Assembly (NCBI GenBank): GCA_024696825.1
Contig: JAILGL010000140.1
Span: 1-64,000 of the forward strand
Direction: 5' to 3'
DNA length: 64,000 bases
From: Lachnospiraceae bacterium
GTDB lineage: Bacteria; Bacillota; Clostridia; Lachnospirales; Lachnospiraceae
Shown: positions 1 through 64,000 of the stretch, one piece after another
Layout of the letters: each line of letters starts with the position of its first letter
Position numbering within the stretch: position 1 is the first letter of the stretch
Translations under genes and position numbers: made by a program
Notes under the pieces: generated by a model
Database searches by the model: none
The model's input: the letters and a program-made list of their open reading frames with translations, nothing else
What the model was told of the DNA's origin: nothing

Positions 1-375
1 AGGGGCATTTAAAATGCGGATTCCCTCTGAGTATTTTGCAGCATTTATAAGATGATTGTCCTTCTTATCTATGCCATTAATCACCGCTCTATAATCTGTT
101 TTAAAATCCAAATAGTTTAGGACCTTTTCATATATTTGATTACAGGTCATACTCTTTTCAATGGCTACAAGTCTTACAATTCCATTTTTTAGGGTATACC
201 CAAGTACAGCGCAGCCCTCGAAAAGGAAGGCCACGCTGCCATCATCTTGTACATACCATCTAAAACACTGGCCGCTGTCAGCTATAGACTTTAGGTCCAG
301 CGTATCACTTTTAATGTCAATGATTACTCCGTCTGTTTCATCATCAAAATATTTTGTCCATGCAGAATCTATCAC
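1..375 (-). CDS. 8-oxoguanine DNA glycosylase (OGG1-type) N-terminal part, truncated by window edge
   Basis: Not in the ORF track. Reverse-strand reading from GTG at 375 (GGAG about 7 nt upstream) gives VIDSAWTKYFDDETDGVIIDIKSDTLDLKSIADSGQCFRWYVQDDG...NHLINAAKYSEGIRILNAP, open to base 1. The SGQCFRW motif is typical of the OGG N-terminal domain. Confidence 0.8.
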   Translation of the reverse strand, partial: MIDSAWTKYFDDETDGVIIDIKSDTLDLKSIADSGQCFRWYVQDDGSVAFLFEGCAVLGYTLKNGIVRLVAIEKSMTCNQIYEKVLNYLDFKTDYRAVINGIDKKDNHLINAAKYSEGIRILNAP

Positions 376-460
376 ATCAATTCTCCATTTTTCTATTAAC
401 TAAATCAATCCATTTAGCAATTAATTCATTTATCAATTAATCAATTCATTTATCAATTAA

Positions 461-1486
461 TTATTTAATTACCTCAATCCATCCCTCTGGAGCTTCGATA
501 CGGCCCATCTGGATACCAGTGAGTGTCTCATAAAGCTTCTTGGTGATAGGACCCATCTCGTCCATTCCGCTTGGGAAGTTAATCTCGCCATCCTTATAAC
601 AAATCTTTCCTACAGGACTGATAACTGCTGCAGTACCGCAAAGTCCGCACTCAGCGAAATCCTTAAGCTCATCGAAGTAAACCTCTCTCTGAGTAACCTT
701 AAGACCAAGATATTTCTCAGCAACAACCATGAGTGAACGTCTTGTGATAGAAGGAAGAATACTGTCTGACTTAGGAGTTACAACCTCATTATCCTTTGTG
801 ATAAATAAGAAGTTAGCTCCGCCTGTCTCTTCTACCTTTGAACGGGTTGCTGGATCAAGATACATATTCTCAGCAAAACCATTTCTGTGAGCTTCCATAA
901 TTGGATGAAGGCTCATTGCATAGTTAAGACCAGCCTTAATGTGACCTGTTCCACGTGGAGCAGCTCTGTCAAAATCACTAACTGTGATAGTAATTGGCTT
1001 AGCGCCACCCTTGAAATATGGACCAACAGGAGTAGTAAAAATACGGAACTGATACTCATCAGCCGGCTTGACGCCGATAACCGGATTAATACCAAACATG
1101 TATGGTCTGATATATAATGTCGCACCTGAACCATATGGTGGTACGTAAGCTTCATTAGCAAGAACAACCTGCTTAACTGCCTCTACGAACTTATCCTTAG
1201 GGAATTTTGGCATCTCTAAACGGGCACATGAATCAACCATTCTGTCTGCGTTGAGATCTGGTCTGAAACATACAATATGTCCATCCTCAGTTGTATAAGC
1301 CTTAAGACCTTCAAAACATGTCTGAGCGTACTGAAGAACACAGGCACATTCGTTCATGAGAATCATGTCATCATCAATGAGAGCTCCTTCATCCCATGCA
1401 CCATCCTTAAAGTTTGCTACATATCTCTTATCAGTTTTTACGTAACCAAACCCTATTTCTGACCAGTTAATATCCTTTTTTTCCAT
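461..1486 (-). CDS. ilvE: Branched-chain amino acid aminotransferase
   Basis: 341 aa; class IV aminotransferase features (QTCFEGLKAY, IRPYMFG, GLNYAMSL, EETGGANFLFI). Confidence 0.93.
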   Translation of the reverse strand: MEKKDINWSEIGFGYVKTDKRYVANFKDGAWDEGALIDDDMILMNECACVLQYAQTCFEGLKAYTTEDGHIVCFRPDLNADRMVDSCARLEMPKFPKDKFVEAVKQVVLANEAYVPPYGSGATLYIRPYMFGINPVIGVKPADEYQFRIFTTPVGPYFKGGAKPITITVSDFDRAAPRGTGHIKAGLNYAMSLHPIMEAHRNGFAENMYLDPATRSKVEETGGANFLFITKDNEVVTPKSDSILPSITRRSLMVVAEKYLGLKVTQREVYFDELKDFAECGLCGTAAVISPVGKICYKDGEINFPSGMDEMGPITKKLYETLTGIQMGRIEAPEGWIEVIK

Positions 1487-1608
1487 CTTATTTGCACCTC
1501 GCTTTTCTAAACTTTATACATGTATACATTTTAATACCAGCATTGATACATGTCAACGATAAATCCTTTTAATCCTTATATAATCTTTATTCCAAATGAA
1601 TCGATATT

Positions 1609-2052
1609 TTAATCATCCTCAATCATATTGACTCTTCTAATGTGTCTTGACTCATTAGAAAACTCAGTATTTAAAAATGTATCGACTATCATAAGAGCAA
1701 GTCCCGGTCCTACCACACGAGCACCCATGGTAAGAACGTTAGCGTCATTGTGAAGCCTTGTTGCCTCAGCGCTAAATACATCGTGACAAAGAGCGGCTCT
1801 TATGCCTTTTACCTTATTAGCTGTCATAGACACGCCAATACCTGTACCACAAATAATAATTCCCTTATCACATTCCTTTGAGACAATTTTGTCTGTAACC
1901 TTACGGGCATAAACAGGATAATCGCAGGAGTCAGCACTAAATGTACCTACATCCGTAACCTCATATCCCTTTTCCTTAAGATGACTTATAACTTCATTTT
2001 TAAGTTCAAATCCGCCGTGATCAGCCCCAATAACTATTTTATCCATTCTCAC
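1609..2052 (-). CDS. rpiB: Ribose-5-phosphate isomerase B (RpiB/LacAB family)
   Basis: GADHGGFELK, ICGTGIGVSMTANKVKGIRAALC. Confidence 0.93.
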   Translation of the reverse strand: MRMDKIVIGADHGGFELKNEVISHLKEKGYEVTDVGTFSADSCDYPVYARKVTDKIVSKECDKGIIICGTGIGVSMTANKVKGIRAALCHDVFSAEATRLHNDANVLTMGARVVGPGLALMIVDTFLNTEFSNESRHIRRVNMIEDD

Positions 2053-2163
2053 TCCAATCCGGTAAGTCTAATTGCCTTCTAACTGCGTAATCTAACTTTG
2101 CAATCCTTGCAATCCCTTACCTTTAAACATTAATCAACCTTTGCTAACCTCTTTACTATTCAG

Positions 2164-2230
2164 CTTCGCTAAGCTTCAAATTAATCAACCTTCGCTAAGC
2201 TTCAAATTAATCAACCTTCGCTAAGCTTCT
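2164..2230. repeat. 26-bp tandem repeat (about 2.5 copies) covering the 3' end of the LMW-PTP-like gene
   Basis: cttcgctaagcttcaaattaatcaac at 2164 and 2190, with a partial copy at 2216. Confidence 0.85.
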
Positions 2231-2657
2231 TGATTACTTCCTTAACTGCTCCGATAAGAAGCTCCGTGCACTCGGCATATCTCTCATCTTCCTGTCCATA
2301 AGGGTCCTTCACATCTACATCGAGTCCTATAAATTCTCCCAAGGTATAGACCTCGTTAACCTCGTACTCTTCAACGATTTTTATTTTCTCACTTGTATTC
2401 ATGGTTATAAGAAGTGTATCCTCTGTAATATCATTTCTTTCAAGCTTTATGGTGCTTTCGTGGGTACACTCAAAGCCAAGTGTTGACTGTAAAATATCAT
2501 TAACTCTCGGACTTATAGGCTCTGGAAACATTACCACGATACCTCTTGAAAAACATTCTATATTCAGATTAGATAGTCTCCTAAAAACCGTCTCAGCCAA
2601 CGGGCTTAAGAAGGAATTAGTAGAACATATAAAAATCAATTTCTTGTAATTATGCAT
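2211..2657 (-). CDS. Low-molecular-weight protein phosphatase-like protein (YwlE-like) with degenerate P-loop
   Basis: FICSTNSFLSPLAE aligns to canonical VCTGNTCRSPMAE, with C-terminal VKDPYGQEDERY. Sits between sua5 and rpiB as in the B. subtilis ywlC-ywlE-ywlF region. Confidence 0.8.
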   Translation of the reverse strand: MHNYKKLIFICSTNSFLSPLAETVFRRLSNLNIECFSRGIVVMFPEPISPRVNDILQSTLGFECTHESTIKLERNDITEDTLLITMNTSEKIKIVEEYEVNEVYTLGEFIGLDVDVKDPYGQEDERYAECTELLIGAVKEVIKKLSEG

Positions 2658-2716
2658 TTTCTAGTACCTCTCTAAGTTGCTATTTATTAAATTCTCTGTC
2701 TTAAAACTTATTTACC

Positions 2717-3841
2717 TTAAACCTCAATCACCTTGTAGGCTGCGGCCTTTAAAAGCCTGTTCATAACAGCCATACCCATATCATCCTCATAAAATGTCTC
2801 GGAATAAATCATCTCTATATCCATATTGTCCAGACTTCTAAGAGCATCAAAAAGATGAGCTGATATCTGACCTGCCTTAGCACATGAACCCAAACTAATT
2901 ATAGTGACCTTATCTCTGTTTCCTGGTTTGTCTGCGTTTCCTTCACCTGCCACTAGTCCGTCTAAAGCCTTCTGGTAAATCGCTTTATTCTCCTCTGTTG
3001 TAAGTATTGCAACTCTCTTCCCATCATCCGCATCAGCCCTTACATTTTTTAAAATGTATTCTGACACCTTAATCTCTTCACCCTTTACAACCTCCATGTC
3101 GCCCTTAGGGGCGTAATGCCTGTATTTCATGCCTGGCGCCTTAGGAGCTGTACCCTCCGGCATAAGCTTTCCAAGCACCACAGGATCGATATCAACCTCT
3201 CCCAGCACTTCTTCCACATCCTCGGGCTTTATATATCCCGGACGAAGAAGCATTGGCCTCTCTCCTGTCATGTCTATTATACTTGATTCTATACCAATGC
3301 CAACGGCACCTGAATCTATAATCATATCGATTTTTCCAAATAAATCTTCCTTTACATGGCTACCCTTGGTAGGACTTGGTCGTCCCGACGTATTAGCACT
3401 TGGAGCCGCGATATAAAGCCCTGAGAGCTCTATAAGTCTCTTAGCTACCGGATGTGAAGGCATCCTGATTGCGACAGTTTTAAGGCCCCCTGTGGTCTCG
3501 TCAGGCACATTGTCTTTCTTATTAAGTATTACGGTAAGTGGTCCCGGCCAAAATTGCTCCATGAGCTTGTAGGCTTCCGGGGTAACATCCTTTGCAATGT
3601 GCTCTACCGCATCCATGCTTGCTATATGAAGAATTAATGGATTATCGCTTGGCCTTCCCTTAGCTTCATATATTTTCTTTGAAGACAAAGGATTAAGACC
3701 ATCTCCACCCAGACCATAAACGGTCTCCGTAGGAAATGCAACGAGACCTCCGGCTTTAAGGATATCACCTGCTTCTGAAAGCACCTTGTCATCTATATCC
3801 TCCGGAGAAATCTCCACATACCTTGTATTTAAACTATCCAA
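2717..3841 (-). CDS. L-threonylcarbamoyladenylate synthase (Sua5/YwlC type)
   Basis: GGLVAFPTETVYGLGGDGL, KGRPSDNPLILHI, SANTSGRPSPT, plus C-terminal Sua5 domain. Confidence 0.93.
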   Translation of the reverse strand: MDSLNTRYVEISPEDIDDKVLSEAGDILKAGGLVAFPTETVYGLGGDGLNPLSSKKIYEAKGRPSDNPLILHIASMDAVEHIAKDVTPEAYKLMEQFWPGPLTVILNKKDNVPDETTGGLKTVAIRMPSHPVAKRLIELSGLYIAAPSANTSGRPSPTKGSHVKEDLFGKIDMIIDSGAVGIGIESSIIDMTGERPMLLRPGYIKPEDVEEVLGEVDIDPVVLGKLMPEGTAPKAPGMKYRHYAPKGDMEVVKGEEIKVSEYILKNVRADADDGKRVAILTTEENKAIYQKALDGLVAGEGNADKPGNRDKVTIISLGSCAKAGQISAHLFDALRSLDNMDIEMIYSETFYEDDMGMAVMNRLLKAAAYKVIEV

Positions 3842-3975
3842 GATAATTACCTCTAATCTAATTTAAAATAGTTCCCATCATATATACATATCAGACATTC
3901 TAATCATCAAGTCTTAATGCCCTTAATTACATACATTTCAAATATCAGGCCTTTATAATTTCAAGTCCGAAGTCC

Positions 3976-5682
3976 CTATCTACAGTACTTTGCAACGCTT
4001 CTCCAGATGGAACTTTCCTCTAAGCCAAGCTTCCAAAATGCCATTCCTGCCATGTCATTTTTCTTGACAACCTTCATCTTAAGCTCTAATGAAGCCTGGT
4101 CCTCTAGCCACATCTCATACTTTGCGCCATTGGCAGTGTAAGATGCGTAATTCATGGAGGTTTTATCATCCCATGTAAACTTAGCTCCGCCCTCTGTAGC
4201 TGCACGGTAAGCCTCGCCCATGCCATAAGACTGTGAGGTAAGCTTTTTCTTCTTGGTTACCCACATTCTGCTGTAAAATGGAAGGGCTATAATGTTCTGA
4301 TTAGCCGGCACCTCTGTAAGAATGTTCTTCACTGAATCCTGAACATAGGAAAGTGAAGCTACAGGGCCCGCCTCCTCTGAATTAGAATTATGCTCATCAT
4401 AGGCCATGGTTACCACATAATCTGCCACCTCTGCCTGAGCCTTTCTGTTAAAGGACTGGTTGTAGGACATTAATGGGTAATTGTCAATGGAAAGAACCAA
4501 ACCATTTTTCCTACAAAGAATGCTTATCTCGCGGATAAATTGTACAAATGCATCGACACCGTCAGATTTAACATTCTCAAAATCTATATTAATACCGTCA
4601 AGATCATATTTTATAGCCTCTGCAACAATGTTTTTGCAAAGCCTCTGTCTGGTGGTAGTCTGTCCAAGAACCGTACCTATCTTGGAGTTATTAGCGTAAT
4701 CATCTACCATGCCCCAAACCTGAATATTCTTGTCATGAGCGGTTTCCACGTAGTCATAGCTTGCAAGAGAAGAAACAGCACCCTTGTTGCCATCTACCTG
4801 GAACCATGATGGCGCAAGTACATTTACACCATCAGCCTCAGCAATCATAGACTCCAGATCACCATTGGCAGCCTGTGCAAATATCTGATGAAATGCCAGG
4901 CAAATCTTCTTATCCAGAAGATTATGAGTATAGGTTTCCTCTTCAAAATCTATAGTAAGCTTCTTAGTATAGGATTCTCCAAGTCTCTTAGCCTTAACAT
5001 AACCGATAAGACCTGATTCCTCCATAGCCTTTATATAACCGTTGTCATCCACGTGACTGTCGATTACTTTAAGCTTTTCGCCCTTCTTTACATTTTTAAG
5101 AATCTTACTCTTAATACCTGCTCTATATCTTAAAGCCACATTCTGAGCCGCGTTGCGATAGGTTTCATCCTTATCGAACTTGTAATTAATCACAATTCTG
5201 TTAGGCTTTTTGTAGGTTTTATAGGTTATAGGTGAATACTCAGCGACAAATTCAATGCTTATATAAGCCACCTTAGTCTCCTCTTCACCTCTAACTACAA
5301 ATACAGGCTTTCCAAACTTCTTGTTTTTATTATCAATTCTATATTTAGGCTCGTCTGAATTAGCTGAAATAATAGACGTAGCAGTAGTATACAGAAGCTT
5401 ATCCTCTGTACTGTCATAATAAAAAGCTTCATTAAAAAATTCTCTAACTATCCCTATATCTATATAACACTCTCCCTGAGTAAATATAGCCTTTTTCTCA
5501 GTAAGCTTGTCCTGCAATATAACAGCAGCCTCATTATCGGCCTCTAATCCATAATAATTCTTTAAATTAGCCATTTCCTTACCAGGAGAATATCTTTTAT
5601 AAAGAATAATACCTGCAATCAAACCAATTAAAACCACAGATATTATCGCTATAATAAGCCCTTTGGATATTTTTAACTTCAT
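3976..5682 (-). CDS. Membrane-anchored SH3 / glycoside hydrolase family 18 protein (YaaH/YdhD-like)
   Basis: N-terminal TM, SH3-like segment, GH18 motif DLDGINIDFENV. Confidence 0.87.
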   Translation of the reverse strand: MKLKISKGLIIAIISVVLIGLIAGIILYKRYSPGKEMANLKNYYGLEADNEAAVILQDKLTEKKAIFTQGECYIDIGIVREFFNEAFYYDSTEDKLLYTTATSIISANSDEPKYRIDNKNKKFGKPVFVVRGEEETKVAYISIEFVAEYSPITYKTYKKPNRIVINYKFDKDETYRNAAQNVALRYRAGIKSKILKNVKKGEKLKVIDSHVDDNGYIKAMEESGLIGYVKAKRLGESYTKKLTIDFEEETYTHNLLDKKICLAFHQIFAQAANGDLESMIAEADGVNVLAPSWFQVDGNKGAVSSLASYDYVETAHDKNIQVWGMVDDYANNSKIGTVLGQTTTRQRLCKNIVAEAIKYDLDGINIDFENVKSDGVDAFVQFIREISILCRKNGLVLSIDNYPLMSYNQSFNRKAQAEVADYVVTMAYDEHNSNSEEAGPVASLSYVQDSVKNILTEVPANQNIIALPFYSRMWVTKKKKLTSQSYGMGEAYRAATEGGAKFTWDDKTSMNYASYTANGAKYEMWLEDQASLELKMKVVKKNDMAGMAFWKLGLEESSIWRSVAKYCR

Positions 5683-6208
5683 AGTTAATTCCTCACTAAA
5701 ACTTTAATCTGCAAAACGCAAAAATACTAGTCTATTATACCATAAAATCAGTGCCATGCAAATGGCTTAATACATTTACATGGCACGCACCTTTAACAGG
5801 TATAAAATTGGGCTTTTTAAGATATTCACCTTTTAGTAAATAGTCTTATTAATGTGTTAATATCAATTTTAAAATCATAGAACAAATTGATATAAATTCG
5901 ATAGACGTTTATTTACGGTTACTATAAATGCAAGAGTTGCAACAAATTTAGCGACTTTATAAAATGCAACAATTGCATAATTACAATAATAAGCATGAAT
6001 TCCGGTACAGAATGTGATATGCTCATACTCATTATCAATAATAAATGGAGCAGTGATAAGCTTTAACCTCCCATTTCCTATCACCCTCAAGTTTTCCATA
6101 AACTAATTATAATCAGTGAAAAGCCTTAATTTCAAGGCTTTTTACCTATCCAAAATGTAGAAAATGCCTCGAAAAATTTATACACATTTCACAAAAACAA
6201 GGTCAATA

Positions 6209-6242
6209 AAAAAAAGTACAGCATCAAATACTGTACTTTTTT
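6209..6242 (-). terminator. Intrinsic terminator of the mecA-like gene
   Basis: AAAAAAGTACAG-catcaaata-CTGTACTTTTTT. Confidence 0.75.
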
Positions 6243-6274
6243 AAAAGTTGCACAAAAATCAAACCACCCTTTTG

Positions 6275-7045
6275 TTAAATATTACTAAGACGCATTACGG
6301 CGCAATTTTCAATCCAAACCTCTTCATGCTCCTTCAAATAAGCTTCATAGGTAATGGGATTTAAAATATTCATTCCATATTCAGCACTTATCTCATCGAT
6401 AAGCTTGAAATCCTTCTGATTGCCACTGCTATTTAAAAGAAGCATAAATGAGCCGTCCTTTCTCATTCTGTAAAGATCGCTCACGCCTTCAAATATATCT
6501 CCTATAGCCTTGCAGAACTTAATTACATCATCTAAATTCTTAAAGCCATAGAGCTTAATATACTTCTTATCCAACTGTAAAAACTTATTACGATTAAATC
6601 CCGATGAATCCGCATCTGAAGGCTTTCTTCTGGAAGTATTACTCTTAATTTCACCAAGAGCATTTCCTATTCCCATGGAAACCTCGTGATTCTTATCATT
6701 CTTAATCATTTCCTTTATTTCCTCGAGGTAATTCACCGGCTCTTTATCTTCATGAGTATCGACATATTCCATGTCTTCCTCTTCCTCGGCCTCATCCGGT
6801 TGTTCAACAGCCGTAATAGTAAGAACTAAATGATCAGGGGAAGATGAAACTGCCTCTATCATCAGTGTTCCACCATCAAATTGTATTCCAAACTGGCATT
6901 TTGCTCTCTCCATCATATCCTGAAATAGACTCTTAGCCTTATCAGTACCATAAGCTAGCTCAGCCACATTGATATCTCTCTCTTTTAAATCTTCTCCGCT
7001 TAATGTGCATCGAATTTTATTATTACTAATCTTCTCTATCTTCAT
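6275..7045 (-). CDS. mecA: Adaptor protein MecA
   Basis: MKIEKISNNKIRCTLSGEDLKERDI...AELAYGTDKAKSLFQDMM with acidic linker and C-terminal domain; start set at the internal Met. Confidence 0.87.
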   Translation of the reverse strand: MKIEKISNNKIRCTLSGEDLKERDINVAELAYGTDKAKSLFQDMMERAKCQFGIQFDGGTLMIEAVSSSPDHLVLTITAVEQPDEAEEEEDMEYVDTHEDKEPVNYLEEIKEMIKNDKNHEVSMGIGNALGEIKSNTSRRKPSDADSSGFNRNKFLQLDKKYIKLYGFKNLDDVIKFCKAIGDIFEGVSDLYRMRKDGSFMLLLNSSGNQKDFKLIDEISAEYGMNILNPITYEAYLKEHEEVWIENCAVMRLSNI

Positions 7046-7071
7046 ATAACAACACTCCAATCCAACGCTAT

Positions 7072-7326
7072 TTACTGAGGACTATTGTCAACGAATTTAT
7101 ACATTTCCTTGGCAAATTCCTTCTTTGTAGTTTCTACAAGTTCTGTAACCTCAACCGTAACTGTTTTTTCTCCAAATAAAATGTCTATAATGTCACCAAC
7201 CTTAACATCATAAGATGCCTTACGAACGGTTTTATTAACCATAACTCTTCCCGCCGCACACGCATCACTGGCTACTGTACGCCTTTTTATAAGTCTCGAA
7301 ACCTTCAAATACTTATCAAGTCTCAT
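7072..7326 (-). CDS. S4-domain RNA-binding protein (RqcP/YabO-like)
   Basis: 84 aa, MRLDKYLKVSRLIKRRTVASDACAAGRVMVN. Confidence 0.88.
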   Translation of the reverse strand: MRLDKYLKVSRLIKRRTVASDACAAGRVMVNKTVRKASYDVKVGDIIDILFGEKTVTVEVTELVETTKKEFAKEMYKFVDNSPQ

Positions 7327-7400
7327 TCTCTCACATCCTTAATTACTAATATTTTCTTCCACCTCTTCATTAAAACATGTAATTATTAAAATGTAAAGTA

Positions 7401-7432
7401 AAAAAAGAACCGCCAACAAAAGTCGGCGGTTC
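7401..7432 (-). terminator. Intrinsic terminator after HU gene
   Basis: GAACCGCCAAC-aaaa-GTCGGCGGTTC, with an A-run giving a U-tract on the minus strand. Confidence 0.75.
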
Positions 7433-7480
7433 AAGAATATCGTAAGTTAATAATACGTAAATCAATCAAAAATAATTAAA

Positions 7481-7762
7481 TTATTTCTTCTTGTTTACAG
7501 CATCCTTTAAGCCCTTACCTGGCTTAAACTTAGGTGCCTTTGAAGCCTTAATCTTCATAGTAGCTCCTGTTGCAGGGTTTCTTCCCTCACGAGCCTTTCT
7601 CTTAATTACTTCAAATGTACCAAAACCAACTAACTGAATCTTGCCACCTTTCTTAAGCTCAGCCTCAACAACATCTGTAAATGCCTTTAAAGCTGTTTCA
7701 CAATCCTTCTTTGTAAGTTCTGATTTTGCAGACATAGCTGCAACTAATTCTGACTTGTTCAT
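7481..7762 (-). CDS. hup: DNA-binding protein HU
   Basis: 93 aa, MNKSELVAAM..., GFGTFEVIKRKAREGRNPATG. Confidence 0.96.
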   Translation of the reverse strand: MNKSELVAAMSAKSELTKKDCETALKAFTDVVEAELKKGGKIQLVGFGTFEVIKRKAREGRNPATGATMKIKASKAPKFKPGKGLKDAVNKKK

Positions 7763-7946
7763 TGGTAAACTCCTCCTTAAGAATTTAATTTGTTTGTAAA
7801 CAATTACTATATATATTTATACCTAAAAATACGCTATTTGTCAATGTTTTTTTGCTAAAATCACGCAATTTTAGGGAATTTTAGCGATTTTTTTGATATT
7901 TTCCCCTAATTTTACACTTTTTCCATATAAAAACTACACTTTTATA

Positions 7947-8552
7947 CTAGTTTTGACCTTGTTTATGAGCATAGATTACAGATTCCATATGATATTTTAT
8001 AACCCTTGTAACCTTATCATACTGTGGCCAAGTCTCAATTATGTGATCCATAAGGGGATATGCACAGTTCTCAGTCTCTCCTATATATCTTTTTGTCTTT
8101 TTATCATTAAAGCCTTTGGCCATGGATGAAATATTATTGCATCTGTCAAATATCTTAACTATACAGGCTATTCTGTTATTATACATTCCTTTAAAATAAG
8201 CTTCCTTACTCTCTTTCCTTGTAAATCCGTCCTTTTTCTCATAGGTAAGGCAATCAACCGCTTTCTTAACCTCTTCCGAAAAAGGAAGGGCATCTACAGG
8301 AACCTTGCAATCCTCACAAACATCATGCAGTAAAGCAGTTACAATGGCCTCTTCCTCATCTATACCCAGATAAAGCATATGGAGAGCCACTGTCATAGGA
8401 TGTACTATAAATGGAACACCCTCTGCCCTAAACTGACCTTCATGCTTTTCATCTGCATATTCTAAAGCCTTCTTGGCCTCGGTAAGCTTAAGTTCCTCTA
8501 TTTCATTTAACAAAGCCTTATACAAACAATCACGATTCATTCCAAATAACAT
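7947..8552 (-). CDS. Single-domain HD phosphohydrolase (RelA/SpoT HD-like)
   Basis: HEGQFRAEGVPFIVHPMTVA...VTALLHDVCEDC; no synthetase or TGS domain. Confidence 0.8.
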   Translation of the reverse strand: MLFGMNRDCLYKALLNEIEELKLTEAKKALEYADEKHEGQFRAEGVPFIVHPMTVALHMLYLGIDEEEAIVTALLHDVCEDCKVPVDALPFSEEVKKAVDCLTYEKKDGFTRKESKEAYFKGMYNNRIACIVKIFDRCNNISSMAKGFNDKKTKRYIGETENCAYPLMDHIIETWPQYDKVTRVIKYHMESVIYAHKQGQN

Positions 8553-8567
8553 AAGAAGTACCTGCCT

Positions 8568-9689
8568 CTAATCTATAATCAAGCGTTTTGATAGCGCCAA
8601 CGCTTCTGATATCACTTTATCCATATCATAGTACTTATACTGTCCCAATCTTCCACCAAATATTACTTTATCATCTATGGCAGATAATTCCAAGTATTTT
8701 TTATAAAGCTCTTCATTCTTTTTATCATTAACAGGATAATAAGGCTCCTCTGAAACAGTCCAGGTAGAGCTGTATTCCTTACTGATTATAGTTTTTCCCT
8801 TACTCTCCTTTAATGCCTTTTCACTAGGATTAAACCATTTATGCTCGATAATTCTCGTATATGGATATGCCTTGTCAGTATAGTTAACAACGGCATTTCC
8901 CTGATAATTATCGGTATCTAAGGTCTCCGTCTCAAATCTAACAGATCTGTACTCCAACTCGCCATATTTATATTCATAGAACCTATCAATAGGACCTGTA
9001 AATATAATCTTCTCAGCTATCTCATCAAAATGCTCCTTATTATCAAAGTAATCCGTATTAAGCATTACCTCAACACCATCGAGCATTTTTTCTATAAGGG
9101 CCGTATATCCATCGAAAGGAATCCCCTGAAATGCAGCATTAAAATAGTTGTTATCATAAGTAAGCCTTAATGGCAGCCTCTTTATAATAAATGCAGGGAG
9201 ATCTGTACAGGCTCTTCCCCATTGCTTCTCTGTGTAGCCTTTAATAAGCCTTTCGTAAATAGTTTTACCCACCAGTTTTATAGCTTGTTCTTCCAGGTTT
9301 GAAGGCTCTACATCCTTATAATCCTTTGTCTCCTCTTCAAGCTTTTTCTTAGCTTCCCAAGGAGTAATTACCCCCCAAAGCTTATTAAAGGTATACATAT
9401 TAAAGGGAAGTGAGTACATCTCCCCCTTATAAAATGCAACAACTGTATTGGTATATCTATTAAATTCACCAAACTGTCTGATATAGTTCCACACCTCTAT
9501 ATCATTGGTATGAAATATATGGGCACCATATTTATGCACATCTATTCCATCAATTCTCTCTGTATATATATTACCTGCTATATGGTTTCTCTTCTCTATA
9601 ACAAGCACCTTTTTTCCAGCTTCATGTAACTTCTGGGCACATACTGCCGAATAAAGACCGGCTCCAACTAATATATAATCATATTTCAT
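8568..9689 (-). CDS. glf: UDP-galactopyranose mutase
   Basis: FAD-binding N-terminus (ILVGAGLYSAVCAQKLHEAGKKVLVIEKRNHIAGNIYTE), KYGAHIFHT, KQWGR. Confidence 0.93.
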   Translation of the reverse strand: MKYDYILVGAGLYSAVCAQKLHEAGKKVLVIEKRNHIAGNIYTERIDGIDVHKYGAHIFHTNDIEVWNYIRQFGEFNRYTNTVVAFYKGEMYSLPFNMYTFNKLWGVITPWEAKKKLEEETKDYKDVEPSNLEEQAIKLVGKTIYERLIKGYTEKQWGRACTDLPAFIIKRLPLRLTYDNNYFNAAFQGIPFDGYTALIEKMLDGVEVMLNTDYFDNKEHFDEIAEKIIFTGPIDRFYEYKYGELEYRSVRFETETLDTDNYQGNAVVNYTDKAYPYTRIIEHKWFNPSEKALKESKGKTIISKEYSSTWTVSEEPYYPVNDKKNEELYKKYLELSAIDDKVIFGGRLGQYKYYDMDKVISEALALSKRLIID

Positions 9690-9710
9690 ATCTAATACCT
9701 CTCGTAGTTA

Positions 9711-10157
9711 TTATAATTCTTCTGAATCAAGCACTATTGTAAATGGCCCATTATTTACGAGACTTACTTTCATCTCAGCGCCAAATATACCTGTCTCAAC
9801 CTTATATCCCTGTTCTCTAACTTTTTCAATTATATAATCATACATATCAGATGCCATATCAGGTGCTCCCGCCTTTATGAAACTAGGTCTGTTTCCCTTC
9901 TTGCAATCTGCATATAATGTAAATTGAGATATAAGTAATAATTCTCCTCCAACATCCTTAAGGGATAAATTAGTCTTTCCATTCTCATCAGGAAAAATGC
10001 GTAATCCAAGCATCTTTTTTATCATTTTATCAGCTACAGCCTTGTCATCTGTTCCATTAACTCCAATAAGAACCACAAAACCTTTACCTATCTCTCCATT
10101 AATTTTTCCATCTATCTCAACCTTTCCCTTATCAGCAACTTGAATTACAAATTTCAT
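9711..10157 (-). CDS. dtd: D-aminoacyl-tRNA deacylase
   Basis: [32 protein letters not shown]. Confidence 0.95.
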
Positions 10158-10239
10158 TGTATCATACTCTCCTTAATTATTAGTTAAAACTATCTTGCAA
10201 ACCTTGCGTATCTTCCACATCAGATTCGCACTTAATTAA

Positions 10240-10270
10240 AACAAAGGGCATATGTTAACCATATGCCCTC
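10240..10270 (-). terminator. Intrinsic terminator for the 952-aa secreted protein gene
   Basis: AGGGCATATG-ttaac-CATATGCCCT with A-rich flank (U-tract on minus). Confidence 0.65.
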
Positions 10271-10352
10271 TGAAAGCTCTTAAATTAATTGTCGTTTACT
10301 TTTTAATAAAAGCAAACATTTTTGGATTTTCTAAAAATTAGTGGGAAGCTAA

Positions 10353-13211
10353 TTATTTGATCTTAACTGTGATCTTAGCGGACTTCTTACCTACCTTAAC
10401 GGTAATCTTAGCTGTTCCCTTCTTCTTCTTAGCTTTGAATTTAAAGGTAATCTTACCCTTCTTAACCTTAACATTTGAAACTGCACCGAGTTTCTTCTTG
10501 TTAACCTTAACCTTAACTGTATCAGTTACTTTATACTTCTTAGCTTCTGCCTTAGTAACCTTAACTGTAAGAACCTTAGATTTCTTTCTCTTAACAGTTA
10601 CTTTCTTCTTAGCAGCCTTAATCTTCTTAGCGCTATTTCTAACAGTAACCTTGATAACCTTTGAGAATGTACCAGCAGTTACAGTTACCTTATATGTCTT
10701 AGCGAATACTGCACTCTTGTTAACAGTAATCTTAATTACTGAAGAACCGGTAACAACTGAAGCTGATACCTTAGCAGCAGCACTTGACTTAACAGTTACT
10801 GTAGCATTAGTAGGAACTACTGAATAACCAACGTTAACTGACTTATTCTTAGCAACAACTACCTTTGACTTAGCAACACTAAGAGCTGTAGCTGAAACTA
10901 CTGTTGAATCAGCTGATGCACTTGGTGCAGCTGAAGCGTCTGCTGATGCACTTGGTGAAGCTGAAGCGTCTGCTGATGCACTTGGTGAAGCGTCTGCTGA
11001 TGCACTTGGATCTGCTGACTCAGACTCTGTAGGATTAGCAGCAGCATTATATGCATCTGTAGCAGCAGTAAGTAAATCAGTAAGTGAATTGAGGTATTCC
11101 ATACCTGCATCATAATTAGTCTTTGCCTCTGCCTGTGTAGCCTTAGCAGCTGCAACAGTTTCCTCGTCATCTACATACTTCTCAATTGTAGCTACGAGTG
11201 AATTTAAGTTACCATATGCTTTCTCAATAGCTTCAACAGTACCCTTAATATCTGTACCCCAGTCATCATTTAATGCACCGAGTGCTTCTTCTGCAGCTAA
11301 TAATGAATCTTCATCTGTTACTGCATTACAAGCAGCGATTACAGCATCATATGACTCCTTAACTTCATCATATGGGAAGTCTTCCTCAAGACTAGCTGTA
11401 AGAGCCTTAACGATGTTTGCATACTTAGCAACCTGTCCTGCCTCTACAGCGTCCTTAGCAACGCCTGCAGCAAGAGCATCATAACCTGTTACTGAGAAGT
11501 TAAGTGTTACAATATCACCAGCCTTAACATTGATTGGATCTGGAAGATCGTTAATAGCCTTCTCAGGTACTACATTAACGAACTCATCAGCTGCTGCATC
11601 ATACTTGCAGTACTGATTGTACTCATTTACGAAGTTCCATCTGAAACCGTTAGCAGCCTTACCATCTGTGTAGCAAAGTCCACCACCAACTTCAGGATCA
11701 TATGTAGGAAGCTCAAGAACTGTATCTTCTCTTCCGTCAATATGAGTTACTGTAATATTCTTAGGAGTAATCTGTGTTTCTCCACCGAATTCCTTAAGAT
11801 ATGTAGCCTTCTGAGCTAAAGGAATTTCAAGACCACCCATACCAAAGTATGGTGAATCTGCAGTTGTTGTATATGAAATGCTGTAGTCTCCATCGCCACT
11901 AACTGTAGTCTTAGCGATTCCCCAGCCACCGTCAGCCCAGTCAGTATGACCTGACTCCTGACCTGAAAGATAAGCAAGCTTGAAGTCAATACCGCCTGCT
12001 GCTGGCTCTTCTGTAGCCTCTGCAGACTCTGTAGCTTCTGCAGACTCTGTAGCTTCTGCAGACTCTGTTTCTTCTGGTGCAGCAACTTCTGCAAGTGTGA
12101 AGTTAAGCTCAGCACTATCGATAGCTACTTCATCACCACCAACCATAAGCTTAGCAACATAGTTAGTCATATCAGCAACAATCTGAACTGTATCATCTTC
12201 ATCCTCTGTTGCCATTACATCACCATCAGCGAAGCCCCAGATGTTTGGACAATCAAATGTATAATAATTAACACCCTTACCAAGCTTATCAGCAAGAGCC
12301 ATATCAGCATCACTAGATGCATCCTTACCATCAGCTACCTTAGCATTATACTCCTCTTTAGTAAGTGTTGTCATAACATTTGTCTTAAGGCCTTCAAATG
12401 AGAACATATACTCATCATTTACAAGTACATATACTTCAGAAAGCTCGAAATTCTTAGCACTCTTAACATAACCAAAGTTACCACTCCACTGATTCTTGAG
12501 TGAACCTGTTACATCATAGCTGTAATCTCCATCGCCATGGTAAGCAACATCTGTACCACAGATAGTAAATAAATCATTATCTACCTTCTCATAAGCTGAG
12601 AATGTAAGCTCTGCAGAATCAATATCATCAGCTGTTAAAGCGTAATCACCAACCATAACCTTAGCAAAGTAGTTTGTCATATCAGCAACTACCTTTACGT
12701 CATCATCATCATCTGCTGTAGCCATTACATCACCATCAGCGAAGCCCCAGAGGTTTGGAAGGTCATATGCATAGTATGTAGCACCCTTACCAAATAAATC
12801 TGCAAGAGCCATATCTCCATCACTAGATGCATCCTTACCATCAGCTACCTTAGCATTATACTCCTCTTTAGTAAGTGTTGTCTTCTCTACAGAATCACCA
12901 CCGTCAAATGAGAATGTGTAAACAGCATCCTGTGTTGTTGTTACAGTTACTTCAGGCATCTCAACTGAAAAGTTGTAATTAGCCTTCATATAACCAAAGT
13001 TACCACTCCACTGACCTAAAAGTGAACCCTTAATATCATAAGTGTAATCACCATCAGCTTCAACGTCTACATTTGTTCCGCAGATCTGCATAATCTTTTC
13101 AGTCTCTGCGTCTGCAGCTGAAGCCTTCTGAGGTACTACCGCACTTGTTACAACCATAGCGGTTGCAAGCATTCCGGCAAGAGCTTTTTTCATTGTCTTA
13201 GTTAACTTCAT
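10353..13211 (-). CDS. Large secreted/surface protein: duplicated N-terminal module, Ser/Ala/Asp-rich linkers, Lys-rich C-terminal Ig-like domain
   Basis: Signal peptide (MKLTKTMKKALAGMLATAMVVTSAVVPQKASA), two about 170-aa repeats, ESAEAT and SPSASADAS linkers, basic beta-rich tail. Confidence 0.8.
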   Translation of the reverse strand: MKLTKTMKKALAGMLATAMVVTSAVVPQKASAADAETEKIMQICGTNVDVEADGDYTYDIKGSLLGQWSGNFGYMKANYNFSVEMPEVTVTTTQDAVYTFSFDGGDSVEKTTLTKEEYNAKVADGKDASSDGDMALADLFGKGATYYAYDLPNLWGFADGDVMATADDDDDVKVVADMTNYFAKVMVGDYALTADDIDSAELTFSAYEKVDNDLFTICGTDVAYHGDGDYSYDVTGSLKNQWSGNFGYVKSAKNFELSEVYVLVNDEYMFSFEGLKTNVMTTLTKEEYNAKVADGKDASSDADMALADKLGKGVNYYTFDCPNIWGFADGDVMATEDEDDTVQIVADMTNYVAKLMVGGDEVAIDSAELNFTLAEVAAPEETESAEATESAEATESAEATEEPAAGGIDFKLAYLSGQESGHTDWADGGWGIAKTTVSGDGDYSISYTTTADSPYFGMGGLEIPLAQKATYLKEFGGETQITPKNITVTHIDGREDTVLELPTYDPEVGGGLCYTDGKAANGFRWNFVNEYNQYCKYDAAADEFVNVVPEKAINDLPDPINVKAGDIVTLNFSVTGYDALAAGVAKDAVEAGQVAKYANIVKALTASLEEDFPYDEVKESYDAVIAACNAVTDEDSLLAAEEALGALNDDWGTDIKGTVEAIEKAYGNLNSLVATIEKYVDDEETVAAAKATQAEAKTNYDAGMEYLNSLTDLLTAATDAYNAAANPTESESADPSASADASPSASADASASPSASADASAAPSASADSTVVSATALSVAKSKVVVAKNKSVNVGYSVVPTNATVTVKSSAAAKVSASVVTGSSVIKITVNKSAVFAKTYKVTVTAGTFSKVIKVTVRNSAKKIKAAKKKVTVKRKKSKVLTVKVTKAEAKKYKVTDTVKVKVNKKKLGAVSNVKVKKGKITFKFKAKKKKGTAKITVKVGKKSAKITVKIK
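10915..11010. repeat. Degenerate tandem repeat encoding the SASADASPSASAD linker
   Basis: Repeated gaagcgtctgctgatgcacttggtg. Confidence 0.8.
12013..12075. repeat. 18-bp tandem repeat encoding ESAEAT
   Basis: gtagcttctgcagactct repeated 3 times (first copy has one substitution). Confidence 0.85.
12211..12885. repeat. 510-bp in-frame tandem module duplication with near-identical DNA patches
   Basis: gccattacatcaccatcagcgaagccccag at 12211 and 12721; catcactagatgcatccttaccatcagctaccttagcattatactcctctttagtaagtgttgtc at 12308 and 12818; constant 510-bp offset. Confidence 0.85.
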
Positions 13212-13665
13212 TACCTAAAATTCCTCCTTGTTTAAAATATTTTTTCTTCTCGATGTATAAAAGTGGTGGGGGTTCCCCAAACATCCGCAAAAGTCCGCTT
13301 CTTTCACGCATATACCACTGACATCCATAAGTTACAAGAGACATTTTATCATAATTTGCATTTATAAGAAATGTAAATTTTGCACAATAAATACATTATT
13401 TTTTGTGCACTTTGCACAAAAAATATTAAATTTTTTAACATTTTTTTCACATTTAGTAAATAAGCCATATGAAACCTTATAAATAAGTTCATAAATTCCA
13501 CTTCATATGCCACTTTAAATGCTACCTAAAACGCCTATTTAAAAGCTAATTCAAGCACCTTTACAAATACTATTACGTCAAAATATCTCCTAGTGCATAT
13601 ACTAAAGGAAAATGGTGTCAAATTTTCATCAAACAGATTAAGTTTTTGTCATTAACTTGTCAGTC

Positions 13666-14619
13666 CTAGTAAAGCTTTTTTCCATAGGCATAATGAGCCC
13701 TGTAATCAGTGTATGCTGCATTGTAATTATTCTTAAACCCTCTGCTCTCTGAGAATAGTGGATCATATAATCTTCCATTTATGTCCATCCAGGCATGTCC
13801 CGTATCGGAACAAATTGTTACCTTCTTATAGCCACAAGCCTTTGCAAGATAGCCAAATGCCGCTGATTCAGAGGCGCAGCACCCTGCATGATTATTAAAT
13901 ATGTCATTGGCAAATACTACATCCCAGTCCTTTGGATTAGTTCTCTTTGCCTGCTCCATGGTTCTGTATCTCTTATAAGGCATTTTTTCCATCCATTTAT
14001 AAGCCTTATAAAGCTTAGTTGCCTTACTGTCAGTCTTTTTGGATACGCTCTTTACAACCTTCTGAGCCTTTATAAACACCTTAACTCTCGAAATGTTATA
14101 TTTATTATTCTTGGCAATTCCTTTTTTATTTATTGGAATACTTTCAGCCTTTTTACCTATTACAAGCTTACCTGAATTCCTGTTAAAGAAATAACAATTT
14201 CCCTTTTTCTTCATCCAACCGGTAGTGAGTATACCCTTTTTATCTGTGTGATATACATTTTTCTTATATGTAAAGAACTTATTCTTTACCTTCTTCCCAT
14301 TACTGTCTTTAAAATAAAGATTGCCCTTTTTCTTCTTAATCTTTCCTGTAAGAACCTCTGTAGTCTCTTCCTTCTTACCTATCTTTATAACAATGCCCTT
14401 TTTTACCTTTGTTTTGGTGTCCTTTTCAGAATCGTCAGTAGTATCAGTATCATCCTTGCTATCATTTGTATTATTAGTACCTGTAGCCTTAGCTGTCTTA
14501 CTGTTAACACCTTCTACTGTTCCTGCCTTTGCTAAAACTCCCCCATTTAGATTTCCTAAAGCAACTCCTGTCACTAAAAGAAATGTTAATAGCCCCTTGC
14601 CAAATCCTAAATGTCTCAT
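13666..14619 (-). CDS. Secreted transglutaminase-like protein with choline-binding-like repeats
   Basis: Signal peptide, GWMKKKGNCYFFNRNSGK-type repeats, and GCCASESAAFGYLAKACGY...TGHAWMDINGRLYDPLF (Cys-His-Asp). Confidence 0.75.
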   Translation of the reverse strand: MRHLGFGKGLLTFLLVTGVALGNLNGGVLAKAGTVEGVNSKTAKATGTNNTNDSKDDTDTTDDSEKDTKTKVKKGIVIKIGKKEETTEVLTGKIKKKKGNLYFKDSNGKKVKNKFFTYKKNVYHTDKKGILTTGWMKKKGNCYFFNRNSGKLVIGKKAESIPINKKGIAKNNKYNISRVKVFIKAQKVVKSVSKKTDSKATKLYKAYKWMEKMPYKRYRTMEQAKRTNPKDWDVVFANDIFNNHAGCCASESAAFGYLAKACGYKKVTICSDTGHAWMDINGRLYDPLFSESRGFKNNYNAAYTDYRAHYAYGKKLY

Positions 14620-14743
14620 ATTAAACCTCCCTTGCGACTGGTGATATCACATTATTCTCTTCGTTTTTTATTTTATAAGCTTTTACAAACTTTCACCAGC
14701 CTTTCCATTATAGAAACTTTAAATGTGGATGTCAAACTCAATA

Positions 14744-14770
14744 AAAAACCGCGGTTTAACCGCGGTTTTC
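14744..14770. terminator. Bidirectional-looking intrinsic terminator
   Basis: aaaaACCGCGGTTtaACCGCGGTtttt. Confidence 0.7.
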
Positions 14771-14841
14771 CTCATAATATCTTATAATACTATATATTAT
14801 CTTATACCATCCCATATGGTTTTATAAGACTCCATATGGCT

Positions 14842-15576
14842 TTATAATGCTCCAAATACCTCTCCAAGTCCCATATGCAGGCACATATCTGCCTGATTGT
14901 CATAAGGAGTTGTAGATTTATTAATTAGAACTAAATACTTACCTCTAAAGTATCTTAATAGTCCTGCTGCAGGATATACCACCAGGGAAGTTCCTCCTAC
15001 TATAAGCATATCTGCATTAGATATAGCATTAACTGCACCGGTAACCACTGCATCATCTAAGCCTTCCTCGTATAGGACTACGTCAGGCTTTATAAGACTT
15101 CCACATTCATCACATAGTGGACGTGGAACACTATTTTTTATCTTATCTATATCATAAAACTTATGGCAGCCTGTACAATAGTTTCTAAGAGTACTTCCAT
15201 GAAGCTCATATACTACCTTGCTTCCAGCCATTTGATGAAGGCCGTCGATATTCTGTGTAACCACAGCCTTAAGCTTTCCTTTTTCTTCAAGCTCCGCAAG
15301 CTTATAATGAGTTATATTAGGCTTAACCCCTTCTATAATCAGCTTGTCGCGGTAGAATCTGAAGAATTCATCTGTCTTTCTTTCGAAGAATGTGTGACTA
15401 AGCATTTCCTCAGGAGGATAGTCGTAATGCTGATTATAAAGACCGTCAACACTTCTAAAATCAGGTATTCCACTTTCCGTAGATACACCTGCTCCTCCAA
15501 AAAATACTATGGAATTACATTCCTCTATCATTTCTTTTAGTTTCTCAATTTTGGAATTAACTGCACTATCTGCCAT
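14842..15576 (-). CDS. NAD-dependent protein deacylase, Sir2 family
   Basis: FFGGAGVSTESGIPDFRS, TQNIDGLHQMAG, Cys4 zinc site CTGC...CDEC; start at MADSAVNSK after GGAGGGG. Confidence 0.93.
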   Translation of the reverse strand: MADSAVNSKIEKLKEMIEECNSIVFFGGAGVSTESGIPDFRSVDGLYNQHYDYPPEEMLSHTFFERKTDEFFRFYRDKLIIEGVKPNITHYKLAELEEKGKLKAVVTQNIDGLHQMAGSKVVYELHGSTLRNYCTGCHKFYDIDKIKNSVPRPLCDECGSLIKPDVVLYEEGLDDAVVTGAVNAISNADMLIVGGTSLVVYPAAGLLRYFRGKYLVLINKSTTPYDNQADMCLHMGLGEVFGAL

Positions 15577-15706
15577 AACCCCTCCATTTCCGGGAAGCTT
15601 ACAAATTCCCCTTCCCACATAAAAAACACTTCTCATACATGCTAAAGGCTCGTCGCAAGTCTTGCGAGCCTCTGACACCTGATATTTCTTAATTCAAGGG
15701 AATATA

Positions 15707-16222
15707 TTATAATTTCTCAGGCTCCGGATACTCTGTACCGAAGGTCTCAACTGTAACCTTACGCATTACCTGATCCTCAAGTGGAGCATCGCTATAGTCT
15801 GTATCTACGCATGCAAGCTTATCCACAACATCCATTCCCTCAGTAACCTGGCCGAAGCCTGCATACTGTCCGTCAAGATGTGGAGAATCCTTATGCATGA
15901 TAAAAAACTGTGATCCTGCTGAATCAGGAATCATGGTACGCGCCATGGAAAGAACTCCGGCTGTATGCTTTAAGTCATTCTTAAAACCATTCATGGTAAA
16001 CTCACCCTTAATGCAGTAGCCTGGGCCACCTGTTCCATTACCCTGTGGGTCTCCTCCCTGAATCATGAAGCCTTTAATAATTCTATGGAACTTTACACCA
16101 TCATAGTAGCCTGACTTAATGAGTGAAATAAAGTTATTTACTGTATTAGGTGCTACATCAGGATAAAGTTCTGCCTTAATTGTTCCCTGTGTTGTCTCAA
16201 ATGTTACTATTGGATTTGCCAT
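15707..16222 (-). CDS. Peptidyl-prolyl cis-trans isomerase, cyclophilin type
   Basis: VKFHRIIKGFMIQGGDPQGNGTGG, AGSQFFIM; start at MANPIVTFETTQG. Confidence 0.94.
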   Translation of the reverse strand: MANPIVTFETTQGTIKAELYPDVAPNTVNNFISLIKSGYYDGVKFHRIIKGFMIQGGDPQGNGTGGPGYCIKGEFTMNGFKNDLKHTAGVLSMARTMIPDSAGSQFFIMHKDSPHLDGQYAGFGQVTEGMDVVDKLACVDTDYSDAPLEDQVMRKVTVETFGTEYPEPEKL

Positions 16223-16633
16223 TTTAAATCTCCTTTTTATTATCTTTTTTCCTGGCATTACGCCGTAAATCCCATAGGCTTTTGCCTGGTAATTTTTCGC
16301 AAACTCCAGCCTTGCCAACTCTGATAATTCTAACATAAATCATAATTCTTGTGAAGATAATTCATTCTATCCGATTACCTTCACCTCCTACTGTTTATTT
16401 TAAATAAAATTCTTTCTTGCATAAATTTCCCTCATACTTTTATAAAGTCTCCCTCGTGAGACCTTGCCAAATACAACTACAACAAGTTTTATGCCTGTCA
16501 AACTCATGTTTTTTTACAAAAGCTTTATGCCTGTAAAAGATATTATTTTCATTTAAATATAGATTCTCTTCGTTTAATTATTCCTGTTAAATGTTGCTTA
16601 TATAATATCATATTGAGGAAATTATGGCAACGA

Positions 16634-16672
16634 AAAAGCCATTTGCTATGCTTAAGCACAACAAATGGCTTC
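16634..16672 (-). terminator. Intrinsic terminator after the glucosaminidase gene
   Basis: AAGCCATTTG...CAAATGGCTT flanked by A-run. Confidence 0.6.
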
Positions 16673-16727
16673 TAATTATTTATATTGATTGAGGGATCTT
16701 TTCCGGAACTATTCCGGGCTAACCACA

Positions 16728-17393
16728 CTAAACATCAAATCTTGTAAGGTTCCATTTTTTAATAATGGAGATAAGTGCTCTTTCGTAGCTTCTTCCTGTA
16801 GCATAACCACCATCACCGATGATTCTTGCTGCCTTCTTATAGCTCTTGCAACCTACGAGGCCCTTATATCTAAGCTTTTTACCATTCTTAGAATAAGCAA
16901 GATATGAAGAATGGTCCATAACTGACTGTCTGAAACTGCTGTATTTTCTGAACTTAGCCTTCATTCTAACTGTCTTACCCTTGTAAACTTCTCTGGTTAC
17001 TATGGTGTAAGAACTCTTACCATTCCAATAGCTGTTCTTCCAAGTATTACCTGAAAGCTGTGTCTTCATACCGAAGTAATTCTTAGCCTTCTTAGCAAGC
17101 TTACTTTTTCCATAACCTGACTCAAGAATGAACTGAGCCATCATAACTGATGCAGGAATTCCTGTTCTAACCTGCTCCATGGTAAATGTCTCGCCAACCC
17201 TATTTACAATAGTCTTAGCTGACATCTTGGAAAAATTAACTGAAGTATTAGTATTAACATACTCAGAACTTGTCTGAAGTCCTTCTATCTTTAATGAAGC
17301 GGCATCTGCCTTTTTTACATTATCATTACCAACTGGAATTGCACTTAATAAAAGCGCTAAAATAATCATAGGAATAAGTTTTAAATGACGCAT
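16728..17393 (-). CDS. Secreted N-acetylglucosaminidase (GH73/LytG-like)
   Basis: Signal peptide; IPASVMMAQFILESGYGKSKLAKKAKNYFGMK. Confidence 0.88.
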   Translation of the reverse strand: MRHLKLIPMIILALLLSAIPVGNDNVKKADAASLKIEGLQTSSEYVNTNTSVNFSKMSAKTIVNRVGETFTMEQVRTGIPASVMMAQFILESGYGKSKLAKKAKNYFGMKTQLSGNTWKNSYWNGKSSYTIVTREVYKGKTVRMKAKFRKYSSFRQSVMDHSSYLAYSKNGKKLRYKGLVGCKSYKKAARIIGDGGYATGRSYERALISIIKKWNLTRFDV

Positions 17394-17717
17394 TACTCTA
17401 TCCTTTCACCTATCTGTTAAATATCTAAATCACCGACAATCACTGTCATTACTATCTAAAATTATCACCCAACTGAGATATATTCTAACACCATATAATC
17501 ATTTTGTCAAACTTTTTAATACTTTTGTAACATTTTTGTATTATTTGTGTATCATTTTTCTCAGACCACAATATACTGTTATTTATTGCTAAATACCCTG
17601 TCAAATGATATAATCAAAGCACAGTTTAAGGAAACTCAATTTTTTTATTTATATATAAGAATTTATGATCCAAAAAATTGTTTCAGGCAGGTACCAAAGA
17701 AACAAAAGGAGGTAAGT

Positions 17718-18479
17718 ATGAAAGCACTTATAACAGGAGCCAGCTCCGGCATTGGCCGCGACATGGCTATAATCCTAAGTAATCTTGGAGTAGATGTATA
17801 TATTACAGGAAGAGATAAGGTTAGACTTATCGAGACTATGTCTATGCTTAATAAAGACGTTTTATCAGCATTTATAATCGCTGATCTTTCAAAGGAGGAG
17901 GATTGTATAAAGCTTCACAAACGCCTCCAGGATAAGAACATAGACATTCTCATTAATAACGCCGGCTTCGGTGAATGCGGCGAGTTTACAGACACTCCTC
18001 TAGATAAAGAAATAAAAATGATAAAGACTAATATTACAGCAGTTCATATTCTTACAAAGCTGTTTTTAAAGGATTTTGAGGAAAGAGATTCGGGATATAT
18101 TTTAAATGTAGCTTCCAGCGCTTCATTTTTGGCTGGTCCCTGCATGGCCACCTACTATGCCACAAAGAATTATGTTTACCGCCTTTCCGAGGCAATCTAT
18201 CAGGAGCTTAAGGCTAAGGAAAGTAATGTAAGCGTTTCTATTCTTTGTCCAGGGCCTGTGGATACTGCATTTAACAAGAATGCCAATGTGAAATTCTCTC
18301 TTAAGGGCATGAAGAGTTCAAAGGTTGCACGAATTGCCATAGAAGAAATGTTTAATGGTACTCTTATTATCGTGCCGGGCCTTACTATGAAGTTTGTGAA
18401 GGTTTTATCAAAGCTTCTGCCTGAAAAGACCTTGCTAAAGTTTACTTATAAGACTCAGAGAAGAAAGCTGTATAGGTAA
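17718..18479 (+). CDS. Short-chain dehydrogenase/reductase
   Basis: MKALITGASSGIGRDMA, NNAGFG, YYATKNYVY; AGGAGG 5' of ATG at 17718. Confidence 0.92.
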   Translation: MKALITGASSGIGRDMAIILSNLGVDVYITGRDKVRLIETMSMLNKDVLSAFIIADLSKEEDCIKLHKRLQDKNIDILINNAGFGECGEFTDTPLDKEIKMIKTNITAVHILTKLFLKDFEERDSGYILNVASSASFLAGPCMATYYATKNYVYRLSEAIYQELKAKESNVSVSILCPGPVDTAFNKNANVKFSLKGMKSSKVARIAIEEMFNGTLIIVPGLTMKFVKVLSKLLPEKTLLKFTYKTQRRKLYR

Positions 18480-18528
18480 GGGCTGGAGGTATAGAGAAAC
18501 TTTCAAATCTTTGACTAACCAACAAAAA

Positions 18529-18570
18529 AGACCTTGAAAAGCTTATTTATCAAGCTTTCCAAGGTCTTAT
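18529..18570. terminator. Convergent-gene intrinsic terminator
   Basis: AAGACCTTGAAAAGCTT-atttatc-AAGCTTTCCAAGGTCTT. Confidence 0.7.
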
Positions 18571-18602
18571 TATATTTAATGTAAATTAAGTTCTCGATTC
18601 AA

Positions 18603-19466
18603 TCAAGCCTTACCTACAGATCCGAAGAGTTCCATCTTCTCTTTAACTGTAGCCTTAATAGCCTCTGCACCTGGAGCTAAAAGCTTACGTGGATCAAATC
18701 CCTTACCTTCAAGGTCCTTACCCTCTTCGATGTACTTACGTGTAGCTTCCTGGAATGCAAGCTGGCACTCTGTATTAACGTTAATCTTAGCAACACCCAT
18801 AGAGATTGCTTTCTTAATCTGGTCTGCAGGAATACCTGTACCACCGTGAAGAACGAGTGGAGTATTACCAGTCTTAGCTCTTACAGCCTCAAGTGTCTCA
18901 AAGCTAAGTCCAGCCCAGTTCTCTGGATACTTACCATGAATGTTTCCAATACCTGCTGCAAGCATTGTAACCCCTAAATCATTGATAGTCTTGCACTCTT
19001 CAGGATCAGCACACTCACCTGTACCTACAACACCATCTTCTTCACCACCGATAGCTCCTACCTCTGCCTCAAGTGAAACACCGAGAACATCACATGTATT
19101 AACTAAAACCTTTGTCTTCTCAAGGTTCTCCTCAAATGGAAGATGTGAACCATCAAACATAATTGATGAGAAACCTGCATTGATACAAGCCTTAGCACCT
19201 TCAAATGTACCATGGTCAAGGTGAAGTGCTACAGGAACTGTAATTCCGAGCTCATCGATCATTCCGTTAACCATACCAACAATTGTCTTATAACCACACA
19301 TATACTTACCTGCACCCTCAGATACACCAAGAATTACAGGGCTCTTGAGCTCTTCTGCTGTAAGAAGAATAGACTTAGTCCACTCAAGGTTGTTAATGTT
19401 AAACTGTCCTACTGCGTACTTTCCTGCCTCTGCCTTTTCAAGCATCTCTTTAGCTGATACTAACAT
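18603..19466 (-). CDS. fba: Class II fructose-bisphosphate aldolase
   Basis: VALHLDHGTFEGAKACINAGFSSIMFDGSHLPFEEN, LVLHGGTGIP; start at MLVSAKEML. Confidence 0.93.
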   Translation of the reverse strand: MLVSAKEMLEKAEAGKYAVGQFNINNLEWTKSILLTAEELKSPVILGVSEGAGKYMCGYKTIVGMVNGMIDELGITVPVALHLDHGTFEGAKACINAGFSSIMFDGSHLPFEENLEKTKVLVNTCDVLGVSLEAEVGAIGGEEDGVVGTGECADPEECKTINDLGVTMLAAGIGNIHGKYPENWAGLSFETLEAVRAKTGNTPLVLHGGTGIPADQIKKAISMGVAKINVNTECQLAFQEATRKYIEEGKDLEGKGFDPRKLLAPGAEAIKATVKEKMELFGSVGKA

Positions 19467-19673
19467 AAAAATCCTCTTTTCTGCACTGCACACATATTTA
19501 ATTTTGATTAATCTTTATCTAAAATGCAGCCTTACCGCAGTGCTCATAGGGCTACATTTATATGCATCTTTTGTATTATATGATAATGAGAAATATTTTT
19601 CAAGTAAATGTAGCAAAATGCTGAAACTCTTTCACTGGAGTTTGCTTTTTCAATTTAGCAAAATGCTGAAATT

Positions 19674-21125
19674 TTAAGTAAGAACCTTGACCAAAAATTC
19701 GTACACTCTCTCTGCTGATTTAAGATCAAGCCTTTCATTTACTGTATGTATATCGTAAATGTCAGGACCTATGGAAATGATATCAAAATCAGGTCTTTTT
19801 TCAGAGAGAATTCCGCACTCAAGTCCCGCATGAATTATATCTACCTTTGGCTCTTCGTTATACATTTCTTTATATGTCTTTACGACTCCATCTCTAAAGT
19901 CACTATTTTCTCTGTACTCCCAGGCAGGATAGTCTCCACCTGTCTCAAAGGCTATATTATAGGCCTTTGCGCATTTTCTTAAAATGTTTACTATATGATT
20001 TTTCTTAGATTTCACTGAGCTTCTAACAGAATAAACCATGTCGAGGCTTTCTGTGTTAAGGCCCAGGATTCCAAGATTTAATGAGCTTTCTACCAGTTCC
20101 TGTCTGTTGTAGGTTCTGGAGCAGACACCATTTGGAGCTACTATTATAAAGTTCTTAATATCTTCAAATGCTTTAGATGGGATAACCATAGCCTCCTTAA
20201 AGCTATCATTGTTATCATCAACTATAATGTCATATTTAAGTCCTGGTTCTGAAGCCTTTAATTCCTGCTTTATATTTTCAGAAATGTTTTTGAGGTTACT
20301 TAGATATTTATCTGTTTCATGAGGATTGTCTGTATTTATAATAATTCTCGCACTACATTCATTTGGAATGGCATTATCCTTATTACCGCCAATAACGCTC
20401 TGAATGTGAATTGAAGCTAACTCCATAAATTCATCCAGCGCTCTAAACATAGTATATACAGCATTTGAGCGGCCCTCTCCAATTTTATCTCCTGAGTGAC
20501 CTCCTTTAAGTCCATATATTTTATAGTTTACAAGCTTACTGTTCTTAGAAAGCTGAAGCTTTTCAGGAGTAAAGCTACGACTAAGTCTAACCCTTATTCC
20601 ACCGGCACAGCCTGCTATAATTACACCTTCATCCTCGGAGTCAATATTTATAACCTTGTAGCCCTTTAAGCCCGAAACGTCGATAGCCTTTGCACCAAAC
20701 ATTCCTGTTTCTTCATCAGTGGTAATTATTACTTCAAGGCCTGGAAGAACGAGGCTGTCGCTATCTAAAAGAGCAAGGGCGTAGGCTACGCAGATTCCGT
20801 CATCTGCTCCAAGGGTTGTATCCTTGGCAGAGAGAAATCCATCCTTTTCTATAAGCTCTAAGCCTTCATTTTCAAAGTCATGACTGCTTCCGGAAACCTT
20901 TTCACAAACCATATCCATATGCCCCTGAATTATATAGACATCATCACCCTTATAATCAGGGTGTTTTTCCTTTTTTATAATAACGTTCAGACTTTCATCC
21001 TGTATGTAGGAAAGCCCGCGCTCCTTTGCAAAATTTACCAAATAATTACTTATTTTTTCATTATATCCTGAGCCCCTTGGCACAGCTGATATTTCCCTAA
21101 AAAAATCCATGTATGATTTTGACAT
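19674..21125 (-). CDS. pepD: Aminoacyl-histidine dipeptidase (M20)
   Basis: IIQGHMDMVCEK, TLGADDGICVAYALA, TTDEETGMFGA. Confidence 0.92.
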   Translation of the reverse strand: MSKSYMDFFREISAVPRGSGYNEKISNYLVNFAKERGLSYIQDESLNVIIKKEKHPDYKGDDVYIIQGHMDMVCEKVSGSSHDFENEGLELIEKDGFLSAKDTTLGADDGICVAYALALLDSDSLVLPGLEVIITTDEETGMFGAKAIDVSGLKGYKVINIDSEDEGVIIAGCAGGIRVRLSRSFTPEKLQLSKNSKLVNYKIYGLKGGHSGDKIGEGRSNAVYTMFRALDEFMELASIHIQSVIGGNKDNAIPNECSARIIINTDNPHETDKYLSNLKNISENIKQELKASEPGLKYDIIVDDNNDSFKEAMVIPSKAFEDIKNFIIVAPNGVCSRTYNRQELVESSLNLGILGLNTESLDMVYSVRSSVKSKKNHIVNILRKCAKAYNIAFETGGDYPAWEYRENSDFRDGVVKTYKEMYNEEPKVDIIHAGLECGILSEKRPDFDIISIGPDIYDIHTVNERLDLKSAERVYEFLVKVLT

Positions 21126-21215
21126 TTTTTAATCCTCTTCTTTAAAGTTTTTTCTTGTAAATGCTTTGAATAGTTTAGCAAATATAGCTACATTTTTCAA
21201 GACGGGATAAAACAA

Positions 21216-21248
21216 CACCAGCCACCTGCATATTGCAAGTGGCTGGTG
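21216..21248 (-). terminator. Inverted repeat, probable terminator
   Basis: CACCAGCCAC...GTGGCTGGTG. Confidence 0.55.
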
Positions 21249-21417
21249 CTTCAATAATGTTTTTCCTTCCCTCACTACCTATTCGTTATACGCCGAATGA
21301 GCATTAAATTCTTATCACCCTGTATAAAATGAACTACAATTATATTTTAAAGCTATATATGGCCTAAATCAAATTAAGAAATCTTCATTTTGCATTAAGA
21401 ATCCTTAAGAATTTGAA

Positions 21418-23766
21418 TTAAAGCTCAACTACTACCTCTGTGCTACCTGCTGCGCAGTCAGCTTCCTTACCGCATACGCAAACCTTGAAGTTCTTATCTG
21501 AAGCTGTGTACTTAACAGTAACCTTGTTACCCTCACGCTTAGCACAGATTTCTGTAAGAACGTTGCTTTCCTGATCGAAGATTGTAGCGCAAGCTTCCTT
21601 GCCATCCTCGATTTCATAGATTGTAGCAACTGCACCCTCAAGATAATCATAGAGAACGTTCATCTTGCCATCCTTATCGAATGCACCCTTAGTAACGATG
21701 CTGTTAGGACGAACAAGAATAGGCATCTCAAGATAGCCACATTTCTTAGTATAGTACTTGCCGCCTTCGAACTTCTCACCACTGTTGATGTCTGTCCAAA
21801 CGCCTGTACCAGGTACATAGAACTCAACTGTTCCCTCTTCATTCATAACTGGTGCGATTAAGAGGTTGTCACCAAGCATGTACTGCTGATCAAGATATTT
21901 ACAAGCAGTCTCATCACTAAATGCGATAACCATGGAACGCATCATAGGAACACCTGTTGTATGTGTCTTGTTAGCCTGTGCCCAAAGATATGGCATAAGC
22001 TCTCCCTTAAGTACTGTGTAGAAACGAAGTACATCACAAGCCTCATCATCATAAGCCCAAGGCACTCTGTAAGAGGTTGAACCATGGAGACGTGAATGTG
22101 TTGACATAAGTCCAAATGCACACCATCTCTTGTAAACATCAGCTGGAGCTGTTGCCTCGAATCCACCCATATCATGTGAGAAGAATCCGAAACCTGATGA
22201 ACAAAGTGAAAGTCCACCACGAACTGTCTCTGCCATAGCTGAGTACTCAGCGTAGCAGTCACCGCCCCAATGTACAGGGAACTTCTGGCCACCTACTGTA
22301 GCACTTCTTGCAAAGAGACAAGCCTTATCCTTACCAAAGAACTCCTCAAGAGATTCAAATACAACCTTGTTGTAAAGGTATGTATAGTAGTTATGCATCT
22401 TGATAGGATCTGAACCATCATAGTAAACAACATTGGTAGGAATTCTCTCACCAAAGTCTGTCTTAATATTGTTAACACCCATTTCATAGAGTGAACGAAG
22501 GAGTCCCTTGAACCACTCACATGCCTCTGGGTTAGTAAAGTCAACGATCGCCATACCTGGCTGCCAGAAATCTGTCTGGAATACTGAACCATCAGGATTC
22601 TTAATGAAGTATCCCTTTTCCTTACCTATATCGAAAAGCTTTGACTTCTGTCCAATGTATGAGTTAATCCAGCAGCAAACCTCAAGGCCCTTGTCATGAA
22701 GTCTCTTGAGCATTGCAGGAGGATCTGGGAACTGCTCCTTATCCCACTCGAAGTTACACCACTCGTAACCCTTCATCCAGAAGCAGTCAAAATGGAATAC
22801 CTGAAGAGGAATCTTTCTCTCTGCCATTCCATCGATAAAGCTGTTAATGGTCTCCTCATCATAGTTAGTTGTAAATGATGTGGATAACCAAAGACCAAAT
22901 GTATATGCAGGTGGAAGTGCAGGCTTTCCTGTAAGAGTTGTGTAATTGCTGATTACATCCTCAAGGTCCTCACCACCGATTACGAAGTACTCAAGGTTCT
23001 CACCAGGTACTGTAAATGTAACCTTTGAAACTGTATCTGAGTTAACCTCAAATGAAACCTTATCTGAACTGTTTACAAATACACCATATTTCTTAGAAGA
23101 AATGTAAAATGGAATATTCTTATAACTCTGATCTGAACATGTACCACCGTCAGAGTTCCAGATTTCTACAGTCTGTCCATTCTTTACAAATGGAGTGAAC
23201 TTCTCACCAAATCCGTAGAAGCACTCACCAATATCTGACTTAAGCTGCTCACGAATATATGTTGTATTTTTATCCTGTGGATAGTTAAAGAACTGATCAT
23301 CTGCCTGAAGATTAAGTCTTGCATTAGCGTGGAACTGATTCTCAGTAATGATTGTAGTACTTCTCCAACCACCGCCTGTAAGATGTCTGTCCTTATAGTA
23401 GAACTGAACATCCCACTCTTCAGCAACCTTTATAACTACCTTAGTATCACCAGAAATAAGTTCAACAAAATCATCGCCCTTATTAATCTGTGGCTTATAG
23501 CCTGTATCCTCATTTAACTCAAACTTTGGATCATTATCAAGTCCACCTCTGTAATGGTCTACGTGAACCTTAATAATATTCTCTGATGTTGATGAATAAG
23601 TAATCTCAAGGTTTGGTCCGCTGAGTGTCATACCCCTGTGTTCTACAACGTAAGGTGTTGCAAGAACTTTTATAGAATTTTCTGTTGTCTCTACCTCATA
23701 TGCCTGTGATGCATATGCTGTATCATACCCCTTTTTGCTGAGCCAAAATCCGTCTGCTACTTTCAT
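21418..23766 (-). CDS. GH31 alpha-glucosidase/alpha-xylosidase (YicI-like), intracellular
   Basis: YGFGEKFTPF, VFHFDCFWMKGYEWCNFEWD, NNIKTDFGERIP, HWGGDCYAEYSAMAETVRGGLSL; no signal peptide. Confidence 0.92.
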   Translation of the reverse strand: MKVADGFWLSKKGYDTAYASQAYEVETTENSIKVLATPYVVEHRGMTLSGPNLEITYSSTSENIIKVHVDHYRGGLDNDPKFELNEDTGYKPQINKGDDFVELISGDTKVVIKVAEEWDVQFYYKDRHLTGGGWRSTTIITENQFHANARLNLQADDQFFNYPQDKNTTYIREQLKSDIGECFYGFGEKFTPFVKNGQTVEIWNSDGGTCSDQSYKNIPFYISSKKYGVFVNSSDKVSFEVNSDTVSKVTFTVPGENLEYFVIGGEDLEDVISNYTTLTGKPALPPAYTFGLWLSTSFTTNYDEETINSFIDGMAERKIPLQVFHFDCFWMKGYEWCNFEWDKEQFPDPPAMLKRLHDKGLEVCCWINSYIGQKSKLFDIGKEKGYFIKNPDGSVFQTDFWQPGMAIVDFTNPEACEWFKGLLRSLYEMGVNNIKTDFGERIPTNVVYYDGSDPIKMHNYYTYLYNKVVFESLEEFFGKDKACLFARSATVGGQKFPVHWGGDCYAEYSAMAETVRGGLSLCSSGFGFFSHDMGGFEATAPADVYKRWCAFGLMSTHSRLHGSTSYRVPWAYDDEACDVLRFYTVLKGELMPYLWAQANKTHTTGVPMMRSMVIAFSDETACKYLDQQYMLGDNLLIAPVMNEEGTVEFYVPGTGVWTDINSGEKFEGGKYYTKKCGYLEMPILVRPNSIVTKGAFDKDGKMNVLYDYLEGAVATIYEIEDGKEACATIFDQESNVLTEICAKREGNKVTVKYTASDKNFKVCVCGKEADCAAGSTEVVVEL

Positions 23767-23965
23767 TAAAAATACCTCTCTTTCTAATAATTAAAAATGC
23801 CTTTCAAAGATTTTGCTATTTAGATTATTATACTTAGATATTCCAATCTATATCTAAAACCTTTTTTAGTGCACTGTATATATTATAACTATGGCCACAG
23901 TTTATGTCTAGTATATTGTGGTCGTTTTATAACACTATTTTGATGTTAACACTATTTTTCTACTA

Positions 23966-25933
23966 TTATTCATCAACTGTCTGATTGTCATTTTCATCAT
24001 TAGACTGTTCACTAATAGCATTTTTATCTGATTTCTTAGCTTCCTTGGCAGCTTCTTTTTCCATTCTGGCAATCTCTCTTGCCTCTTCCTTCGCCTCTCT
24101 CTTAGCTTTCTTAGCTTCTTCCTTTTCTCGCTTTTCGCCGGCCTTAAGTGCCTTACTGATTTCCTTTACAACGCCTGTAATGTCTTCGGTTCTGTCATCC
24201 ACATAATCCACACCGAAGCCACTCTTTCTGTCCTTCTCCTTAATCTTTTTCTTCATGTCATACATACGCTTGTCAGCAAGAGCATTTAACTTGTCAAATT
24301 TTGGATATTCAAATTCATCGGAGCAGGCAAGTCCATAAGCCACGGAAGTCCTGTAATCATAACCCTTCTTATTCTCTCTGTCTATAAGTCTTTCCATGTT
24401 ATCTAGGGCATTTCTTACCCTATCGCTAAATGCACTTCCCTCAAGGACTACTAAGAACTCATCTCCACCCATTCTAAATATAGGTCCAAGCTCTGAAAGC
24501 GATTTCTTAAGTATGTCGGAAAAACCTTTAAGCAAGGCGTCTCCAGCCTTATGTCCATAGATATCATTTGTCATTTTAAGATAATTAAGGTCTAAGCTTA
24601 TTACAGAGAATATCTCTTTATAGTTTATTTTTCCTAATACATTATCAAGCTCTGCACGGTTATAAAGCCCTGTAAGATTATCGGTAAATGCAATTTCCTC
24701 AAGCTTCTTAGCCTGACTTGCTTCCTTATAGCTTGAAAGATAATCGCTCATATAATCCGTAAATATACATCCAACAAAGACTATGGCTCCTATTGGCAGA
24801 TAGAAATTAATGTATTTAAAATCATAAGAATAATTGGTGATAAGCCAATCTGACATTACATAAAGTGCGCTCATAGCCACAAATACAGCGAAGCCAATAT
24901 TGAAAATCAAGTTTTCCCTTATAAGCTTCATTTTCTTTGCAAGATAAAGTGACAAGGCACCCGGCACCAGATAGAAAATCAAAAACAATAATACATATTT
25001 ATCCGGATAGATGGCATTGTTAAGCATTAAAACAGTAAAGACAATTGCCACCAGAAAATCTACAGCAGCGCAAATAAACATATTTCTCTTAAAATTTATG
25101 CTGTAATTTTTGTAATTCTCTCCTACTATTAAGAAAATCGGGATAGGTAAAAGACTGAGTGAAATGTACTCTACATAGGTATTTACCAGTCTGTTGGTTG
25201 AAACAATCTGAATTGTATAAATATTGCAGGATATAAAGATTCCCACTATGGCTGAAAACAGGCCAATGTAAATAAGTGGAAGAAAGTTCTTATTATACAT
25301 AACTCTCATACAACTAACAATAAGGATAAATGCTCCTACAACTATAAGAAATGAACATATAATTATGTTAAATACATTTTCAACCAGATAGTTATCTATA
25401 GGTTCCTTATTGCTACTTATGACAGGCTCATAAATTCCTGTAAATACGCCATCTTCCATGGCATAGTAAACTATCTTAATCTCCTTACCTGAACAATTAT
25501 CAGGAAGAGATACTCTAACCTTTCCCTTACCCAGATATTTACCGCTTTTTACATTTTCAATTCCGTATTCATATATGGTTTTACCGTCAACTGAGACAGA
25601 AATACCACAGTTCTTTACAACCATTTCAAGGGTATTGTCATAGTTTTCATTTAACTCAGGAATGGTTTTGGTACAAACCATGTAAGACCCCTTGGTATTA
25701 AATGTATTGTAAAAATTAATATCCATAAGCGTCTGTTCCTGTTCCAAGGAAAACTTGCCACTTTTAGAATGGAGTTCTATATCCCATTTTCCCTCAAAAG
25801 ATACAATATTCGTCTCCTGTTTTATCATAAATGCACCATACATAGCACCACCCACTGCAAGAATAGCCAGTGCAGTAAACACTATGGATAATAGCATTTT
25901 ATAATACTTTTTTATCCAATAAATCATATCCAC
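23966..25933 (-). CDS. Multi-TM membrane GGDEF diguanylate cyclase
   Basis: Extracytoplasmic region, multiple TM helices, DNLTGLYNRAELD, FRMGGDEFLVVLEG, Lys/Glu-rich tail. Confidence 0.9.
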   Translation of the reverse strand: MDMIYWIKKYYKMLLSIVFTALAILAVGGAMYGAFMIKQETNIVSFEGKWDIELHSKSGKFSLEQEQTLMDINFYNTFNTKGSYMVCTKTIPELNENYDNTLEMVVKNCGISVSVDGKTIYEYGIENVKSGKYLGKGKVRVSLPDNCSGKEIKIVYYAMEDGVFTGIYEPVISSNKEPIDNYLVENVFNIIICSFLIVVGAFILIVSCMRVMYNKNFLPLIYIGLFSAIVGIFISCNIYTIQIVSTNRLVNTYVEYISLSLLPIPIFLIVGENYKNYSINFKRNMFICAAVDFLVAIVFTVLMLNNAIYPDKYVLLFLIFYLVPGALSLYLAKKMKLIRENLIFNIGFAVFVAMSALYVMSDWLITNYSYDFKYINFYLPIGAIVFVGCIFTDYMSDYLSSYKEASQAKKLEEIAFTDNLTGLYNRAELDNVLGKINYKEIFSVISLDLNYLKMTNDIYGHKAGDALLKGFSDILKKSLSELGPIFRMGGDEFLVVLEGSAFSDRVRNALDNMERLIDRENKKGYDYRTSVAYGLACSDEFEYPKFDKLNALADKRMYDMKKKIKEKDRKSGFGVDYVDDRTEDITGVVKEISKALKAGEKREKEEAKKAKREAKEEAREIARMEKEAAKEAKKSDKNAISEQSNDENDNQTVDE

Positions 25934-26082
25934 CTCTCAATTATAATTAAGATAATAGTTTTCTTATTTCATTTCGTTTTCATAGATAATTTTATTCTAG
26001 TCTCCTAAGACGATTATGTCAAGGAGAAGGGGCTTTTTTTATGGCTTTTTTTATGTGTTTTTAACTAGTTTTCAACTATTTC

Positions 26083-26111
26083 TTGACAACCATTTTCACT
26101 ATCCATATAAT
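26083..26111 (+). promoter_or_regulatory. Consensus sigma-A-type promoter of the lysR gene
   Basis: TTGACA (26083-26088), 17-nt spacer, TATAAT (26106-26111). Confidence 0.85.
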
Positions 26112-26116
26112 GTACC

Positions 26117-26151
26117 AAAAGGCAATGAGGTCAAACTTGTTGCCTTTTTTT
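26117..26151 (+). terminator. Intrinsic terminator/attenuator hairpin in the lysR leader
   Basis: AAAAGGCAA-14 nt-TTGCCTTTTTTT starting at the predicted transcription start. Confidence 0.65.
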
Positions 26152-26180
26152 GCGTTTTTAGAAGTAAGGAGGAAGACATT

Positions 26181-27062
26181 ATGAATGAGAAAAGGATTAA
26201 ATATTTTATAGAAGCGGCCAGGACTCTAAACCTGCATAAAGCCTCTCTAAACCTTGGTATAAGTAGTGCAGCCTTAAGTAAACAGATTGCTTCTTTAGAA
26301 GACGAATGGGGTATTTCTCTATTTGACAGAACTAATAAAGGTCTGGTTTTAACCCCGGCGGGAACTGCCATGTATAGAGACATTTGGCGCATTAAGAACT
26401 ATTATCTGAAGGCTCTTAACAATGCGAGACTTGAAAATGACAAGCAGGAACGCCACATTAGAATAGGCATCAGCTCTCTTGGAGGTGGAAAACTCCTACT
26501 AGATGTTTTTGAAAAGCTTCAGTATAGGGATAATTCATTTACCTATGAATTTGTAAACTTTAATATGTCCAAGGAAGAGGTGGAAAAAATTGTAAAAACC
26601 CTCGGTAAAAAAATCGACATTTTATTCAGCGTTTATGATGATTCCATTATAAATAAAGACTTTTGCAAGGCGGTAAAGGTAACTCACGAACGCCTTGCCT
26701 TAGCTGTTCCAAGAAAGCATCCACTTAGTAATAAAGACTGTATAACCCTTAAGGATCTGCAAAAAGAAAAATGTGTCCTTCTTCACAATGCAAAGGATAA
26801 GGATAATCATTTGATAAAAGCGAAGCTAAGTAAATATGGCATAGAAACAGAAAGCTTAGTAAACTATAACGAAGATACCTTCAGTGAATGCGAGAAAAAT
26901 AATAAGATTCTTTTTGTTTTAAACTTCTGGAAACCCCTTAATCCACTTATTAAAATAATGCCTTTAGAATGGGATTGCGTAGTGCCAATATGCATGTATT
27001 ACAGTAAACTCGCCAACACTGACACCTTGGAATTTGTAAAGAGAGTTAAAACCCTTTTGTAA
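26181..27062 (+). CDS. LysR-family transcriptional regulator
   Basis: N-terminal HTH (KYFIEAARTLNLHKASLNLGISSAALSKQIASLEDEWGISLFDRTNKGLVLTPAG); AAGGAGGAAG before ATG at 26181. Confidence 0.92.
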   Translation: MNEKRIKYFIEAARTLNLHKASLNLGISSAALSKQIASLEDEWGISLFDRTNKGLVLTPAGTAMYRDIWRIKNYYLKALNNARLENDKQERHIRIGISSLGGGKLLLDVFEKLQYRDNSFTYEFVNFNMSKEEVEKIVKTLGKKIDILFSVYDDSIINKDFCKAVKVTHERLALAVPRKHPLSNKDCITLKDLQKEKCVLLHNAKDKDNHLIKAKLSKYGIETESLVNYNEDTFSECEKNNKILFVLNFWKPLNPLIKIMPLEWDCVVPICMYYSKLANTDTLEFVKRVKTLL

Positions 27063-27172
27063 AAATTTCAAAATAATTTTTATTTTTTTGTCATAACCAA
27101 AGGGTAAACGCAAAATCAAAATATTATACATTTTTTTGCTACATTTTTTCATGGGATTAACCTCACTGTTAA

Positions 27173-27203
27173 CACGAGATAAATTATTGAAATAATCTCG
27201 TGA
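27173..27203. promoter_or_regulatory. Inverted repeat upstream of nitrilase promoter (candidate LysR operator or lysR terminator)
   Basis: CACGAGATaaattattgaaataATCTCGTG, centred about 70 bp upstream of the predicted start. Confidence 0.4.
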
Positions 27204-27224
27204 GAATCTTGAAAAATAGGCACT

Positions 27225-27253
27225 TGACAGTGATATTTTCTTGTGATAGTATC
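27225..27253 (+). promoter_or_regulatory. Sigma-A-type promoter upstream of the tandem nitrilase gene
   Basis: TTGACA (27225-27230), 17-nt spacer with TGn extension, TAGTAT (27248-27253). Confidence 0.8.
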
Positions 27254-27271
27254 TGTGTCAATCGATTGAGA

Positions 27272-27318
27272 CAAAGGAGTCACCTTCCCGATTAAGGCGA
27301 CTCCTTTGTTTTTTTTTG
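27272..27318 (+). terminator. Strong intrinsic terminator between promoter and nitrilase gene (attenuator or small-RNA 3' end)
   Basis: ACAAAGGAGTC-a-CCTT-cccgatt-AAGG-c-GACTCCTTTGT followed by a T-run. Confidence 0.8.
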
Positions 27319-27370
27319 GGCCCAATGTTTTCCCACCAAAAAACACTTTTGATATAGGAGGATAAGTATT

Positions 27371-30079
27371 ATGAATCATAAAAAATTATTTGAAAGTATT
27401 TATAAGAAATTTACTGTTGCTGCTGTAACAACTGCCATGACTCTTACCTTGGCAGCTCCATATGAAGCAGGTGCAGCAGTAACTAAAGAAGTGACAGTTA
27501 CAAGCTCAGAGAGACTTGAACAGCCTGTTAGTTCATATAAATTTGCAGCTAATGAGCTTGGGGTTGTTAACTTCCACCCTACATGGGGAGATAAAGAAGC
27601 TAATATCGAAAGCATGAAGAAATACATTGATGAAGCCTATAAATTAGGTGTAAAAATCCTTTTATTCCCTGAAATGTGTGTTACCGGTTATGTTTCATCC
27701 AGTAACCCTGAGTCAGAGGATTATAAATGGGCTGTTTCATCTGCAGAGTATTTAAATGGTCCTACAGCAAAAACCTTTGGAAAAATTGCTGACGACTATG
27801 ATATGTGGATAGTTTATGGAGCAACTGAGAAAATCGAGGGAGATGACGAGCATGCGTATAACTCAGCATTTGCCTGTTCTCCAGAGGGTGATGTTACAGC
27901 ATATGAGAAAATTCACCCTGTTGAGGGTTCTTGGTGTACACCTGGTGAAACCCCAGTCCTCCTTGATGCCGGGGAGTATGGTAAGATTGGTTTAAGCATC
28001 TGTTATGATACATATGCAACACCTGAGCTTTCCAGATACTATTCTGCACAGGGTTGTAACCTCCTATTAAACCCTACTGCAACCTCTCGTGGTTATTCAC
28101 TTACAGATGATTCTAAATGGGAGTGGTATTATAAAAACCGTATCGAAAGTGCTTGTTCTCGTGAAGGTTTTACAATGTTAAGTGCCGATTTAGTTGGTAA
28201 GGACGGCTTAAATGATAAGTACACCTTCCCAGGTGGTAGTGTAATTCTTAGTGGTGCTTTCTCAGGACCTGCTTATTATGGTGGTACTGCAGATGCTAAT
28301 GGTAAGGCTAATCCAAAGGCCGATATTATAACCGGTGAAGAAGGCTTGGTTACAAATGTAGCTGAGTGCTCAACCAGATCAAGCGGTGCCTGCAACAATA
28401 AGGATTTTAATCCTGAACTATATACTACCCTTTATAAGGAATTAGCAGATAAAAAAGCAAGTGGCGAAACATTGAGCTACAAGTATACAGGTAAGAGTAC
28501 TCCAAGAGCTGCAACAGTTAATATGACAGGTTATTGGGGTAATAAGGAAAAGACAGTTGATAAGATGATTGAATACATTGAAGAAGCAGCAGAAGAAGGT
28601 GTGGACATCCTTGTATTCCCTGAAACAGTTCTTTCAGGATATGGATATGTAACTCCTGATAAAGATCCATTTTATCATAAATACGGTGTTTCAATGCAGG
28701 TTGCAACTGCAGAAACAATCCCGGGTGCAACTACTAATTTATTATCTGAATATGCCAAGAAATATGATATGTACATTATCTTTGGTATGACTCAGAAGGA
28801 AAAGAAATATAAAATGTATGAAGAAACCTTTTACCGCGCCGAAAGCAGAGGTGCAGTTGAAAAGGTTTATAACTCAGCAGCTATCTTAGGTCCTGACGGA
28901 TCAATAGATTCTTATCAGAAGATTCACCGTGCAGGTGACGAGGATCAGTGGTCAGCATGCGGTAAAACTCCTAAGATTATAGATACAAAATGGGGTAAGA
29001 TTGGTGTAGACATTTGTCGTGATGGTCATTTCTATCCTGAGCTTGGTCGTTATTACGCAGCTATGGGATGTACCATGTTCATCCACCCTACAGCAACTAC
29101 CGGAAATGCATGGTATCGTGAATCAAGAATCGCATCTTATACAGACCGTGACTGCATGAATGCAATTACCTGTAACCTTCTTGGTGGTGACGGTATCTAC
29201 GATCCAAGTAAATCCTTTGACCCTACAGATGACGAAGCAAACTTCGACGAGAATGGAAACTTCATCGGTGGTGATGAAATTCCTGAACCAATGGATTATG
29301 ATGCAGACAACGATTACTGGAAATCCGAAAACTGGATTGGAACCGGCGGAATATTTAACAGTACAAGTTTAATTATCACCAAGCAGAGATCAAATGTAAG
29401 CTTAAATGGTACCGGTTCTGAATCAGAAACCTATGCAGAAAATGGTCTTACAAGTCCTTTAGGTCTTGAAATCGCAGATATGGATATGAGTAGAGCAGGT
29501 TTCTCAATCGCAGGATTTAACCCTGGTTTATTCTCAAAAATGTATGACAAGCTCTCTGTATTATACCGTGGCGGATACACTTCTATCTACGAAGAAAATG
29601 CAGTTAGTGAGCCTGTAACTCTTAACTATAAGGTTATGTCAGATACAGTACTTGCAAGTGCTGCCCCTGCTTCACCAGAGGTAAGTACTTCACCAGCTGT
29701 AAGCGCATCACCTGAGGTAAGTGCTTCACCTGACGCTTCTGCTAGTCCTACTTCTGATGCTTCAGTATCACCTTCACCTGAAGCTGAGGTTAAGGCACCT
29801 GACAAGGTTAAAAAGGTAACAGCTAAAAATGTAAAGGGTAAGAAAATAAAGCTTACCTGGAAAAAGGTTTCAGGAGCTAAGGGTTATGAGATAAAGTATT
29901 CTTACAAGAAGAGCTTCAAAGCTTCAACTACTGAAACTACTACAAAGACTTCTTACAAATTAAAGAAGCTTAAGAAGGGCAAAAAATGCTTCATTAAGAT
30001 TCGCGCATATAAGCTTAATGGCAAGAAAAAGGTATATGGTAAATGGAGCAGTAAGGTTAAGGTTAAAGTAAAGAAATAA
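27371..30079 (+). CDS. Secreted protein with two carbon-nitrogen hydrolase (nitrilase) domains and Lys-rich fibronectin III-like C-terminus
   Basis: Signal peptide; domain 1 FPEM / YEKIHP / ICYDT; domain 2 FPET / YQKIHR / ICRDG; SPEVSASP linker; PDKVKKVTAKNVKGKKIKLTWKKVSGAKGYEIKYS tail. Confidence 0.88.
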   Translation: MNHKKLFESIYKKFTVAAVTTAMTLTLAAPYEAGAAVTKEVTVTSSERLEQPVSSYKFAANELGVVNFHPTWGDKEANIESMKKYIDEAYKLGVKILLFPEMCVTGYVSSSNPESEDYKWAVSSAEYLNGPTAKTFGKIADDYDMWIVYGATEKIEGDDEHAYNSAFACSPEGDVTAYEKIHPVEGSWCTPGETPVLLDAGEYGKIGLSICYDTYATPELSRYYSAQGCNLLLNPTATSRGYSLTDDSKWEWYYKNRIESACSREGFTMLSADLVGKDGLNDKYTFPGGSVILSGAFSGPAYYGGTADANGKANPKADIITGEEGLVTNVAECSTRSSGACNNKDFNPELYTTLYKELADKKASGETLSYKYTGKSTPRAATVNMTGYWGNKEKTVDKMIEYIEEAAEEGVDILVFPETVLSGYGYVTPDKDPFYHKYGVSMQVATAETIPGATTNLLSEYAKKYDMYIIFGMTQKEKKYKMYEETFYRAESRGAVEKVYNSAAILGPDGSIDSYQKIHRAGDEDQWSACGKTPKIIDTKWGKIGVDICRDGHFYPELGRYYAAMGCTMFIHPTATTGNAWYRESRIASYTDRDCMNAITCNLLGGDGIYDPSKSFDPTDDEANFDENGNFIGGDEIPEPMDYDADNDYWKSENWIGTGGIFNSTSLIITKQRSNVSLNGTGSESETYAENGLTSPLGLEIADMDMSRAGFSIAGFNPGLFSKMYDKLSVLYRGGYTSIYEENAVSEPVTLNYKVMSDTVLASAAPASPEVSTSPAVSASPEVSASPDASASPTSDASVSPSPEAEVKAPDKVKKVTAKNVKGKKIKLTWKKVSGAKGYEIKYSYKKSFKASTTETTTKTSYKLKKLKKGKKCFIKIRAYKLNGKKKVYGKWSSKVKVKVKK

Positions 30080-30177
30080 TTCTACCTTAAAACATAACGT
30101 CTTAGTTAAAAATTTAAGAACCTATGTAAAACAATAAAATAGATTTAATACTAAAAGCATACTTAAAATTATTAAAG

Positions 30178-30259
30178 GGCTGCCGGCTAAAGTAAAACTG
30201 ACTTATGATATTTATTTTTCATCTCCTTGTTTGGTCAGATTTGGTCGGCGGCTTTTTTT
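30178..30259 (+). terminator. Long-stem intrinsic terminator after the nitrilase gene
   Basis: GCTGCCGGCTAAAGTAAAACTGAC...GGTCAGATTTGGTCGGCGGCTTTTTTT. Confidence 0.6.
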
Positions 30260-30457
30260 GTTGTCTTGCAAAATTATTCAAAAAAAAATATATTCTTTTC
30301 TAACAAAATTAATTCTTATTTTATATAGTTATTTTTGACTTTATAAAGCATTTGTGGTAAATTACTATGGTAATAGAAACTTGAAGAAATCAAGTATTTT
30401 TATGTAATTTTTTTATATAATTTTTAATGTGAAACTGTCACAGGTTAGAAGGGTAAA

Positions 30458-31657
30458 ATGTCTCAAAATAATTATTTAAAGCAGACAAAAAAATATACTA
30501 AAAAAATGACTAAGAGGGCCAAAAAAGTGACTAAAGAAGCTAAGAAAGCTCATAGTAAATTTTGGAATTTCCCTCCGATAAAGTTCATTGGATGGTTTAT
30601 GGATAATGTTATGTATAGTAATGTTGCCGCTAATGCCGGCATGGTTTCTTATATGTTAATATTATCCTTTTTCCCGTTCTTTATTTTTGTATTTGCCCTT
30701 CTTAAAAATACACTTATTCCAGAAGAATTATTAATCAATGCAACAGATACTATTCTTCCAGAATCATTTCACACCTATTTACATGACCTTATCGGTGCAC
30801 TCTATAGAAATGCTTCTGTTTCTATAGTATCCATCACCATCGTCATGGCTGTATGGCTCGGTTCCAGAGCAACTCTTGCCATTATCGTTGGTCTCGACAA
30901 GGTTTATGGCATTAAAACCATGAGAAAATATATTCCTGCAAGACTTCAGTCAATGCTTTACACTGTACTCTTTGCATTTCTTATATTATTCTCTCTTACT
31001 GCACTGGTATTTGGTAACTCTCTTTTAGATTATTTTGCAAAAGAGTATCCTAATGCAGCTCCAGCTCTTGATCTTATTAACTCTTTAAAATCTTATATCA
31101 GTTACTTCGCTATGTTCTTACTCTTCTTAATAATGTACAGATTTATACCTAATCATCAAAGAGCTGAAGGACATCATAGACGAGTAACCTTTATAGATCA
31201 GATTCCTGGCGCCCTTATAAGTGTTTTCTTCTGGGGTGTTTATTCCTATATTTATTCTATTTTCATAAGACATAACTATTATGCATCCTTCTATGGAACC
31301 ATGACCACCATCGCTCTTCTTATGGTATGGCTCTATTTCTGTATGTATATTTTCTTCGTAGGAGGACTTATTAACTCCCTCCTCTACAAATATAAATTCT
31401 TCAGAGGCGTTAAACTCTTCATTCTAAAACACATGCGCAAAAGAAGACTTCTCAAAAAAGCCGCAGACAAGCTTGCTGAAAAGATAGAAGAGGCAGATAA
31501 GATTGAGGTTGTTGAAGGTGATGAGGAAGTTGATGGGGTTGATGAAGTTGGTGGGGTTGAAGGTGATGAAGTAGTTGATGATGGGGTTGAAGGTGATGAA
31601 GTAGTTGAAGGTGTTGAAGAAGTTGAGGATAATGTTGATAGTAAAGATAATGCTTAA
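30458..31657 (+). CDS. YihY/BrkB family membrane protein with basic N-terminus and acidic repetitive C-terminal tail
   Basis: Multi-TM core (NAGMVSYMLILSFFPFFIF, LFGTMTTIALLMVWLYFCMYIFFVGGLIN-type segments); EVVEGVEEVEDNVDS tail. Confidence 0.87.
   Translation: MSQNNYLKQTKKYTKKMTKRAKKVTKEAKKAHSKFWNFPPIKFIGWFMDNVMYSNVAANAGMVSYMLILSFFPFFIFVFALLKNTLIPEELLINATDTILPESFHTYLHDLIGALYRNASVSIVSITIVMAVWLGSRATLAIIVGLDKVYGIKTMRKYIPARLQSMLYTVLFAFLILFSLTALVFGNSLLDYFAKEYPNAAPALDLINSLKSYISYFAMFLLFLIMYRFIPNHQRAEGHHRRVTFIDQIPGALISVFFWGVYSYIYSIFIRHNYYASFYGTMTTIALLMVWLYFCMYIFFVGGLINSLLYKYKFFRGVKLFILKHMRKRRLLKKAADKLAEKIEEADKIEVVEGDEEVDGVDEVGGVEGDEVVDDGVEGDEVVEGVEEVEDNVDSKDNA
31553..31608. repeat. 30-bp tandem repeat in the yihY acidic tail
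   Basis: ggggttgaaggtgatgaagtagttga at 31553 and 31583. Confidence 0.85.
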
Positions 31658-31720
31658 CTTGCTTAATTCTCGCGCTACTGTTGTGATTATGTTAATCAAA
31701 TTTATCGAATATAGAACGAC

Positions 31721-31765
31721 ATAAGCTAAATCCATTACTATAATGCTGATTTAGCTTATTTTTTT
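31721..31765 (+). terminator. Intrinsic terminator after the yihY-like gene
   Basis: ATAAGCTAAATC...GATTTAGCTTATTTTTTT. Confidence 0.7.
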
Positions 31766-31859
31766 GAAATTTCTCCACTCCCACCATCATTTTCTAAGCT
31801 AAATCCACCACCTAATCGCTGATTTTGCTTAACCACTAAAAATAATTATATTAATATAA

Positions 31860-33326
<1,467 letters not shown>

Positions 33327-33429
33327 TTAATGATTTGATTGAAATTAATTGATATTTAGTTGATATTTAATTATTAATAATAAGCAAGTAATTTATGTTC
33401 TAATAAACCCATTTATAAGAATATAGTAA

Positions 33430-33463
33430 GACCGTCGGTACGGATGTGCCGGCGGTCTTTTTT
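33430..33463 (+). terminator. Intrinsic terminator of gdhA
   Basis: AGACCGTCGG...CCGGCGGTCTTTTTT. Confidence 0.8.
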
Positions 33464-33479
33464 AGTTTTTCAAATTTTT

Positions 33480-34697
33480 TTATTTCTCAGATACGAAGCA
33501 GCCGTCCTCGCTGTAGTAGTTCTTCTTTCCTACCTTCTGGACTGTCTGAATCATAAACGAATTATATTTGCTACCTGCTTCCTTCTTTACGGTTACCTGA
33601 TTTGACTTAGTTGTAAAGAGATTCTGATATTTCTTTTTCTTTGAATTATATCTTCTGATTCTGTAGGCTGTAGCACCCTTTACCCTTGTGAAGCTCACAG
33701 TGACTGTATCAGAAGTTTTTTTCACAACCTTATACTTCTTAACTTCCTTTGGTAAAATCTTAAATTTAACGGTCTTAGTGCCTTTATAATTGCCTTTGAA
33801 CTTTATCTTTACTGTCTGAGTACCAACCTTTTTAAGATTTGTTTTCTTTTTGATGGTATAATCAGTCTTTTTGTAGAGCTTCTTAGTTTTCTTATCATAA
33901 ATCTTTGGAGTAATTTTCTTACCCTTATATGTATAATTTAAGGAAAATACCTTTCCTACTTTTTTCGCATTTATTTTAAATGTAATGCTCTTCTTATCAA
34001 CATTTCCTGCATATCCGACTACAGTGATGGTTCCTGTTCCCTTATTAATATTGTTTTTATAGGTTACATAGTAATCTTCATTTTCAGTAAGGGTTTTTCC
34101 TTCCTTGGAAACAACCTTAACAACCGGCTCAATCTCAGAACCTGTATATGTGTAAGCTGTCTTAGTTGTTGTGATGGTAGAATTCTTAATAACAGCTGCA
34201 CCTGAGGTTGCAGCTGCATCCCCCTTAACATACAGATTAACCTTGAAGCTTATAGGAGAACTAACTGCTACATCACTTCCAATCATATAATAATAAGTCT
34301 TTCCTGCTGTAAGACTCTGCTCAAGATAAAAGTTAGAATTAATGGTTGATAAATCTTTATTAGATGCTATAAATGATTCGCTACTGTCATAAAGAATAAC
34401 CATTGGATCATAATTTCCTTCAGAGCTTATAACATATGTATCTGTCTTTTCAGGTACAAATTTATAATAAAGCTTCTCTGTTGATTCCTTGATTACACAG
34501 TTTATACTTCCTGTTGATACTGCTGTTGCTGTCTTAAATCCATTAGTTTCTACTGTTTCTGCAGCTGCCTGTGCAACTACATTTGAATCAGGATTATTAC
34601 CTGCAAAGCAATTAAAGCTGTCTCCTGCTGCAACTCCTGTCATAGCTATTATAGCTGCCATGGTCAATGATACAAGTTTGGAAATCTTTCTAATCAT
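33480..34697 (-). CDS. Secreted protein with PPC-like and Lys-rich Ig-like domains
   Basis: Signal peptide; EKLYYKFVPEKTDTYVISSEGNYDPMVILYD; basic beta-rich repeats. Confidence 0.7.
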   Translation of the reverse strand: MIRKISKLVSLTMAAIIAMTGVAAGDSFNCFAGNNPDSNVVAQAAAETVETNGFKTATAVSTGSINCVIKESTEKLYYKFVPEKTDTYVISSEGNYDPMVILYDSSESFIASNKDLSTINSNFYLEQSLTAGKTYYYMIGSDVAVSSPISFKVNLYVKGDAAATSGAAVIKNSTITTTKTAYTYTGSEIEPVVKVVSKEGKTLTENEDYYVTYKNNINKGTGTITVVGYAGNVDKKSITFKINAKKVGKVFSLNYTYKGKKITPKIYDKKTKKLYKKTDYTIKKKTNLKKVGTQTVKIKFKGNYKGTKTVKFKILPKEVKKYKVVKKTSDTVTVSFTRVKGATAYRIRRYNSKKKKYQNLFTTKSNQVTVKKEAGSKYNSFMIQTVQKVGKKNYYSEDGCFVSEK

Positions 34698-34767
34698 ATG
34701 TCTATCCTTTCCTTGTCCTTAGGGCATCTAAGAGCCCTCCTTAAATGTGTTTTCTTCCTAAATTTAC

Positions 34768-34822
34768 AAAAAAGGCGTTACAATTAAATAATTAATACTA
34801 ATTTTTAACTGTAACGCCTGAA
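34768..34822 (-). terminator. Intrinsic terminator directly after rplA
   Basis: Minus strand AGGCGTTACAGTTAAA...ATTTAATTGTAACGCCTTTTTT. Confidence 0.75.
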
Positions 34823-34850
34823 TTTATTTGTTTATCAAATGGTCTAAGAA

Positions 34851-35543
34851 TTAGATATATTTAGCTGTTGAAAGCTTGATTCCAGGACCCATGGTTGATG
34901 TAATTGTAACATTCTTGAAGTACTGACCCTTAGCAGCTGATGGCTTAGCCTTAACAAGTGCTGCCATAAGAGCGTCAACGTTCTCAAGTAACTTATCTTC
35001 TTCAAATGAAACCTTACCAACTGGTACATGTACAATGTTAGCCTTGTCAAGTCTGTACTCAACCTTACCAGCCTTAATATCGTTAATAGCTGTTGTAACA
35101 TCCATTGTAACTGTTCCAGCCTTAGGGTTTGGCATAAGACCCTTAGGTCCGAGTACACGTCCTAAACGTCCTACAACACCCATCATATCAGGTGTAGCAA
35201 CTACTACATCAAACTCAAACCAGTTCTCGTTCTGAATCTTAGGAATAAGATCTTCAGCACCTACATAATCAGCACCTGCTGCTGTAGCCTCATCAGCCTT
35301 AGCTCCCTTAGCGAATACAAGTACTCTTACGCTCTTACCTGTTCCGTTAGGAAGAACAACAGCGCCACGAACCTGCTGATCAGCGTGACGTCCATCTACT
35401 CCAAGTCTGGCATGAATCTCAACTGTTTCATCAAATTTAGCTGTTGAAGTTTCTTTTACGAGCTTTACTGCCTCTTCAACATCATACTGCTTACTTCTAT
35501 CAACTTTCTTAGCAGCCTCTAAATATTTTTTTCCTCTTTTCAT
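34851..35543 (-). CDS. rplA: 50S ribosomal protein L1
   Basis: [52 protein letters not shown]. Confidence 0.98.
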
Positions 35544-35560
35544 AAATAAAAACCTCCAAA

Positions 35561-35593
35561 GTGGTGTTAACGGCGAGTGGAAATGCCTCCCAC
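35561..35593 (-). promoter_or_regulatory. Candidate L1-binding autoregulatory mRNA element before rplA
   Basis: Minus strand GUGGGAGGCAUUUCCACUCGCCGUUAACACCAC ending 3 nt before the GGAGG Shine-Dalgarno. Confidence 0.6.
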
Positions 35594-35693
35594 AACGTCC
35601 AATTTCTTAGTAACTGTCTTTTTGCGATAATGTGTAAATCTATGTTTTAAAAACGAAGCTCTGTTATTTAATAATTATATCAGAACTATAAAA

Positions 35694-36119
35694 TTACTCT
35701 TCTACAGTAACACCCATACTACGTGCTGTACCAGCGATCATGCTCATAGCAGTATCGATGTTAGCAGCATTTAAGTCTGGCATCTTAAGCTCAGCAATCT
35801 CGCGAACCTTATCCTTTGAGATAGTAGCTACCTTAGTCTTGTTAGGTACGCCTGATGCCTTCTCGATGTTACATGCCTTCTTAATAAGAACTGCTGCAGG
35901 TGGTGTCTTAGTAATGAAACTAAAGCTCTTATCCTGATATACAGTGATAACTACAGGTATAAGCATACCTTCCTGATTTGCTGTTCTAGCATTAAACTCT
36001 TTTGTAAACTGTACAATATTAACACCGTGCTGTCCAAGTGCAGGACCAACTGGTGGAGCTGGTGTAGCCTTTGCAGCAGGTATCTGTAATTTAATATATC
36101 CTTCGACTTTCTTAGCCAT
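35694..36119 (-). CDS. rplK: 50S ribosomal protein L11
   Basis: [31 protein letters not shown]. Confidence 0.98.
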
Positions 36120-36170
36120 TTTGTAAATTCCTCCTTTTTATGTACATCCTAATGATATACACCGTACATA

Positions 36171-36707
36171 TTAGATTTCAACTTTCTCAATATCATCAAA
36201 GCTGATCTCAACCGGAGTCTCACGACCGAACATATCTATATAGATAGTAGCAGTGCGCTCCGAATGATTAATCTGACGTACAATACCGGTAGTGTCTTCC
36301 CAAACACCTGATTTAACAAGAACACTGTCTCCGATACTGAATCCAACCTCTGAAGTATCTGTCTCCTGAGACTTGATACCCATATCCTTCATCTCCTGTT
36401 CGGTGAGTGGAACCGGCTTAGATCCAGGACCTACGAATCCTGTTACTCCACGGGTGTTTCTTACAACATACCATGTTTCATCATTCATAACCATGTTAAT
36501 AAGAACGTATGCAGGGAACATTTTCTTCTGAACTGTTCTCTCTACGCCATCCTTTTTCTCAACAACGTTTACCATCGGAATAGATACTTCTAATATCTGG
36601 TCTTCAAGATGATTGTTCTGAACGTTCTGTTCAAGATCAGTTTTAACCTTATTCTCATATCCCGAATAGGTATGTGCAACATACCAACGTGCTTCCGTAT
36701 CTGCCAT
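36171..36707 (-). CDS. nusG: Transcription termination/antitermination factor NusG
   Basis: ARWYVAHTYSGYENKVKTDLE, NTRGVTGFVGPGSKPVPLT. Confidence 0.97.
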   Translation of the reverse strand: MADTEARWYVAHTYSGYENKVKTDLEQNVQNNHLEDQILEVSIPMVNVVEKKDGVERTVQKKMFPAYVLINMVMNDETWYVVRNTRGVTGFVGPGSKPVPLTEQEMKDMGIKSQETDTSEVGFSIGDSVLVKSGVWEDTTGIVRQINHSERTATIYIDMFGRETPVEISFDDIEKVEI

Positions 36708-36731
36708 AAAAATCCTCCGTTTTCAATCTTA

Positions 36732-36983
36732 TTAAAAGATTCTATCGAGTCCTGTCTTGATTACCCAATCAAGACCTGCTATTACTAATGAAAGAATAGC
36801 AGTAACAACTATTACCTGAGCTGACTCTTTAACGACAGTATCTCTGTCAGGCCATACGATTTTCTTAAATTCACTCTTTAAACCTGCAAAACCTGAGTTT
36901 TTCTTTTCAGCTGCTTTCTTCTCTGCTGCCTTCTTCTCAGCCTTTGTCATGGTTTTTTCCTCTTTTACCTCAGAATCTCCCAT
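36732..36983 (-). CDS. secE: Preprotein translocase subunit SecE
   Basis: FKKIVWPDRDTVVKESAQVIVVTAIL with C-terminal TM; position between rpmG and nusG. Confidence 0.93.
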   Translation of the reverse strand: MGDSEVKEEKTMTKAEKKAAEKKAAEKKNSGFAGLKSEFKKIVWPDRDTVVKESAQVIVVTAILSLVIAGLDWVIKTGLDRIF

Positions 36984-37019
36984 TACTTCAATTCCTTTCC
37001 GGGTCGCAAAATAATTTAA

Positions 37020-37169
37020 TTATTTTGTTTCCTTATGTAATGTGTGTCTCTTGCAGAATCTGCAATACTTCTTAGTTTCCATCCTGTCAGGATGATTTTT
37101 CTTTTCCTTGGTCGTATCATAATTACGCTGCTTGCACTCTGTACATGCTAAAGTAATCTTTACTCTCAC
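37020..37169 (-). CDS. rpmG: 50S ribosomal protein L33
   Basis: [52 protein letters not shown] start at 37169 after GGAGG. Confidence 0.95.
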
Positions 37170-37215
37170 GACTTTCACCTCCAAATCATAATACTTAAAA
37201 CATAAATTTAGGCAC

Positions 37216-37275
37216 AAAAAAAAAGACCTGTTACATCGTCGCCGTTAAACTATAGCACAGACAATGTAACAAGTC
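37216..37275 (-). terminator. Intrinsic terminator of degV
   Basis: Minus strand 16-bp stem GACUUGUUACAUUGUC/GACGAUGUAACAGGUC, 19-nt loop, then U9. Confidence 0.85.
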
Positions 37276-37277
37276 AA
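37249..37277 (-). promoter_or_regulatory. Sigma-A-type promoter of rpmG-secE-nusG, inside the degV terminator
   Basis: Minus strand TTGACT (37277-37272), 17-nt spacer, TATAGT (37254-37249). Confidence 0.75.
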
Positions 37278-37340
37278 GTTTATTTTTGAATTCTTACGAT
37301 ATTTTAATCAGTATAAATGCGTGTTTTACGCCTTACCTTA

Positions 37341-38240
37341 TCAGTCCACTCTTGGGTCTCCCATGAAAAACAATGCAACTGTTCCAGGACCTGTATGAGA
37401 ACCTATAACTGTTCCAATAGAATTGATTATGACCTTTCCCTTTAAATTAGGAAACTTCTCTTCAATTAAATCTCTAACAGCCTCAGCATCCTCTAAGCAG
37501 TCAGAGTTGCTGATTTCACAGAATCCATCGTAATCAAGGCCATTTTCTGCATGCTCCTCCATGAGCTTAACAGTTTCTTTAATAGCCTTCTGCTTAGTAC
37601 GAATCTTAAATCTTGGAATAAGACGTCCCATATAATCTACATTTAAAATAGGACAAATCTTTAAAAGAGTTCCAAATGCAGCGCTTGCTGCAGACACTCT
37701 TCCACCTCTTTTAAGATGGGTAAGGTCTGAGGTAAAGAACCAATGATGAACTCTAAGCTTGTTCTCCTCGATCCACTGTAAAGCCTCGTCCACTGTCTTT
37801 CCCTCATCACGAATCTTTGCAATATATCTCATAAGCAGTCCATAGCCTGAGGATGCCGCAAGGGAATCCACGATTTCAATTCGTCTGTCAGGATATTCTT
37901 CCCTCATCATATCTGCTGCAATATTTGCAGAATTAATGGTTCCTGAAATTCCTGAGGAAAGTGTTAGATGAATAATGTCATTACCCTTCTCAAGCTCAGG
38001 CTTCCAAAATTCGCAATACTCACTGGTATTAATCTGAGAGGTCACAGGCATTGCGCCCTCTCTAATGTGCTGATAAAACTTGTCAAATGGAATGGTCTCT
38101 CCCAAATCATCAGGATAATCCTTCTCATCCATTCTAAAATGAAAATAGGTTACAGGAATATTTAACTCCTCAAAAAACTCCCTTTTCTCATCAGCTGTTG
38201 AACAGCAACATAAGGTAAACTTAGTATCTGCCATATGCAA
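37341..38240 (-). CDS. DegV family fatty-acid-binding protein
   Basis: MPVTSQINTSEYCEFW, ITLSSGISGTINSA-like segment (HLTLSSGISGTINSANIA), DSLAASSGYG, LKRGGRVSAASA. Confidence 0.92.
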   Translation of the reverse strand: MHMADTKFTLCCCSTADEKREFFEELNIPVTYFHFRMDEKDYPDDLGETIPFDKFYQHIREGAMPVTSQINTSEYCEFWKPELEKGNDIIHLTLSSGISGTINSANIAADMMREEYPDRRIEIVDSLAASSGYGLLMRYIAKIRDEGKTVDEALQWIEENKLRVHHWFFTSDLTHLKRGGRVSAASAAFGTLLKICPILNVDYMGRLIPRFKIRTKQKAIKETVKLMEEHAENGLDYDGFCEISNSDCLEDAEAVRDLIEEKFPNLKGKVIINSIGTVIGSHTGPGTVALFFMGDPRVD

Positions 38241-38375
38241 ACTCCAATCTCAAATGTCCATACATTTAAAATCATTAATTTTAAATGTAACTAATTTCCA
38301 ACCATAACATTTTTAATTATACTATGTTTTTAGTAGGTTTTCAAAAAGTATTTTCTTACATTTTTAAATAAAGCT

Positions 38376-38942
38376 TTATTCTAAATCCGGATTATAAACT
38401 GCCCTTTCGCCACCCACGTATTTAGGGCGTCTTCTGGCAGCGGTTATACTAGCCTTCCCGATATTTTTATGCTCTAACCTAAGAGGCACCACCACCGGAT
38501 GAATATGCATTCCTATTAGAACGCCTCCTATATCTATCCCGGCATCCGCCTTTGCTTCAATGCTTTCCACCACTACAGGATCATGAAAACCATTATAAGA
38601 TGCCACTGCAAATGCACCACCTGCGTGAGGCTGTGGAATTACATTAACCTCCTCGAAGCCGTATTTCTTTGCAACCTCTCTCTCAACTACCACCGCTCTG
38701 TTAAGGTGCTCGCAGCATTGAACTGCGAGAAATGCACCTCTCTCTTTAAGGCTTTCAGAAATTACCTTATGCATAACTAAAGCGGCGTCCTTATTAGATG
38801 CGGTTCCCATATGCTCTCCAATGGTTTCACTGGAGGAACAGCCTACTATAAAAAGACTTCCCTCTCCTACCTTGGCCTTTTCTAAAACCTCATCTATTAC
38901 AATTCGCACATCTTCTTCTATTTGCTTTAAAATCTCTGACAT
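38376..38942 (-). CDS. UPF0340 / TIGR01440 family protein (YwlG-like)
   Basis: GSLFIVGCSSSETIGEHMGTASN, AVQCCEHLNRAVVVE. Confidence 0.9.
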   Translation of the reverse strand: MSEILKQIEEDVRIVIDEVLEKAKVGEGSLFIVGCSSSETIGEHMGTASNKDAALVMHKVISESLKERGAFLAVQCCEHLNRAVVVEREVAKKYGFEEVNVIPQPHAGGAFAVASYNGFHDPVVVESIEAKADAGIDIGGVLIGMHIHPVVVPLRLEHKNIGKASITAARRRPKYVGGERAVYNPDLE

Positions 38943-39020
38943 TTTTTTCTTCCCATTTTTCTTATTTTTTCTTTTACTGTCTTCTGTAATAATCACATTT
39001 ATTGACTTATATAATCATTT

Positions 39021-39536
39021 TTACTGCCTTTTATAGTAGTCATATCCACTACAGATAAAATAGCTTCTTATGTATCCGTCCTGGGATACGAAGGCAATCT
39101 CATTAGTAGCCTCTAAATAATAAATATGGTCGTTATCCTCAGCTTCAAGCTTATGCTTAGCTTCAGGATCATTTATAAGTGCATTGGCTGCTGCCAAATA
39201 CTCTTCTTCAGATTTAAATCCCATCTCTATACCATGCTTTTTATAATGGTCAGTTAGATTTGAGTGATATCTGAAGGTGTAGGATTTTTCGCTTTGCCCC
39301 GACTTACTGCTTCTGTTGTCCTGCTTTGTTACAGTTGTTTTTCCGGCGTTATTACCTGTATTACTTCCAAATATATCTGTATTACCATTAACAGTAAATG
39401 CACCGGTTGCCACCAGGATAGCGGCTATTATACCTATTAAAGAGTTTTTCCTGTAGTTCTTTTTCTTATCTGATTTATAATTGTTACTATTACTAAAAGT
39501 GTTATCATTGTTTTTCTTATTATGATTGTTACTCAT
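39021..39536 (-). CDS. Hypothetical single-TM extracytoplasmic protein
   Basis: Asn/Lys-rich N-terminus, one TM helix, no recognised domain. Confidence 0.6.
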   Translation of the reverse strand: MSNNHNKKNNDNTFSNSNNYKSDKKKNYRKNSLIGIIAAILVATGAFTVNGNTDIFGSNTGNNAGKTTVTKQDNRSSKSGQSEKSYTFRYHSNLTDHYKKHGIEMGFKSEEEYLAAANALINDPEAKHKLEAEDNDHIYYLEATNEIAFVSQDGYIRSYFICSGYDYYKRQ

Positions 39537-39693
39537 AAATTTTTCCTTATCTTAAAAATTCCCCATTAACATACAGTATATATTAACCTACTTAATCCCA
39601 CATTTCAAACCATATTTTATCACATTTGCTTCATACCCTTTATTAATTATTCTCCACGCCTTATTAAATAGCTTTAAGTTGCAACTTAAACTT

Positions 39694-41511
39694 TTACCTA
39701 AGCTTCACTCCATAAATTCTGCAGCCTCTGGTTCCCACAACCAAAATGTTATTATAAACTGCAGGTGATGCCTCTACATTGCCGGCTCCAAGGAGTAGTT
39801 CGTCATTGGTTCTACCTGTGACACCGTCTACCATAAGAAGCTTAGAATCACTTCTTGCATAGAGAACCTTACCTCTGCCCGCCTTATTGTAAACGCAAAC
39901 AGGTGAGGACCAGGTATATGGACCCTTTTGTTGCCATTTAATTCTTCCGTTGGATTTTCTTATGCAGGCTAAAACTCCATTACTGGTACCGCCCGTTCTT
40001 CCTACAGTTACATAAATGTAGTTATCAAGATTATTCTTTCCAACAGCTATAGTTGACTGAACACCGCCTGATGCCCCGTCCACCGAAGAACAGGTAAAGG
40101 ATCTTTCCCAAACCTTTTTACCATTGCTGGCATCTATCTTCCAAACCGGAATCTCCGCCGTAGAGCTGCTTCGCCAGCCTAGGTGGAAGGATGTACTAAT
40201 GTAAATGTATAGCTTTCCATTTTCAACTGAAAGCACAGGGGTGGAATTGGAATCATCCAATATATCCTGCATCCAGCGAACCCTTAAAGTATTAAGGTTT
40301 AGGCACATTAGGTTACCGCCGTTATCTGCGATAAATAAATATCCTCTATATATGGCAGCGCTGTCCTCCATTCCAAGCCAGTAGGTGGAGTTATTGTTAC
40401 GTTTACCCTTATAGCGCCATTTTACTATTCTTCCAGGCTTTATGGAAAGCTTACCTCTCCTTCTGTTAAATCTGGTGTTAAGCTTTATAAGGTATAAAAT
40501 TCCATTTTCACCCGGCTGAATAAGGGTGTCTGTTTTAGCGTCCACCAGGGCTGAGGAATCGAAAAAGCTTAGATGTCCTCTAAGGGAAAATGAATCGTCA
40601 TTACCATACTCATACATTACCTCGCAGGTAAGAAGATTTATTATAAATGCTCTGGAGGTGCCATTGTTACTATCATAACCGGAGCCCACATACATAATAG
40701 GATAGCCTCTTGGGTCTAAGGCACCTGCTCCCTTAAATACATATCCAAGCTTCATAGGACTTCTGGTCTGCTTGCCACTGTTAATGTCGATAAAATATAT
40801 ATTTCCATCCATGCTGGCGTAAATTGCCTCTATAAGATTTCTGTCCCTTTTAGCCCAGCTTGCCATATTCATATGCCTTTTAACAGACATTGGCCAATGC
40901 ATGAGAAGAGGCTGACCTGTCCATCCGTTACCGCTCCAATATCTTCCCTTGGCGGTAAGACTACCTGTAGGAACCTCCCACATTTTCTGAAGCTTAAATC
41001 TTCTCATATTGGCAACTCCATAAACCGGAGTGTCTCTAAAATTATTACCTCTAAATGTAATTACTCCCTGAGCCTTTGTATACTCATCACCCATTCCAAA
41101 ATCGATGGTTCTTTCCTTCTTATAATCCGATATATCTCCAAGAGTCTTACCATTTACATTGATATTGGTGAATTCCATCATTTTATCAGGATTGGTTTGT
41201 CTTGTGTATTTTGGAAGAAAATCTAAAACAAATGGTGCGCTGCTGGCAGTTACTCCTGCTATGGCTTCATCAGAACCTATTGGCTCTCCGCTTTCAGACG
41301 CAGATGCTGCACCTCCTGATGCAGCCTCAGATTCCTTTGGGGTATCAGAAGCCTTTGGTGATGCACCCGAACCATTACTACCTTCCCTTGTAACAACCTC
41401 ACTACTCTTATTTGAGCTGTTTTTCTTAATTCCAATAGCTGCAGTTATTATAAAAGCTGCCACAAGTCCAATTAAAAATGTTGGTATAGCTATTTTTAAA
41501 ATTCGCTTCAC
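39694..41511 (-). CDS. Membrane-anchored PQQ-like beta-propeller protein
   Basis: N-terminal TM, Ser/Gly/Ala-rich linker, repeated propeller strands (GNIYFIDINSGKQ, NLMCLNLNTLRVRW, GVLACIRKSNGRIKWQ). Confidence 0.75.
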   Translation of the reverse strand: MKRILKIAIPTFLIGLVAAFIITAAIGIKKNSSNKSSEVVTREGSNGSGASPKASDTPKESEAASGGAASASESGEPIGSDEAIAGVTASSAPFVLDFLPKYTRQTNPDKMMEFTNINVNGKTLGDISDYKKERTIDFGMGDEYTKAQGVITFRGNNFRDTPVYGVANMRRFKLQKMWEVPTGSLTAKGRYWSGNGWTGQPLLMHWPMSVKRHMNMASWAKRDRNLIEAIYASMDGNIYFIDINSGKQTRSPMKLGYVFKGAGALDPRGYPIMYVGSGYDSNNGTSRAFIINLLTCEVMYEYGNDDSFSLRGHLSFFDSSALVDAKTDTLIQPGENGILYLIKLNTRFNRRRGKLSIKPGRIVKWRYKGKRNNNSTYWLGMEDSAAIYRGYLFIADNGGNLMCLNLNTLRVRWMQDILDDSNSTPVLSVENGKLYIYISTSFHLGWRSSSTAEIPVWKIDASNGKKVWERSFTCSSVDGASGGVQSTIAVGKNNLDNYIYVTVGRTGGTSNGVLACIRKSNGRIKWQQKGPYTWSSPVCVYNKAGRGKVLYARSDSKLLMVDGVTGRTNDELLLGAGNVEASPAVYNNILVVGTRGCRIYGVKLR

Positions 41512-41599
41512 GACTACTTCCTCCTAGCTTTTAATTCTCTCATAATAAGTTTTAAATCTAACTCTTATTCTCTTTAAACTATATTAATTCTAAGTTATC

Positions 41600-42577
41600 T
41601 TACTTCTTAGAATCTTCATCCTCTTCCTCTTCGTCCTCATCAAGGTCGATTACATCTGCATTCTCTGCGCTTCCACCGGTAATAAGCTTTACACCCTTAC
41701 CCATTCTGCTGTATTTCTTAAGCTTTCCTGCCGGAATAAATGCTGTAACGTTAGGACTTTTATCTATTCCAAAGAATATTCTTATAAGCCAGATTAGAAA
41801 TAAAAATGTAAGTACCGGGATTACACAGTTAACTACAATCATTATAACCATGGCTTCCACAAACTTATTGACGGTATCCTTTATTTTATCCACTGACTGC
41901 TTAACCTTTTCACCTACTCCGGTGGTAAGGTCTGAGGCCTTTTCCTTAACATTATCCCACCAGGAGTTATTCTCATCATCTGACGTAGAGCCCGAATCCT
42001 CTGTTCCATCTGAAATATCCTCTATATCCTCCGCTGCATTTTTTGCAGAATCCACGGTTTTATCGATGGAGGCCTTATAGGTTTTATCTATTTGATTGGA
42101 TATAAATAAACTAAGGGGAATTGCTATAGATATTGCAAGACCGAATAAAACAAACTTCTTAAAAAGATTTTTAAGCTTTTCTTTGTTAAAGTACTGGTTG
42201 ATGGCATTTATGATGAAGCCTACAGGAATCATTACATAGAAGCCAACTCCAAATAGAATTGTTAAAAGATATTTTTCAAGAGTTACTGCACCGAGAACCA
42301 CAGCGAAGCCTCCCGCCATGTCTATAAGCTGTTCAGCAACAGGGGTGGCTATATCATCCGGCAATATGGTAAGTGCCGTAGATGCCACAGTTAATGCGCC
42401 TGTTATAGCCATAACGCTATCCTTCTTGCTATCTAAAATCTTTATGCTTTTCTTATGAAACTCAGGATCAGAAAAAATCCTGCCAAACACAAAGATGGAG
42501 ATAAGGGCTAAAACCACTGATGCTATAGCTATAACAAGCTTTTTATGCTCTATAATTTTTTTCTTTAAATCCTCCAT
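41600..42577 (-). CDS. Multi-TM membrane protein of unknown function with acidic C-terminal tail
   Basis: Several hydrophobic segments; DLDEDEEEEDEDSKK end. Confidence 0.65.
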   Translation of the reverse strand: MEDLKKKIIEHKKLVIAIASVVLALISIFVFGRIFSDPEFHKKSIKILDSKKDSVMAITGALTVASTALTILPDDIATPVAEQLIDMAGGFAVVLGAVTLEKYLLTILFGVGFYVMIPVGFIINAINQYFNKEKLKNLFKKFVLFGLAISIAIPLSLFISNQIDKTYKASIDKTVDSAKNAAEDIEDISDGTEDSGSTSDDENNSWWDNVKEKASDLTTGVGEKVKQSVDKIKDTVNKFVEAMVIMIVVNCVIPVLTFLFLIWLIRIFFGIDKSPNVTAFIPAGKLKKYSRMGKGVKLITGGSAENADVIDLDEDEEEEDEDSKK

Positions 42578-42703
42578 AACAACTAAATCCTTTCACTGAA
42601 TTCTTTAAGGGAATATTTTAACTTAATTCTTAATCTAATTTTCAACCTGCGGTAACATAATTATCTTAATAAATTATTCTACCACAAGATTTAGTTGTTG
42701 TCA

Positions 42704-45700
42704 TTAGGGTTTAAGGCTTAAAAGCACATTTTCTATCTCAATAAATATTTTTTCTTTATCATAATTTTTAATTAAAATATATGGGTTTAGGCCGGTGTAC
42801 ATTTTAAGCTTTCCATTAGAATTCTTAATGGTCTCTGCAAGGTGCAGCATATCCATCTTAGTATTTTCCTTCATGTAAAGCCTTATTCCATCGGACTTCT
42901 CAGCTATTTTATTTATAAATACACTGTGGGCCTTGGCCTTAATAAGAGCCACATCTATAAGATTTCTAACCTCTATAGGCACGTCTCCAAAGCGGTCTAT
43001 AAGCTCATCTATCATATCGGATTTCTCGGTTTCAGTCTCAACCACAGCAATCTTTTTATAAATGTCTAACTTCACATACTCCGATTTTATATAGCTTGCA
43101 GGGATGTAGGCATCTATATGAATATCCACTGTAGTTTCAAAATCATACTCATCTGCCTCTTCCTCAGTAACCTCTCCCTTAGCTTCCTTAACTGCCTGAG
43201 AAAGCATTTTAAGATAGAGGTCATAGCCCACTTCGCCCATGTGTCCTGACTGCTCGGCCCCAAGGACATTTCCGGCACCTCTTATCTCTAAGTCTCGCAT
43301 GGCAATCTTTATACCGGAGCCAAGCTCAGTAAATTCTCTAATGGCCCCAAGCCTTTTCTCTGCTACCTCTGAAAGAATCTTATCCTTCCTATACATGAGA
43401 AATGCATAGGCCATTCTATTAGATCTTCCCACTCGGCCTCTCAGCTGATAGAGCTGTGAAAGCCCCATCCTGTCGGAGTTCTCGATGATGATGGTATTAA
43501 CATTAGGAATATCTAAGCCTGTCTCAATGATGGTGGTGGATATAAGCACATCAATCTCACCGCTTATAAAATCCATCATGATTTTCTCTAACTCACGCTC
43601 ATTCATCCTGCCGTGAGCATAGGCAATATTCACCTCCGGAAGCATGAGACTTAACTTATAAGCCACATCCGAAATGGTATCTATTCGGTTAAATACATAG
43701 TATACCTGGCCGCCTCTTGCTACCTCCCTGACTATAGCCTCTCTAACTGCCTCGTCATTATATTCCATAACAAAGGTCTGTATAGGCATTCTGTCAGTTG
43801 GTGGCTCTGTAAGCACACTCATATCCCTTATGCCTGCAAGAGACATGTGAAGGGTCCTTGGAATAGGGGTTGCAGAAAGTGCCATGGCATCTACATTTTT
43901 CTTAATGTCCTTTATTTTCTCCTTGTGAGTTACGCCAAAACGCTGCTCCTCATCCACGATGAGAAGGCCTAAATCCTTATATTCCACGTCCTTGGATAAA
44001 AGTCTGTGGGTTCCTATAACTATATCTATCTCGCCCTTTTTAAGGCCCTTTAAGGTGGCATCTGCCTGCTTCTTGGTAACAAACCTGGAGAGCATGGCTA
44101 CATTTATAGGAAAATCATTTATTCTTTCCAAAAATGTATTATAATGCTGCTGGCAAAGTATGGTGGTAGGCACGAGAAGCGCCACCTGCTTACCGCTCAT
44201 AACGCATTTAAATGCAGCTCTTAGAGCTACCTCTGTCTTACCATAGCCTACATCTCCACAGATAAGGCGGTCCATAATCTTCGTACTTTCCATATCGCTT
44301 TTTACGGCCTCTATGGCATCTAGCTGATCCATGGTTTCCTCATATGGAAATACCTCTTCAAACTCCTTCTGCCATACTGTATCCTCTAAAAATGCAAAGC
44401 CCTTTTTCTCCTGCCTTGCAGCATATATTTTCACAAGTTCCTTTGCTATATTTCTTACATTTTTTCTTACTCTGGACTTCTTTCTATACCACTCCTTGCC
44501 CTCTAACCTGTCGAGCTTCGGCTTGGTATCTGCGTCCTTGGCTGCGTATTTTTGCAGCATATCTAAGTTTGCAACAGAGACATAGAGAATTCCTCCATCA
44601 CCGTATCTTAGCTTTATATAATCCTTTATAACACCGTCGTTATTAATCTTCTCCATGCCCTCATAGACTGCCAGTCCGTGATTTTCATGGATGCAGTAAT
44701 CTCCCGGCTTAAGGACATTTATATCCTTAATGGCATCCTTATTAGTCTTATGCTTTCTGTGAAGCTTCTTCTTATAGCTACTGCCAAATATCTCGCTTTC
44801 GCTAATTACCATAAATCCTAGGTCAGGATAGATAAAGCCCCTCTTTATAGAGCCTATGGATACTAAAACCTCTCCCTTTTTAAGAGGCTCCTCCATGGTC
44901 TCCTTGTAAAATGCAGGGATGTCATACTCATTTAGGGTATTCTTAATTCTCTTAGACCTGGTATGAGAGGAAGAAAGAATAACGATTTTATATTTATTTT
45001 TTCTGTATTTTTTTACGTCCTCTATAAACATATCAAAATGCTTTCCATAGGAGGATATAGCCTGCACCTTAAGGTTGTACTTTACCACAGGCTTTATTTT
45101 TTTGGGAACTGTATCTAAAAGCCCCATCATTACTACAGCCTTATCATTAAAAAATGAAAAGAGCTTATTATAATCTCTAAGGACCTTTAACTGCCTTTTT
45201 ACAGCATATCCCTTTTCAAGTCTCATGGTCATACTGTCGGAAAATTCGTCAGATATAATCTTCGCACTCTCTATACTTCTTACGGGATTATCGATTATAA
45301 AGAGAGTTTCCTTCTCATTAAAGTATTCGAAAAGTCCCATAAGGTCGCTGTCAAAATATGGAAGATAAGCCTCAAGGCCTGACTTTACACCTGAGAACTC
45401 TATACCTTCCTTTATCTCGTCAAAGGTTTTCACCACATTGTTAAATGCTTCGTGAACCCCGTCTGCAAGATACTTTTTCTTATATTTTTCTACGTCTTTT
45501 TTGATTTCCTTAAGACCCTGATCGATCTCAGTATTAGACAGAATTATCTCCGAGGCAGGAAATATAACTACCTCTGTAAGATTATCTATGGAACGCTGTG
45601 AATCAACGTCAAACTCCCTGATAGTGTCAATCTCATCACCCCAGAATTCTATACGCACAGGGCAGTCAGCAGAAAGTGGAAATATATCGATAATTCCGCC

Positions 45701-46249
45701 GCGAACGGCAAATTCACCCGGCCTTTCTATCTGTACCTGTCTCTCATAGCCCATTTTCACAAGTTCTTCGCTTAAGTCTTTAAAATCAACCTCTTCCCCC
45801 ACTTTAAGATATTTGGCATTATCCGCATATCTGTCTAGGGACTGAAGCATCTCAAGGCCTGCTGCCATAGTGGTCACTATGGTTCCACCCTCATTACTTA
45901 CTATAAGCCTTTCTATAACCTTAAGTCTCTCGCTGGCTATAGCCTGGCCATGAATATTTACACTATAAAAACAGAGGTCCTTAGCAGGATAGTAAAGTAC
46001 CTCTGTGTCAAACATTTTATATTCATCGCAGATTTCCCGTCCGCGAATTTCATCTGTGGTAATTATAAGCTTCCATTTATATTTCTTGGTAAATTTATTA
46101 GCAAGGGCGTAGATGAATTCTATCCTCTCACTGCCGGAGGATCCTGAAATGTATATTGGAAACTGTTCATTTTCAATGGATTCTACACTTCCCTTATAGG
46201 CCATGGTTTTCTTTATGGGACTTATAAGGGTATTAAATCTATCTTTCAT
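42704..46249 (-). CDS. mfd: Transcription-repair coupling factor
   Basis: 1181 aa; ICGDVGYGKTEVALRAAF, DEEQRFG, SATPIPRTLHMSL, GRVGRSNRMAYAFLMY. Confidence 0.97.
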   Translation of the reverse strand: MKDRFNTLISPIKKTMAYKGSVESIENEQFPIYISGSSGSERIEFIYALANKFTKKYKWKLIITTDEIRGREICDEYKMFDTEVLYYPAKDLCFYSVNIHGQAIASERLKVIERLIVSNEGGTIVTTMAAGLEMLQSLDRYADNAKYLKVGEEVDFKDLSEELVKMGYERQVQIERPGEFAVRGGIIDIFPLSADCPVRIEFWGDEIDTIREFDVDSQRSIDNLTEVVIFPASEIILSNTEIDQGLKEIKKDVEKYKKKYLADGVHEAFNNVVKTFDEIKEGIEFSGVKSGLEAYLPYFDSDLMGLFEYFNEKETLFIIDNPVRSIESAKIISDEFSDSMTMRLEKGYAVKRQLKVLRDYNKLFSFFNDKAVVMMGLLDTVPKKIKPVVKYNLKVQAISSYGKHFDMFIEDVKKYRKNKYKIVILSSSHTRSKRIKNTLNEYDIPAFYKETMEEPLKKGEVLVSIGSIKRGFIYPDLGFMVISESEIFGSSYKKKLHRKHKTNKDAIKDINVLKPGDYCIHENHGLAVYEGMEKINNDGVIKDYIKLRYGDGGILYVSVANLDMLQKYAAKDADTKPKLDRLEGKEWYRKKSRVRKNVRNIAKELVKIYAARQEKKGFAFLEDTVWQKEFEEVFPYEETMDQLDAIEAVKSDMESTKIMDRLICGDVGYGKTEVALRAAFKCVMSGKQVALLVPTTILCQQHYNTFLERINDFPINVAMLSRFVTKKQADATLKGLKKGEIDIVIGTHRLLSKDVEYKDLGLLIVDEEQRFGVTHKEKIKDIKKNVDAMALSATPIPRTLHMSLAGIRDMSVLTEPPTDRMPIQTFVMEYNDEAVREAIVREVARGGQVYYVFNRIDTISDVAYKLSLMLPEVNIAYAHGRMNERELEKIMMDFISGEIDVLISTTIIETGLDIPNVNTIIIENSDRMGLSQLYQLRGRVGRSNRMAYAFLMYRKDKILSEVAEKRLGAIREFTELGSGIKIAMRDLEIRGAGNVLGAEQSGHMGEVGYDLYLKMLSQAVKEAKGEVTEEEADEYDFETTVDIHIDAYIPASYIKSEYVKLDIYKKIAVVETETEKSDMIDELIDRFGDVPIEVRNLIDVALIKAKAHSVFINKIAEKSDGIRLYMKENTKMDMLHLAETIKNSNGKLKMYTGLNPYILIKNYDKEKIFIEIENVLLSLKP

Positions 46250-46283
46250 AACATTTATACCTTATGCTAAAGCATATAAAAAA

Positions 46284-46844
46284 CTAGTTATACTTGTTCA
46301 TGGCAGAGCTTACGCCATTTGTAATTATCTCCCGGGTAGCGCCACAGGCATTATCTAAGGCCTGTCTTATATCATCCTCATCTTCCTTTTTGAATCTGGA
46401 TAATACAAAGTTTGCCAGGTCATAGCCATCAGGCTTTTTACCTACTCCGATTCTTATTCTTGTAAACTCATCTGTGCCAAGCTTCTTTATAATGTCCTTC
46501 ATGCCATTATGTCCGCCGGCGCTTCCCTTAGGACGAATTCTAAGCTTGCCCGGATCTAAGTAAATATCGTCATAGATAACAATAAGCTCAGACTTAACAT
46601 CAATCTTATAAAACTTAGATAAAGGCGCTATGGAATCACCGCTCAGATTCATAAAGGTCTGTGGCATAACAAGAAGCACCTTTTCTCCTGCTATATATCC
46701 TTTACCAACGAGAGCCTTGCCCTCGTACTTTCTCATAGGTATATCGAATTCATCAGCTATGCAGGTTACAGCTGAAAAACCTATATTATGCCTGGTTCCG
46801 GCGTACTGATCGCTGGGATTTCCAAGCCCTGCAATTATATACAT
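46284..46844 (-). CDS. pth: Peptidyl-tRNA hydrolase
   Basis: IIAGLGNPSDQYAGTRHNIGF, PQTFMNLSG, GSAGGHNGMKDI. Confidence 0.97.
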   Translation of the reverse strand: MYIIAGLGNPSDQYAGTRHNIGFSAVTCIADEFDIPMRKYEGKALVGKGYIAGEKVLLVMPQTFMNLSGDSIAPLSKFYKIDVKSELIVIYDDIYLDPGKLRIRPKGSAGGHNGMKDIIKKLGTDEFTRIRIGVGKKPDGYDLANFVLSRFKKEDEDDIRQALDNACGATREIITNGVSSAMNKYN

Positions 46845-46928
46845 GATAATCCTCTACTTTCATTCTAACACCCTGCATTAAAGATTTCCTTAGTGCAGGG
46901 CGCTTTTAATTACATTTATATATTACAT

Positions 46929-47894
46929 TTAATCCTCAGACTTAGCTGCGATATTATTAGTAACTCTGTTGTAAAGCTCGAGAGCTGCATTATAACCCAT
47001 CTTCTTCTGTCTGTGGTTAACGGCTGCAGACTCGCAGATAACAGCTATATTACGTCCGGGACGTACGGGAATGGAGTGGCAAACCACCTTATTACCAAGG
47101 AACTCCTTATAATGCTCCTCTAAACCAAGTCTGTCATACTCCTGCTCCTTATTAAACTCCTCAAGGCTTATAACCAGGTTAATCTCCTGCTCATTCTTAA
47201 CGCTTTCAACACCGAAAAGAGTCTTAGCATCGATAATTCCTATACCTCTAAGCTCGATAAAATGTCTTGTAATATCAGGTGAGCTTCCCATAAGGGAATC
47301 ATCGCTAACCTTCTTAATCTCTACAACATCGTCGGATACAAGTCTGTGTCCGCGGTGCATAAGCTCTAAGGCAACCTCTGATTTACCGATACCGCTTTCA
47401 CCCATAATGAGAACACCCTCACCATAGATATCTACCAAAACACCGTGAACAGAGCATCTTGGAGCCATTTCCACATTCAGCCAGCGAATAAGCTCAGCTG
47501 AAAATGTAGAGGTTGGTGTCTTACTTCTGAGAAGAGGAACATTGTATTTATAAGCTATTTCTATAAGCTCCTTCTCAATCCAGATATCTCTACAAAAGAT
47601 AATACATGGTGGCTTTGGAGTATCATTACTTCCTGCCATAATTTTTTCCATAACAGAAACTGAGTACTCGATACCCTTCTGTCTCATATAGGTATTTTCC
47701 ACGTGTCCTATCACCTGGATACGTCCGGAATCAAAGTAATCGAAGAAGCCCGCAAGCTGAAGAGCAGGTCTGTTAATATCACTCTGATTAATGGTAATTC
47801 CTGAAATATCTATATCAGGGGTACAATTCTCAAGCTCCATTTTTTCAATTAAATCTTTAAGTCCAACATTATATTTTCCTTTTTGCATAAGCAC
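46929..47894 (-). CDS. hprK: HPr kinase/phosphorylase
   Basis: VLIMGESGIGKSEVALELMHRGHRLVSDD, ELRGIGIIDAKTLFG. Confidence 0.96.
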   Translation of the reverse strand: MLMQKGKYNVGLKDLIEKMELENCTPDIDISGITINQSDINRPALQLAGFFDYFDSGRIQVIGHVENTYMRQKGIEYSVSVMEKIMAGSNDTPKPPCIIFCRDIWIEKELIEIAYKYNVPLLRSKTPTSTFSAELIRWLNVEMAPRCSVHGVLVDIYGEGVLIMGESGIGKSEVALELMHRGHRLVSDDVVEIKKVSDDSLMGSSPDITRHFIELRGIGIIDAKTLFGVESVKNEQEINLVISLEEFNKEQEYDRLGLEEHYKEFLGNKVVCHSIPVRPGRNIAVICESAAVNHRQKKMGYNAALELYNRVTNNIAAKSED

Positions 47895-47927
47895 CTCATT
47901 TATTCTTTGAAAATCATTATTTGATAG

Positions 47928-49784
47928 TTATTCCTTGAAAAATTTATAAATGTTTTCTGCTGTTTTTCTGTCCATGCTCTCCACCTGCATTATATCCTCA
48001 ACGGAGGCATTCTTAAGTTCTTCCACGCCCTTAAAATATTTTAAGAGTGCGCGTCTTCTCTTAGGTCCAACGCCCTTTATATCATCAAGGCTTGACTTAA
48101 CCTGAACCTTGGAGCGAAGGGAACGGTGAAACTCTATGGCAAACCTGTGAACCTCATCCTGTATGCGGGTTATAAGCCAAAAGCCCTCTGCATGAATATC
48201 TATAGGAAGCTCCTCATTGTTAAAATAAATGCCTCTGGTTCTATGCTTGTCATCCTTCACAAGACCACAGACAGGTATGTTAATCTTAAGCTTATCTAAA
48301 ACTCTTAAAGCTACATTTACCTGACCTTTTCCACCATCCATCATAATAAGGTCCGGGAACCTTGCGAAGCCGCTTTGGCTATCAGCATCCCTTTCCTTAT
48401 CCTTAAGACCGTGTTCAAAACGCCTGGTAAGAATCTCTTCCATACTCTTATAATCATCAGGACCCTTTACGGACATGATTTTAAATTTTCTATAATCACT
48501 TTTTTTAGGCTTTCCATCTTCAAATACTATCATAGAACCGACAGATTGAAAACCACTTGTGTTAGAAATATCATAGGACTCCACTCTGTGAATGTCCTTT
48601 AGACCAAGCCAGTCCATTATTTCCTGCATGGCTCCAACTGTACGCTCAGCCTCTTTTTTAAGCCTGTCTCCCTCCTTTTGAAGGGTTAACTCTGCATTTT
48701 TATGAGCAAGAAGAGCAAGCTTTTCCTTCTGTCCCTTTTTCGGAACTACTATGGAAACCTTCTGATGCTTTCTCTCTGAAAGCCATTTTTCAATGAGTTC
48801 CACATCCTCTATCTCTTCTTCTATAACTATCTCTCTAGGAATGTAAGGAGTGCCGCGATAATACTGCTTTATGAAATCCCCTATAACAGTTGAATCCTCT
48901 TCCTCACTTACCTCATCCATATGAAAGTTCTCTCGTCCGATAACCTTACCCTCGCGGACATAAAACATCTGCACAACGGCCTGATTCTTGTCCTTAGCCA
49001 TAGCTATAAAATCCCTGTCCACGGAATCAAAGCTGGTTATCTTCTGATGAACCATAGCTTTTTTAATATTGGTAATTAAGTCTCTGTAGGAAGCTGCATC
49101 CTCAAAGTCAAGGTTCTCACTGGCCTCTGTCATCTTCTTTTCGAGAGTCTCGATTATAAGCTTGTAATCGCCATTTATAAACCTTAGTGCTGCCTCAAAA
49201 TTCTTCTTATAGTCCTCTTCGGATATAAGTCCCTGGCATGGAGCGTCACACTGCTTAATGTGATAATTCAAACAGGCTCTTTCCTCTCCCAGGGTCTCAG
49301 GAAGCTTTCTGTTACAGCTTCTTATATGATATATTTTTCTGGCTGCTCCAAGCATATCCTTAGCAGCCCCCGCACTGGTATAAGGTCCAAAATATCTCAC
49401 CTTGGCGCTATTTTTTTCCTTACCCTTACTCCTTGTAAGAAGGAGTCTTGGAAATCTTTCTCCTACAGTAGCCTTTATAAATGGATAGCTCTTATCATCC
49501 CTAAGCATGGTATTATACTTAGGTGTATATTCCTTGATAAGATTACTTTCCAGCACCAGAGCCTCTACCTCAGAATCCGTTACAATGTACTCAAATCTCG
49601 CAATCTGAGAAATCATTTTTTCAATCTTTGGCGATACATTTCTGGACTTCTGAAAATACTGTCTGACTCTGTTCTTAAGCACTACAGCCTTACCTACATA
49701 GATAACGGTATCTGTTTTATCGTGCATAAGATATACACCGGGCTTATCCGGTAATTTCTTTAATTCTTCTTTAATATCAAACAT
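47928..49784 (-). CDS. uvrC: Excinuclease ABC subunit C
   Basis: GIY-YIG N-terminus ([22 protein letters not shown]), C-terminal HhH. Confidence 0.97.
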
Positions 49785-49805
49785 TTAATTAAAATATTTC
49801 TCTTC

Positions 49806-52517
49806 TCAATCCGCCTTTTTATCGGCATCCTTGTCTGTCATGTACTTCTCGATTACATCTGCGATTCCGTCCTCATCGTTAGAAGCAGTTACAACATCTG
49901 CAATATCCTTGACCTCCTGCTGAGCATTGCCCATGGCTACACCCAGTCCTGCATATTTAATCATGGAAATGTCGTTAAAGCTGTCACCTACGCAGATAAC
50001 CTTTTTCTTGTCTAACTCAAGGAACTTGGCAAGCTTATCGATTGCCACCGCCTTATCCACGAACTTAGGAAGAATCTCCACATAGCATGGATCAGAACGG
50101 AAAATGTTAAGCTTGTCACCAAACTTATCCTTCATAATCTGTAATACTTCAGTCATTCTCTCAGGAATACCTGAAAGAAGAATCTTATTTACAGGGAAGT
50201 TAATGGATCTAAGGAAGTTCTGTGGCTCATTAATAGTCACGTCACAGGCCTTGGCATCGAGAGTTATATACTCATTAATACCATTACCCACTAACATTTC
50301 CTTCTTGGCATCATTATAAATAACTATACCTACATTTAAAACCTTAGCAGCCTCATAAACCTTTGGAATTACCTCATCCGGAAGCACCTGATTATAAATG
50401 CATTCTCCTGTCTTACAGTTTACTACTGTTGTTCCGTTAAATGCAATAACATAACCGCCAAATTTATCAAGCTCTATGGCTGCTGCCGTATGTCTAATAC
50501 CTGCTATGGACCTTCCGGAAGCTATAGCTACCTTCTTTCCACGTTTCATGGCATCAACTATGGCAAGCTTGGTCTTCTCATGCACCTTCTTATCTGAGCC
50601 TACCAGTGTTCCATCTACATCTAAGATAAGAGCTTCGTATAAATCACCCTCTGGCTCCTTTATCCCCTTAACCTCGCGGAATATCTTCATGAATTCCTTA
50701 CCTGTTATGGTTTCATGCTCGATTAAGAATTCTGCAATCTTATCTAACTCTTTTCTATTCTCAGCAAGATATTTCTCAGCCTTCTCATAGCAAACCTTTA
50801 AGATTTTCATAACCTCAGTATCTATGTCTGCTGCAGTCTTATCACTACAGTTAAGAACTGCTCTTCCGTCTAAATATCTGCTCTCAATGGACTCTAATCC
50901 TATAAGACCGAACTTGTCACTCATACCGTACTGGGTAACCATGGCACGGGCAAGCTTAGTAGCCTTTTCAATATCATTAGAAGCACCTGTGGTAACTGAA
51001 TCAAATACAAGCTTTTCTGCAGCTCTTCCACCGAAAAATGTAGTTATCTCCGTAAGCATTTCATCCTTACTCATAAGATATTTTTCTTCCTCAGGAACCT
51101 GCATAACATATCCTAAAGCACCCATGGTTCTAGGAACTATGGTAATCTTCTGGACAGGCTCTGCATTTTTCTGAAGCGCTGCCACAAGGGCGTGACCACA
51201 CTCATGATAAGCCACGATTCTCTTTTCTTCCTTACCAAGGATTCTATCCTTCTTCTCTTTACCTGCTATAACCACCTCTACAGCCTCGAAAAGATCTGCC
51301 TGATTAACGGCTCTTCTACCGGCCTTAACCGCCATAATGGCAGCCTCATTAATCATATTGGCAAGGTCTGAACCTACTGCACCAGAGGTAGCAAGTGCTA
51401 TAGCATCAAAATCTACAGATTCATCCAAAAGCACATCTCTTGCATGAACCTTTAAAATATCTATTCTGCCCCTTAAATCAGGCTTTTCAACTATAATTCT
51501 TCTGTCAAATCTTCCCGGTCTTAAAAGAGCCTTATCTAAAACCTCAGGTCTGTTGGTAGCACCTATAACTATAAGACCCTTAGACGCATCAAATCCATCC
51601 ATCTCGGAAAGAAGCTGGTTTAAGGTCTGCTCTCTCTCGTCATTACCGCCGCCATACTGAGCATCTCTACTCTTACCTACGGCATCAATCTCGTCGATAA
51701 ATATAATACAAGGAGCTGTCTGCTGAGCCTGCTTAAAAAGGTCTCTAACTCTGGAAGCACCTACACCGACGAACATCTCCACAAAGTCTGAACCTGTGAG
51801 AGAGAAAAATGGAACGCCCGCCTCACCTGCTACGGCCTTTGCAAGAAGGGTTTTACCTGTTCCCGGAGGTCCTACTAAAAGAGCACCCTTAGGGAGCTTG
51901 GCACCGATTTGCGAATATTTACCCGGATTATTTAAGAAGTCAACCATCTCAGTAAGAGAATCTATAGCCTCCTCCTGACCTGCTACATCCTTAAATGTAA
52001 CGCCGGTTTCCTTCTGAACATACATCTTGGCATTGCTCTTACCTACGCCCATGATTCCACCTGAACCCTTGGACATCATCCTCCAGACGAACATGAAACC
52101 AATCCAGAGAATAGCTATAGGTAAAATATATTCAATGATTATAAGTAAGGTATTAGACTTTGGAATCTCCTCTTTAAACTCAACTCCTGCCTTGGTAAGT
52201 CTGTCTACCAGATTATAGTCATTAGGAAGATAGCCTGTATAATAGGTTACTCCGTAGACACCATCTCCGCCATCCTTTGGCTTAATCTCTATTCTGGTGC
52301 TGGAAATCTTAACAGACTCAACCTCATTATCCTCAAGCATTTCTATAAATTTATCATAGGAAATCTCTTTGTTAGTAGCATTTTTAACCTGATTATTCAT
52401 ATAGAAAAATCCGATAAAAAATATTATAGCTATAATAAGAGCTACGACAATACTTTTTTTATTACCCTTTTTGTCATTATTATCATGATTATCGTTATTA
52501 TTTCTATTATTATCCAT
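49806..52517 (-). CDS. ftsH: FtsH ATP-dependent zinc metalloprotease fused to a Cof-type HAD phosphatase
   Basis: N-terminal TM pair, [24 protein letters not shown] zinc motif, then from about 50640 downward [19 protein letters not shown]...[26 protein letters not shown] in one ORF. Confidence 0.94.
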
Positions 52518-52650
52518 CTTACACCTCCTAACTATGATACACCCTTACAGTTTAGGCATTTTAAGTTACACGTGGTCTAGTCTAACATATAAATATATAT
52601 TTTTTGTGAACTCCAAAAAGCACTAAAAATCTACCTTTTCCTGGTTTTTA

Positions 52651-53538
52651 TCATTCTTTCTCATATCTTCCGCTGGCACCGCATGGAAGAATGAGCCCCG
52701 AATCAGTCACAGGAAGACCTATCTCCTGTGCATTTACCTTTCCATCTCTACCCTTTAAAAACGCTTTAGACATCATATATGTAAGTACTGCAGGCTGCAG
52801 GCCCGTAGTATATGAATTCAAAAGTACAAAAAGTGGGTCCTCCACAAGTATATTATTACATAAGGTGAGGAATTCATAAATGTTATCCTCTAATTTCCAT
52901 ATCTCACCCTTTGGTCCTCTTCCATAGGAAGGTGGATCCATAATAATGGCATCGTATTTATTACCACGCCTTATCTCTCTTTCCACAAACTTAACACAGT
53001 CATCTACAAGCCATCTTACAGGTCTGTCCTCAAGGCCTGATGAAATGGCATTTTCCTTTGCCCAGGTAACCATACCCTTAGAAGCATCCACATGGGTTAC
53101 ATGTGCACCTGCCCTGAGACAGGCAAGAGTAGCGCCTCCAGTATAGGCAAAGAGGTTAAGCACCTTTATCTCTCCATCATTCTTTTTACTGTTCTTAATC
53201 TTATTATACATCCAGTCCCAGTTAACTGCCTGCTCCGGGAAAAGTCCTGTATGCTTGAATTTGAAAGGCTGAAGGTTGAAGGTTAAGCTATCTTCATCAG
53301 AAAGCGCGTACCTAATCTGCCACTTCTCAGGAAGGTCAAATACCTCCCAGCTTCCGCCACCCTTCTTGCTTCTGTGGTAATGTGCATTCAGCTTCTTCCA
53401 ATATTCATTATTCTTATCTGTACTCCATATAACCTGAGGATCCGGACGTAAAAGTACATAATCGCCCCATCTTTCAAGCTTCTCTCCATTAGAGGTATCT
53501 ATACATTCATAATCTTTCCATCTGTCTGCAATCCACAT
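52651..53538 (-). CDS. Class I SAM-dependent (RlmI-like) methyltransferase
   Basis: VLNLFAYTGGATLACLRAGAHVTHVDASKGMV, IIMDPPSYGRGPKGEIW. Confidence 0.88.
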   Translation of the reverse strand: MWIADRWKDYECIDTSNGEKLERWGDYVLLRPDPQVIWSTDKNNEYWKKLNAHYHRSKKGGGSWEVFDLPEKWQIRYALSDEDSLTFNLQPFKFKHTGLFPEQAVNWDWMYNKIKNSKKNDGEIKVLNLFAYTGGATLACLRAGAHVTHVDASKGMVTWAKENAISSGLEDRPVRWLVDDCVKFVEREIRRGNKYDAIIMDPPSYGRGPKGEIWKLEDNIYEFLTLCNNILVEDPLFVLLNSYTTGLQPAVLTYMMSKAFLKGRDGKVNAQEIGLPVTDSGLILPCGASGRYEKE

Positions 53539-53619
53539 AGCATTGTCCTTTTCTAAATTAAACTATTTGAAATTATTCTAAACTAAATAGAATTCTCTTC
53601 CTAATATTTTTACTGAAAT

Positions 53620-53660
53620 AAAACGACCAACGGACACGAAATAAATGTCCGCTGGCCGTA
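53620..53660 (-). terminator. Probable terminator of the GH94 gene
   Basis: Imperfect inverted repeat CGaCCAaCGGACA...TGTCCGcTGGcCG with T-rich minus-strand tail. Confidence 0.6.
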
Positions 53661-53684
53661 CAAATTCTAATAATAATTAAATGC

Positions 53685-56132
53685 TTATCCCATTACAATC
53701 TTAACATCGTAATTAGTAACACCCTTCTCATAAGGGATTACTGTAGTATTCTCATACTCCTTACCATTAACGATAAGCTTCTTAACACCCTTCTCAACAT
53801 GAGCTGTATTATCTACTGTAATGTTATAGGTTCCCTCACGGAACTTTCTAACCATAGTAAATCCATCACCCATCTCAGTAGGGATACAAGGATCTACACT
53901 AAGACCCTTAAGTGTAGGAACTACACCTAAAATGTACTGGCTGACATTTACAAATGTCCATGCTGCAGTACCTGTAAGCCATGAGTTCTTAGCCTGTCCA
54001 AAGAACTTAGCATCCTTACCTGCGATCATCTGTGAATATACGTAAGGCTCTGTACAATGAACCTCACTAATATCCTCGATGTAAGCAGGACATGTCTTCT
54101 TATAAATTTCAAATGCACGGTTACCTCTTCCGATAACTGTCTCAGCACAAGATACCCAAGGATTGTTATGACAGAAGATACCTGCATTCTCCTTATATCC
54201 AGGTGGATAAGAAGAAATCTCACCAAGTTCTACATGATACTTAGTATATGGTGGCTGTAAAAGTACGATTCCATACTTACTGTCAAGCTTCTCCTTAACT
54301 GAGTTAAGAGCAGCTTCAGCCTGACCTGACTCAACACCAACACCTGCAAGAACACAGAAGCCCTGTGGCTCGATGTAAATCTGGCCCTCTTCACATTCCT
54401 TAGAACCAACCTTGTTACCATTAGCATCATAAGCACGAACGAACCATTCTCCATCCCAGCCCTTATCAAGAAGTGCTGCGGTCATGTCCTCAACTTCCTT
54501 ACGTGCATAATCAGCTTCATTATGATCACCTGTAAACTCACATAAATCTGCATACTCGTTACCATATTTTACAAACATACCACCGATAAATACAGACTCA
54601 GCTACAGGTCCCTCACTAGGACCAAAGGTCTGGAAGGACTCACCAGGCTGCTCTGAGAAGCAGTTTAAGTTAAGACAGTCATTCCAGTCAGCTCTACCAA
54701 TAAGTGGGAGCTTGTTAGGACCCTTGTGGTTAACTATATAATCAAATGAGCGCTTTAAATGTCCCATAAGAGGAATAGCCTTTGATTCATCATTATCAAA
54801 TGGAACCATCTCCTCTAAGATACTGGTATCACCAGTCTCTCTAACATAAGCACTTGTACCTGCAATAAGCCAAAGTGGATCATCATTAAAGCCTGATCCT
54901 ATATCAGCATTACCCTTCTTGGTAAGTGGCTGATACTGATGATAAGCAGAACCATCTTCAAACTGAGTTGAAGCGATGTCGATGATTCTCTCTCTTGCTC
55001 TCTCAGGAATAAGATGAACAAATCCTAAAAGATCCTGACATGAATCTCTGAAGCCCATACCTCTTCCGATACCGGACTCATAGTAAGAAGCTGAACGAGA
55101 CATGTTAAATGTAACCATACACTGATACTGGTTCCAGATATTAACCATACGGTCAAGCTTCTCCTCAGGTGACTTAACTGTGAACTTAGAAAGAAGCTCT
55201 TCCCAGTTATTCTTAAGCTCAGCCATAGCTGCATCAACCTGCTCATCTGTCTTATATTTCTCAAGAAGCTTAAGTGCTGGCTCCTTGTTAATTACATTAG
55301 GAGCTACAAACTTCTTGTCAACCGGATTCTCACAATATCCAAGAACAAAGATCATGCTCTTAGTCTCACCCGGCTTAAGTGTTACATTAATCTGCTGTGA
55401 AGCGATAGGGAACCATCCACTGGCTACAGAATTATGAGCCTTACCCTCTTCTACAACCTGAGGCTCTGAAGGTCCTCTGTAAGCACCAAGGAACTCATCA
55501 CGGCTGGTGTCGAAACCGTCTACAGGTACGTTAACTGCACGAACTGCATAGTGATTACGACGCTCACGATACTCTGTCTTATGATAGATAGTAGCACCAT
55601 CATCTTCTACTTCAACTTCTCCTGTATTAAGATTACGCTGGAAGTTTGTCATATCGTCCATCGCATTCCAAAGACAGAATTCAATATATGAAAATACAGA
55701 GAATGTCTTCTCCTCGTTAGAATCATTAGTAACCTTTAACTGGTTTACTTCGCAAGCATCATTAAGTGGTACGAATGCAAGTAAATCTGTTGAAAGACCA
55801 TTTTTAGAAGCCTTAAAACGTGTATATCCCATACCGTGACGGCATTCATAGGAATCTAACTCTGCTCTAACAGGCTGCCATGCAGGATTCCAAACACTGT
55901 CGCCATCCTTAATATAATAATAACGTCCGCCTTCATCATTAGGAATGTTATTATAGCGATATCTTGTAAGTCTTAAAAGCTTAGCGTCCTTATAAAAGCT
56001 ATATCCTCCACAAGTATTGGAAATAAGTGAAAAGAAGCTGTTGCTTCCAAGATAGTTAATCCAAGGAAGAGGTGTTTTAGGCGTAGTTATTACATACTCT
56101 TTACTTGGATCATCAAAGTAACCAAATTTCAT
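53685..56132 (-). CDS. Cellobiose phosphorylase (GH94), intracellular
   Basis: [80 protein letters not shown]; close to my memory of clostridial CbpA. Confidence 0.93.
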
Positions 56133-56236
56133 GTTTCCTCCGTTCTGTCAAAAATGACCATATATAATTTTTACTACTAAGTCCTAAGTATATATTAAAT
56201 CCGCTATAAAATCAAGTAACTTTACTCTATTAAACC

Positions 56237-56265
56237 TTGAAAAATCCTTTAATTTTTATTATAAT
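56237..56265 (+). promoter_or_regulatory. Sigma-A-type promoter for the EAL gene
   Basis: TTGAAA (56237-56242), 17-nt spacer, TATAAT (56260-56265). Confidence 0.75.
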
Positions 56266-56364
56266 ATACATTAGTTAAATGTGCGACAATTGAATACTTT
56301 TTTATCAATTATTATCAAATAAAGTAAAACCCCGCTAGTGAGCGGATTAAAGGGGGTAATGCTA

Positions 56365-58023
56365 ATGGATAAAATGACTGAACAAGAGCTGGTAGAGAGC
56401 TTTTCAGATGCGATTAAATATAATCACATTTTTGTCTGCTATCAGCCACAGATCAACCACTCTACGGGACGTATGATTGGAGCCGAGGCTCTTATGAGAT
56501 GGAAACACCCTGTTTATGGTGTTCAGTTTCCTTCTGACTTCATACCTGTTCTGGAGAAAAACAATTTAATAATAGAGGCCGACATCCATGTATTTAGGAC
56601 TGTTTGCGACTTCTTAAGACGCTGTATAGATGAGGGACGTAAGGTTGTCCCTATCTCTGTTAACATGTCCAGATATGATATCTACAACAATGATTATGTG
56701 GATAGAATCGAAGCCATAAGAAAGGAATTTGATATTCCTGTAAAGTACTTAAGAATTGAAATCACAGAATCCTCTGCCATCGGAGGTATAGATCTGATTC
56801 AGTCTGTACTTAAAAAGCTTCATTCCTATGGTTATCTGGTGGAGATGGATGACTTCGGAAGCGGTTACTCTTCCCTTAACATTTTAAAGGATTTAGAGGT
56901 AGATATCATAAAGCTTGATATGCGATTTTTACAGGGTAATATTGGCGGAAGAGGTGGCATTATCTTAACCTCCATAATACAGATGGCAAGATGGCTGGAT
57001 ACTCCTATTATAGCAGAGGGTGTGGAAACCTTAGATCAGGCTGAGTATATGAAGAGCTTAGGCTCTAACTATATCCAGGGTTATCTTTATGCCAAGCCTA
57101 TGGAGGAGGCTGAGTTTGTAGAGAAGCTTTCTGCAATGAATCATGAAGCCCTGTCTCCTGCTTTGGATCTGATAGACAATCTTGAGGCCGGTAAGTTTTG
57201 GAATCCTGAATCCCTTGAGACTCTCATATTCAGTAACTATGTAGGAGCTGCTGCCGTATTCTCTTACAGAAAGTCAGATAATAACATAGAGCTTCTTCGA
57301 ATTAATGCAAAGTACATTAAAGAAGTGGGTATGGGACGTGAAGAAAAGGATGTAGTAAATTCTAATTTCTGGGAGGATTACGACGAGGAGAATCAGAAGG
57401 TTTATATCGATACCATTAATAAAGCTATTAATTCCAATGAAGAAGAAAGCTGTGAAACCTGGAGAAGAATCTGCTCTAAAATGTGTGGAGAAGAAAAGAT
57501 ATGCGTCCGCACGGATATGCGTGTAATCGGAAAAACCGAGGATGTGTATATGATTTACGCAATGGTTCATAATATTACAGAGGAAAAGAAGAATTACTCT
57601 GAGCTCTTTGAAAGTGAGCGTCGTTTTAGATTTGCCAGTGAGCAGGCCAATGTATATGCCTGGGAATATGATATTAGAACTAAGGAAATGCGTCCTTGCT
57701 ACAGATGTATGAGAGATTTAAAGCTTCCTGCTCTTTTAAAGAATTATCCGGAGCCTGCCATAGAGGTTGGAATCTTCCCACCTGACTATGCTGATATGTA
57801 TAGGGAATGGCATAAAAAGTTAGAGGAAGGCGTAGATCACCTTGAAGCCATTATCCCTCTCACTGTTGGACGCGTGCCTTTCCATGTAAGATATACCACA
57901 GAATTTGACGAAGCCGGAAGACCTCTTAAGGCCTATGGTTCCGCCACTTTAGTTATAGAAGAAGACTGTGAATGTAAGGATAAAGAAAAGGATGATGAAA
58001 AATCCGAAGCAAAGGATGAATAG
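56365..58023 (+). CDS. EAL-domain c-di-GMP phosphodiesterase with C-terminal PAS-like region
   Basis: GAEALMRWKHP, EITESSAI, MDDFGSGYSSLNIL, KLDMRFL, AEGVETLDQ. Confidence 0.92.
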   Translation: MDKMTEQELVESFSDAIKYNHIFVCYQPQINHSTGRMIGAEALMRWKHPVYGVQFPSDFIPVLEKNNLIIEADIHVFRTVCDFLRRCIDEGRKVVPISVNMSRYDIYNNDYVDRIEAIRKEFDIPVKYLRIEITESSAIGGIDLIQSVLKKLHSYGYLVEMDDFGSGYSSLNILKDLEVDIIKLDMRFLQGNIGGRGGIILTSIIQMARWLDTPIIAEGVETLDQAEYMKSLGSNYIQGYLYAKPMEEAEFVEKLSAMNHEALSPALDLIDNLEAGKFWNPESLETLIFSNYVGAAAVFSYRKSDNNIELLRINAKYIKEVGMGREEKDVVNSNFWEDYDEENQKVYIDTINKAINSNEEESCETWRRICSKMCGEEKICVRTDMRVIGKTEDVYMIYAMVHNITEEKKNYSELFESERRFRFASEQANVYAWEYDIRTKEMRPCYRCMRDLKLPALLKNYPEPAIEVGIFPPDYADMYREWHKKLEEGVDHLEAIIPLTVGRVPFHVRYTTEFDEAGRPLKAYGSATLVIEEDCECKDKEKDDEKSEAKDE

Positions 58024-58131
58024 TCGTTTTGGTTGGACTTTATCATATAAATGTGTTATCATACATAAGGTCAAATTAAGGAACCCTAAGGATTTGACTA
58101 TCTATAGCTTATATGGAAGGAAGAAAAGTTC

Positions 58132-59559
58132 ATGAGTACTATTAAGTTATATAACACACTTACAAAAAAAGTCGATGATTTTACCCCTAATGATCCAAAG
58201 GAAGTAAAAATGTACACCTGCGGACCTACAGTTTATCATTTCGCACATATTGGTAATTTAAGAAGCTATATCATGGAGGACGTTCTTGAGAAGTTCTTAA
58301 ATTTCTATGGTTACAATGTAAACAGGGTTATGAATATAACAGATGTTGGACACCTTACCTCCGATGCAGACACCGGAGAAGACAAGATGTTAAAAGGTGC
58401 CAAAAGAGAGCATAAAACGGTAATGGAAATTGCCAAATATTACGAGGATGCTTTCTTCGAGGATTGTGCTAAATTAAATATTAAGAAGCCGGACACTGTT
58501 GTTCCAGCCACAAGCCGTATCGAGGATTTTATAAAAACCATCGAAGACCTTATGGATAAGGGCTATGCCTATCTTGCAGGCGGTAATGTTTACTTCGATA
58601 CCTCTAAGCTTGATAATTATTATGTTCTTTCCAATCAGGATGAGACAGATCTTACAGAAGCAGTAAGAGATGATGTTACTGTAGATGAGAATAAGAGAAA
58701 TAAAGCTGACTTCGTGCTTTGGTTTACAAAGTCTAAGTTCGATAATCAGGAGCTCAAGTGGGACAGTCCATGGGGAACCGGTTATCCAGGCTGGCATATA
58801 GAGTGTTCATGTATCAGTATGCGTGAGTTAGGTGAGTATCTGGATATACACTGTGGTGGTGTAGATAATATCTTCCCACATCACACTAACGAAATCGCTC
58901 AGAGTGAAGCCTGTCTTGGACATAAATGGTGTAACTACTGGTTCCATGTACAGCACTTAAATGACGTAACAGGAAAAATGAGTAAATCCAAGGGAGAATT
59001 CCTTACAGTATCCCTTATAGAAAGCAAGGGTTATGACCCACTTTCTTACCGTTTCTTCTGTCTCCAGTCTCATTACAGAAAGCCTTTACTTTTCACCTAT
59101 GAGAACCTGGACAATGCTGTAACAGCCTTTAATAAGCTTTTAGACAGAGTTTCAAAGTTAAGCTCTGAGGGCGAGGTTGATGAAAGTGCATTTAAGACCT
59201 ACAGAGATAAGTTTATCGATGCTCTTTCAATGGATTTAAATACTTCACAGGCATTTACAGTTCTTTTCGAAGTACTTAAGGCAGATATTAGTGATGCTAC
59301 AAAGCTTAAGCTTATAGAAGATTTTGACAAGGTATTCTCACTTGACCTTATTAAAAAGGCAGAGGAGCTTACTTCTAAGAGTGCAGGCAGTAATGCCGAT
59401 GCAGAGCTTGTTTCCTATATTGAGGACATGATTGCCAAGAGAAAGGAAGCTAAGAAAAATAAGGACTTTGCAACTGCTGATTCCATAAGAGATGAGTTAA
59501 AGAGTAAGGGCATTATTCTTAAGGATACCCGCGAGGGAACTACCTGGGAAATGGAATAA
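58132..59559 (+). CDS. cysS: Cysteinyl-tRNA synthetase
   Basis: YTCGPTVYHFAHIGNLRSYIMEDVLEKFL, WHIECSCIS, KMSKSKGEFLTV. Confidence 0.97.
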   Translation: MSTIKLYNTLTKKVDDFTPNDPKEVKMYTCGPTVYHFAHIGNLRSYIMEDVLEKFLNFYGYNVNRVMNITDVGHLTSDADTGEDKMLKGAKREHKTVMEIAKYYEDAFFEDCAKLNIKKPDTVVPATSRIEDFIKTIEDLMDKGYAYLAGGNVYFDTSKLDNYYVLSNQDETDLTEAVRDDVTVDENKRNKADFVLWFTKSKFDNQELKWDSPWGTGYPGWHIECSCISMRELGEYLDIHCGGVDNIFPHHTNEIAQSEACLGHKWCNYWFHVQHLNDVTGKMSKSKGEFLTVSLIESKGYDPLSYRFFCLQSHYRKPLLFTYENLDNAVTAFNKLLDRVSKLSSEGEVDESAFKTYRDKFIDALSMDLNTSQAFTVLFEVLKADISDATKLKLIEDFDKVFSLDLIKKAEELTSKSAGSNADAELVSYIEDMIAKRKEAKKNKDFATADSIRDELKSKGIILKDTREGTTWEME

Positions 59560-59599
59560 TCCCGGAAAAATAAAATTTATTAAGTTTAACATAAAAAGG

Positions 59600-59634
59600 A
59601 GTCTTCGTAATCGAAGACTTCTTCTTTTATTTCT
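59600..59634 (+). terminator. Intrinsic terminator of cysS
   Basis: AGTCTTCG-taat-CGAAGACT followed by a T-rich tract. Confidence 0.7.
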
Positions 59635-59833
59635 TATGTTTTGAGCAAATTTTAATGACCACTTTTTACATTTAACTTAGTATTTCATTTAATAAAACAA
59701 TAGCGTAACAAACTGCATTGATTTCGCAATAAACAGCACTTTACAATGAATCTATTACATTTTACAATATATATAACAAAATAACCCCGAGGGTGTGTAT
59801 AACTATAAAAAAATTTATAAGAGGTGTATAGCT

Positions 59834-60772
59834 ATGAAAAAAATATTTATACCAATATTTGTTATGATGGTATTAGTTTTCCCGACAGTCGCTTCAGCTA
59901 ATTCTATCCCTAAAGTAAGTCACGATTCTTTTGTATCTGCACTATTAGATGACGAAAAACTTATTTCAACTCTTGATAAATATGTTGAAAGCACAAAAGA
60001 CAGTGCTGAACCAGAAGATGTAGTGAAGAGTTATGATCTTAATGAAGCTTGGCTTGAAAATATGATTTCACTAGGCGTTCAACCTAACAAACAATGGAAA
60101 GAGTCAAAAACCATCGAAAACTTAATGACGGAGGATAATTTTATTAATATACCTGCAAAAAACGGAAATGATGAAAACATTTTATTGATATTAAAAGAAA
60201 ATTACAAAAACGATAATTATGATATACAACAAGCATTTGATACATCATCTGAAAATATTAGTAAAGATGCTAAATATTCAGAAATGAATAGGATCATAGA
60301 AAAATCAGACCTTAAAGCTGATAATTTTATCATTTTATATTCCTTTGTTTATGATATGGAATTACTTTATTTTAAAGATTCATCAGACCAAAAATATGTT
60401 ATACCCTATAATGGTAATAGATTAGAATATGTAGATATTATAGGGCTTAAGGAGGGAAAAGCATATAAAGAAAACACTTTTATGGAATCACTTTGTAATG
60501 CCATTGAGGATTATTCTGATGAAGAGGTAGAAGAATATAATAAAAAAGAACTCATTGGTAGTAGTTTACCTGTAAAAATAAAAAAGCAAGCTCAAGAAAA
60601 GTATAAAAAAAAGGTAGATGCCGCAAACGAAAAGGCTTATAAAGCAATGAATACTAAAGACAGTAATATCAATATGAAATTTATCTTGCCTGCTTCAGTA
60701 ATATTAATTATATTCATAGTGTTAATTATAGTAATATACGCTCTTAAGAAAAAACATGAAAAAACTTCATAG
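59834..60772 (+). CDS. Hypothetical secreted protein with C-terminal TM anchor
   Basis: Signal peptide MKKIFIPIFVMMVLVFPTVASA, C-terminal TM plus basic end; GAGGTG before ATG; no recognised domain. Confidence 0.7.
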   Translation: MKKIFIPIFVMMVLVFPTVASANSIPKVSHDSFVSALLDDEKLISTLDKYVESTKDSAEPEDVVKSYDLNEAWLENMISLGVQPNKQWKESKTIENLMTEDNFINIPAKNGNDENILLILKENYKNDNYDIQQAFDTSSENISKDAKYSEMNRIIEKSDLKADNFIILYSFVYDMELLYFKDSSDQKYVIPYNGNRLEYVDIIGLKEGKAYKENTFMESLCNAIEDYSDEEVEEYNKKELIGSSLPVKIKKQAQEKYKKKVDAANEKAYKAMNTKDSNINMKFILPASVILIIFIVLIIVIYALKKKHEKTS

Positions 60773-60802
60773 TTTATAGGCAATTTTTAATCTAATATAT
60801 TA

Positions 60803-60837
60803 GGGGGCAGGTGATTACATATCACCAGCCCCCTTTT
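60803..60837 (+). terminator. Intrinsic terminator after the secreted hypothetical gene
   Basis: GGGGGCaGGTGAT-tacat-ATCACCaGCCCCCTTTT. Confidence 0.8.
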
Positions 60838-60943
60838 CAATGATTATTCATATTTTAATTATTATATATATTTCCTTATTACATCAAGTTTATTGCAGTA
60901 TTTATCGAAATTCATCTAGCCACCTATAGAAGTTGAAAATCAC

Positions 60944-62464
60944 TTACTTAAGTGCATTAAAAGCTTTATCTACGGATGATATATCTGCTACAAATACAGC
61001 TTCTTTACCATCAACACTTACCTTGTAGAAGTTATCCTTATCATACTCGTAGAACTCTAAGGTCTTAGTCTTATCCTTCTCCTTAAATTCTATGGAGTAA
61101 ACAAGGTCTGTATCCTTCTTTTCCTTTACTTCAGATGTATGAGAAATCTCACCAAAGGCTTTGTAGTATTCCATGAATTTCTCTGCATCCACCTTCTTAC
61201 CATCACTCTTAACTGTAAAGTCATAGCTGTAGAAACCGGGATCTGGAGTTTCAGTTACTCCAAGTTCCTGCTCCGGTATCTTTATCTCATCCTTTTCTTT
61301 CTTGGTAATCTCATATTCATAAGTCTTACCATCAATCTTAGCTGTAACCTTCTCTATATTAGAAGCATCAGTTCTGTAGAAATAAGGATATACATAGGTT
61401 CTAGGAGTAAGATTTACCACTTTATCCATAACCTCAGCACTAGTAAGATATACTCTGTCTGAGTCTTCAGGCATTACATAATAAGAACCCTCATCCTTAG
61501 TTTTCTTACCGATATAAACAGTATAATACTTAAGCTTCATACTTGAAGAATCAGCCTTTTCATCCTTATCTTTTGAATCGGAACTGCTTTCTCCACCCAT
61601 GTAATTATAGGCAATCTTTAAGGTGTATTTAGGATCCTTAAGCTTATATTCCTTAAGTTCCTTATCGGTAACACCATAGGTTACACATTCATCATATTTT
61701 ATACCAGTAATACGATTTGCAAGAGTATTAATCTTAACACTTGTTCCAGGTAAATGTATAGCATATGGCTCTTCTATGGACCAGGATTCCCAATCCTTAA
61801 ATTCTGAATCCGAAACCTCATATACTGCCTTAAAAATATCTTCGTCCTTACTTTCAAGATCTATAAGGCTTACATAATCTGACTCAATTGCAGGGAAGGA
61901 TTCAATCTCCATCATCTGATTATCAGTGTATCTAAAGCTGTTATAGATATCTGTAGTAACAATATATGCGGTGTTATCTCCCTCCATATAGGCATATCTT
62001 CCACCGCCTGCCATAGACTCTTTTCCCAGATATATAACCTTTTCTCTTCCTGAGGAGGTTTCAATCTTAACTGTCATCTCAGGCTTATCAAGTCCATAGT
62101 CCTTTTTATCTGAGTCTTCCATCTCTTCTTTTACTATACTTTCAGCCTCTACGGTGCTTATGGTAACAAGCATGGTAGCAACATAATCCTGATTAAGTGG
62201 GAAGGCAGGCTCATCCTCCTTCTGCCAGGAATCACCTGATCTTGTAATAGTAAAATCGCCATATTTATTTTTAAAATAAATCTTTTCTATATTGGCCTCT
62301 TCTACAGAATAAAGCTTTATAACATTTTCTTCTTCCTGTCTTTTAGCCTTTTTTTCTGCCGCTTCCTTGCGGTTAGAAACCATCACATAGGCAACTATGG
62401 TTATAACACATACCAGAAATAAAATTCCTATGGTAAGCATCTGCTGTTTTTGCTTTTTCTTCAT
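60944..62464 (-). CDS. DUF4340-type protein, ABC-system associated
   Basis: N-terminal TM; EANIEKIYFKNKYGDFTITRSGDSWQKEDEPAFPLNQDYVATML; start at MKKKQKQQ. Confidence 0.78.
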   Translation of the reverse strand: MKKKQKQQMLTIGILFLVCVITIVAYVMVSNRKEAAEKKAKRQEEENVIKLYSVEEANIEKIYFKNKYGDFTITRSGDSWQKEDEPAFPLNQDYVATMLVTISTVEAESIVKEEMEDSDKKDYGLDKPEMTVKIETSSGREKVIYLGKESMAGGGRYAYMEGDNTAYIVTTDIYNSFRYTDNQMMEIESFPAIESDYVSLIDLESKDEDIFKAVYEVSDSEFKDWESWSIEEPYAIHLPGTSVKINTLANRITGIKYDECVTYGVTDKELKEYKLKDPKYTLKIAYNYMGGESSSDSKDKDEKADSSSMKLKYYTVYIGKKTKDEGSYYVMPEDSDRVYLTSAEVMDKVVNLTPRTYVYPYFYRTDASNIEKVTAKIDGKTYEYEITKKEKDEIKIPEQELGVTETPDPGFYSYDFTVKSDGKKVDAEKFMEYYKAFGEISHTSEVKEKKDTDLVYSIEFKEKDKTKTLEFYEYDKDNFYKVSVDGKEAVFVADISSVDKAFNALK

Positions 62465-63918
62465 TATTTCCTCCTTCTGTAGCCCCATACTACAAAGCCC
62501 ATTATAAGAAGGGTTGCAGGGAGTATGATAATAAGAAGTGCAGCAAGTATAACTCTACTGCTGACAGGAACTGATATCTGAACCTCCTGAAGATTCTTAA
62601 CTGATATGGAGGTTTCCTTAACTGATGACTTAGTCATGGATGAAATTGTATCAGTAAGAACTCTCTTATTATTACCAAGTCCGATATATTTGTCTGAAAG
62701 CATCTCCGCTGAAGAGTAGATAGCTATCTTTGTAACGTCATCTGCCGCTTCATCAGTTACATAGAGACCTACGTCAAATGGTCCTGTTTTATCATCATCT
62801 GTTTTTTCTGTACTGCTGTTGTTAAGATCAGTTCTGAAAAATGATTTTCCTGAAGAACTTAAAAGTCCCTGTATGGAAAGAGTTGATCTTAACTGCTCAT
62901 CTGTAGTCTTTAAGTTCTGTGCAAAGAACATATATACATATTCATCAGATTCAGCAAGCTTACTAAGAACTCCTGAATCACTGACTGTAGGAAGAATCAT
63001 AAATGGTGAAGCATAATATTTACCTGCTGTCTCACCGACAAATCCCTTTTCAACCTCTACTCCATAGTATTTCATGAGCTTTCCTAAATTTTCCTGGTTT
63101 TCCTCAGTAAGCTCTGCAAATATAATGGCATCTCCACCATCTTTAAGATATGATTTAATCTCTTCATACTCTGTCTTCTTTATATCTGAAGTAGGGCCTG
63201 CCATAAGGAGGATATCGCAATCATCAGGAACCTTACCCTCTGTTACCAGATCAAGATTATCTGTATCTACATTTAACTTGCTAATATCCTTTATTACACT
63301 ATCTTCAAGGGCTACCTCTCCATGCCCTGTAAGCATATACATTTTAGTATGCTCTGAAGAAAGTACATACTGAATAGCCGCTGTTACCTGACCCTCTACA
63401 TCAAGAGATTCTCCACTCATGTCACCACTTGAAGAAAAGGCTGTAAAGTACATGGCAGCATTGGAAATGTATTTGACCGCCTTAGTATTCTCATTATATA
63501 CGATAATATCGTTATCTGAAATTTCATCATCTATACCAAGCTTCTCACCAAAGGTTGGGTAAATAACAGGATCCTTTTTCTCAACCTTAACATTGGAATC
63601 AACCTTGTTATAACTCTTAACGGCATTATATATATTTTCCTGCTCATTTCCGTCAGTTACCATGTAATAAATGGTAATTTTATCCTTGGCATTTTTTATT
63701 ATATCTTTAGTTTCCTTTGATAAAGAATATATCTTTCCCGAACTCATATCCGTAGTAAGATCAAGCTTTGTAATAAGCATATTTAAAACTACTACTATTA
63801 CAATTACCATAACGGAAATGATAGTTGTATATACACCGGTTTTAAATATTCTTGAAGAAAAGCTTTTCTTTATCTTGGAAGGCTTTTTTTCTATTTTTTT
63901 ATCTTTGTTCTCTGACAT
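62464..63918 (-). CDS. GldG-type (ABC-type uncharacterised transport system) membrane protein
   Basis: N-terminal TM, LTTDMSSGKIYSLSKETKDIIKNAKDKITIYYMV, C-terminal TM. Confidence 0.82.
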   Translation of the reverse strand: MSENKDKKIEKKPSKIKKSFSSRIFKTGVYTTIISVMVIVIVVVLNMLITKLDLTTDMSSGKIYSLSKETKDIIKNAKDKITIYYMVTDGNEQENIYNAVKSYNKVDSNVKVEKKDPVIYPTFGEKLGIDDEISDNDIIVYNENTKAVKYISNAAMYFTAFSSSGDMSGESLDVEGQVTAAIQYVLSSEHTKMYMLTGHGEVALEDSVIKDISKLNVDTDNLDLVTEGKVPDDCDILLMAGPTSDIKKTEYEEIKSYLKDGGDAIIFAELTEENQENLGKLMKYYGVEVEKGFVGETAGKYYASPFMILPTVSDSGVLSKLAESDEYVYMFFAQNLKTTDEQLRSTLSIQGLLSSSGKSFFRTDLNNSSTEKTDDDKTGPFDVGLYVTDEAADDVTKIAIYSSAEMLSDKYIGLGNNKRVLTDTISSMTKSSVKETSISVKNLQEVQISVPVSSRVILAALLIIILPATLLIMGFVVWGYRRRK

Positions 63919-63967
63919 GATATGTTTCCTTTCTTAGCTGAAACTATGATTAAAGACACTTAACTTA

Positions 63968-64000
63968 TTAGCTAAAGCGCTTTCTCTTAGTCATCTGAAT
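63968..64000 (-). CDS. C-terminal end of an upstream gene, probably the GldF-like ABC permease (truncated)
   Basis: Minus reading ...IQMTKRKRFS* ending at 63968; inferred from ABC-GldF-GldG-DUF4340 gene order. Confidence 0.4.
   Translation of the reverse strand: MQMTKRKRFS

Follow-up and report, generated by a model that had tools for sequence, protein, structure and literature searches.

A gene for a protein with two nitrilase domains was found in the window, that is, the whole 64,000-nucleotide stretch of Lachnospiraceae DNA that was analysed, and its product is, in our judgement, rather probably a predicted-secreted amidohydrolase with which the cell liberates ammonia from amides outside it, under nitrogen control by an ANTAR protein. 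The most informative clue to this function is the leader of the gene, which was absent from the earlier note on this DNA. The architecture, the active sites, the tandem fold, the promoter-terminator leader, the occurrence of ANTAR proteins in 11 genomes and the shared leader element were all derived from sequences. The coding features were as follows:

27371-30079, + strand: tandem nitrilase gene, 902 aa (open reading frame with an ATG start; Pfam)
27371-27478, + strand: predicted signal peptide, about residues 1-36 (by inspection; the type of N-terminus is kept in orthologues)
27557-28330, + strand: nitrilase domain 1 with E101, K180, E185 and C211 (Pfam, alignment, AlphaFold2)
28505-29617, + strand: nitrilase domain 2 with an extended C-terminal part and E418, K517, E524 and C549 (Pfam, alignment, AlphaFold2)
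29660-29800, + strand: Pro/Ser/Ala linker, about residues 764-810 (sequence)
29804-30028, + strand: Lys-rich fibronectin type III domain, residues 812-886 (PF00041, E = 1.7e-6)

The ATG of the open reading frame is preceded by an AGGAGG ribosome-binding site. Two stretches of the protein matched PF00795 (CN_hydrolase) with an E-value of 9.1e-55 and 186 bits versus the curated cut-off of 23.2, and no PF00795 match beyond this gene was found in the same genome. On inspection the N-terminus, MNHKKLFESIYKKFTVAAVTTAMTLTLAAPYEAGAA, looks like a Sec signal peptide; a basic and hydrophobic leader opens every orthologue, the sequence of this stretch itself being poorly conserved. The two nitrilase domains, the Pro/Ser/Ala linker and the fibronectin III-like C-terminus described in the earlier note were confirmed by Pfam and inspection, its signal peptide remains a prediction by eye, and each of the motifs listed there (FPEM, YEKIHP, ICYDT, FPET, YQKIHR and ICRDG) was found in the protein. 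Its interpretation as a whole was partly supported, with secretion, the tandem layout and two intact sites backed by sequence and conservation. None of the NCBIfam equivalog cut-offs inspected (nitrilase, AguB, aliphatic amidase, deaminated glutathione amidase and Lnt) was reached, the best subfamily score being 124.6 bits versus a cut-off of 500 and the others falling far below theirs. Residues 765-902 matched the fibronectin III-like C-termini of many other large open reading frames of the same genome, which suggests a general surface module. Within the family this module was exchangeable, being of the fibronectin III type in the window gene, L035 and L067 and a BspA-type LRR_5 in L038 and L068. 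The wall association proposed earlier is no more than suggested by this C-terminal module, which in most members is of the fibronectin III type; a sorting motif was not noticed. The protein is probably a surface-retained amidohydrolase of the nitrilase superfamily that is predicted to be secreted.

The Glu-Lys-Glu-Cys tetrad was complete in both domains. The pairwise alignment placed E185 on E120 of PH0642, and E524 is the second catalytic Glu of domain 2. All eight catalytic residues were invariant across the 11 family members (the window gene and 10 orthologues), eight of which were 60-82% identical in the full alignment; the triads are therefore not a matter of chance. The view that both Glu-Lys-Cys triads are intact was thus borne out and extended by the second Glu. 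The orthologous loci L034-L039, L067, L068 and L069 represent nine genomes besides the window's own and that of its genus-mate, whose locus is apparently L033. They came from Lachnospiraceae or Eubacterium metagenome-assembled genomes and one labelled Clostridiaceae, several of them from the rumen. The family is rare: five of 397 sampled Lachnospiraceae genomes had it, the window's own included, and of 399 genomes sampled across the phylum the window's own alone did. The orthologue at L069:6528-9069 consists of two overlapping open reading frames split between the domains, owing to a frameshift or an assembly error.

More distant tandem nitrilases resemble the window protein in carrying two PF00795-type domains per chain and differ from it in that each has one inactivated site. 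Domain 1 of L070 (701 aa, with an apparent signal peptide) lacks the catalytic Glu, Lys and Cys, domain 1 of L094 (8017-9831, - strand, 605 aa) has Ser in place of Cys, and in L096 (212-1906, + strand, 565 aa) domain 1 is normal and domain 2 has VMGD where ICxD is expected. L094 and L096 further differ from the window protein in having no visible signal peptide and in being encoded within clusters of catabolic appearance. The L094 cluster places NADH:flavin oxidoreductase-like and triosephosphate isomerase-like genes beside the tandem nitrilase, and permease-like, racemase-like and other catabolic-looking genes lie 3' of that of L096; a single-domain relative, L071, sits after a branched-chain-type ABC transporter gene set. 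A non-catalytic domain in homologues, a finding that the earlier note had set against its own proposal, was thus absent within the family and present in the distant tandem relatives. These relatives would fit a protein in which one domain alone is active in vivo and the other mainly provides a dimer surface; with all eight catalytic residues invariant at both sites within the family, we consider this quite unlikely. Clostridial tandem nitrilases thus recur and often lose one site, and the predicted-secreted family retains both; since the divergent tandems each have one dead site, the retention looks selected.

AlphaFold2 modelling of the 697-residue tandem with a 30-row alignment gave a pLDDT of 90.2 and a pTM of 0.90; with only the eight close orthologues aligned, the pLDDT had reached just 49.9, which the larger alignment remedied. 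Because the two domains were set relative to each other with this pTM, it is plausible from the model that they form a covalent dimer within one chain. The best 50 Foldseek matches in the PDB all belonged to the nitrilase superfamily (alpha-beta-beta-alpha fold), with target TM-scores of up to 0.82. The top match was the Pyrococcus horikoshii amidase with bound glutaramide, at a TM-score of about 0.8 normalised to the target versus about 0.3 normalised to the query, meaning that each match spans one domain; no PDB chain covering both domains was among these 50. Other best matches were the Nesterenkonia amidase, NIT2 and N-carbamoylputrescine amidase. These enzymes and PH0642 share the fold, the Glu-Lys-Glu-Cys residues and sequence similarity with both window domains; unlike them, the window protein is predicted to be secreted, has two active-looking domains per chain and belongs to a family with a fibronectin III or LRR tail. 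The surroundings of the nucleophile differ between the domains (ICYDT versus ICRDG), as do the nearest PDB sequences, and each domain is separately conserved, as might be expected of a two-step enzyme whose domains do different jobs in succession, on a diamide or on a nitrile that is hydrated and then hydrolysed. Duplication followed by drift gives the same pattern, and we regard a division of labour of this kind as very unlikely.

The interval upstream of the gene contained the following elements:

27224-27252, + strand: sigma-70 type promoter, TTGACA - 17 nt - TAGTAT (sequence; TTGAC(A) kept in 11/11 loci)
27258-27269, + strand: candidate first ANTAR hairpin (P1), TCA-AUCGAU-UGA (A at position 1 and G at 4; 3-bp stem, no linker to P2)
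27270-27281, + strand: second ANTAR-type hairpin (P2), GAC-AAAGGA-GUC (loop bases A1 and G4, in line with PMC3369931; shares sequence with the 5' arm of the terminator)
27270-27317, + strand: intrinsic terminator between promoter and gene, arms GACAAAGGAGUC and GACUCCUUUGU followed by a U tract (fold, compensatory changes)

The terminator sits about 55 bases 5' of the start codon and folds with -24.5 kcal/mol (z = -5.8). A promoter followed almost directly by a terminator was found in all 11 loci. Across these loci, 94.9% of the cells in nine terminator pairs were paired versus 44-70% in slid controls, a figure that counts as support and not as proof, the sequences being related and the pairs chosen with the alignment as a guide; four pairs had changed on both sides. 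No Rfam family was found in the leader or elsewhere in the window, and the Phe_leader candidate on the opposite strand (21 bits versus 55) was rejected, as it was really a reverse reading of the terminator hairpin. When the leader was searched for with strict DNA patterns, only the window gene or ribosome-binding-site look-alikes matched.

An ANTAR target RNA has two hairpins, each with a stem of at least 3 bp and a six-base loop whose first base is A and whose fourth is G; the second hairpin overlaps the terminator (PMC3369931). In the eut leaders of E. faecalis the linkers measure 5-12 nt, and induction is lost at 3 nt (PMC3369931). The A1/G4 hexaloop was present in nine of the 11 orthologous leaders, and G stood at position 1 in L038 and L067. 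P1 was not evident in several orthologues, and the window copy, folded alone, gave an equivocal picture with a tetraloop form in competition with the hexaloop; the L069 leader has two canonical ANTAR hairpins with a short linker between them. We treat the window leader as a predicted ANTAR target RNA in which P2 follows the rule and P1 is weak, its short stem and missing linker counting against ANTAR control.

The genome of the window encodes one ANTAR protein, and its gene lies directly 3' of glnA. On the contig concerned (C72; L057/L058), gltB-gltD-pyrG-carA-carB-glnA-ANTAR are arranged on one strand. Each of the 11 genomes carrying the tandem nitrilase gene had exactly one ANTAR protein; for the ten of them examined anew, its gene was immediately 3' of a glutamine synthetase-like open reading frame. 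NitR is a clostridial antiterminator linked to glnA. The gltB leader contains two textbook hexaloops (GATGTC-AAAGGA-GACATC and GAAGC-AAAGGC-GCTTC) ahead of a terminator, and the glnN leader a single one (GGC-AAGGGC-GTC), which precedes glnN and a gene fusing amtB with P-II. This fusion gene (L058:9310-11079, - strand), downstream of the type III glutamine synthetase, codes for one 589-aa chain that joins an ammonium transporter to a P-II domain. The P2 element occurred at four of 35 terminator-like sites in about 99 kb (the window and part of the ANTAR contig), in a scan that applied the published rule but whose design followed the discovery of the leader. The four sites belonged to the tandem nitrilase gene, gltB, glnN and one antisense position within a 1181-aa open reading frame. 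A covariance model trained on the nitrilase leaders (R1), a weak tool, matched glnN weakly (E = 0.05) and missed gltB, which speaks against the shared control; its remaining matches in the genome were mainly ordinary terminators, a site on contig C91 ahead of a gene being perhaps real. Around positions 1500-1545 of L083, a promoter-like sequence and a terminator with the loop AAAGGC precede a gene that begins MAAFDRVKSGIEQMDK; this may be a further ANTAR target.

With the same loop rule in the 5' terminator arms of nine of 11 loci and in gltB and glnN, and with amidases as the closest folds, we consider a secreted double nitrilase of non-nutritional purpose unlikely; such an enzyme would act on wall or peptide amides, detoxify nitriles or cyanide or remove a signal, and the leader would be an ordinary attenuator or one of a non-ANTAR kind. 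Its case comes from acyltransferases and detoxifying nitrilases among nitrilase-fold enzymes, the weak Lnt and nitrilase profile matches, the surface type of the C-terminal module and a LysR gene adjoining in several loci:

26016-27062, + strand: LysR-family regulator gene, a possible extra regulator (adjoins the nitrilase gene in some orthologous loci only)

The LysR gene was upstream in just four examined loci (the window, L033, L034 and L037). Across the orthologous loci there were no conserved operon partners, and no ammonia-uptake or catabolic gene was consistently linked, a point against the nitrogen-scavenging reading. The glutamate dehydrogenase gene at 31869-33326 was rejected as a functional partner, its upstream region being without a hexaloop element with a stem of at least 4 bp. 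Further along the window, 33480-34697 (- strand) encodes a secreted-looking protein of 405 aa whose C-terminal half is rich in Lys and which has no Pfam match.

For the preferred reading, an ANTAR-controlled amidohydrolase, we infer that the protein is an active enzyme, that it releases ammonia, that the ANTAR protein binds the leader and in which direction regulation works. Transcription would begin at the promoter at 27224-27252 and halt at the leader terminator by default; binding of the ANTAR protein to the hexaloop hairpin or hairpins would prevent the terminator from folding and allow read-through, so that the enzyme would be co-produced with gltBD, glutamine synthetase and AmtB under nitrogen need. 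The two catalytically complete domains would form one rigid tandem unit that hydrolyses the C-N bonds of extracellular amides, or of N-carbamoyl or nitrile compounds, by way of Cys thioesters, and the released ammonia would be taken up into the nitrogen assimilation of the cell. The proposal of the earlier note that the enzyme acts on an external amide gains indirect support from its closest folds, which are amidases, and from a leader of nitrogen-regulon type. More tentatively, the two live sites may constitute the extracellular ammonia-releasing arm of an ANTAR nitrogen regulon of gut Lachnospiraceae, possibly attacking different or successive amide bonds.

ANTAR targets are tied to nitrogen genes, the ami amidase operon among them, and the aliphatic amidase gene amiE of Pseudomonas, controlled by ANTAR antitermination, provides a precedent (PMC3369931). 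Like the window gene, the amiE-AmiR system combines a nitrilase-superfamily enzyme with a leader terminator bearing an ANTAR hexaloop (PMC3369931); unlike there, the sole ANTAR gene here adjoins glnA, and secretion of the enzyme is predicted. Glutamate and glutamine synthesis and ammonium transport are covered by ANTAR nitrogen regulons (PMC3369931). The present genome resembles them in its ANTAR gene within a gltBD-glnA cluster and its hexaloop leaders at gltB and glnN-amtB, and differs in that the predicted regulon extends to an extracellular hydrolase. A search of the open-access literature returned nothing relevant on secreted or tandem bacterial nitrilases. Bacterial enzymes of the nitrilase superfamily are normally cytoplasmic; AmiE itself is single-domain and cytoplasmic and has an amide-sensing partner. 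The vertebrate biotinidase and pantetheinase are secreted amidases of the superfamily, eukaryotic and with one catalytic domain, and their likeness to the window protein is one of description, without sequence comparison.

The tandems that have lost one site form a natural series in which to study the conditions under which the second active site of a duplicated enzyme is retained or lost. The response of expression to nitrogen limitation would be a cheap handle toward the substrate. If the proposed function is true, the predicted-secreted tandem nitrilases would represent an unrecognised route by which gut and rumen bacteria draw ammonia from external amides.
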